From Gemmatimonadota bacterium (GTDB lineage Bacteria > Gemmatimonadota > Gemmatimonadetes > Longimicrobiales > Gaopeijiaceae), in NCBI GenBank assembly GCA_003559555.1, contig PWLA01000244.1, positions 1-40,803 on the forward strand: a DNA stretch of 40,803 nucleotides. Reading direction: 5' to 3'. Below, piece after piece: positions 1 through 40,803 of this stretch. Every line of letters begins with the position of its first letter. The first letter of the stretch is position 1. The notes under the pieces were generated by a model. That model was not told where the DNA came from and ran no database searches. It saw nothing but the letters and a program-made list of their open reading frames with translations. Both the position numbers and the translations under genes were made by a program.

Positions 1-2276
1 GCCTCCTGCACCCAGTTGTGCTGCCAGACCAGCGAGGCCGCCGACTGGGCGTTCATCTCGGCGGGCAGGGCCGACTCGGCACCGTCCCGGAAGTCGGGGC
101 GGCTCCCCAGGTGCCAGTCGGTGGAGATGAGGCTCACCCGCCGCTCGTCGCCGGCGTCGAAGTCGTCCAGGTACGCGTCCCCGGAGATGTTGGGCTCGGG
201 AAGTGAGACGGCCATCTCGCCCTCGAAACGCAGCTCGGAGGGATTCCCGGTCCGCTCGCCGGGGAGGCTCTGGAGGAAGGCATCCAGCACGGGCACCTGG
301 TAGGCCAGCTCGGAACGCAGGCCCACCATCCCCATGGCCCCGGGTTCGGCACCGAAACGGGGTCGATTCACCAGCTCCTGTTCCGTCTGGTAGAGCCCCA
401 TGAGGTTGATGGCCCCGGCGTCGCCCACCGGCAGCCGGAGGTTGGCCCCGGCCACCGAGGCCGGTGACTCCCGAAACGCGCTCACCTCCTCCCACGAGAC
501 CTGCAGGCGGTCCGAGGAGCTTCGGGCCAGGAGCGCCTCGGGCTGCAGCAGGGTGAGGACCCCGGACGCATGGTCCAGGATGTAATCGATCTCCGGGCGA
601 AGGAGGCGATCGCCCAGAAAGATCCGCTCGCTCCCCTCCCGGATCCCGAAGCTGCCCAGCGCGACGCTGGCGGTGACCCCCGCACTCCGGGTCTGGACGT
701 CCATGTTCAACCGATAGAGTCCCGAAGCCTCCCGCTCCAGGGGATCCACCGTCTCGTAGATGCGGGAATTGGCGTCGGCCCCCAGCACCGCCCGACTCCC
801 CTCGGCGTCGAGTCCTTCGGAGGGCACCGGCGGCGGCTCCATGAAGGGTCGAAGGGTGGGCATGACCAGGAAGGTCCCCGGCACGCCTCGCCCGTTGGTG
901 GCGTCGGCGCCGGGCTGGAAGAGAAACTGGCGATCCACCCGGTCCAGGGGGGCGGTCTCGTCCAACCCGAAGAGGCGTAGGAGGGGGATGGGCCGGCCGT
1001 CCGGGGTCTCCTTGAAGGTCCGGCCTCCGCTCTCCTCGCCCAACGAGATGTTCACCTCCACTGACGACAGGTCCACCTCGTCGGAGCCCGACACCCGGTA
1101 GACCTGCTTCATCTCCCGGTCCCACGTGGGGCGGCCCGGCTGGTGCTGCGGTCGGGTCGAGCGGACCAGCTCCAGGGTGGGGACCTGCCCCAGATTCGCT
1201 GCCGCCTCGGGATTGTAGTCCCCGATGGTGTCACCCTGGGCCGTGATGTAGGTCACCGCCAGCGCCTCGTCGGGACGCATGGGGCTGCGGAGCATGATCC
1301 AGAGCCCCGAGGGATGTAGGTAGTAGTCCACCCCGGGGCGCAGGTGGCGGAACCACCCCGACTCCCGAACCTGCACCCCGTTCTCCTCGGCCACTGCGTC
1401 AGCCTGGATGAAGCCCTCCACCTGTTGCCGGAGGATGGGATCCCGCTCCATCCGGTAGAGCTGGATGGGTTCGGGGCCCGGAGCCAGCGAGGCGGGCGCA
1501 TCGCCGGGGCGCAGGGCCAGCACGTCCAGGTGCGGGGCTCCCATGAAGGCGTTCGGATCGGAGAGGAAGAAGAACTGGCCCTTCACGTACCCGGCGTCGT
1601 CCACCACTAGGGTGTCCTGGTCGACGATTCCCACCTCCCCACCTACACCACCCAGGCGGAACTCCCGGGACCGGCGAGCGCCCTGCTGCTGGGCGAAGAC
1701 GGCCTGGAGCTCCACCGCCCCCACGCCTCCCTGGGCCAGGATCCCGAAGTTGCCCGCCGGGATCCCCCGGGTCAGAAAGCGGGTCTCCTCCAGGGCGAAG
1801 GTGACGTCGCCCACCTCCACCCGCTGCAGGAGCTCGCCCTCGTGGCCCTGGTAGGAGGCCTGGAACCGGTTGGCGCCGGCGAACTCCCGGGTCTGGTCGT
1901 AGTCCACGTCCAGGAACACCCGATCGGCGATGGAGCCGGCGGCCTCGACGCCCATGAGAATGTCCGGCTGGAGCTGGGGAATCAGGCCCGGATTGCAGGT
2001 GACCTGGAAGCCGGCGTCACAGGGCCGGAACTGCGTCCAGTCGCCACCGAACTGGCCCCGGGTCCGGATCCGCAGGGCCAGGTCGCCATCGTCGGCCAGC
2101 AGCCGCCGGGCTCGACTCTCCACGGTGTCGGCCACCACCGGGGTATCGGCTACCGCCTGCCGCGGGCCCGGATCCAGCGTGTCCTGCAGGAACGTGGGGA
2201 GAACCACCGGACGCACCTCCCCCTCTGCCTGGACGGCGGCCGTCATGACCAGCAGGGCGAGGGTCTCGAGAAGCAT
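1..2276 (-). CDS. sprA: Cell-surface protein SprA (type IX secretion translocon), N-terminal part
   Basis: Partial: about 758 codons are read without a stop from the ATG at 2276 to the left edge. The N-terminus is a short signal peptide (MLLETLALLVMTAAVQA). The visible part has the repeated beta-rich SprA N-terminal layout. It ends in the family's conserved stretch YLDDFDAGDERRVSL (around 180-225), close to the usual YIDDFEG motif, followed by PAEMNAQSAASLVWQHNW. SprA homologues form the giant outer-membrane barrel that exports type IX secretion (T9SS) substrates and serves gliding motility in Bacteroidota; related proteins occur in Gemmatimonadota. Placement in the outer membrane is inferred from the family. 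An in-frame TTG directly precedes the ATG and is an alternative start. The gene is divergent from lptF across 148 bases. No other T9SS component is in the window. Confidence 0.82.
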   Translation of the reverse strand, partial: MLLETLALLVMTAAVQAEGEVRPVVLPTFLQDTLDPGPRQAVADTPVVADTVESRARRLLADDGDLALRIRTRGQFGGDWTQFRPCDAGFQVTCNPGLIPQLQPDILMGVEAAGSIADRVFLDVDYDQTREFAGANRFQASYQGHEGELLQRVEVGDVTFALEETRFLTRGIPAGNFGILAQGGVGAVELQAVFAQQQGARRSREFRLGGVGGEVGIVDQDTLVVDDAGYVKGQFFFLSDPNAFMGAPHLDVLALRPGDAPASLAPGPEPIQLYRMERDPILRQQVEGFIQADAVAEENGVQVRESGWFRHLRPGVDYYLHPSGLWIMLRSPMRPDEALAVTYITAQGDTIGDYNPEAAANLGQVPTLELVRSTRPQHQPGRPTWDREMKQVYRVSGSDEVDLSSVEVNISLGEESGGRTFKETPDGRPIPLLRLFGLDETAPLDRVDRQFLFQPGADATNGRGVPGTFLVMPTLRPFMEPPPVPSEGLDAEGSRAVLGADANSRIYETVDPLEREASGLYRLNMDVQTRSAGVTASVALGSFGIREGSERIFLGDRLLRPEIDYILDHASGVLTLLQPEALLARSSSDRLQVSWEEVSAFRESPASVAGANLRLPVGDAGAINLMGLYQTEQELVNRPRFGAEPGAMGMVGLRSELAYQVPVLDAFLQSLPGERTGNPSELRFEGEMAVSLPEPNISGDAYLDDFDAGDERRVSLISTDWHLGSRPDFRDGAESALPAEMNAQSAASLVWQHNWVQE

Positions 2277-2424
2277 CAATCGGTGTCCGGAGGCGTCGGC
2301 AGGCGACGGGGGGATCGCTCCCCCTGCATGAGGGTAGGAGTCCGGCTGTGGGGCCATCCCCGGTCCCGGCCCCGAGTCCGGATGTGGACTCGCTGCGACA
2401 TCATAACCCTGCCGCCCATCCGCG

Positions 2425-3849
2425 ATGAGGATTCTGACCCGTTACGTGATCCGGTCCCATGTGGGGCCCTTCCTGTTCTCCTTCACGGCGGTGACCGGTC
2501 TCCTCTTTCTGAACGCCGTGGCCCAGCGGATGGAGGACCTGGTGGGCAAGGGGCTGGAGCTCTCGGTGATCCTGGAGTTCATGTACCTCTCCCTGCCCCA
2601 CATCGTTGCGCTGACCTTTCCCATGTCGATCCTGGTGGCGGTGCTTTACGCCTTTTCCGACATGACGGGGCACAACGAGGTCATGGCGCTGGCTGCCGGG
2701 GGCGTGCACCCGGCCCGCCTGCTGGTGCCTGTGCTGGGCGTAGGTGCGGTTCTCACCGCGGGGATGCTCTACTTCAACGATCGGGTCCTCCCGGAGTCGA
2801 ATCACCGTTTAAGTTCCCTGATCAGTGACCTCGGAAGCAAGAGCCCCACCTTCGAGCTTCGAGAAGAAGTGATCAACGAGGTCCACACCGCCGACAACAC
2901 CCGCTACTTCCTGCGGGCCCGGGCCATCGACCAGGCCACCAATCGACTCACCGAAGTAACGATCTACGATCTCACCCGCAGCGGCGAAACCCGGACCATC
3001 GTCGCCGACCGGGGCGAGATGGCCTTCACCCCGGATCGCCGGGACCTTTACCTGACCCTGGAGGACGGGGTGGCCTACGAGACCGTCGAGGCCCGCCCCG
3101 GTGCCTTCCAGCGGCTCTACTTCGACACCCAGATCATTCCCTTTCGAGGCGTCGGCGCCGAAATGGAGCGCCGGGTGGGCGGAGGGTCCCGAAGCAACCG
3201 GGAGATGCCCATCGCCATGCTCCGGGATCGGGTGAACGAAAACCTGCAGGACGTCCACAACGTGGCCGACGACATGAAGGCCGCGTCCATGGACGCCCTG
3301 GACGAGGCCCTGCGAGTGGGCCGCGAGGACGACGAGCGGGTGCCGGGGGACGACCCCCTGGGCGTCATGACCGATCCGGTGGTGGAGCACCTCATGAGCG
3401 ACATGCGGGTGACCTTCCACCGGTGGCGAACCCAGTACCTGAACGTGTACCAGTACCAGGTGGAAATCTACAAGAAGCACGCCATCGCCTTCGCCTGCTT
3501 CATCTTCGTGCTCCTGGGGGTTCCCATGGCCATCCGCTATCCCCAGGGCGGGGTGGGAATGGTCATCGCCCTCTCCCTGGGGATCTTCCTCCTCTACTGG
3601 ATCGGCCTCATCGTGGGCGAGCGATTCGCCGACCGGGGACAGCTCCACCCCTGGATCGCCATGTGGGCGCCCAACATCATCTTTTTCATCCCCGGGGTCT
3701 TTCTGGTCTCGCGGATGGGTCGAGAGATGGCCACCTCCCGGGGGAGCCACTGGGATGAGATCCGCTATCGGCTCGGGACCTTTCTGGGACGGGCCGGGGG
3801 TCGGAAGCCCACCGAGTCCGGTGTGATGGCCGAGGAACCGGCTCGATGA
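2425..3849 (+). CDS. lptF: LPS export ABC transporter permease LptF (YjgP/YjgQ family)
   Basis: A 474-residue inner-membrane permease. With LptG and the ATPase LptB (not here) it extracts lipopolysaccharide from the inner membrane and passes it to the LptC-A-D bridge. Three N-terminal membrane segments lie at about residues 12-32, 52-75 and 97-117, the periplasmic jellyroll-like domain follows, and three more segments lie at about 350-430. Family signatures are FPMSILVAVLYAFSDMTGHNE and the PMAIRYPQGG region. It is about 100 residues longer than E. coli LptF. Much of the excess is a charged helical stretch at about 250-345, just before the fourth membrane segment. No clear Shine-Dalgarno precedes the ATG. 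The stop overlaps the lptG start by four bases (ATGA), so the two are co-translated. Confidence 0.9.
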   Translation: MRILTRYVIRSHVGPFLFSFTAVTGLLFLNAVAQRMEDLVGKGLELSVILEFMYLSLPHIVALTFPMSILVAVLYAFSDMTGHNEVMALAAGGVHPARLLVPVLGVGAVLTAGMLYFNDRVLPESNHRLSSLISDLGSKSPTFELREEVINEVHTADNTRYFLRARAIDQATNRLTEVTIYDLTRSGETRTIVADRGEMAFTPDRRDLYLTLEDGVAYETVEARPGAFQRLYFDTQIIPFRGVGAEMERRVGGGSRSNREMPIAMLRDRVNENLQDVHNVADDMKAASMDALDEALRVGREDDERVPGDDPLGVMTDPVVEHLMSDMRVTFHRWRTQYLNVYQYQVEIYKKHAIAFACFIFVLLGVPMAIRYPQGGVGMVIALSLGIFLLYWIGLIVGERFADRGQLHPWIAMWAPNIIFFIPGVFLVSRMGREMATSRGSHWDEIRYRLGTFLGRAGGRKPTESGVMAEEPAR

Positions 3850-4919
3850 AGATTCTGGACCGGCTGGTGACCTTCACCTTCCTGAAGCTCTTTGCGGTCT
3901 TCGTGGTGGGTGCCCCCCTCCTCTTCATCCTGGTGGACGCCACCGACAACCTGGATCGCTACCTGGACCGGGGCCTCACCCTGGCCGAGGTGGGAGTGGG
4001 CTACGTGTACCTCTTCCCACGATTCTTCCTCTGGGCGTTTCCGGTAGCCGCGCTCCTGGCCTCGGTCTTCACCATCTACCCCATGACCACCCACCGGGAG
4101 ATCATGGCGGCCAAGGCCGGCGGGATATCCTTCTACCGACTCATCCTCCCCATGGTGGTGGCGGGATTCTTTCTCACCGGCGCCGGGGTGGCGCTCTCCC
4201 AGGTCGTGCCCCGGAGCAACCAGGCGGCGGCGGAGGCGCTGGGCGAACGGGAGCGTCGCCAGGAATGGCGGGCCAACTTCGTCTACATCACCGATGCCGG
4301 AGAATCGCTTTCGGCTCGCCGCCTCACGACTGCCGACGGCAGGATGCAGGGCGTCACCCTCCAGCAGATCTCCCGGAACGCCGACGATCCCACCCGGCAC
4401 ATCCTGGCCAACCAGGCGGTCTGGAACGAGGAGGATGAGGGCTGGACCTTCCACGACGGCTGGGTCCGTGAGGTGTATCCCGACGGGCGCGAGCACGCGT
4501 CCCGGTTCGACGAGTATGCTGCCGAGACCCTTTCGGAGGCGCCCACCGACCTCCTGGATACGGTCCGCGACGAGGACGAGATGACGTATGCGGAGCTGGG
4601 GACGCTGGCCGATCGGATCCTGCGCTCCGGGGGAGACCCGAACCGGGTTCTGACCAAACGCGAACAACAGTTCGCCATCCCCATGGCCACCTTCATCATC
4701 ATTCTCTTCGGCGCACCCCTGGCCACCTCCAGCCGACGGGGGGGAACGGCGTATGGAATCGGGGTCTCGCTGGCCACCACCATCCTGTACATGATGCTCT
4801 TCCGGGTCTCCGGAGCCATGGGGTACGCCGGCACCCTTCCGGCGGTGGCTGCCGCCTGGCTCCCCAACGCCTTCTTCCTGGTGGGCGCCATCGTGCTTCT
4901 GATCCGGGTCCGCACGTAG
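3846..4919 (+). CDS. lptG: LPS export ABC transporter permease LptG (YjgP/YjgQ family)
   Basis: A 357-residue partner of LptF of normal family length. It has three N-terminal membrane segments, a periplasmic beta domain and three C-terminal segments (FIIILFGAPLATSSRRGG opens the second membrane block). The motif PMTTHREIMAAKAGGISFYR matches the cytoplasmic coupling helix that contacts LptB in this family. The start ATG overlaps the lptF stop codon, so stoichiometric expression is expected. The gene is convergent with the DapF-family gene, 49 bases from its stop codon. Function is assigned from family and gene pair; lptB, lptC and lptA are not in the window. Confidence 0.9.
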   Translation: MKILDRLVTFTFLKLFAVFVVGAPLLFILVDATDNLDRYLDRGLTLAEVGVGYVYLFPRFFLWAFPVAALLASVFTIYPMTTHREIMAAKAGGISFYRLILPMVVAGFFLTGAGVALSQVVPRSNQAAAEALGERERRQEWRANFVYITDAGESLSARRLTTADGRMQGVTLQQISRNADDPTRHILANQAVWNEEDEGWTFHDGWVREVYPDGREHASRFDEYAAETLSEAPTDLLDTVRDEDEMTYAELGTLADRILRSGGDPNRVLTKREQQFAIPMATFIIILFGAPLATSSRRGGTAYGIGVSLATTILYMMLFRVSGAMGYAGTLPAVAAAWLPNAFFLVGAIVLLIRVRT

Positions 4920-4968
4920 CCGTCTGATCACAGGGCCGGAAGTCCGCCGAAGAAGCCCGGAGAGCAGC

Positions 4969-5883
4969 CTATCCGGGGGCAGCCTTCTCCGCCAGGGTGT
5001 CCACGAAGCCGGGCAGCAGCGCGCCTCGAGCCACTTCCTGGACCGGACCCCGCAGCGTCACCTCCAGATCGGCAGACACCTCCACCTGGAGGGTCCCGCC
5101 CGCCATGAGCACCTCGATGGGGCCGGGGTCGAGCCGACCCTGGTGGACAGCGGCCACCGCCGCTGCGCACGAGCTCGTTCCCGAGGCGGTGGTGGGCCCC
5201 ACCCCCCGTTCCCAGATGGCGATCTCCACCCGTCCCGACCCTTGCACCTGGGCCAACTGCACGTTCGTGCCCCGGGCGAAGGTTGGATGGGTGCAGAGGA
5301 AGGGGCCCACAGCGTGCAGCATGGACTCGGAGAGGTCGTCGCTGAAGACCACGGCGTGGGGGTTCCCCACCGAGACCGGCTGGAACGCCACCGGCCCCCG
5401 CTCGGGATGGTACAGGGTGAAGGGGCCTGCGTCTCCGCTCTCCGCATCGAATCCCACCGCCTCCGCTGACGTTCGCGCTCGACCCATCTCCACCGAGATG
5501 TCGAAGTGCCCTCCAGGAGCCGCAGTGTGCACCTGCATTCGGATGAGGCTCCCGCCGCTCCGCACCTGGAAGGGCCCCTGGCCCACCCGCCCGGTCCGAC
5601 GAAGGTAGGCGGCCAGCACCCGAAGTCCGTTTCCGCTTCGCTCGAACTCCGAGCCGTCGGGATTGAACATGCGGAGAAGGAAGGGCTCGTCCGGATCCGG
5701 ATCCGGGTCCGGGTCCATGAGGACCACGATGCCGTCGGAGCCCAACCCGGTGAGCCGGTGACACACGGCCTGGATGGCCCGCGCGCTCAACGGCCAGGCG
5801 GAGTCCTCATCTCCGTCGGCAGCCTCGAAGACCAGGTAGTCGTTGCCCAGTCCGTGGGCCCTGTAGAACCCGGGGCCCGCCAT
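4969..5883 (-). CDS. dapF: Diaminopimelate epimerase-family protein lacking both catalytic cysteines
   Basis: A 304-residue DapF-fold protein. DapF interconverts LL- and meso-diaminopimelate for lysine and peptidoglycan synthesis, using two cysteines as acid and base. The start FYRAHGLGNDYLVFE and the two-domain layout are typical. The ATG at 5883 was chosen because GGAG lies five bases upstream and the family start follows at once; the reading frame stays open further upstream. Oddities: the first catalytic motif, normally GNGARC, reads SGNGLRVLA with Val near residue 89. The second, normally GETLACGTGACA, reads GPTTASGTSSCA, with Ser for Cys near residue 233 and Pro for the conserved Glu. 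Epimerase activity by the known mechanism is therefore doubtful. It could be a diverged DapF clade or a different isomerase. Confidence 0.8.
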   Translation of the reverse strand: MAGPGFYRAHGLGNDYLVFEAADGDEDSAWPLSARAIQAVCHRLTGLGSDGIVVLMDPDPDPDPDEPFLLRMFNPDGSEFERSGNGLRVLAAYLRRTGRVGQGPFQVRSGGSLIRMQVHTAAPGGHFDISVEMGRARTSAEAVGFDAESGDAGPFTLYHPERGPVAFQPVSVGNPHAVVFSDDLSESMLHAVGPFLCTHPTFARGTNVQLAQVQGSGRVEIAIWERGVGPTTASGTSSCAAAVAAVHQGRLDPGPIEVLMAGGTLQVEVSADLEVTLRGPVQEVARGALLPGFVDTLAEKAAPG

Positions 5884-6187
5884 GGGTACTCCGTGGCCCC
5901 TCGCCTCGCCTCGCTGCCCGCCATCAGGCAAGTGTCCCGCTGCCTGTGCGTCCACCTGAACCTCCCTTCAGGGTGAATGGCTGCTGCTCCTCGATCTCTT
6001 CCGGCACCAGCAGTCTGATCGGCCCCTGTGCGCCTGGCTCGACGCCCGGCTCTGAAACCAGGCCGCGCCGATCCTCGTAGGGCCGAATGAAGTGATCGCC
6101 GACCTACGGACAACAAAATGGCAAAGAGCCGTGGCGGAAACCCCCATCGGGCCGGGAGCCGCCATCAGGCAGGGAGATCCAATACAC
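5884..6187. other. Divergent intergenic region with a 13-nt direct repeat
   Basis: This stretch of 304 bases separates the minus-strand DapF-family gene from the plus-strand DUF5916 gene. It holds no convincing gene. The 13-mer CCGCCATCAGGCA occurs exactly at 5918-5930 and again at 6159-6171, near the two ends of the divergent promoter region. The second copy lies just before the GGGAGA that serves as ribosome site for the gene starting at 6188. No strong sigma-70 promoter was recognised. Confidence 0.45.
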
Positions 6188-8941
6188 ATGAACCGATCCA
6201 CCACCTCCGAGACGACGTCCAACGCCGGGTCCCCTGCAGGACCCCGAGCTGCTCTCATCCGACGCGCCGCACCCCTGCTGGCCTTCGGGCTTCTCCTGGG
6301 CACGGGGTTGGCGCTCTGGACCGCAACCCCGGCGGCCGGAGCGGTGTCCCTGGTCCAGACCCAGGAGCAGCCGGACACCCTGGCGGCGCCCCCCGGGAGT
6401 GCGCCATCCCTCGAAGCGGTTCGCATCCAGGGGCGTCCCCCTGTCCTCCACGGCGACCTCTCGGATCCGGCGTGGGAAGCTGCACCCGTGGCCACTGACT
6501 TCGTGCAGGCGATGCCTCACGAGGGCGAGCCTGCCAGTGAGCGCACCGAGGCCCGGGTCCTCTACGACGACGATGCCCTCTACGTAGGCATCCGGGCCTA
6601 CGATCGATCGCCCGACTCCATCGCCGCACCCCTGGCCCGCCGGGGACAGACGCAGAACTCGGACATGCTCCACGTGATCGTGGACTCGCACCTGGATCGG
6701 CGCACGGCCTTTCACTTTGGCGTGAATCCGGTGGGGGTCAAGCTGGACCTGTACCGCTACGACGACTACATGGAAGACTCGAACTGGGAGGCGGTCTGGG
6801 ACGTGGCCACCCAGATCGACTCGTTGGGCTGGACTGCGGAGTTCAGGATCCCCCTCTCCCAGCTCCGCTATTCCAGCGCCCCGGTTCAGACCTGGGGGAT
6901 CAACTTCGCCCGAGACATCGCCCGGGTGCCCGAACTCTCCACCTGGGCGCCCCTTCGGGTGACCGACCAGGCCATCGTATCCCGCTCCGGCATCCTCCAC
7001 GGCATCCGCGACCTGGACGCCGGGAGCCGCATCGAGATCCTCCCCTATTCCGCAGGCGAGCTGGCCCGGACTCCCGGCGACGCCTCCGATCCGTTCTGGA
7101 GCGCCACCGATGGCTCGGCCCGGATCGGCGCCGACCTGCGCATGGGGGTCACCAGCGACCTGACCCTGGACTTGACGGTAAACCCCGACTTCGGACAGGT
7201 GGAAGCGGATCCGGCACAGGTGAACCTCACGGCCTTCGAGACCTTCTTCCCCGAGCAGCGGCCCTTCTTTCAGGAAGGTTCCTCGATCTTCAACTTCGGG
7301 ATCGGGCTCGGCGACGGCGACGGGGGACACCCCCGGCTCTTCTACTCGCGACGCATCGGCCGCGCGCCCCAGGGATCCGCTCCCTCCGGCGCCGACTGGG
7401 TGGACGCACCCTCCCGGACCCGAATCCTCTCGGCCGGAAAGCTCTCGGGCCGGACCTCGGAGGGCTGGTCCGTAGGGGTCCTCAGCGCCCTCACCGATTC
7501 GGAGGAGGCCCGGGCCGTGATGGACGGCGAACGGATGAGCATCGAAGTCGAGCCCATGACCAACTACTCGGTGGCCCGGCTTCAGCGGGATTTCCGGGAC
7601 GGAGAGAGCTCAATCGGAGGGATCGCCACCGCCACCCTCCGGGACCGATCCGGGGCCGAGGACCTGAGGCTGCACCAGTCGGCCTACACCGGCGGCCTGG
7701 ACTTCCGCCATCGCTTTCGGGAAGGAACCATGGAGGTGAAGGGGTTCCTCCTGGGATCCCGGGTGCAGGGCTCGGAAGAAGCCATTCTGCGAACCCAGCG
7801 TTCCCCGGCCCGATCCTACGAGCGCCCCGATGCCGACCACGTGGAGCTGGATCCCGACGCCACCAGCCTCACGGGGCTGTCCGGCGCCGTGGAGCTCTGG
7901 AAGGTGGGGGGCGGGCCCTGGCGCTTCGCCTCGCTCACCCACGTCCGGTCTCCCGGCTTCGAGGTGAACGACCTGGGCTTCATGCAGAACGCCGACTACG
8001 TGCAGCAGGCGGTGTGGGTCGGATACATGAACACCGATCCCGGTGACCACTTCCGTCGGTGGGGACTGAACACCAACCTCTTCTCCGACTGGAGTCTGGG
8101 AGGAGAGCACCGGGGGCTGAACGCGAATCTGAATGGCCACGCCAACACCCTGGGCAACCGGAATCTGAACGCCGGGGTGAACTGGAGCGGCTCGGGACTC
8201 AGCACGGCGCTGCTGCGGGGCGGTCCGGCCTTCCGGACCGAACAGAGCGTCAACGGATGGGCCTCAGCGAGCACGGACAGCCGCCAGGATCTCCAGTTCA
8301 GCATGAATGTGAACGGGAACGTGCGTCCAGAGAGCGATTCCTGGCGGATGGGCATCTCCCCGAGCCTCCGCTGGCGACCCTCCACCCGGAGCTCGGTGCG
8401 GATCGGGCCGTCCTTCTCCCACCAGGTGGAAGACCGCCAGTGGGTGGATCGCGTGCCGGTGGAAGGGGGCCCGGAGTACATCTTCGGTCGCATGGAGCAG
8501 TCCACCCTGGGGATGAATTTGAGGGCCGAGATGGCCGTCACCCCCACCCTCTCGGTACAGCTCTACGCCCAGCCCTTCGTGAGTTCCGGTGAGTTCACCG
8601 AGTTTCGTCGGGTCGTGGACCCCAGGGCAGACCGGTACGAGGATCGGTTCGAGGGCGTGGACGCGGAGTTCCGGAACGGTCGCTACCGGGCCGACCTCAC
8701 CGGCGACGGTCAGGAAGAATCCTTCCGGAGCCCCCACTTCAGCAGCATGCAGTTCCGCTCCAACGCCGTGCTGCGCTGGGAGTATCGACCCGGCTCCACC
8801 CTCTACCTGGTCTGGTCCCAGACCCGGAACCAGTTCGATCCCAATGGGGAGTTCCAGGTGGGCCGACGGATGGACGACCTCTTCTCCACCCCGTCCGAAA
8901 ACGTCCTCATGCTCAAGATGAGCTACTGGCTGAATCCATGA
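6188..8941 (+). CDS. CBM9-like / DUF5916 outer-membrane beta-barrel protein
   Basis: A 917-residue secreted or outer-membrane protein. The chosen ATG at 6188 has GGGAGA about ten bases upstream and gives a signal sequence (AAPLLAFGLLLGTGLALW, then TPAAGA). Residues about 65-260 form a carbohydrate-binding family 9-like beta sandwich (DPAWEAAPVATDFVQ, VLYDDDALYVGIRAYD). From about 300 on is the DUF5916 region, with the hallmark LTVNPDFGQVEAD and FFPEQRPFFQEG, ending in many amphipathic strands and a C-terminal aromatic (MLKMSYWLNP), as in outer-membrane barrels. Substrate and exact role are unknown for the family; glycan or peptide uptake has been supposed. The frame is open upstream to 6092, but those residues are not family-like. 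Confidence 0.85.
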   Translation: MNRSTTSETTSNAGSPAGPRAALIRRAAPLLAFGLLLGTGLALWTATPAAGAVSLVQTQEQPDTLAAPPGSAPSLEAVRIQGRPPVLHGDLSDPAWEAAPVATDFVQAMPHEGEPASERTEARVLYDDDALYVGIRAYDRSPDSIAAPLARRGQTQNSDMLHVIVDSHLDRRTAFHFGVNPVGVKLDLYRYDDYMEDSNWEAVWDVATQIDSLGWTAEFRIPLSQLRYSSAPVQTWGINFARDIARVPELSTWAPLRVTDQAIVSRSGILHGIRDLDAGSRIEILPYSAGELARTPGDASDPFWSATDGSARIGADLRMGVTSDLTLDLTVNPDFGQVEADPAQVNLTAFETFFPEQRPFFQEGSSIFNFGIGLGDGDGGHPRLFYSRRIGRAPQGSAPSGADWVDAPSRTRILSAGKLSGRTSEGWSVGVLSALTDSEEARAVMDGERMSIEVEPMTNYSVARLQRDFRDGESSIGGIATATLRDRSGAEDLRLHQSAYTGGLDFRHRFREGTMEVKGFLLGSRVQGSEEAILRTQRSPARSYERPDADHVELDPDATSLTGLSGAVELWKVGGGPWRFASLTHVRSPGFEVNDLGFMQNADYVQQAVWVGYMNTDPGDHFRRWGLNTNLFSDWSLGGEHRGLNANLNGHANTLGNRNLNAGVNWSGSGLSTALLRGGPAFRTEQSVNGWASASTDSRQDLQFSMNVNGNVRPESDSWRMGISPSLRWRPSTRSSVRIGPSFSHQVEDRQWVDRVPVEGGPEYIFGRMEQSTLGMNLRAEMAVTPTLSVQLYAQPFVSSGEFTEFRRVVDPRADRYEDRFEGVDAEFRNGRYRADLTGDGQEESFRSPHFSSMQFRSNAVLRWEYRPGSTLYLVWSQTRNQFDPNGEFQVGRRMDDLFSTPSENVLMLKMSYWLNP

Positions 8942-8951
8942 CGGCCTGTTC

Positions 8952-8992
8952 GGAGGGGGGCCGGCCCGCTGCATCCGGCCGCCCCCCCTTCC
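8952..8992. terminator. GC-rich hairpin between convergent genes (putative terminator)
   Basis: GGGGGGCCGG (8955-8964) can pair with CCGG (8975-8978) and the C-run at 8982-8988, leaving a small bulge and a loop of about ten bases. TTCCTT follows on the plus strand. It sits between the stop codons of two convergent genes, where a bidirectional terminator is expected. The U-run is poor, so intrinsic termination is plausible but not certain. Confidence 0.5.
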
Positions 8993-9004
8993 TTCACTCC
9001 GGAC

Positions 9005-10363
9005 TCATCGCCCTCCTACCATGGCGGCGATCTCGTCGGCGTCGGTTGGAAGGGCGCGGGTCAGGACCTCGGCACCGTCCGAGGTGACCAGGACATCGTC
9101 TTCGATCCGGACCCCGATCCCCTCGTAGGGGTGATCCGGTTCAGCCGCCCCTTCCCCATCCTCAACCGACGCCGGAACGAAGTAGAGGCCCGGTTCCACG
9201 GTGAGGACCATCCCGGGCTCCAGCCGCCGGTGCTCGCCGTCCCGGATGTAGTCGCCTGGATCGTGGGTGTCGAGCCCGAGCCAGTGCGACGTGCGGTGCG
9301 GAAAGTACGTTCGGTGGGCCTTGCGCTGGATGAGCTCGTCCACCGAGCCCGACAGAACCCCGAGCTCCATGAGCCCCTCGGTGAGCACCCTCACCGCCGC
9401 GTCGTGTGCATCCTGAATGGTGACCCCGGGACGAATCTGCTCCACCGCTGCGATCCGGGCCGCCTCCACCACCTCGTAAACCGCACGCTGAGGCGGTGAG
9501 AATGTCCCGCCGGCCGGAAAGGTCCGGGTAATGTCTCCGGCGTACATGCGGACCTCGGCCCCGGCGTCCAGGAGGACGAGATCGTCGGGGCCGAGCTCGT
9601 GGGAGTTGGCCACGTAATGGAGGGTGCAGGCGTTGGCTCCGGAACCCACGATGGTTGCAAAGGCCGGGCCCTGGGCGCCCTCGCGCCGGAAGGCGGCCTC
9701 CAGTTCGGCCTGGAGCTGCCACTCGCCCCGGCCCGGAGCGGTAGCTGCCAGGGCGGCACGAAACCCCTCCACGGTGACTCGTACCGCCTCCCGGAGCGCG
9801 GCGATCTCCTCCGGCCCCTTTCGCAGACGGAGCTCGTCCAGGATCTCGCCCGGATCCACCACACTTCTGGGCCCGCGGCCCTTCCGGCTTCCCCGGCTCC
9901 TGGCCTCCTCCAGCGCCTGGACCACCAACCCCTCCACCTGGCGATGCCGCCCCAGGCGGAAGTGGACGCGGCGGGCGTGGCTCAGCAGGCCGGGGAGGCG
10001 GCTTCCCATCTCGTCTATGGGATGGGCCGCATCGACGGAAAAGCGCTCCCGCGCCCGATCCGGTCCCAGCCGGGAGCCGCTCCACTGCTCGGCGGTGGAA
10101 TCCCGGGGCCGCACGAAGAGGACGGCCCGTTCTTCCTCGGCGAATCCCCTCAGGACGAGGAGGGATTCCGGCTCACTGAACCCGGTGAGGTAGAAGAGCT
10201 CGGAGTCGGGCCGATACGGAAGCTGGGAATCCCGGGACCGATAGAGGATCGGGGCCGCCGGCAGAACCATGGCCCCGTCTCCCAGCTCTTCCAGCACACG
10301 CTCCCGGCGATTCCGAAACACCTCCGCGGGGATTCCCTTGAAGTTGGCGCTCTGGTCTTGCAA
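9005..10363 (-). CDS. pepP: Xaa-Pro aminopeptidase (aminopeptidase P, M24B)
   Basis: It removes N-terminal residues that precede proline; a cytosolic dinuclear-metal (usually Mn) enzyme. The N-terminal creatinase-like domain (IPAEVFRNRRERVLEEL, PYRPDSELFYLTGF) precedes the pita-bread domain. The five metal ligands are visible: both Asp in LLDAGAEVRMYAGDITRTF (about 265 and 276), His in HRTSHWLGLDTHDPG (about 359), Glu in LTVEPGLYF (about 387) and Glu in GIGVRIEDDVLV (about 420). The TTG at 10363 is chosen because GGAGGAGAG lies just upstream and the result, 452 residues, fits the family (E. coli 441). An ATG in the same frame at 10495 would add 44 residues with no domain match and intrude on the divergent promoter. 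Confidence 0.9.
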   Translation of the reverse strand: MQDQSANFKGIPAEVFRNRRERVLEELGDGAMVLPAAPILYRSRDSQLPYRPDSELFYLTGFSEPESLLVLRGFAEEERAVLFVRPRDSTAEQWSGSRLGPDRARERFSVDAAHPIDEMGSRLPGLLSHARRVHFRLGRHRQVEGLVVQALEEARSRGSRKGRGPRSVVDPGEILDELRLRKGPEEIAALREAVRVTVEGFRAALAATAPGRGEWQLQAELEAAFRREGAQGPAFATIVGSGANACTLHYVANSHELGPDDLVLLDAGAEVRMYAGDITRTFPAGGTFSPPQRAVYEVVEAARIAAVEQIRPGVTIQDAHDAAVRVLTEGLMELGVLSGSVDELIQRKAHRTYFPHRTSHWLGLDTHDPGDYIRDGEHRRLEPGMVLTVEPGLYFVPASVEDGEGAAEPDHPYEGIGVRIEDDVLVTSDGAEVLTRALPTDADEIAAMVGGR

Positions 10364-10519
10364 CGGGCTCTCCTCCCCCTGGAGTTCGTCTACCGGGAAC
10401 CTGCCGACGGGCGATCCGTAAGCTACGGGGACGCGGGTGGCCTCGACAACACGCCGCCGAAACCCTACTTTCGCCCCTCCTCCAAGTCTTTCCATCTTTG
10501 CCGGCCTGCGCGCACGGAA

Positions 10520-12916
10520 GTGCAGCGGCCGACCGGGGGCGGTGACGCCCTCCCTGCAAGAGGCACCTTGGTTCTACCTGTTCTGATTGCGGTTTTCGCC
10601 CTGGTCGGGGGAGCCGAAGCGGCTTCCGCCGACGACGGTCCCGCCTCCGCTGACCTCGTGGGGATGACGGTCCCGGTCTGGGAGTTGCGGGCGTCTGCCT
10701 CGGCGGGACACCCCGCCGGAGACACGATCCGGGGAGATACGACTCAGGGAGAAACGATCCGGGGGGACACCATCATCCGGGGCGACACCATCGTGCGGGC
10801 TGACACGGTGGTCCGAGGCGACACCCTGGTCTCCGATACCGTGACGATCCCTGACCCGGAGGTGGAGACCCTGCCCGCACCTGGCATGCCGGGCGACACC
10901 ATCGACCTGATTCCCGTCGACGAGTTGGTGGTGGACATCCTTCGGGCCCCCATGCAGATGCACGAGGCGCCCTTCGCCATCTCCCGCATCGGCAACGAGA
11001 TCTGGACCACCGGGAGGTCGCAGAGCTCCATCGAGGAGGCGCTCCAGGGTCTCCCGGGCGTGCAGATCCACAACCGCTTCAACGACGCCGTGGGCGAGCG
11101 GATCTCCATCAGGGGGTACGGAGCCCGCTCCCAGTTCGGGGTACGGGGGGTCAAGATCCTGGTGGACGGGATCCCCGCCACCCTCCCCGATGGACAGTCC
11201 ACCCTGGATCATCTGGACCTGGGTTCGCTGGGACAGGTGGAAGCGCTTCGGGGACCCGGGTCGGCTCTGTACGGCAATGCCGCCGGAGGCGTGCTCACCT
11301 TCGAGACCCGCCCCCCCGCCCAGGCCCCACTGCGCCAGGAATTCCGGGTCATCGAGGGGGATCACGACTACCGCAGGCGACAGAGCACCACGAGCGGCCA
11401 GTTGGGGGAGGTGGGCTACCTCCTGAACCTGGCCCGATACGAGTTCGGTGGATTTCGCGCCAACCCCATGGGCGGGCCCGGGGAAACCTACGGTGGCGCG
11501 ATCCGCGACCACCTGAACGCCCAGCTGTCGGCTCCCCTCCTGGACGGACGCATCCGGTTCATTGCCAACGCCATGGAGCTGGGTGCCGAGAATCCCGGGG
11601 CCCTGACTCGACAGGATCTGGCCTACGGGGACCGTCGTGCGCTCCCCTTCAACGTGCGGCAGAAGGCCGGGAAGGAAGCCCATCAGCGTCAGGGGAGCGT
11701 GACCTGGGAAGGGCCTCTCGGCAACCGGGAGCTCCACCTCATGGGCTACGGCATTCGCCGGGACATCACCGAACCGGCGCCGGCGGACTGGGTGGAGCTG
11801 GCTCGGTGGGCCGGAGGCTTCCGGGCCGCGCTCCGCAGCGAGTTCGTGGGCGAGGAGGGACGCCTGTGGTGGTCCCTGGGCATGGATGCGGACTTTCAGC
11901 GAGACCACCGCCTCACCTACGAAAACCTGGAGGGCGTTCGAGGGCTCAGGACCATTGACCAGAGGGAGCGAGTCTCCTCCGGAGCCGTCTTCATTCAGGC
12001 CATGCTTCCCATCAACACCATGCTGGATGTCCTCACCGGTCTGCGCTATGACCGGATCGGTTTTTCCGCCCGAGATCGCTTTCCCGGCGAGCCCGTTACG
12101 GAGGCCGATACCGGTGCTCGAACGCTGGACTCGGCGTCTCCCTCCTTCGGGTTCCACGCCGGGTTCCACGAGGCGCTGGGGATGTACGTGAACCTCACCA
12201 CTGCCTTCGAGACCCCCACGGCCAACGAGCTCTCCACCCGTCCTGACGGAGGACGGGGCTTCAACCCGGAACTGGAACCACAGGTGGGCATCACCACCGA
12301 GGTGGGAGGCCGGGGCGTGCTGGGCTCGACGCTGGCCTGGGAGGCCGTCTTCTTCCACACCACCCTGCACAACGAGCTGATCCCCTTCGAACTGGCCGAC
12401 ACTCCGGGGCGCCGCTATTTCGAGAACTCGGGACGCTCACAGCGCGAGGGCTGGGAGCTGAGCCTCCAGTTCGCCCCTGACCCGCTGATCAGCGCCCGGA
12501 TGGTCCTCTCCATCAACAACGCTCATTTCCGGGTCTTCGAAGACGAGGATCGGGACTATTCCGGCAACCGCGTTCCGGGACTTGCGCCCCGGCGAGCCGA
12601 GGGGATTCTTCGATTGGGGCCCGGCCGATGGTTTGCCGAACTGAGGGGCGAGGCCACCGCAGCCATTCCGGGCGACAACGCCAACACCCCTCAGGCCCAG
12701 TCCCCACCTTATCGGCTCCTGGACTTCCGGGCCGGTGCCAACGAGGTCAACATCCTGGGCGTTCGGCTGAGCCCCTTCTTCGGGATCACCAACCTCTTTG
12801 ACACCGAGTACAACACCTCGGTGGTGGCCAACGCCCTGGCCGGCAGGCACTTCGAGCCAGGTCCGGGGCGAAGCTTCTACATGGGGTCAAGCGTGGCCCT
12901 CCAGCTCCAACCGTAG
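10520..12916 (+). CDS. TonB-dependent outer-membrane receptor
   Basis: About 798 residues. A plug domain (SSIEEALQGLPGVQI, RISIRGYGARSQFGVRG, VKILVDGIPATLPDGQS, VEALRGPGSALYGNAAGG) is followed by a 22-strand-type barrel with typical DTEYNTSV and FYMGSSVALQLQP C-terminal features. Such receptors import siderophores, vitamins or glycans using TonB energy. The plug resembles FecA-type iron receptors, but the ligand cannot be read from sequence. The signal peptide is VLPVLIAVFALVGGAEA. The start is uncertain: GTG at 10520 gives a positively charged n-region, while TTG at 10568 has AAGAGG upstream. Between the signal and the plug lies an unusual GDTIRGDT-type repeat. It is divergent from pepP with about 156-204 bases between them. 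Confidence 0.85.
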   Translation: MQRPTGGGDALPARGTLVLPVLIAVFALVGGAEAASADDGPASADLVGMTVPVWELRASASAGHPAGDTIRGDTTQGETIRGDTIIRGDTIVRADTVVRGDTLVSDTVTIPDPEVETLPAPGMPGDTIDLIPVDELVVDILRAPMQMHEAPFAISRIGNEIWTTGRSQSSIEEALQGLPGVQIHNRFNDAVGERISIRGYGARSQFGVRGVKILVDGIPATLPDGQSTLDHLDLGSLGQVEALRGPGSALYGNAAGGVLTFETRPPAQAPLRQEFRVIEGDHDYRRRQSTTSGQLGEVGYLLNLARYEFGGFRANPMGGPGETYGGAIRDHLNAQLSAPLLDGRIRFIANAMELGAENPGALTRQDLAYGDRRALPFNVRQKAGKEAHQRQGSVTWEGPLGNRELHLMGYGIRRDITEPAPADWVELARWAGGFRAALRSEFVGEEGRLWWSLGMDADFQRDHRLTYENLEGVRGLRTIDQRERVSSGAVFIQAMLPINTMLDVLTGLRYDRIGFSARDRFPGEPVTEADTGARTLDSASPSFGFHAGFHEALGMYVNLTTAFETPTANELSTRPDGGRGFNPELEPQVGITTEVGGRGVLGSTLAWEAVFFHTTLHNELIPFELADTPGRRYFENSGRSQREGWELSLQFAPDPLISARMVLSINNAHFRVFEDEDRDYSGNRVPGLAPRRAEGILRLGPGRWFAELRGEATAAIPGDNANTPQAQSPPYRLLDFRAGANEVNILGVRLSPFFGITNLFDTEYNTSVVANALAGRHFEPGPGRSFYMGSSVALQLQP
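10717..10848 (+). repeat. In-frame repeat coding for (G/R)DT-I/V-x-R units
   Basis: The N-terminal periplasmic part of the TonB receptor carries about eight degenerate 5-7-residue units: GDTIRGDT, QGETIRGDTI, IRGDTIVRADT, VVRGDTLVSDT. At the DNA level GGNGANAC recurs in phase. Polar Thr- and Asp-rich repeats between the signal peptide and the plug are not part of the usual receptor fold. Confidence 0.7.
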
Positions 12917-13031
12917 GGGCGCCGAGGGGGCACCCGGCCCCGGGGACCTCACACACTCCCGCGTACCACCGCACCCTCGTACTTCAGACACGCTCCTTGA
13001 CGGGAAAATCCAGGCAGGTTTCCTTTCAGGC

Positions 13032-13182
13032 GCCACAGGGGTGCTGGGGCACTGCTCCGGCTGAGATCACACCCTCAGGGGATTGGGCCATTCGGTTCGG
13101 GCGGCGCACGACGCCCCAGACCCACGCGACGACAGGGCCCTCCCCGCGACCTGACCCGGGTAATGCCGGCGCAGGGAGTCGG
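13032..13182 (+). promoter_or_regulatory. TPP riboswitch (THI element)
   Basis: All conserved blocks of the thiamine pyrophosphate aptamer are present in order. GGGGTGC (13038-13044) pairs as P2 with CACCC (13070-13074), and CTGAGA is at 13061-13066. ACCTGACC is at 13149-13156, then CGGGTAATGCCGGCGCAGGGA (starting at 13157), matching the family's pyrophosphate-binding half. P1 can form from GCCAC (13033-13037 region) with GTCGGC just after the GCAGGGA block. P3 is unusually long: GGGGATTGGGCC (13078-13089) pairs with GGGCCCTCCCC (13135-13145), capped by an inner GGGCG/CGCCC hairpin. Upstream, TTGACG (12997-13002) could be a -35 element with a weak -10. It precedes two TenA genes, the classical thiamin-salvage target. 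Confidence 0.93.
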
Positions 13183-13195
13183 CCGGACCCCGGTA

Positions 13196-13264
13196 CCCTT
13201 CCCATTTCACGCCTCGTCCGCTCTGCGGTCGGGGCAGCAGCGCCGCACTGCGGCAGGGAAGGGG
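13196..13264 (+). promoter_or_regulatory. tenA: Anti-Shine-Dalgarno / Shine-Dalgarno pair (riboswitch expression platform)
   Basis: CCCTTCCC (13196-13203) is exactly complementary to GGGAAGGG (13256-13263), the ribosome site of the first TenA gene (ATG at 13270, spacer of about five bases). Between them a GCCGC-ACT-GCGGC hairpin (13242-13254) can stack. This suggests translational control: with TPP bound the ribosome site is sequestered. The pairing is visible in the sequence; the ligand-dependent switch is inferred. Confidence 0.65.
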
Positions 13265-13269
13265 TTTTC

Positions 13270-14070
13270 ATGTCGTTCATCGCCGAGCAGGACCACCGCT
13301 TTGCCCCGCTCTGGGAGCAGATCCGGGAACATCGCTTCCTGGCCCGGACCCGGGACGGGACCATCCCGGACGAGACCTTCGCCATCTGGCTCCGGCAGGA
13401 CTATCTCTTCGTCGAGGCCGCCATCCCGTTCATCGCGGCGCTCATCCCCCGGGCCCCCACCGAGCACTGGAGCGCGTTGTCCGGAGTGGTGGCGGCGCTG
13501 GAGAAGGAGTTGAAGCTCTTCGAAGAGCGGGCCGCCCACGTGGGGGTCGACCTCCGGGGTGCCCCGCCCGCCTTCACCTGCCACGCGTACATCCAATTTC
13601 TGCTGGCCACCGCCCACACCCGGAGCTACGCCGAGGGCTACACGGTCCTCTACGCTGCGGAACGGGCCTACCACGAGTCCTGGCTGGTGGTTCGCGAGGG
13701 AATCGATCCCGAGTCACCCTGGATGCCCTTCGTGGAGAACTGGGCGGGAGAGGAGTTCGCGGGCTATGTCAGCTACCTGGGCGGTGAACTGGAGAAGCTG
13801 GCCCAGGCGGCGGGATCAGCCGAGCGGGCCCGCATGACGGATCTCTACCGGCTGACCCTCCTCTACGAGATCGCCTTCTGGGAGATGGCGGTGACCGCCG
13901 AGGGGTGGCCGGGAGTAGCCGACGACATGGCCAGTGGCCCCATGGGGCCCGCCTGGAATCCGGACGTGGAGGCCGCCCCGGAACGCGCCTGGTCGCACAT
14001 GGCGGAAAACGCCGGTGAAGTGACCGACGACGCCGACGAGAACCCCGACACACATCCACAGGAGCGCTGA
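13270..14070 (+). CDS. tenA: TenA-family protein, TenA_E type
   Basis: A 266-residue heme-oxygenase-like helical protein of the TenA/thiaminase II family, which hydrolyses aminopyrimidines for thiamin salvage. The conserved Asp is in FAIWLRQDYLFVEA. Where TenA_C enzymes have a catalytic Cys (LLPCxW), this one reads LYAAERAYHESW, with the Glu that marks the TenA_E subgroup. YEIAFWEMAV near the C-terminus is the usual last helix. The start is fixed by GGGAAGGGG just before the ATG at 13270; upstream is the riboswitch, so the longer open frame is not translated. The acidic C-terminal tail (from about residue 235) is not family-like. The next gene begins two bases after the stop codon. Formylaminopyrimidine-type substrates are reported for some TenA_E members; that is inference here. 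Confidence 0.82.
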   Translation: MSFIAEQDHRFAPLWEQIREHRFLARTRDGTIPDETFAIWLRQDYLFVEAAIPFIAALIPRAPTEHWSALSGVVAALEKELKLFEERAAHVGVDLRGAPPAFTCHAYIQFLLATAHTRSYAEGYTVLYAAERAYHESWLVVREGIDPESPWMPFVENWAGEEFAGYVSYLGGELEKLAQAAGSAERARMTDLYRLTLLYEIAFWEMAVTAEGWPGVADDMASGPMGPAWNPDVEAAPERAWSHMAENAGEVTDDADENPDTHPQER

Positions 14071-14071
14071 G

Positions 14072-14731
14072 ATGGCTTTCACCGACGAACTGTACCGCGC
14101 TGCCAAGCCCATCTGGGACGCCCAGCTGGAGCATCCATTCGTCGAGGGGATCGGCGACGGATCGCTGGACCCGGACGTCTTCCAGCGGTGGGTCGTGCAG
14201 GACTACGGGTACCTGAAGGAGTTCTCCCGGATCTTCGCCTGGGCGGTGGCCAAGGCCCAGCGCCTGGAGAGCATGGGATGGTACGCCCAGGTCCTGAACC
14301 TGACGTTGAACACCGAGATGGAGCTGCATCGCTCCTACGCCGCCCGATTCGGCGTGAGCGCCCAGGAGCTGGAGGAGGCCGAGATGTGGCCCACCACCCG
14401 GGCGTATACCGACTTCCTGGTGCGCACGGCGGCTGACGGTGACATGGCAGACCTGCTGGCGGCGCTGCTTCCGTGCGCCTGGGGCTACATCCATATCGGG
14501 AAGGCCCTGGCCCAAGCAGCCCCTCCCGACGACCAGCGCTACCGGGACTGGATCGACCAGTACGCCTCTGAGGAGTTCGCCGAAGCCGGTGCCTGGCTCC
14601 GAAGCGAGCTGGACCGGGAGGCCGAGGGCGCCACCCCGGAAAAGCGGGAACGGCTCGAGCACCTCTTCCTCCTCTCGTCGCGGTACGAGCTCCGCTTCTG
14701 GGACATGTGCTGGGAGGGCGAGAGCTGGTAG
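14072..14731 (+). CDS. tenA: Aminopyrimidine aminohydrolase TenA (thiaminase II), TenA_C type
   Basis: A 219-residue protein of typical TenA length. It carries the catalytic Cys in LLAALLPCAWGYIHIG, the substrate-binding Asp in VVQDYGYLKEF and the C-terminal ELRFWDMCWEGE helix with the conserved Glu. It would hydrolyse 4-amino-5-aminomethyl-2-methylpyrimidine to the hydroxymethyl form (HMP) used in thiamin synthesis. It starts directly after the TenA_E stop (TGAGATG), so the two are translated together under the same TPP riboswitch. The pair is only distantly similar and belongs to different catalytic subclasses, so the two probably act on successive or different substrates. Confidence 0.9.
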   Translation: MAFTDELYRAAKPIWDAQLEHPFVEGIGDGSLDPDVFQRWVVQDYGYLKEFSRIFAWAVAKAQRLESMGWYAQVLNLTLNTEMELHRSYAARFGVSAQELEEAEMWPTTRAYTDFLVRTAADGDMADLLAALLPCAWGYIHIGKALAQAAPPDDQRYRDWIDQYASEEFAEAGAWLRSELDREAEGATPEKRERLEHLFLLSSRYELRFWDMCWEGESW

Positions 14732-14758
14732 CGGAAGGCCGACCTCGCCGCTCTCCCC

Positions 14759-15433
14759 TCAGTCCCCTTCCCCGTCGGCGAATCCGGAGGCGCTCCCGAT
14801 GGAGACGAACTCCCGGAGTGGACGCCGCCGCCGGGGCCGCTGCTCCCGTTCCGCCAGCTTGTCGGACAGGCTGTCCGGGGAGGCCGGATGGGCGATGGCG
14901 ATCATGGTCCCGGGTTCCATTCCGTCCGGAAGGAGTCGTCGGGCCGCCTCTGCGTCGAAGCCCGCCATCTGATGGGCCACGAGGCCCAGGTCATAGGCCT
15001 GGAGCACCAGGTTCTCCTCTGCGGCTCCCAGGTCCCGGAAGGCCATCCGATTGGTGTCGCCGCTCCGTGAGCTTTCCGGCAGGTAGGCGGAAAGGATCAG
15101 GACCGGGGCCTGCCGGGCCCAGGCATTGCCCTCCATCAGGAGGGTCTGGAGACGTTCCCGGAAGTCCGCCTCCTCGTGGGTCCCCACCACGAAGCGCCAG
15201 GGCTGCTCGTTGTAGGACGAGGGCGCCCATCGGGCCGCCTCCAGGAGCGAAAGGAGCGCGCCGCGGGAGACCGGACGCCCAGCCATGGCCCGGGGACTCC
15301 ACCGCTTGCCGATGAGCGGATGGATGGGATGATCGGCCGGCGCCGGTCGACCGGCATCCTTTCGGTCCCTTGGTGAAGCGTCTGCCGTCACCTGGGTTCT
15401 TCGGGGCTCTGTCTTGTCTGTGTCGGTGATCAT
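14759..15433 (-). CDS. Nitroreductase-family flavoprotein
   Basis: A 224-residue FMN-dependent oxidoreductase of the nitroreductase superfamily. It shows the family signatures IGKRWSPRAMAGRPV (FMN phosphate contacts), AARWAPSSYNEQPWRFVV and NLVLQAYDLGLVAHQMAGFD. These enzymes reduce quinones, nitro compounds or flavins with NAD(P)H; the physiological substrate is not readable. The ATG at 15433 is chosen because AGAAGGA lies seven bases upstream; a second in-frame ATG at 15457 has no ribosome site. The C-terminus (EREQRPRRRRPLREFVS) is the usual dimer-embrace tail. A promoter with palindromes lies upstream (15547-15578). It is convergent with tenA, with 27 bases between the stops. Confidence 0.88.
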   Translation of the reverse strand: MITDTDKTEPRRTQVTADASPRDRKDAGRPAPADHPIHPLIGKRWSPRAMAGRPVSRGALLSLLEAARWAPSSYNEQPWRFVVGTHEEADFRERLQTLLMEGNAWARQAPVLILSAYLPESSRSGDTNRMAFRDLGAAEENLVLQAYDLGLVAHQMAGFDAEAARRLLPDGMEPGTMIAIAHPASPDSLSDKLAEREQRPRRRRPLREFVSIGSASGFADGEGD

Positions 15434-15546
15434 CGGGGTTCCTTCTCTGAAAGTCATTGTATGGGATCGATGCGCCGGCGGAGCGGCGCATGTCGTTCAT
15501 CTGCGGTGAGCCGACGTGGGAGATCCTGATGCGTCGCCCACACATA

Positions 15547-15578
15547 AATATGACATATCATTGGTTGTCGCGTCAACC
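15547..15578 (-). promoter_or_regulatory. Sigma-70-like promoter with overlapping palindromes
   Basis: On the minus strand, TTGACG (15576-15571) and CATATT (15552-15547) are separated by 18 bases, upstream of the nitroreductase gene in an AT-rich island. The -35 lies inside a near-perfect 16-base palindrome, GGTTGTCGCGTCAACC (15563-15578). The -10 overlaps ATATG-A-CATAT (15548-15558). This arrangement is typical of a repressor-controlled promoter. The leader to the ATG at 15433 is about 105 bases. Confidence 0.5.
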
Positions 15579-15662
15579 GTTATGGGCGGGCCAGCTCGAT
15601 GGCAGGGTGACGACCCCTGAAGGGCCTCCTGGGCCCCCTCGGTTCTGTCCCAGGGAAATGTT

Positions 15663-15750
15663 GGTGGGGGGAGGCGAGGGGGTGTCGGGGGGGATGCGAG
15701 GGGGGACGTGGGGGGGACGTGAGGGGCGAGGTGAAGGGGGAAGTTCGCCG
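15663..15750 (+). repeat. G-run tract with G-quadruplex potential
   Basis: At least seven runs of four to seven G lie within about 90 bases, separated by short spacers such as TGTC, ATGCGA and ACGT. The ACGTG between G-runs occurs twice. This satisfies the classical G4 pattern several times over. No gene is supported here; the open frames have biased composition only. Confidence 0.7.
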
Positions 15751-15784
15751 GGGTGGTCGGCGGTCCGGCGGCGCCCGTCGCTGA

Positions 15785-15883
15785 GATCCGCTCTCGGTGC
15801 GGTCCGTCCGTTGCTGCGGCCCGTCCGTTGCTGCCGTGCGCCCGTCGGTGCGATCCGCTCCCGGCCAGATCCGCTCCCGGTCA
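15785..15883 (+). repeat. Degenerate 16-17-bp tandem repeats
   Basis: About six units run head to tail. GATCCGCTCTCGG is at 15785. CCGTCCGTTGCTGC is at 15804 and 15821 (period 17), with a diverged CCCGTCGGTGCG after them. GATCCGCTCCCGG is at 15852 and 15868 (period 16). The last unit touches the stop codon of the minus-strand glycosidase gene. Confidence 0.6.
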
Positions 15884-16939
15884 GGGCTCGTCTCCGGGCG
15901 GCGGCCGCTCGACGCAATAGTCCACATCCCGGCGCACCATGAGGGCGTTGACCACGGGCCGCTCGCCCCCGGGGTCCGAAGGGCGACTCACGGTCTGTCC
16001 CCGCACCACCATCACCGACGAACCCCCGCCGTCCAGATTGAGCGCCTGGTGGGCGCCCAGTGATTGGAGGAAGCGGGCGAGTTCGGGAAGGGTCATCCCC
16101 TCCGACACGTTCTTCCGGCGTCCGTCCACCACGATCAGCCAGAGACGCATGGCCGTGGGGTCCACACCCACGGCGGTGCGGGGGTCCCGCTGGAGGGCGA
16201 ATCCCGGCCGATCGATCTGCTCCAGGTCCCCCACCCATTGCCCGTCCCGGAGGAGGGCCGGAAAGCCTGCCACCAGCTCCAGCTTGCCTTCGGCCGAGCC
16301 GGGCAACACGCTCCACGAGCCGACCTGGAGGGAGTCTCCGGCCCACGCCACCTCGCCGATCCACGGATCGACTCCGGGACGCCACGCAAAGACTGGATGG
16401 CTGGCGCGCCCCCGGACCTCACCCCCGCTGGCCTCCATTCCCAGCGGGAGATCTTCCGGCGTGTAGAAGTCTCCGTTGATGGCCACCACCACTTCGGGGC
16501 CGGCCCTGCGCGCCAGTTCGGACACCGGCACGCGACCCCGGTCGCCGGCGCTTCCCTCCACGTGAAAGCCCAGGTCGCATCGATCCAGGTCCACCTCCAC
16601 CAGGTGCACCGTCCAGGGCTGGCTGCCACTCCTGATCTCCCGGTAGACCACCCCCGGCTCCAGTCGGAAGAGGCGGATGCGGTCCGGCTCCAGGAACTCC
16701 ACCGCCGCCTCCGGGAGGTCGGGGTTCAGGACCGGAGGTCGATCCGGCGGCTCGCACCCGGCGGTCAGCCCGGCCGTCACCAGGAGGCTCAGGAGCGCCA
16801 GGCCCCACCACCGGGTCGGGGCCCGTCCCCTTCCCCCCGGTATGGACGAGGCGGGGCCCCGTGTTACTTTGCAGGATCCACACCCTGTGTCCGGTGACGA
16901 TCCGGGGCGCGGGTGCCGCGTTCCACTCCCCTCAACCAA
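15881..16939 (-). CDS. Phosphodiester glycosidase-family (NAGPA/DUF2233) lipoprotein
   Basis: A predicted lipoprotein with signal WWGLALLSLLVTAGLTAGC (lipobox LTAGC), then a NAGPA domain. That family removes GlcNAc or related sugars linked through a phosphodiester. Signatures are VVVAINGDFYTPEDLPLGM, GVDPTAMRLWLIVVDGR, LPELARFLQSLGAHQALNLD and the DGGGSSVMVV active-site loop. It is probably anchored in the periplasm or outer membrane. The start is uncertain. The frame has no ATG or GTG near the signal peptide; the TTG at 16939 would give 48 residues before the lipobox Cys region and leave only nine bases to the divergent gene at 16949. A non-canonical start nearer 16810 is possible. The end at 15881 is certain. 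Confidence 0.75.
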   Translation of the reverse strand: MVEGSGTRHPRPGSSPDTGCGSCKVTRGPASSIPGGRGRAPTRWWGLALLSLLVTAGLTAGCEPPDRPPVLNPDLPEAAVEFLEPDRIRLFRLEPGVVYREIRSGSQPWTVHLVEVDLDRCDLGFHVEGSAGDRGRVPVSELARRAGPEVVVAINGDFYTPEDLPLGMEASGGEVRGRASHPVFAWRPGVDPWIGEVAWAGDSLQVGSWSVLPGSAEGKLELVAGFPALLRDGQWVGDLEQIDRPGFALQRDPRTAVGVDPTAMRLWLIVVDGRRKNVSEGMTLPELARFLQSLGAHQALNLDGGGSSVMVVRGQTVSRPSDPGGERPVVNALMVRRDVDYCVERPPPGDEP

Positions 16940-16948
16940 TCCCTGCCC

Positions 16949-17506
16949 ATGGCACCCACGCGGACCACGAGGCGCCTCAGGCCCCGGATGTCCCATGTGG
17001 CCGTGACGATGGTCCTCGCGGGAGCTCTCCTGCTGGTGTCGGCCCCGGAGGGCCTTTTCACTCAGACGCTTCAGGCCCAGACACCGGATCGCGGTGAGAT
17101 TCGGCTGGGGCTCACCTTCGGGGGAACGGGGCTGGTCGGGTTCGTCACCGAGTACCGTCGGGGCCACTGGTCCGGGGAGCTGATTCTGGGCACGATCTCG
17201 TTCCGGGAGATTGCCGTGGCGGCGGCGGGGAAGCACTACTTTTCCGAAGGTACCTTCCAGCCCGTGGTTGGCCTCGGGCTCTGGAGCCTCACCGCCTGGA
17301 CCGAAGACGGCAGCGGTTCCATCCTCATTCTGCGAGCACCGATGGCCGTGGAGTGGAATGTGAGCGGAGGCCACAGTACGGGCATCGAGGTCTCCCTCAA
17401 TCGGGCCCTCATGGTGAATCGGCTGGACCCCGAGGACGACACTCCGGCCAACCGAACCATCGTGCCCATTCCCGGGGCGTACTACCGATTCGGCTGGTCC
17501 CCCTGA
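16949..17506 (+). CDS. Secreted beta-strand-rich hypothetical protein
   Basis: A 185-residue protein, not recognised. A basic n-region (RTTRRLRPR) and a hydrophobic core (HVAVTMVLAGALLLVSAP) form a signal sequence, likely cleaved near LQAQT. The mature part alternates polar and hydrophobic residues (EIRLGLTFGGTGLVGFVTEY, FQPVVGLGLWSLTAW) and ends in YYRFGWSP, like small eight-stranded outer-membrane barrels. ATG 16949 is chosen for the signal peptide; a GTG at 16913 and an ATG at 16988 are alternatives and none has a good ribosome site. It is head-to-head with the glycosidase gene and convergent with the small gene after it. Confidence 0.6.
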   Translation: MAPTRTTRRLRPRMSHVAVTMVLAGALLLVSAPEGLFTQTLQAQTPDRGEIRLGLTFGGTGLVGFVTEYRRGHWSGELILGTISFREIAVAAAGKHYFSEGTFQPVVGLGLWSLTAWTEDGSGSILILRAPMAVEWNVSGGHSTGIEVSLNRALMVNRLDPEDDTPANRTIVPIPGAYYRFGWSP

Positions 17507-17544
17507 CGGGAGACCGCTCCACACGCCACACCGCCCCGGCCCGC

Positions 17545-17799
17545 TCATCCCCGCCAATCCTCGGGCCGGTCCCATTCCTGCTCCCAGAATCGATCCTCGG
17601 CCTCGCGGATCTCCTCCTCGTCCAGCGGGTCGGCTTCCTCCTCCTCGGGCCACGTGTCGCTCTCGGCCAGGATCTCCCGCAGGACCGGGTCGTCGGTCAT
17701 CGGATCGTGTGAGTCGAGCCGGCGTCGCACCCGGCTGCGTGCCAGGATGGCGCCCAGAATCACCACCACCGCCATGAGAAAGAATACACTACTCAACAT
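17545..17799 (-). CDS. Small single-span membrane protein, acidic tail
   Basis: An 84-residue protein, not recognised. MLSSVFFLMAVVVILGAILA is one membrane span at the N-terminus. A basic stop-transfer (RSRVRRR) follows, then a strongly acidic cytoplasmic tail (WPEEEEADPLDEEEIREAED). The ATG at 17799 has AGGAGG and GGAG upstream; the longer frame to 17871 lacks a ribosome site. The layout resembles small adaptor or scaffold proteins, but no function can be given. Confidence 0.6.
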   Translation of the reverse strand: MLSSVFFLMAVVVILGAILARSRVRRRLDSHDPMTDDPVLREILAESDTWPEEEEADPLDEEEIREAEDRFWEQEWDRPEDWRG

Positions 17800-17999
17800 G
17801 GGCTCCTGGCCTCCTGGGTATTCCACGAGACTCGCGCCTTCACGGCGTCCCCGAGTGCGGAAAGCCCCCACCGGGGCCAGGCGTGCCAGGAGATGTCGTG
17901 AAGCCTCATCGATTCGTCCGGCAGGTCAGGGGAGATATAGAGATGCGATTGGAATGGGCGCTTGCCGACTGGACTGCCAAGACACTCGTGGGACGCGCC

Positions 18000-19190
18000 T
18001 CAGTCCAGGGGGCTCATCCCAACGTACTTGAGACCGCTGCCCGTGTTGAAGAGTACCACCTCGTCGTCGGCGCGGATCACTCCCTCTTCCAGGAGCACCG
18101 GCACCGCCGCCGCCACCGCACCACCCTCCGGAGCCGCGAAGACCCCGGTGGTCTCGCCGATGCGGGACACCCACCGGGCCATCTGGTGATCGGCCACCGC
18201 CACCGCCGCACCTCCCGACGCCCTGAGGGCATCGAGGATCAGAAAGTCGCCCACGGCGGAGGGCACCCGCAGTCCCGAGGCATAGGTCGTTGCTCCTTCG
18301 TAATACTCCGCTGACCCCGCTCCGGATTCGAAGGCCCGGACGATGGGTGCGCAGCCCCGGGCCTGCACCGCCATCATTCTCGGACGTTCCGAGCCGATCC
18401 AGCCCATCGCCTCCATCTCGTCGAAGGCTTTCCACATCCCGATGAGGCCGGTCCCACCTCCGGTGGGATAGACGATCACGTCGGGGAGGCGTCGCCCCAG
18501 CTGCTCGAAGATCTCATACCCCATGGTCTTCTTCCCTTCGACCCGGTATGGCTCCTTGAGCGTGGAGAGATCCCACCATCCAAACTCCCGGACGCCTTCC
18601 TTTACCGCCTTACCGCAGTCGGTGATGAGTCCGTCCAGAAGGTGCAGGTGCGCACCCATGGCCCGGATCTCCTCCAGAATGGGTTGCGGGGTGTCCGCCG
18701 GCACCACCACGTGGACCGCCATGTCGGCGGCTGCACCATACGCGGCGGCGGCCCCCCCGGCGTTCCCGGCCGAGGGAAGGGCCAGCACATCAGCCCCCAG
18801 CTCCAGGGCCCGGGACACCGCCAACGCCATCCCCCGGGCCTTGAAGGTACCGGTGGGATTCTGGGATTCGTCCTTGACCCAGCACCGGGCCACTCCAAGC
18901 TCGCCTGCCAGCCGAGGCGCATCCAACAGCGGGGTCCAACCCTCTCCCAGCGTGATGCGGTGGGCGGGATCGCGCACCGGAAGCACTTCGGCGTACCGCC
19001 AGAGGTCCGCCCGCCGACCGACGAGGTCGTCGGGGGTGAAGGCACCGGCCAGCGACTCCAGGTCGTAGCGGGCGAAGAGGGGCTTGCCTGCCGGAGACAG
19101 GCCCTGAAGAGTTTCCGACTCCAGGCGCTCCCCGGTCTCCGTGCACTCCAGGTGCGTCGCGCCCCTCAAGGGGGAAGAAGATTCGCTCAT
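18000..19190 (-). CDS. thrC: Threonine synthase
   Basis: A 396-residue fold-type II PLP enzyme that converts O-phosphohomoserine to threonine and phosphate. It has the start ATHLECTETGERL and LSPAGKPLFARYDL common in short bacterial and archaeal-type threonine synthases, LGEGWTPLLDAPRLA, and the PLP lysine in NPTGTFKARG (Lys117). It also has SAGNAGGAAAAYGAAA, the phosphate-binding loop PTGGGTGLIG, and LFNTGSGLKY at the end. The ATG at 19190 has GGAGG about ten bases upstream. No other threonine-pathway gene is adjacent. A 26-bp-period repeat array lies 38-185 bases upstream and may include its promoter. Confidence 0.9.
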   Translation of the reverse strand: MSESSSPLRGATHLECTETGERLESETLQGLSPAGKPLFARYDLESLAGAFTPDDLVGRRADLWRYAEVLPVRDPAHRITLGEGWTPLLDAPRLAGELGVARCWVKDESQNPTGTFKARGMALAVSRALELGADVLALPSAGNAGGAAAAYGAAADMAVHVVVPADTPQPILEEIRAMGAHLHLLDGLITDCGKAVKEGVREFGWWDLSTLKEPYRVEGKKTMGYEIFEQLGRRLPDVIVYPTGGGTGLIGMWKAFDEMEAMGWIGSERPRMMAVQARGCAPIVRAFESGAGSAEYYEGATTYASGLRVPSAVGDFLILDALRASGGAAVAVADHQMARWVSRIGETTGVFAAPEGGAVAAAVPVLLEEGVIRADDEVVLFNTGSGLKYVGMSPLD

Positions 19191-19223
19191 GCTGGCTGTG
19201 CCTCCGGAGGGCTGGGGTTCTCG

Positions 19224-19375
19224 TTTTCGGCTGGGGTCGGACGTGTCCCTTTTCGGCTACGGTCGGACGCTTTCGGGTCCGGCTGGGGTCGGAAGTGCCC
19301 CTTTCCGGCTACGGTCGGATGTTCTCGTTTCCGGCTCGGGTCGGAGGTAGCCATTCCCGGCCCGGCTCGGGAGCC
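19224..19375 (-). repeat. Exact 26-bp-period tandem array upstream of thrC
   Basis: The core CGGCTnnGGTCGGA starts at 19228, 19254, 19280, 19306 and 19332, always 26 bases apart. Twelve of its 14 positions are invariant in five copies; a sixth, diverged copy is at 19358. The two variable bases run GG, AC, GG, AC, CG, hinting at a 52-base higher unit. The linkers vary in sequence. Since 26 is not a multiple of three, coding selection does not explain it. There are no CRISPR-like unique spacers. Confidence 0.85.
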
Positions 19376-19412
19376 GGCGGAGACCGGGCGCCGGCCGGGC
19401 ACCAACAGGCGC

Positions 19413-19442
19413 CGGGTGCACGTCAAACGGGTGCACGTCAAA
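19413..19442 (+). repeat. Perfect tandem duplication of a 15-mer
   Basis: CGGGTGCACGTCAAA occurs twice, directly abutting (19413-19427 and 19428-19442). Each copy holds the palindrome GTGCAC, and on the minus strand a TTTGACGTG that looks like a -35 element. It lies between the CPBP gene stop (19551) and the 26-bp array. Nothing else is seen in the 360-base stretch from 19191 to 19550. Confidence 0.6.
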
Positions 19443-19550
19443 GAGAACCCTGCGGACCCCGGGTCTCAAGACCGGCTTCCAGGGGTGCGGATGGATCCAC
19501 CACCCCTCCCCCTCCGGTTCGCACCCCCACCTGGCCATGTCATGGGCCGC

Positions 19551-20504
19551 TCACCGAGGTCGGCTCCGGGGCGAAGGGCGCCCTCCCATTTCCGGCGGAC
19601 GGCCCAGCATCCAAAGCCCGATGGCCAGCATGATCAGCGCCAACGGCAGGAGTACCAGGGGGGGAGCCTCCTCGGTTCCCCGGGCGAGCTCCCGGGTAAG
19701 CGGATGGGCCACCATGGCCAGGATGGCGGCATTGTTCAGAAAGTGAAGGAGCATGGCCAGGGGGAGCGATCCACTGCAAACCACCACCCAGGCCAGAACC
19801 ATTCCCAGCCACGCCGTTGGCAGGATCCGGAAACCGGTCTGAGGCGCCAGGTGGAAGACACCGAAGATGAGCCCGGTTACCGCTACAGCCCCCAGGACCG
19901 GCAGCCCCCGACGCATCCCCGAGAGCAGCGCGCCCCGAAAGAGGACCTCCTCGGCGATGGCCGGGATCACGGCCACCATGAAGAGGAGCCAGAAGAAGCG
20001 CTGGGGCGACTCGGCGGTGAGCATCTCGGTCATGGCCTCCAGGAACTCCACCGGGACCGGAACCACCAGGCTCTGGAGCCAGGCCAGAAACCAGGCGATC
20101 TGTGTCCCGGCGGCCAGAAGCACCACGCCCCCCAGCGCCTGCCACCGATCCGGCCACTGCCAGGCGAAGGTGAGACGGATGTCGTATCCGCCCCAGAACA
20201 CGAAGAGGATGGGCGGTCCCGCCAGAAAGAGGAGCTGAGCCAGGACCAGGCCGGGCTCCCCCAGGAGGAGTTGGAGGGGGATCCCGCCCAGGAGGTAGAG
20301 GACCGCCACAACCAGCACGAGCCCCAGCACGGCTCCGGCACCCGGAACCTTGCCCTGGACCGGACCCTCAGCCGGCCACCCCGCGACGCCCGACTCCGGC
20401 CCCTGCCCCGGGGACCCGGTTGGCCTGGGGTGCCTTCGCCCCCGATCTCCATCGTCGCCACGGCCCTCCGGCTCCGGGCCGGACCTTCCCGACGCTGACC
20501 CCAT
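19551..20504 (-). CDS. CPBP-family intramembrane metalloprotease
   Basis: A 317-residue integral membrane protein of the CAAX-protease and bacteriocin-processing (Abi/Rce1) family. The catalytic motifs are visible: Glu-Glu and Arg in AIAEEVLFRGALLSG (about residue 185), FGVFHL (the second motif His) and LLHFLNNAA (about 254). About seven to eight membrane segments cover residues about 50-305. The N-terminal ~45 residues are polar, Gly- and Pro-rich and not conserved in kind. The ATG at 20504 has GAGGAGGAC just upstream; the longer frame to 20738 is not family-like and would overlap the divergent promoter of the sigma gene. Substrate unknown. Confidence 0.85.
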   Translation of the reverse strand: MGSASGRSGPEPEGRGDDGDRGRRHPRPTGSPGQGPESGVAGWPAEGPVQGKVPGAGAVLGLVLVVAVLYLLGGIPLQLLLGEPGLVLAQLLFLAGPPILFVFWGGYDIRLTFAWQWPDRWQALGGVVLLAAGTQIAWFLAWLQSLVVPVPVEFLEAMTEMLTAESPQRFFWLLFMVAVIPAIAEEVLFRGALLSGMRRGLPVLGAVAVTGLIFGVFHLAPQTGFRILPTAWLGMVLAWVVVCSGSLPLAMLLHFLNNAAILAMVAHPLTRELARGTEEAPPLVLLPLALIMLAIGLWMLGRPPEMGGRPSPRSRPR

Positions 20505-20767
20505 CGTCCTCCTCGCTGATTCTTCTGAGCGTCCGATCCCGACAGCCACCACCGACCTGAACAGCCGTTGAGAACGAGTCGGCTGAAACCCTAACCGGGT
20601 CCTCCTCTCCGAACAACGTTGATGTCTTGCCGGGCCCCACCCCTGTCTGCCATGCAACCTTCCGCGGGCCCGAAGCATCTCAAGGGTAGCAGAAGACTGC
20701 TGGAGGCCCTCTCGACGCCCGACCCGGGGAGGGCCCACGTGACCCGAAGCCCGAGTCGCAACCGCAA

Positions 20768-21319
20768 ATGACCGAAGCGGAGCTCATCGAGGAAACCTGC
20801 CGGGGATCACCGAAGGCTGCACGCACGCTGTACGAACGGCATGCGCCCCGGGTCTACGCCGTGGTCCGGCGAATCGCCGGTGACGACGACCTGGCGCAGG
20901 ACTTTGCCCAGGAAGCCTGGATCCGGGTGTTCCGAGCCCTTCCCGACTTCCGCGGCGATGCCCGATTCTCCACCTGGGTCCACCGGATCGCCGTGCACTC
21001 GGCCCTGCAGGCCCTGCGGACCGCCGAGCGCCGGGAGACGCGCCGAGCCCCCCTTCCCCGATCGCTTCCATGCACTGACAGGATGGGTGACGTGCTCTTG
21101 CAGGATCGTCTGGAGGCGGCTCTGGACCGGGTCCCGCCCGGGATGCGCAAGGTCCTCATCCTTCACGACGTGGAGGGTTACACCCACGAAGAAGTCGGTG
21201 AAATGCTGGGAATCAACCCGGGGACGTCCAAGTCGCAGCTCTCGAAGGCCCGCGCTCGAATGCGGGAGTTGCTGCGGCACCTGGACGCCGCCGATCAAGA
21301 TACAGGAGCTGAAGCATGA
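20768..21319 (+). CDS. ECF RNA polymerase sigma factor
   Basis: A 183-residue group 4 sigma factor. Region 2 includes LYERHAPRVYAVVRRIAG, DDLAQDFAQEAWIRVFRALP and ARFSTWVHRIAVHSALQALR (to about 82); region 4 includes LHDVEGYTHEEVGEMLGINP and GTSKSQLSKARARMRELL (to about 170). The promoter -10 and -35 recognition helices are complete. No Shine-Dalgarno is seen before the ATG. It overlaps the downstream anti-sigma gene by four bases (ATGA), the usual sigma/anti-sigma coupling. The 263-base divergent region upstream, shared with the CPBP gene, may hold an autoregulated promoter; I found no clear GGAAC-type element. Confidence 0.9.
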   Translation: MTEAELIEETCRGSPKAARTLYERHAPRVYAVVRRIAGDDDLAQDFAQEAWIRVFRALPDFRGDARFSTWVHRIAVHSALQALRTAERRETRRAPLPRSLPCTDRMGDVLLQDRLEAALDRVPPGMRKVLILHDVEGYTHEEVGEMLGINPGTSKSQLSKARARMRELLRHLDAADQDTGAEA

Positions 21320-22077
21320 AGCATCTGAACCTGGAGTCTCTGGCCCACCTGGTGGAGCGTGACCCCACTCCGGACGAGGCGGACCATCTGGCGAGCTGCA
21401 CCCGGTGTCAGGAGGAACTGGACGCCCTTTGCCGCCAGACCGAAAGCCTCTCCCTCCTCCCCAGCCTCCGCCCTCCCAGCTCCGGCTGGGACGAGCTGGA
21501 GGCACGACTGCGCGCCGAGGGCCTCCTCCAGGAGGACGGCAGAGCCCAGCCGGCGGGGAGATCCAGGGGACGGGGCACCTCCCGATCCCCACAGCGGTCC
21601 GGACGTTACGGTCTCTGGCACCAGCTCGCTGCAGGGGTCGCCATCCTCCTGGTGGGAATGGGGTTGGGCATGGGGCTGCCGGGCGCGGGCGAGTCGTCAC
21701 CAACCTCCTCCGTAGCACAGATCCCCACCGGCACCTCGGAGGACGCCGACCCACTTCTCGCCCTCCTGGACCCGACCACCGAGTCGCCAGAGTTGACCCT
21801 GGAGGAAGTCGGCCACCTGGTGGAGCTCACCGGAGCATGGCATCGAACGGCGCTGACCCGCTACCGGGAGCGGCTGGATGAGGCGGAAGGGGGCACTCCC
21901 CAGGATCCCATCTCCCGGTACGCGGCACTGGAGGCACTCATGGCCGCCGGGCGGGTGGCGGTCCGGGAGGCTCCGGCAGACCCCTTCCTGAACGGGCTTC
22001 TCCTGAACATGCAGGCGGAGCGGGACGCTACCCTCCGGGGGCTTCAGGCTCAGTCGGCAGGGCACAACTGGTACTGA
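21316..22077 (+). CDS. Membrane-bound zinc anti-sigma factor
   Basis: 253 residues. The N-terminal ASD/ZAS-type motif HxxxCxxC is present as His24, Cys28 and Cys31 in DHLASCTRCQEELD, binding zinc and expected to hold the ECF sigma encoded just before it. A single membrane span (LAAGVAILLVGMGLGMGL) lies at about 104-124, followed by a ~125-residue periplasmic domain with helices (TLEEVGHLVELTGAWH, LMAAGRVAVREAPADPFLNG). Start and stop overlap with the sigma gene implies stoichiometric production. The PDZ protein follows 17 bases later, suggesting periplasmic sensing or controlled cleavage of this factor. Confidence 0.82.
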   Translation: MKHLNLESLAHLVERDPTPDEADHLASCTRCQEELDALCRQTESLSLLPSLRPPSSGWDELEARLRAEGLLQEDGRAQPAGRSRGRGTSRSPQRSGRYGLWHQLAAGVAILLVGMGLGMGLPGAGESSPTSSVAQIPTGTSEDADPLLALLDPTTESPELTLEEVGHLVELTGAWHRTALTRYRERLDEAEGGTPQDPISRYAALEALMAAGRVAVREAPADPFLNGLLLNMQAERDATLRGLQAQSAGHNWY

Positions 22078-22094
22078 CTTCCTTCAGGGAACGG

Positions 22095-23201
22095 ATGATG
22101 AGACGCACGCTGACGGTTCTGGTCCTCCTGGGTGCACTTCCGGTGCTGGCCGGGGAGATCCCGGCCCCTCCCGCCGTCGATGGGCCGGAGCCCGGGGATG
22201 GGAATGCGGGAATCCGCGCCACTGCTTCGGGATGGGTCCAAGCCACAGGGATCCTTCATGCCCAGGAACGGGTCCGGGTTCCGACCTCGAGCCAGACTCT
22301 GCCCCCTGTGCCCGGCCCCCGGGGCTGGCTCGGACTCGAGCTGGCGGCCGTTGGCGTCGGGGAGCCGGTCTTCAGGGTGAACCGGGTGGCCTCCGATGGA
22401 CCTGCCAAAGCCGCGGGGATCCGGGCAGGAGACCGGATCACCGGGATCGACGGGGCCGAGGCCACCCCGGAACGCATGGCCCGGATGGTAGCTCACCTGG
22501 CTCCGGGACGACCGGTCCGCCTGGCGGTGCTGCGGGAGGGCCAGGTCCGGGAGATCGTCCTGGAGGCCGCCCCGAGACCGGACACGCTCCGCGACTCCGG
22601 TGACCTGGACTGGGAGACTCTGGATTCGGTCCGCCATCGGATGGACGTGGTCCTGGACTCGGCGGGATTCGGCCTTCGCCAGGCCCGGCTTGCCCCCCTG
22701 ATCTGGACCCGACCTGGCACCCGCGAACCGGGTGCCGGTGCTCTGGACACCCTCCAGACCGGCCGAGTCCACGTGATCCTGAGACAGGACCGGGAAGGGG
22801 GCCAGGAAGTGTCCTCGATGGAGAGGACCTTCTCCGGCATCTCACTCCGGAGTGCAGGGGGGCTGACGACGCTGGGCGACGATGCCTTGGCTGGAGATCG
22901 GAGGGTCCTGGCCGCAGGAATGCGGGTGGTGGGTGGCGCCGAACTGAGCCCGCTGAACCCCCAGCTCGCCGGGTACTTCGGGGTTGAGGACGGGCTCCTT
23001 GTCCTCCAGGTCCTGGAGGGGACTCCGGCCCACGAGGCGGGGCTGGAGGCCGGAGACGTGATCCGCAGGGTGAACCACGAGCCGGTCCTGGAGGTGGCCC
23101 ACATGCGGACGCTGGTGGCCCGGGCTCGAGGGGTCGAGGTCATCCCCCTCGAGGTGGTTCGGGACGGGCGTCAACTCACCCTGGAGTTCCCCCGGGAGTA
23201 A
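22095..23201 (+). CDS. Periplasmic protein with two PDZ domains
   Basis: 368 residues with a signal peptide (RRTLTVLVLLGALPVLAGE). PDZ 1, at about 70-155, contains GWLGLELAAVG, KAAGIRAGDRITGIDG and RLAVLREGQVREIVLE. PDZ 2, at about 285-365, contains YFGVEDGLLVLQVLEG, HEAGLEAGDVIRRVNHE and PLEVVRDGRQLTLEF. No trypsin-like protease domain with His-Asp-Ser is present, so this is not a DegP/HtrA protease. It may be a PDZ chaperone or an adaptor that recognises exposed C-termini. The AGGGAACGG before the ATG at 22095 is a good ribosome site. It is the third gene of the sigma/anti-sigma operon. Confidence 0.85.
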   Translation: MMRRTLTVLVLLGALPVLAGEIPAPPAVDGPEPGDGNAGIRATASGWVQATGILHAQERVRVPTSSQTLPPVPGPRGWLGLELAAVGVGEPVFRVNRVASDGPAKAAGIRAGDRITGIDGAEATPERMARMVAHLAPGRPVRLAVLREGQVREIVLEAAPRPDTLRDSGDLDWETLDSVRHRMDVVLDSAGFGLRQARLAPLIWTRPGTREPGAGALDTLQTGRVHVILRQDREGGQEVSSMERTFSGISLRSAGGLTTLGDDALAGDRRVLAAGMRVVGGAELSPLNPQLAGYFGVEDGLLVLQVLEGTPAHEAGLEAGDVIRRVNHEPVLEVAHMRTLVARARGVEVIPLEVVRDGRQLTLEFPRE

Positions 23202-23222
23202 CGCCCCCGACCCGCCCCGGAC

Positions 23223-24440
<1,218 letters not shown>

Positions 24441-24458
24441 ACGTGTGGGCCCTGGGCG

Positions 24459-25970
24459 TCAGAAGGGGAAGCCGCCGCCCATCCGCGAGCGCATGCGCTG
24501 GGACTGGGCATCGCGTTGGGCCTGAAGCTGAGCACCGCCGAGAAGCGCCACCTGCTCGCCCTCCTCCACACCGATGAGAATCTCCGAGTTGCTCCAGTCG
24601 CTCACCCCGATGAGGACGGCCCTGGGCCGCACGACGCCTTCGACGTCAACCACGAACACGACGCCGGGACGGCCGTTGGCGGCATCCGGACGTTGCTGTC
24701 CCCGCTGCAGTCCCGGCATCCCGCCACCGCCGGCTCCGCGGGCCTGGGCCATCTGACGCAGAGCGCCCTCCCGGTCGCCACCGCCCCGGGCCATGGCCTC
24801 CCGGACCCGCTCCCGGGCCTCTTCGTCCATCTGGCCCCGTTCACCTGGCGCCGGGCCGGCCCGCTCCTCCACCGCTTCGCCGCGCTGAGCCATGAGCTCA
24901 CGGGTCAGTTCCTGGTAGATGGAGCGGTCGAAGTCGATGCGGTCTTCGGGGACACCCAGCACCGCCGCCGCAGCGGTGATCTCCTGGAAATCCACGATGG
25001 CGGTATTGGGGAGGGTCAGGACGGCGGGCCGCTCGGCCAGCAGCACGGTGACCTCGGCGCTCATCCCCGGCTTCAGCCGGCCATCCTCGTTCTCGAGGTG
25101 GACGATGACCGGAAACATGACCACGCTGGACTCGACCACGGCCTGGGGCTCCACCTTCTCCACCTTCCCCTGAAAGCTCCGATCCGGGAAGGCATCCACC
25201 GTCACCGAGGCGGGCATGCCCTCCTCGATCCGACCCACGTCGGTCTCATCCACCAGAGTGCGGACCTGCATCACGTTCAGGTTCGCGATGGTCATGAGGG
25301 TCGTGCCTCCGGACACGTCACCGGAAGCGGAGGCGATGACCTCGCCGTCCTCCACGGTCTTCTCCAGAATCGTCCCATGCATCCGGGAGCGGATCGTCAC
25401 GTCCTCTACCCGGAGGCGAGCGATCTCCATGTTCTGCTCGGCGCGGACCAGGGAAGCCCGGGCGTTGGCGAACTCCAGGTTCCGGGACTCGAACTCCTGC
25501 TCGGTGATGACCTCGGCCTGGAAGAGGTTGCGGGAACGCTCGAGCTGCGCCTCGGCGATGGCGAACTGCTCCTGAGCCACTCGCATGTCGGCTTCGGCCT
25601 GACGGAAGTCGTTCTGGACATCCCGGGGGTCGATGCGGGCCAGGAGCGTCCCGGGCTCCACACGGTCGCCCACGTCCACGGCCACTTCCAACACCTCGCC
25701 GGAGGCTCGTGACTTGACCTCCACCTTCCGGAGGGGTTCGAGCGACCCCGTGGCTTCAGCGGTGATCTCCAGATCCTGTCGCTGAACCTCGGCCAGGGCC
25801 AGGGCAGGCGCCTCTTCGGCCTGCCCCTGCCCGCAACCCGCAATGACCGTGGCGAGTGCGAGGCCCGCCAATGTCGCACGCAGTGCGGTGGAACGGCCTG
25901 TCGGGCTGCGCTTGCGGCTCTCGTCCGGCCGGCAGCCACGAACACCCTGGTTCGTCAAGAGATACGTCAT
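24459..25970 (-). CDS. MacA/HlyD-type periplasmic adaptor lipoprotein
   Basis: 503 residues, membrane-fusion subunit. A lipoprotein signal (LALATVIAGCGQG) is followed by a barrel-sandwich (lipoyl) half motif with VKSRASGEVLEVAVDVGDRV and GTLLARIDPRD. A long alpha-hairpin (about 110-185, QAEADMRVAQEQFAIAEAQL), the second lipoyl half (IRSRMHGTILEKTVEDGEV) and a beta-barrel domain follow. An insertion before the end is Gly-, Arg- and Gln-rich (ARGAGGGGMPGLQRGQQ) and longer than in E. coli MacA. The ATG at 25970 has GAGGAA about nine bases upstream and lies 13 bases past the ATPase stop; an ATG at 26021 would overlap the ATPase gene. Confidence 0.88.
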   Translation of the reverse strand: MTYLLTNQGVRGCRPDESRKRSPTGRSTALRATLAGLALATVIAGCGQGQAEEAPALALAEVQRQDLEITAEATGSLEPLRKVEVKSRASGEVLEVAVDVGDRVEPGTLLARIDPRDVQNDFRQAEADMRVAQEQFAIAEAQLERSRNLFQAEVITEQEFESRNLEFANARASLVRAEQNMEIARLRVEDVTIRSRMHGTILEKTVEDGEVIASASGDVSGGTTLMTIANLNVMQVRTLVDETDVGRIEEGMPASVTVDAFPDRSFQGKVEKVEPQAVVESSVVMFPVIVHLENEDGRLKPGMSAEVTVLLAERPAVLTLPNTAIVDFQEITAAAAVLGVPEDRIDFDRSIYQELTRELMAQRGEAVEERAGPAPGERGQMDEEARERVREAMARGGGDREGALRQMAQARGAGGGGMPGLQRGQQRPDAANGRPGVVFVVDVEGVVRPRAVLIGVSDWSNSEILIGVEEGEQVALLGGAQLQAQRDAQSQRMRSRMGGGFPF

Positions 25971-25983
25971 CGTCGTCAATTCC

Positions 25984-26808
25984 TCAGTTGGATTGGGACG
26001 CTGCAGTCGCCTTGTCAGCATCCGCCGGGTCGCTGGCCCCTCGGGAATAGGAGGTCCGGCGCACTGCGTTCAGAAAGTCCTTCTCGATCTCGCCGTCTCG
26101 CAGGTGGACCTGCCGCTTCGCGTACTCGGCGATCTCGGTCTCGTGAGTGACCAGCACGATGGTCTGTCCCTGGTCGTTCAGCTTCACGAAGACGTCCATG
26201 ATCTCCTCGCCGGTGTGGGAGTCCAGGTTTCCCGTGGGCTCGTCGGCCAGGAGCAGCGCCGGGTTGTTGACCAGCGCCCGTGCCACCGCCACCCGCTGGC
26301 GCTGACCTCCGGAGAGCTCCGGCGGCTTGTGATCCATCCGGTCCCCCAGGCCCACGGTGGTCAACATCGCCCGGGCCCGCTCTCGCCGATCCGAGCTGGA
26401 GGTGCCGGCGTAGATGAGGGGCAGCTCCACGTTGTGGAGCGCGGAGGCCCTGGGGAGGAGGTTGAAGGTCTGGAAGACGAAGCCGATATCCCGGTTCCGG
26501 ATGCCGGCCAGCTGGGCCTCGCTAAGCTGACTCACATTCTGGCCATTCAGCCAATAATCGCCGGCGGTGGGGGTATCCAGGCAGCCGATGAGGTTCATGA
26601 AGGTGGACTTTCCCGATCCGGAGGGCCCCATGATGGCCACGAACTCGCCCTCCCGGATGAGGAGGTCCACTCCCCGAAGCGCACGCACCGTCTCGGACCC
26701 AAGCGTATAATGCTTCGTCAGGCCCTCGGCCCGGATCACCTCCCTCTGGCCTTTCGGCGCTTCGGATCTGGTGCCCAGACTCCGCTTCTGTGCCGTCTGC
26801 TGGGTCAT
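25984..26808 (-). CDS. MacB/LolD-type ABC transporter ATPase
   Basis: About 274 residues. It has Walker A in [19 protein letters not shown]-loop [10 protein letters not shown], signature [15 protein letters not shown], Walker [13 protein letters not shown] and switch His in [10 protein letters not shown]. The [15 protein letters not shown] and [12 protein letters not shown] elements are typical of the MacB/LolD/FtsE group. It has a C-terminal extension of about 30 polar residues past the usual end. The start is chosen at 26808 (GAGGG upstream); an ATG at 26847 in frame is an alternative. It powers the permease encoded two genes downstream. Confidence 0.9.
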
Positions 26809-26888
26809 CTGTTTGCCGCCCTCTGGCCCCGAGGGGCCGGGTTTCATCGTGACTGGGTTCTGGCTCGGGCTCCGGCCGATTCCTACGA

Positions 26889-27296
26889 CTACTCCCTGTG
26901 GTCCCTCGCACTCAGAAGCGAGTCGTAGAGCGCCTCCTGCTCGTCCGTCAGCAGGGCCTTTATGGACTCGCGGGTCGTCTCCACGATCTCCCAGTAGCGA
27001 GGCCGGTAGTCCCGCTGCAGCTCCGACATGCGTTCCTGATAGTACGCCAGGACCGAGTCGACCTGGACCTGCTGGTCGTACGTCAGGTCCACTCGGTCGA
27101 TGATCCATCCCCCGGAAGTGTTAGATCCCTCGTCGGAGTCTGTGTCCCCATCGTCCACTTCGCCCGCCACAGCCTGCATGCTCTCCAGGGCCTCCGAGAA
27201 GGGACGGTCCAGGGCCAGACCCACCGTCACGCCGGCGACGAAGACCAGGATGAGCACGCCGGCGGCGACCAATCTGACACGGAGGGTCTCACTCAT
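26889..27296 (-). CDS. Spy/CpxP-like periplasmic membrane-anchored protein
   Basis: 135 residues. One N-terminal span ([20 protein letters not shown]) precedes an acidic linker ([12 protein letters not shown]). A helical domain follows with the LTxxQ-type motif [16 protein letters not shown] and a second half [15 protein letters not shown], as in Spy, CpxP and CnrX-type envelope stress proteins. The helices are rich in charged residues ([17 protein letters not shown]). The ATG at 27296 has GGAGGAGCG just upstream. Its place between an anti-sigma candidate and the efflux genes suggests a sensor or chaperone that regulates the sigma factor; this is inferred. Confidence 0.72.
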
Positions 27297-27370
27297 ACGC
27301 TCCTCCAGCGGCGGGGATCTCCTGTCGGTGGATCATTGTGCACTGCTGCTCAGTGGCCATGTGGGGCATG

Positions 27371-27775
27371 TCAATATCCTTCGACGGCAAAGAGAACGGC
27401 GTCCCGGTCGAGCACGTCGTCGGAGGCGAGAAAGTCCGGCAGCCCCTCCTGATCCCCGTCCACTGGGAAAGTCAGCTCGTCGAGCAGCACCGGCGAGTCG
27501 TTGATCGGAGCTGGTTCCGGCTGGCTCAGAAAGAGCACGGCGCCCAGCACGGCGGCAGCCACCGTGCCCGGCACGAGGAGGCGGCTCCACGACTCCATCA
27601 CGTGGGCGAGCGTGACCCGGGCCGCTCGGTCGCGACGCAGCAACTCGGGAAGAGCCTGGGCCATGACTCGCTCCTGGAATCGGCTCCAGTACCAGACATC
27701 CTCCCGGCCTGGATCCAGTTCGTCGAGCCCCGGCGGACTCCCGGGAATCCCGCTCTGTTCGATTTCGTCACTCAT
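27371..27775 (-). CDS. Membrane-anchored anti-sigma factor candidate
   Basis: 134 residues, not assignable to a named domain. The cytosolic part of ~75 residues (DVWYWSRFQERVMAQALPEL) has no zinc motif. One membrane span lies at about 78-95 (LVPGTVAAAVLGAVLFL), then an acidic periplasmic tail (PVLLDELTFPVDGDQEG). Its ATG overlaps the sigma stop codon by four bases (ATGA), and the topology matches anti-sigma factors. The pairing is inferred from position and topology, not from sequence similarity. Confidence 0.62.
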   Translation of the reverse strand: MSDEIEQSGIPGSPPGLDELDPGREDVWYWSRFQERVMAQALPELLRRDRAARVTLAHVMESWSRLLVPGTVAAAVLGAVLFLSQPEPAPINDSPVLLDELTFPVDGDQEGLPDFLASDDVLDRDAVLFAVEGY

Positions 27776-28347
27776 CCGGTCCGTTCCTTGTCCTCCGCCC
27801 ACGGCTGGGCGGAAAGCTGTTCACGAAGCTGCTTTCTGGCGTAGTGCAGATGCGACCGGACCGTGCCTGATGGCATGTCCAGCCGCTCGGCGATCTCCCT
27901 GTGCTTCCATCCCTCGAGATCGTGTAGCAGGACGATCTCACGCTGCACCTGGCTGAGCACCTCGAGGGCGTCGCGCAGACGGGCCCTGAGGTCGGTCCGC
28001 TCCGACACCTTCTCCGGACCGGGCTCACGGCTGGGAATGGTGATGGGGATCGGTTCGCTCGAACGGATCCGCTCCCGCCGCAACAGGTTTCGACTCCGAT
28101 TTCGCACGATGGTCAGGAACCAACCGGCGAACTTCTCCGGGTTTCGGCACTCCTCGATTCGGGCCAGGGCCGCGATGAAGGCTTCCTGCGCGGCGTCCTC
28201 GGCATCCTCGTGGCGCCGAGTGACGGAGAGGGCCACCGCGTAGGCGGCCCGTCGGTATCGGAAAACCAGTTGCCCGAAGGCCGCCGAGTCTCCCTCGGAG
28301 GACCGCCGCACCAGCTCCGCATCGCCGAGCGCTGTCAGTTCATCCAT
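27772..28347 (-). CDS. ECF RNA polymerase sigma factor (operon head of efflux genes)
   Basis: 191 residues. Region 2 includes DSAAFGQLVFRYRRAAYAVAL, EDAEDAAQEAFIAALARIEE and FAGWFLTIVRNRSRNLLRRE; region 4 includes LHDLEGWKHREIAERLDMPS and GTVRSHLHYARKQLREQL. The ATG at 28347 (MDELTALGDAELV) was chosen over the 28521 start because the extra residues are not sigma-like. A 15-base palindrome lies at 28387-28401 in its upstream region. It heads a six-gene minus-strand set ending at 23223; gaps are small (18-80 bases), consistent with one transcript. Confidence 0.88.
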   Translation of the reverse strand: MDELTALGDAELVRRSSEGDSAAFGQLVFRYRRAAYAVALSVTRRHEDAEDAAQEAFIAALARIEECRNPEKFAGWFLTIVRNRSRNLLRRERIRSSEPIPITIPSREPGPEKVSERTDLRARLRDALEVLSQVQREIVLLHDLEGWKHREIAERLDMPSGTVRSHLHYARKQLREQLSAQPWAEDKERTG

Positions 28348-28386
28348 TGAGACACCGGACGCCTGAGACCTGTTGAGTATGGACGA

Positions 28387-28401
28387 GGTGGAACCTCCAC
28401 C
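28387..28401. promoter_or_regulatory. Inverted repeat upstream of ECF sigma operon
   Basis: GGTGGA-ACC-TCCACC is a perfect six-base-arm inverted repeat, 40-54 bases upstream of the ECF start codon at 28347. Its position fits an operator or promoter-proximal site. No sigma consensus is assigned with confidence. Confidence 0.4.
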
Positions 28402-28507
28402 CTTCTCCACTCCGTACGTGTCACACAATCGAAAGTATTCAGAGCCATCCCTGCGAGGCCACCCCGGGAGACGAGGCCCGTCCCTTCGAGGCGATGGAGG
28501 ATAACCA

Positions 28508-28588
28508 ATGAACGAGCCCATCCACCGGCCGACTCCGATGATACACGGATGCGCTGTGAGAGTGGCCGCCGGACAGGGGGGCGGGTAG
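28508..28588 (+). CDS. Possible 26-residue small protein with strong ribosome site
   Basis: ATG at 28508 is preceded by GGAGG (28496-28500) with a seven-base spacer, the best ribosome-binding site in the area. The product starts MNEPIHRPTPMIHG and ends AGQGGG. It is divergent from the ECF sigma gene 160 bases away. No similarity is recognised; it may be a leader peptide, a small protein or chance. Confidence 0.3.
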   Translation: MNEPIHRPTPMIHGCAVRVAAGQGGG

Positions 28589-29256
28589 AGGCGTGTGGAG
28601 AGCCTGGGGAAGGCGCTGGGAGACCCGGAGGAGGGCGCAGACAGTTCTATGTGGGAAGCGGTGGGCCGTTAACGGCAAGCCCGGCCGGGGAGGGTTGGCC
28701 CGGACGCTCGGATCCGACCCTCAGACGAGTCCGATCAGGACGCCACCTTCCAACGACCGAACGGAAGGGTCGGGGCGGCAGGGATTCGTTCGCCGTAGAC
28801 GAACGCCCGTACCCGAGGATGCTGGCTCGAGAGCCGGGAGCCCACTCCGCCGTCGGCGATCACGATCCCGGGGGCATCGCCAGTACCGGCCCGGGCCTTT
28901 TGCCCATTGGTGGGAGTCTGGGGAGCACCGGATGGCCCGATCCCGGGGTCCGCCCGCCAGAGGTCCTTGCGAATCTTCATCTTCGGCCTGCCCGTCGTTC
29001 AGAGGGAAGAGCGACGCTGGGGTCGCCAAACCACATTCACATTTCATGGTCGATGGCGTCGCCACCGTGCATCCCTGGAGGGCAAGGTGCGTGCCGAATG
29101 CGGACACACACATAAACCACTGTGGCACAACATGATAGGCAAACACGTGGAGGCCAGCTCGCCGGCGGTCCGTGTGGAAACGACACGGGTAGGCGTGTCA
29201 GATGAACACAGGCTGGGTCTGCCCGGTCCCGAAACCGAGAAGTGGGACGGCGAGCG
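28589..29256. other. Gene-poor stretch
   Basis: About 670 bases with no convincing gene. Open frames on both strands are short, mutually overlapping and show no family resemblance; one weak candidate (28735-28980, minus) is listed separately. A moderately AT-rich patch near 29100-29150 (ACACACATAAACCACTGTGG) contains the odd palindrome CCACTGTGG at 29117-29125 and could hold a promoter. Confidence 0.45.
28735..28980 (-). CDS. Weak hypothetical small ORF
   Basis: 81 codons from an ATG with a modest AGG upstream. Third positions are G/C-rich as in neighbouring genes (RADPGIGPSGAPQTP, VYGERIPAAPTLPFGRW). No domain, signal or membrane segment is recognised. It could be a real small gene, a remnant, or a chance frame in GC-rich DNA. 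Confidence 0.22.
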   Translation of the reverse strand: MKIRKDLWRADPGIGPSGAPQTPTNGQKARAGTGDAPGIVIADGGVGSRLSSQHPRVRAFVYGERIPAAPTLPFGRWKVAS

Positions 29257-29697
29257 TCAACGTCCCGGCCTGGGGGGTCTCTTCCCGCTGCTTCCCTGCC
29301 GGCCTGCCCGGCCACCGGAGGACCCTCCCTTCCCCGATGGATCCACCTCCCGGAAGGGCCGGGAGCGGCCGAGAAGCTCGGAAAGCTGAACGGGGGACAG
29401 TTCTTCCAGAGAGCGGGCCGCCGTCCACGCTTCGCGCCGGATCTCATCTTCCGAATCGGCGGCCCGTCGAAAGAGGACCAGCAGGAGAAGCGCTCCCGAA
29501 TCCGGTGCCGTTCCGCTGCGGGTTCGTCCCCCGCTGAGCGCAACCCAGCTCTCCCCTTCCACCTCGAACTCGATACTCAGGTCGGGTGCGGCGGAGGGCT
29601 CCAGGTCCTCCTCGTCGACTCGCCCGGACACCCCGGGCATGAGATCGCGAACGGGCGTGGGTGCAGAAGGAGTTGGTTTGGGATCTGGATCAGTCAT
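29257..29697 (-). CDS. Conserved-looking hypothetical protein
   Basis: 146 residues with no named domain. The central part EFEVEGESWVALSGGRTRSG looks like a short beta meander, followed by ALLLLVLFRRAADSEDEIRR and the helical REAWTAARSLEELSPVQLSELLGRSRPF. The ends are Pro- and Gly-rich and probably disordered. A cytosolic location is likely, with no signal or span. The ATG at 29697 gives a protein start without the extra upstream residues of the open frame, but the ribosome site is weak. It is probably monocistronic. Confidence 0.55.
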   Translation of the reverse strand: MTDPDPKPTPSAPTPVRDLMPGVSGRVDEEDLEPSAAPDLSIEFEVEGESWVALSGGRTRSGTAPDSGALLLLVLFRRAADSEDEIRREAWTAARSLEELSPVQLSELLGRSRPFREVDPSGKGGSSGGRAGRQGSSGKRPPRPGR

Positions 29698-29861
29698 GGC
29701 CTGGCGATGGGGTGAGGTGAGGTCCGGAAGGGTTGATGCGAAAAGGACGGCGCCGGCCGAGGGTGCGACCCCGCAATTCATTCGGGCGTTCCCCGGGACG
29801 TGTCCGAGTACTGGGATGCGGGCGCGCCGAATGCCATGCGCCTCGCAGCCCCAGCCACATC

Positions 29862-29981
29862 AGAAGGCCGTTGAAGAAGTAAAGGGTCCGCCGTTGGGAG
29901 CGCCAGGGAGCCGGCGGAGAGCCGGCGGGCACCCGCCGAAGACGGGTTGCGGCGGACCTTGTACTTCTTCAACGGCCTCTT
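29862..29981. mobile_element. MITE-like / REP-like hairpin element with 32-bp inverted ends
   Basis: The left end at 29862-29893 (AGAAGGCCGTTGAAGAAGTA...) and the reverse complement of the right end at 29950-29981 match at 28 of 32 positions. The interior of about 56 bases holds a direct repeat GAGCCGGCGG (twice) and a GGCGGG-CA-CCCGCC hairpin. It encodes no transposase and lies in the 290 bases between the hypothetical gene at 29257-29697 and the PTPS gene, six bases from the latter's stop codon. It may also act as a transcription terminator. No clear target-site duplication was seen. Confidence 0.6.
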
Positions 29982-29987
29982 GGAGTG

Positions 29988-30398
29988 TCAGCCGTCCACC
30001 TGTCCGGCCAGTGCTCCGCTCTCCCACAGACGGATTCGCCGAAGGCGGGCCTCTCCCGGGACCCGGGGACCGATCCGCTCCCAGAACCATCGGGCCAGGG
30101 CCTCGGTGGAAGGCTGCATGTCGCCTTCCCGGACCTCGGGGATGGTTTCATTCAGGTTGCCCCCGTCCAGGGGACCTACGAGAACGGCGAGCACCGCATC
30201 CAGCTCCGGGAGGTCCACCACGAAACTGGTTTCGGGGTCCGGCTCGCCTTCCACCGTCACCTCGAGCTGATACTCGTGCTCATGCGGGTGAACCTGATCT
30301 CCGAATCGGGCCTCGTTCCAAGCCCTTGACCGGTCCGCACGTCCGTATTGGTGAGTCGCGGTGAAGTTCACGATTCGCATGAGCGATGCTTTTGGCAT
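29988..30398 (-). CDS. 6-pyruvoyl-tetrahydropterin synthase / QueD-like protein with altered active site
   Basis: 136 residues of the T-fold PTPS family, which makes 6-carboxy-tetrahydropterin for queuosine (QueD) or tetrahydropterins. The three zinc ligands are seen: His16 in FTATHQYGR, and His39 and His41 in HPHEHEYQLEV. The segment VVDLPELDAVLAVL and the conserved PSTEALARWFWERI Glu are present. Oddities: the catalytic Cys of CxxxHGH is Gln35, and the His of LDHxxLNE is Gly79 (LDGGNLNE), although Asp78 remains. Normal synthase chemistry is thus unlikely. The start at 30398 (MPKASLMRIVNF) is uncertain against 30380. It is divergent from the acyl-CoA synthetase gene by 103 bases. Confidence 0.75.
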   Translation of the reverse strand: MPKASLMRIVNFTATHQYGRADRSRAWNEARFGDQVHPHEHEYQLEVTVEGEPDPETSFVVDLPELDAVLAVLVGPLDGGNLNETIPEVREGDMQPSTEALARWFWERIGPRVPGEARLRRIRLWESGALAGQVDG

Positions 30399-30501
30399 GG
30401 CCGGCAATGGCTCCCGTTCTACACAGTCGATACCGTGGACCCCACGGGGGTTGGAGGTTACTCTTTGCCACGATAACGGTTCCCAGAAACGCCATGGTTC
30501 A

Positions 30502-32619
30502 ATGACTCCCTCCCTCGGCTCCTTCTTCGCTCCCGATTCCATTGCCGTCATCGGCGCCAGCCGCCGGCCCGGCACGGTGGGCTACCAGATCGTGGACAAC
30601 CTGGTCACGCACGGCTTTCAGGGAGCGGTCTACCCGGTGAATCCCAAGGCCCGGTCGGTCCACTCCCTTCCGGCCTGGCGCTCGGTCCGGGACATCCCGG
30701 AGCCCGTGGACCTGGCCATCGTGGTGGTACCCAAGGAACTGGTTCTGGATGTCGTGGAGGAGTGTGGGGCGAAGGGCGTGTCGGCGGTGGTGGTGATTTC
30801 GGCGGGATTCCGGGAGGTGGGCGAGGAGGGAGCCCTCCGCGAAGCACGGCTCATGGACCGGATCCGGGCCCACGGGATGCGCCTGGTGGGTCCCAACTGC
30901 ATGGGGGTCCTGAACACCGATCCCGACGTCCAGATGAACGCCACCTTCGCCCCCACGATGCCTCCATCGGGCCCGGTGAGCTTCCTTTCGCAGTCGGGTG
31001 CCCTCGGCGTGACGATCCTGGACTACGCCGCAGAATACGGAATCGGAATCCGAAACTTCGTCTCGGTGGGCAACAAACCCGACGTGTCCGGCAACGACCT
31101 CTTGGAGTACTGGGAGACGGACCCGGAGACCCGAGTGGTCCTCATGTACCTGGAGACCTTCGGAAACCCTCGGAAGTTCACGCGGATCGCCCGGCGGGTG
31201 GCCCGCAAGAAGCCCATCGTAGTAGTGAAGTCCGGCCGTAGCGTCGCCGGCGCCCGGGCGGCATCCTCCCATACCGGCTCCCTGGCCGGCAAGGACGCTG
31301 CCGTGGATGCCCTCCTGGCCCAGTGCGGCGTCATGCGGGCAGACACGGTGGAAGAGCTCTTTGATCTGGCCATGGCCTTCGGCACCCTTCCCGTTCCCCG
31401 GGGGAATCGAGTGGCCATCGTCACCAACGCAGGCGGCCCCGGCATCATCATCGCCGACGCCTGCGAGTCCGAGGGGCTGGAGGTGGCCCGGTTCTCCCCT
31501 GCAACCCTGGCAGAGCTCGAGAGCCTCTTCCCTGAAGAAGCCTCGGTACAGAACCCGGTGGACATGATCGCCACCGCCACGGCGGAAAGCTACCGGACGG
31601 CGCTGGCCGTGGTGCTGAAGGACCCCGGCGTAGACGCCGCCATCGCCGCATTCGTGCCTCCCCTCGGGGTTCGGCAGGAGGACGTGGCCCACGCCATTGT
31701 TGACGCGGCCCAGCGACATCCCGACACGCCCGTTCTGGCGGTTCTCATGGGCAGGGAGGGCCTCCCCCAGGGTCGCCAGGAACTCCGCTCCGCCGGGGTG
31801 CCCGCGTACATCTTCCCCGAGTCTGCCGCCCGGGCCCTGATGGCGCTCTACGCATACGGCCGGTGGTTGGAGCGACCTGTGCAGGCTCCGGCCACCTTCC
31901 CCGCCGAAACGGAGACTGTCGCGGCCCTCCTGACGGGCGCCGAGGAGGCGGGCCGGGACCGCCTGTTCGAGGATGAGGCCTACCGGGTTCTGGAGGCCTA
32001 CGGGATTCCCGTGATACCTCACCGGCTGGTCCGATCGGCCGAGGAAGCGGTGGCCGCCGGGACTGAACTCGGCTTTCCGGTGGTGCTCAAGGTGGTTTCA
32101 CCCCACATTGTGCACAAGACGGAAGCTGGAGGCGTCCGGCTCGACCTGAAGGACGAGAGTCAGGTCCGGGAAGAGTATGCGCAACTCATGGCCGATGTGA
32201 CGGCCTACGACCCCGACGCTGAGATCCGGGGCGTCCTGGTGGCCCCCTTCCGAAAGGAGGGGCGGGAGCTCATCCTGGGGATGAGCACCGATCCCTCCTT
32301 CGGGCCGGTGATCATGTTCGGGATGGGAGGGATCTACGTGGAGACGTTTCAGGATGTGGCCTTCCGGCTCCCACCTGTCACCGAACAGGAGGCAGGGGAG
32401 TTGATCCGATCCATCCGGAGCTTTCCCCTCCTGGAAGGCGTCAGGGGAGAAGCGGGCATCCGAATGGAGGCCGTGGTCGACGCCATCCAGAGACTCTCAC
32501 AACTGGTGCACGACCACCCCCGAATCCGGGAGCTCGATGTGAACCCGTTCCTGGCCACACCCGAGGGAGCCATGGCCCTGGACGTCCGAATCAAGCTGGT
32601 GTCCGACTCCGAGCCGTGA
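30502..32619 (+). CDS. Acetate-CoA ligase (ADP-forming) / NDP-forming acyl-CoA synthetase
   Basis: 705 residues; it interconverts acyl-CoA plus ADP and phosphate with carboxylate, ATP and CoA. The CoA-binding domain is at 5-120 (SIAVIGASRRPGTVGYQI, VYPVNPKARSVHSLPAW). Succinyl-CoA-ligase-like domains lie at about 145-440, with GPVSFLSQSGALGVTIL and the phospho-His in AASSHTGSLAGKDAAVDALL. The C-terminal ATP-grasp part, about 480-705, has LKVVSPHIVHKTEAGGVRLD and MFGMGGIYVETFQDVAFRLP. This is the fused alpha-beta arrangement. The ATG at 30502 is chosen by alignment with the family start; the ribosome site is weak, and the frame is open to 30361. Substrate specificity (acetate, propionate, branched acids) is not readable. 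Confidence 0.9.
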   Translation: MTPSLGSFFAPDSIAVIGASRRPGTVGYQIVDNLVTHGFQGAVYPVNPKARSVHSLPAWRSVRDIPEPVDLAIVVVPKELVLDVVEECGAKGVSAVVVISAGFREVGEEGALREARLMDRIRAHGMRLVGPNCMGVLNTDPDVQMNATFAPTMPPSGPVSFLSQSGALGVTILDYAAEYGIGIRNFVSVGNKPDVSGNDLLEYWETDPETRVVLMYLETFGNPRKFTRIARRVARKKPIVVVKSGRSVAGARAASSHTGSLAGKDAAVDALLAQCGVMRADTVEELFDLAMAFGTLPVPRGNRVAIVTNAGGPGIIIADACESEGLEVARFSPATLAELESLFPEEASVQNPVDMIATATAESYRTALAVVLKDPGVDAAIAAFVPPLGVRQEDVAHAIVDAAQRHPDTPVLAVLMGREGLPQGRQELRSAGVPAYIFPESAARALMALYAYGRWLERPVQAPATFPAETETVAALLTGAEEAGRDRLFEDEAYRVLEAYGIPVIPHRLVRSAEEAVAAGTELGFPVVLKVVSPHIVHKTEAGGVRLDLKDESQVREEYAQLMADVTAYDPDAEIRGVLVAPFRKEGRELILGMSTDPSFGPVIMFGMGGIYVETFQDVAFRLPPVTEQEAGELIRSIRSFPLLEGVRGEAGIRMEAVVDAIQRLSQLVHDHPRIRELDVNPFLATPEGAMALDVRIKLVSDSEP

Positions 32620-32685
32620 CTCAGGTGTCTGGAGTACGGCAGGAACCCGGAACACCGACACGGGCCCCCACATGAGGAGAGAAGC

Positions 32686-33174
32686 GTGACGGATCATCTC
32701 GAGGGAGTGGATCTGGAGCCGAATCCCAAGGACGCCCAGCGGGACCACTATGTGCGTATTCTGGAGTTCTATCAGCACGTTCGTGATCTCCTCCTCCAGT
32801 TGCGAGCCGACGTGGACACTCTCTCGACGCCCAGTTCCACCACCACCCGGAGCGACCGTCCCGAGGGCGTGGCCCTCCTGACCCGCCTCACCTCGGCACT
32901 GGACGAGGTACTGGAGACCGCCCGAACGGGGGAGGGCCAGATCCACCGCGAGCTCACCCGGATTCTGGAAGATGGCACGGGCAGCGAGGACGACCTCCCA
33001 CCGGGACTGGCCCGGTTCGTGGCGGACCGGGCGTCATCTCCAGGCTTCGAGTACGACGTGGATCACGATCCCATCCGCGGCCGGGTCCTGCGCTGGACCG
33101 AACGGACCGAAGAGGGATGGGTGCGGGGAAGCGGCCTCCTTTACGAAAACCCCCACGCCTGGATCGAGGAGTAG
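32686..33174 (+). CDS. Hypothetical protein co-transcribed with histidine kinase
   Basis: 162 residues with no recognised domain. A GTG start with a strong GAGGAGAG site. The N-terminal half is helical (YVRILEFYQHVRDLLLQLRA, LLTRLTSALDEVLETARTGE), then an acidic linker (GSEDDLPPG). A compact beta-rich C-terminal part follows (FEYDVDHDPIRGRVLRW, WVRGSGLLYENPHAWIEE). No signal or membrane segment, so cytosolic. The kinase gene begins four bases after its stop, and the two are almost certainly translated from one message; a regulator or partner role is inferred from this only. Confidence 0.65.
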   Translation: MTDHLEGVDLEPNPKDAQRDHYVRILEFYQHVRDLLLQLRADVDTLSTPSSTTTRSDRPEGVALLTRLTSALDEVLETARTGEGQIHRELTRILEDGTGSEDDLPPGLARFVADRASSPGFEYDVDHDPIRGRVLRWTERTEEGWVRGSGLLYENPHAWIEE

Positions 33175-33178
33175 ACCC

Positions 33179-34753
33179 GTGGCAATCTGGGACAAGCTGC
33201 CGTTCAGGAAGGCGTCGAAGGGCCCCCGCCGAGTCGAGGATCTCCGCTCCCCCACCTTCACGGCCCTCCTGGTGGCGGGAATCTACGCGGCCCTGGCCGT
33301 CGTCTGGATCGTATACGGCCGCCGGCTCCAGTCGTGGGCGGCAGCGACGTTTCCGGAGGTGGCCCCCTGGCTCGCGCCCCTGGAGACCTGGGGCCTGGTG
33401 CTCGTCACGGCGCTGGCGCTCTTCGTGGTGCTTCGGCTTCTGCTCCATCGCAGGAACAAGACCGCACGGGCACTCCAGGACGCCCACGATCACCTCTGGA
33501 GTCATCTGCGGCACAATCCTCTGGCACTGGTGGAGTGGGACCGGGATTTCCGGGTCAAGACCTGGTCCAAGGCCGCCGAAGAGCTCTTCGGCTGGTCCGC
33601 CGAGGACGCTCTGGGGCGCTCGTGGCTGGACTGGGACCTTGTGGCCCCCAACGACCGTCCCTCGCTGGAGATCCTCCTCCAGAACCTTCGCCAGGAGGAG
33701 CCCGGGGGCACGCTTGCGGTGCAGCGCAACGTCCGGCGTGACGGAAAGGAGATCTGGTGCGAGTGGAACACCTCGTGGATCCGGGACGCCCGGGGTCGCT
33801 TCTCCTCGATCCTCTGCCTGGTCCACGATATCACACGGGACCGGGAGGTCATGGCCGAGATGCAGCGCATGAACCGGGACCTGGAGCTGAAGGTGGCCCG
33901 CCGCACCCGGGACCTGGCGGCGACCAATCGGGACCTTCGGGCCTTCACCCACTCCATCTCCAACGACCTGCGGGGCCCGGTGCGTTCCATGATCGGCTTC
34001 ACCGAGATCCTGAGGGACCGCTACACCGAGGAGCTTCCGCCGGAGGCCCGCAAGCAGCTTGTGTACCTCCTGGCAGCGGGTCGCCAGCTCGATCATCTCA
34101 TCGAAGACCTCATGGACTACGGGCGCCTCGGCAGCCAGGGGATCACCCTGGAACCCGTCGATCTCCTGGACGTGGCACAGAGCGCGGTCCGGTCGCTGGA
34201 GGACGCCTTCCCCGAGGCCGAAGCCGCCATCTCCCTGCCCGGCACCACGGAGACCATCCCCGCTGATCGGGCGCTCTTCCAGGATGTGCTGACCAACCTT
34301 CTGGAAAACGCCCTCAAGTACCGACACTCCCGACGTCCTGCTCGGGTAGCGGTGTCCACCCAGCGCAGCAGCGACGAAGTGCAGGTCCGAGTGCGGGACA
34401 ACGGACCCGGCATCCCGCAGGAGCACCGCGACCGGGTCTTCCGGCTCTTCGAACGACTCCATTCTCAAGAGAGTCATCCGGGGACCGGCATGGGACTGGC
34501 CATGGTCAGGAAGGCCATGAACCTCATGGGAGGGCAGGTTACCGCCCACGACCACGACGGGCCGGGCGTCACCTTCCTTCTGCGCTTTCCGGTCTACAGC
34601 CCGCTGGTCGGGAGCCCCGGCGAGCCAGTCCGGCGGGACGGGGGTGGGTCGGCCGCAAGGGAGGGTCGTCCAGCGGATGCGCCCCCGGAGGCCACCTCGA
34701 GCCCGGCAGCCACGGACGGACCTGGAGGGGGTCCGGCCGCAACGCCCTCATGA
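33179..34753 (+). CDS. PAS-domain sensor histidine kinase with Asn at the phospho-acceptor position
   Basis: 524 residues. Two membrane spans (FTALLVAGIYAALAVVWIVY; LVLVTALALFVVLRLLL) bracket a short periplasmic loop. A PAS domain lies at about 105-230 (NPLALVEWDRDFRVKTWSK), then a coiled coil and a HisKA-type dimerisation helix. The H-box reads FTHSISNDLRGPVRSM: Asn262 replaces the usual His (SHDLR), and only His258 is near. The ATPase domain is complete: N-box LTNLLENALKY, G1 DNGPGIP, F-box VFRLFERLH, G2 GTGMGLAMVRKA. A ~45-residue Pro- and Gly-rich tail follows. The GTG at 33179 has GGAG upstream. It is convergent with the HNH gene, their stops overlapping. Confidence 0.85.
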   Translation: MAIWDKLPFRKASKGPRRVEDLRSPTFTALLVAGIYAALAVVWIVYGRRLQSWAAATFPEVAPWLAPLETWGLVLVTALALFVVLRLLLHRRNKTARALQDAHDHLWSHLRHNPLALVEWDRDFRVKTWSKAAEELFGWSAEDALGRSWLDWDLVAPNDRPSLEILLQNLRQEEPGGTLAVQRNVRRDGKEIWCEWNTSWIRDARGRFSSILCLVHDITRDREVMAEMQRMNRDLELKVARRTRDLAATNRDLRAFTHSISNDLRGPVRSMIGFTEILRDRYTEELPPEARKQLVYLLAAGRQLDHLIEDLMDYGRLGSQGITLEPVDLLDVAQSAVRSLEDAFPEAEAAISLPGTTETIPADRALFQDVLTNLLENALKYRHSRRPARVAVSTQRSSDEVQVRVRDNGPGIPQEHRDRVFRLFERLHSQESHPGTGMGLAMVRKAMNLMGGQVTAHDHDGPGVTFLLRFPVYSPLVGSPGEPVRRDGGGSAAREGRPADAPPEATSSPAATDGPGGGPAATPS

Positions 34754-35311
34754 GCCGCTTCGGACACCCTCCAGGATTCTGAGGGCGTCGTTTCCGTAGA
34801 ACATCTTGATCCATCGGGCCTGCTGGGGCGTCACCCGTCGCACCGCCCAGACCAGATGCACGTGATTGGGCTCGGTGGGCGTCGTCCGCAGGGGCATGCG
34901 GGCCTCCGCCGGGGTCTGATTGCCCTTTTGGTTGTTACAGGGCGAGCAGGCGGTGACCACGTTTCCCCACGTATTCAGGCCGCCCCGAGAAACCGGGAGA
35001 ACATGATCGCGGGTCAGAAACTGGCGGCCACGCAGCTCCTTGCGATGCCGCCCGCAGTACTGGCAGGCGTACTCGTCCCGGGCGAACAGGAAGGTGTTGG
35101 TCACCTGCCGCCTGAACCGCCGGGGTACATGGATGTAGCGGACCAGACGGATGACGGTAGGACAGGGCAACTCGCTGTGCTCGGACCGGAACCGTTTGGC
35201 CTCATCCACCTCGAGGATCTCGGCCTTCCGGTCCAGCACCAGGCGAACCGCCCGTCGTGCGGGAACGAGAGTCAGGGGCTCGAACGACGCATTCAGCGCC
35301 AGGCAACCCAT
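34748..35311 (-). CDS. HNH endonuclease-family protein
   Basis: 187 residues. The C-terminal HNH (zinc-stabilised) domain has paired CxxC in YACQYCGRH and TACSPCNNQKG, the catalytic RDHVLPVSRGGLNTWGNV stretch with Asp-His and Asn, and a conserved end (WIKMFYGND). The N-terminal half (LNASFEPLTLVPARRAVRLV) matches the common bacterial free-standing HNH family next to housekeeping genes. These are generally not restriction enzymes or homing nucleases, and their role is unsettled. The ATG at 35311 has GGAGG nine bases upstream. Its stop overlaps the kinase stop in the palindrome TCATGA. The 185 bases to priA show no separate feature. Confidence 0.85.
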   Translation of the reverse strand: MGCLALNASFEPLTLVPARRAVRLVLDRKAEILEVDEAKRFRSEHSELPCPTVIRLVRYIHVPRRFRRQVTNTFLFARDEYACQYCGRHRKELRGRQFLTRDHVLPVSRGGLNTWGNVVTACSPCNNQKGNQTPAEARMPLRTTPTEPNHVHLVWAVRRVTPQQARWIKMFYGNDALRILEGVRSGS

Positions 35312-35496
35312 GGGCGCACACCTCCACCGGAAAAGCTGGAGTCACCCCCGCCGGCACGGCAGTGCCTGCTGGGGAACCGACCCCGGAACAGGAAGCGATA
35401 CCCCGTGAATCCCCGGCGGGTTGCGGGCAATCTACAGTTGTCCTCCCCGTCGGTCCAGAGCTGTCAGCGGCCTTGCCACCGAGCTCCCGTCTCGAT

Positions 35497-38031
<2,535 letters not shown>

Positions 38032-38112
38032 GGCAAGCGTCCCCCGGAAGGTACGTGCACCCCGGCGGCCCGGACGTGCGACCGGGAAACCCGACCCGAA
38101 GACACCATGAGA

Positions 38113-39312
38113 TCAGGTGGTGGGAAAGCGGAGGAGTTCCTCCTGGGGGTCGGGCGTCGTCACCTCGGGGCCGTCGGGTCCCCAGTAGACGTTCACCTCG
38201 CTCCGAACTCCGATCTCACCGGTGATGTAGACCCCGGGTTCCACCGAGAAGCCGACGCCGGAAAGCAACCTCCGTTCGTCCCGGGTCTCCAGGTGGTCCA
38301 GGTTGGGACCGGATCCGTGCAGCGAACTGTCGATGGAGTGGCCCAGCCGATGGACGGACCATTCGTCCAGGCCTCGCTCCCGGAGGAGGGCTCTGGCCAC
38401 CTCATCCACCTCCCATCCCAGGACCGGATCTCCGGCCTCCGCTCGCTCCCGGAGCAGACTCAGCGCGGCGTTGCGGGCGTCGCGGACGGCGTTCCAGATC
38501 TCCTGCATCCGGGATGTGGGTTCCTGGCCCAGGACACCCATCCAGGTCTGATCCGCCGGGATCCCGCCATCGGGGAAGGCTCCCCAGAGATCGATGAGCA
38601 CCATCTCCCCCTCGGCCAGGGGCTCACCCTTCCCCACCGGATCATAGTGGGGGTCCGACGCCCGGGAACCGATGGCCACGATGCAGCCCACCTGTTCGGT
38701 AAGTCCTCCCTCCGCCAACCGGCCCTCGATCCAGTCCATGAGCTGCCGTTCGCCCAGAGGCTCACCGCGACCCGCGGCAGCCGCCGCCCGGCGAAAGGCC
38801 TCCATGGCGGTCTGGCGGACCACGCCGGCAGCCCGCCGATGCAGCTCCAGACCCCGCACGCTCCACCGGGAATGGAAGGCAGTGATCAGGTCGGCGGAAG
38901 AGACCACCTGGACCCCCTGCTCCCGGACCATCTCCACCACCCCGGCGGGGACCCGGTCCACGGTGGGTACGGCCGACCCGGGAGAATACTCCATCGCAAC
39001 CCGCTGGACACCACGGAGGAGACGACCCAACTCCTGGCCCAGCTCCTGCCAGCTGCTGTAGGTGACCCGGTCCCAGCGCCAGTCCCGCCAGGCCGAGGTC
39101 TCGATGGAGTGATGCAGGAGCCGAGGCTCTCCGTCGGCCGGAAAGAGAGCAAAGGCCCGCCGCGTGGTCTTGCCCAGGCCCAGGAGCCGATGCGCCAGGG
39201 GATTGTGGTCGGCCAGGTCGTAGAGGAGCCATGCGTCGGCACCCACCTCCGCCAGAAGATGCGGAAGCTCGGTCAGCCCTTCCGGGTCCAGGAGCTGCAT
39301 GGAACCGCTCAC
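38113..39312 (-). CDS. M24-family (Xaa-Pro-type) metallopeptidase
   Basis: 399 residues. A creatinase-like N-terminal domain (about 1-170) precedes the pita-bread domain. Metal-ligand positions: Asp in LIDLWGAFPDGGIPADQTWMG, with the second Asp two residues further than usual (13 instead of 11), His in SVHRLGHSIDSSLHG, Glu in GFSVEPGVYITG and Glu in GVRSEVNVYW. Peptidase or prolidase activity is plausible; the shifted second Asp makes exact substrate class uncertain, and it is distant from the PepP at 9005-10363. The GTG at 39312 overlaps the methyltransferase stop by four bases (GTGA); an ATG four codons in is an alternative. Confidence 0.83.
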   Translation of the reverse strand: MSGSMQLLDPEGLTELPHLLAEVGADAWLLYDLADHNPLAHRLLGLGKTTRRAFALFPADGEPRLLHHSIETSAWRDWRWDRVTYSSWQELGQELGRLLRGVQRVAMEYSPGSAVPTVDRVPAGVVEMVREQGVQVVSSADLITAFHSRWSVRGLELHRRAAGVVRQTAMEAFRRAAAAAGRGEPLGERQLMDWIEGRLAEGGLTEQVGCIVAIGSRASDPHYDPVGKGEPLAEGEMVLIDLWGAFPDGGIPADQTWMGVLGQEPTSRMQEIWNAVRDARNAALSLLRERAEAGDPVLGWEVDEVARALLRERGLDEWSVHRLGHSIDSSLHGSGPNLDHLETRDERRLLSGVGFSVEPGVYITGEIGVRSEVNVYWGPDGPEVTTPDPQEELLRFPTT

Positions 39313-40322
39313 GTGTCCCGACCTCCACTCTGGAAGAGGGGAAGATCCTTCACCTCGTCCTCTTCGGAGGCATCTTCAGCGCGATCCTCCGCCGTGCCAG
39401 CATCCTCTGCCGTACCAGCATCCTCCTCGCCCCGACGGTCTCCCTCCTCCGGCTCGGGAGGACCGGCCTTCGTCCCCTTGATCATGTCCAGCCCCAGAAT
39501 TCGTTCACGGGTCAGGAGCCGGTGCACCTCCCGCTCACGGGCCAATACGGTGCGGACCCCCTTCCAGCCCCAGCGCCGCCAGGCCCGTCGGAGAATCCCC
39601 AGTTTTTCAGGAAGAGAGAAGAGTTCGGAAAAATCCGGAAAGGGCTTCTTCACCTGGGGCCGGAATGCGGTCTTCTCATCGGACCAGGCCTCGGTGTGAA
39701 GACGAACCACCCCGGCTTCCCGGAGATGCCGCTTGAGTTCCACCAGCATGAGCGGTCGAACGCCCAGGTGGCGGGAGAGAAGCGTCCGACGCTCGGCCTC
39801 CACCGGTGCCTTCCACACCAGCTGAACCAGCACAATGCGGCCCCCGGGACGGGTCACCCGGACCAGTTCTCGAATCACCTGGGCCGGATGGGCGTTGGCC
39901 GTCACTCCCAGCTCGCCCACGGCGATGTCGAAGACGCCGTCCCGGTAGGGGAGGCTGGCCATGGGCCCGTGCTGGAACTGGGCCCGTTCCTGGATCTCAG
40001 CTTCCCGGGCGCGACGCTCGGCCCGCTTGATGAGCACCGGGTCCTCGTCCGCACCACACGCCTGCACCCCGAACTCCCGGACGAAGTACTCCACGGTGAT
40101 ACCGGATCCGCATCCGGCAACCAGGATCTCCTCTCCTTCCTTCATGTCGGTGAGAAGGGCAATCTGCCGGTACAGCTCCCGGCCGCCGGGCGGAAAGAGA
40201 GATCGGGAGCTGAGCCGGACGAGATCCAGCATCGAGGGCTCGCCGTCCCGGAGCCCCGACGGATCGTCACGATCCGTGGCGGTGCTCTCCGAGTCCGTTC
40301 CCCTGTCTGGTGAGTCAACCAC
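39309..40322 (-). CDS. Class I SAM-dependent methyltransferase
   Basis: 337 residues. Motif I is VAGCGSGITVEYF (residues about 68-80), with an acidic residue in the second strand (GADEDPVLIKRAERRA) and motif post-I FDIAVGELGVT. A motif resembling methyltransferase type 11 and 25 families is RVTRPGGRIVLVQLVW. The last ~50 residues are acidic and repetitive (EEDAGTAEDAGTAED), with no fold expected. The GTG start overlaps the ccmH-like stop by one base (TAGTG), and its own stop overlaps the peptidase start, so translation of the three genes is linked. Methyl acceptor unknown. Confidence 0.8.
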   Translation of the reverse strand: MVDSPDRGTDSESTATDRDDPSGLRDGEPSMLDLVRLSSRSLFPPGGRELYRQIALLTDMKEGEEILVAGCGSGITVEYFVREFGVQACGADEDPVLIKRAERRAREAEIQERAQFQHGPMASLPYRDGVFDIAVGELGVTANAHPAQVIRELVRVTRPGGRIVLVQLVWKAPVEAERRTLLSRHLGVRPLMLVELKRHLREAGVVRLHTEAWSDEKTAFRPQVKKPFPDFSELFSLPEKLGILRRAWRRWGWKGVRTVLAREREVHRLLTRERILGLDMIKGTKAGPPEPEEGDRRGEEDAGTAEDAGTAEDRAEDASEEDEVKDLPLFQSGGRDT

Positions 40323-40803
40323 TAGAAGGTGGGGTCCTCGGAGAGTTCAAGCTCCCTGAGGGCGTTCCTCAGGCGAGTTTCTTCCTCGGGCGACGGACCA
40401 TCTTGAACGGGGGCGGCCATCTCCTGGGCCGCAGAGACAGATCCGTCACTCCATCGACGTGCGACGGTCAACACGAGCCCCAGGCCTGCAAGAAGCGCCA
40501 GGGGAGGCAGGAGCCAGGCCCAGAGACCGGACCCGCTTCGATCCGGTACCGCCTTCCATTCCTCGCCGTGGTTCTCGAGCATCCAGCCCCGGATCTCACC
40601 GGCGGTCCACCCCTGGACGGCCAGGGCATGGATGGAGTCCCGGAGCGCTCGCGACTCCTCTGCCGGACACTGCTCCAGCATGAGGCCGGGGCAGTAGGGC
40701 GATAGGAGCTGGCCGATGGCCTTCTCCGCTTCGGGGTGTGGTTCATATGTGCCCTCCACCCCCTCGGGGATCTGCCCGTAGGCCAGGTTGGCCGTGAGTC
40801 CCA
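40322..40803 (-). CDS. ccmH: CcmH/CycL-like cytochrome c biogenesis protein, partial at right edge
   Basis: The frame runs off the right edge; about 160 codons are visible. It begins with GLTANLAYGQIPEGVEGTYE, probably the end of a signal peptide, so the start lies upstream. The CcmH/NrfF helical bundle follows (AIGQLLSPYCPGLMLEQC, ALRDSIHALAVQGWTAGEI), in which the usual CxxC appears as a C-x7-C arrangement, a form recalled from relatives. A membrane span (WLLPPLALLAGLGLVLTVAR) and a short C-terminal part with ETRLRNALRELE follow. These proteins keep apocytochrome c reduced for haem attachment. A GTG at 40759 is internal to the frame and not taken as the start. Confidence 0.75.
   Translation of the reverse strand, partial: GLTANLAYGQIPEGVEGTYEPHPEAEKAIGQLLSPYCPGLMLEQCPAEESRALRDSIHALAVQGWTAGEIRGWMLENHGEEWKAVPDRSGSGLWAWLLPPLALLAGLGLVLTVARRWSDGSVSAAQEMAAPVQDGPSPEEETRLRNALRELELSEDPTF

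Follow-up and report, generated by a model that had tools for sequence, protein, structure and literature searches.

Directly upstream of the threonine synthase gene thrC, this Gemmatimonadota genome carries a short, evenly spaced array that is probably a small minisatellite, built by repeated tandem duplication in the thrC 5′ leader of this species or a close lineage. The array and its surroundings, in the 40,803-nt stretch of DNA analysed here (the window), comprise the following features.

18000 to 19190, minus strand: thrC, threonine synthase (NF006050, 568 bits against a cut-off of 303)
19217 to 19345: whole array, a 52-bp higher-order repeat of 2.5 copies (Tandem Repeats Finder, score 188)
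19228 to 19241, plus strand: core copy 1, type A, centre GG; 16-bp dyad at 19226-19241, TTCGGCTGGGGTCGGA
19254 to 19267, plus strand: core copy 2, type B, centre AC; dyad TTCGGCTACGGTCGGA
19280 to 19293, plus strand: core copy 3, type A, centre GG; dyad TCCGGCTGGGGTCGGA
19306 to 19319, plus strand: core copy 4, type B, centre AC; dyad TCCGGCTACGGTCGGA
19332 to 19345, plus strand: core copy 5, type A-like, centre CG; dyad TCCGGCTCGGGTCGGA
19358 to 19371, plus strand: degenerate sixth copy, in phase, CGGCCCGGCTCGGG
19413 to 19442, minus strand: separate exact 15-bp tandem duplication, CGGGTGCACGTCAAA twice, in the same leader
19440 to 19469, minus strand: promoter-like block TTGAG-N15/16-GTTCWC, conserved in position and sequence in 5 of 5 genus genomes; putative function
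19551 to 20738, minus strand: CPBP-type intramembrane protease, next gene upstream of thrC and on its strand

The core, CGGCTNNGGTCGGA, is found as an exact match five times on the plus strand, at 19228, 19254, 19280, 19306 and 19332, with a spacing of 26 bp throughout, and a sixth unit at 19358 keeps the same phase with three mismatches to the core. Both the five recurrences and the degenerate copy had been pointed out in a preliminary description of this DNA and are borne out. The same description spoke of alternating GG and AC at the variable pair. The order is in fact GG, AC, GG, AC and CG, such that the alternation holds for copies 1 to 4 and breaks at copy 5. With the copies placed in register, 15 of the 26 columns are invariant, namely all 12 core columns and 3 of the 14 others. 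Outside the core the copies fall into two types (copies 1, 3 and 5 versus copies 2 and 4), with 57-79% identity between copies of the same type and 21-57% between copies of different types. The better unit is therefore one of 52 bp with two related 26-bp halves, A and B, which is the pattern of a higher-order repeat. Because of this A-B structure, the GG/AC alternation needs no functional reason; it is a higher-order repeat of the kind typical of unequal crossing-over or slippage.

Tandem Repeats Finder gave the same picture, with a score of 188 at period 52 (2.5 copies, 81% matches) and 109 at period 26. The array is by a wide margin the strongest tandem repeat of the window, and the top arrays in 30 dinucleotide-preserving shuffles of the window scored only 39-73, so that head-to-tail units are present well above chance, as in a minisatellite. 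In a 682-kb sample of the rest of the genome (19% of the total) the top score was 114, and the period was divisible by three in 73 of the 88 arrays sampled, as expected of coding sequence. Elsewhere in the window, a G-rich degenerate tandem repeat with a period of about 11-23 occupies positions 15666-15741.

On the minus strand the CPBP-type protease gene is followed by a gap of 360 bases and then by thrC, which has a GGAGG ribosome-binding site 10 bases 5′ of its ATG (start codon at 19190). No classical sigma-70 site was detected by consensus scan, and the promoter-like block does not fit the classical -10 consensus. It is also kept in three genus genomes that lack thrC at this location, where a small downstream gene follows it directly, and we regard it as a candidate promoter of the lineage. 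The array sits between this block and the ribosome-binding site and start codon of thrC, and thus in the predicted mRNA leader. The exact 15-bp duplication adjoins the promoter-like block on its downstream side; its presence beside the array implies that the leader has been tandemly duplicated more than once. As to the gene itself, three of the five genus members (G001, G002 and G004) lack thrC in the interval that separates the CPBP gene and the small downstream gene. A diverged thrC (55%) lies elsewhere in G001, and G002 and G004 gave no good thrC match.

The nearest relative, G003, has a ThrC that is 89% identical, the same CPBP-thrC gene order, and both the promoter-like block and the start region. 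Its CPBP-thrC intergenic region contains no array, and the leader is much shorter. With both flanks syntenic between the two genomes, mis-assembly is an unlikely source of the array. Upstream of thrC in 29 relatives there was no tandem array with a score of at least 40. We also searched 121 family genomes, the present one included, for pairs of neighbouring cores 26 bp apart, allowing up to three mismatches. The other 120 yielded no array, and their isolated matches with two or three mismatches were no more numerous than those of a control pattern. A DNA similarity search of the relatives returned no match except a weak one, apparently coding. Two candidates for further arrays, at C136:7505 and in G056, were rejected as single copies. 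The presence of the array is therefore lineage-restricted, since it is absent from G003 and from the other genus and family members. No second array was found in its own genome either, and a dispersed repeat family was rejected, the array having no counterpart elsewhere in the genome. When the core-pair pattern was searched for in GTDB species contigs and viral contigs, periods of 24 and 30 predominated, which is what coding repeats would give. Period 26 was seen in 2 of the 164 genome matches listed and in none of 139 viral matches, and on the periods of these matches an array shared with other lineages was rejected.

Tandem duplication is the best-supported origin of the array because of its higher-order structure, its absence in relatives and the second, 15-bp duplication in the same leader. 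In this scheme a 26-bp duplication would have produced the A and B halves. Once these had diverged, unequal crossing-over or replication slippage would have copied the A-B pair in a step of 52 bp. Copying of the 52-bp pair would thus account for both the exact spacing and the GG/AC alternation. A likely consequence is a leader of ~250 nt versus ~65 nt in the relative, both lengths being estimates, and the effect on thrC expression would be modest at most. The structure of the array and its absence in relatives are directly shown; neutral drift as the only force behind it is inferred, and the core may additionally be kept as a protein-binding dyad. The earlier suggestion of a young tandem duplication is accordingly right about a lineage-specific expansion, as the 52-bp structure and the absence in relatives indicate, and overstates its youth, as the spacers have diverged.

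Short repeats upstream of genes have been described in other bacteria. For example, the leukotoxin promoter of Mannheimia haemolytica carries short head-to-tail repeats in this one species only, while the promoter proper is conserved genus-wide (PMC2697988). The thrC array resembles this case in that short repeats upstream of a gene occur in one species next to a promoter-like block conserved in the genus. The M. haemolytica repeats lie upstream of the core promoter, contain A-tracts in phase and differ in number from strain to strain (PMC2697988), whereas the thrC array lies downstream of the promoter-like block, has no A-tracts and consists of diverged copies. In Mycoplasma hyopneumoniae, intergenic tandem and palindromic repeats occur in 5′ regions, and an effect on expression has been suggested (PMC5179023). 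The thrC array is likewise intergenic and in a 5′ region; however, the M. hyopneumoniae repeats precede most transcriptional units (PMC5179023), as opposed to one outstanding array in the sampled genome here.

The core itself offers hints of selection. Extended by two bases to TCCGGCTnnGGTCGGA, it is an imperfect dyad with the variable pair at the dyad centre. Each copy has 4-6 Watson-Crick matches out of 8, plus G-T at another two or three positions. Three copies reach 5 or 6 matches, whereas about 4% of window positions reach at least 5 and fewer than 1% reach at least 6. Neutral duplication does not by itself explain 12 invariant core positions beside 11 variable positions among the 14 others (Fisher p 5e-5, for columns picked post hoc), and variability at the exact dyad centre is what a binding site would show. 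When the clustering of invariant columns was considered, a permutation gave p 0.04, random placement p 0.018 and a dyad-arm version p 0.002, again with a post hoc choice. With clustering p values from 0.04 to 0.002 and only five related copies, this invariance is suggestive; the constant core, with its variable dyad centre and spacers, hints at selection for binding sites, at modest significance.

The alternative that survives best is that the five 16-bp imperfect dyads form an operator array for a putative dimeric regulator, possibly binding cooperatively and serving, for instance, as a road-block on the downstream side of the thrC promoter. Tandem duplication would have come first, and selection would then have kept the cores. 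Plasmid iterons and direct-repeat operators are built in this manner, with a short conserved core, regular spacing and variable spacers, and the thrC array shares the regularly spaced conserved core and the variable spacers. It differs from them in that no replication or partition gene was recognised beside it, it is not conserved in relatives, and no known binding protein is associated with it. Besides the invariant core, the dyad matches that are rare among window positions and a score unmatched in the sampled 19% of the genome, the location between the promoter-like block and the start codon would suit such a role. There is also one further exact dyad, TCCGGCTCGGGTCGGA, at C25:181-196, which matches array copy 5 over 19 bp and lies between divergent genes, 14 bases upstream of a start codon; it is the single intergenic exact site elsewhere in the genome. 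However, the orthologous place in G003 has a different sequence, and a second operator at C25 is not supported. Single cores are not commoner in the genome than a reversed control pattern (58 versus 82), and dyads show only a slight excess (70 versus 53), with the array itself contributing five of the 70. Neither conservation at orthologous promoters nor a regulon was seen, no candidate regulator was found, and a search of titles and abstracts for a direct-repeat operator at thrC yielded nothing relevant. Spacing of 26 bp also amounts to a half-turn offset that places neighbouring sites on opposite faces of the helix, which is unusual for cooperative neighbours.

The cooperative binding array proposed in the preliminary description thus keeps in its favour an invariant imperfect dyad with a variable centre, which fits operators, and is weakened by the lack of a second array, of a single-site excess and of conservation at the C25 site. 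That description had itself named absence from relatives as the mark of neutral slippage, and by this rule the absence from the closest relative and from the other family genomes disfavours a binding array. Overall the operator array is an unlikely reading, if one worth keeping in mind. The narrower version, a newly born lineage-specific operator array in which five sites derive from one duplicated dyad, with cores held and spacers drifted, would be a rather long shot.

Very little probability attaches to the cores acting as RNA elements. In a plus-strand transcript such as an antisense RNA, each would fold into a small hairpin of 6 bp and a loop of four bases. In isolation the plus-strand core hairpins have energies of -4.1 to -8.8 kcal/mol, and imperfect positions of the DNA dyad form G-U pairs in them. 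Two of the hairpins carry a UACG loop, and the array on this strand has a z-score of -2.45. However, the best plus-strand fold pairs the units with one another instead of forming hairpins, no plus-strand gene lies beside the array, and Rfam gave no notable match. The thrC-sense strand, the expected transcript, shows no excess of structure over shuffles (z 0.17 and -0.27).

Equally hard to credit, if not more so, is a translated upstream ORF, possibly coupled to thrC translation. The preliminary description had held that the array is not coding, its period not being a multiple of three; this is not strictly valid, as the minus-strand frame at 19187-19441 is open across the array. The frame spans the whole leader, with 84 codons from a TTG start or 54 from an ATG, and its TGA overlaps the thrC ATG (ATGA). 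Its first codons, across the 15-bp duplication, are threonine-rich and read MTCTRLTCTR from the TTG at 19441, which is probably due to chance. Against translation, a period of 26 rotates the frame such that the repeats encode different peptides, there is no family match, the G003 leader is without the sequence, and long open frames often arise by chance at this G+C. No minus-strand terminator-like site for attenuation was found, and we think that the frame is not a gene. A riboswitch or threonine attenuator is not supported, given the lack of such a terminator-like site, of any Rfam match near threshold and of structure in the sense leader (z -0.27), and nor is a CRISPR array, given the unit size (core of 14-16 bp and spacers of 10-12 bp, against repeats of about 23-47 bp and unique spacers of about 21-72 bp) and the relatedness of same-type spacers.

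Most likely the thrC array is an ordinary lineage-specific minisatellite in a gene leader, for which a cis-regulatory role is only a possibility. Should it be neutral, it is a common kind of intergenic repeat and shows again that higher-order tandem duplication is enough to produce regular spacing and an alternation of letters. Binding of the cores would instead make it a case of a multi-site operator born by duplication before a housekeeping biosynthetic gene, and, were the array indeed a newborn operator, the locus would show such an array shortly after it arose.
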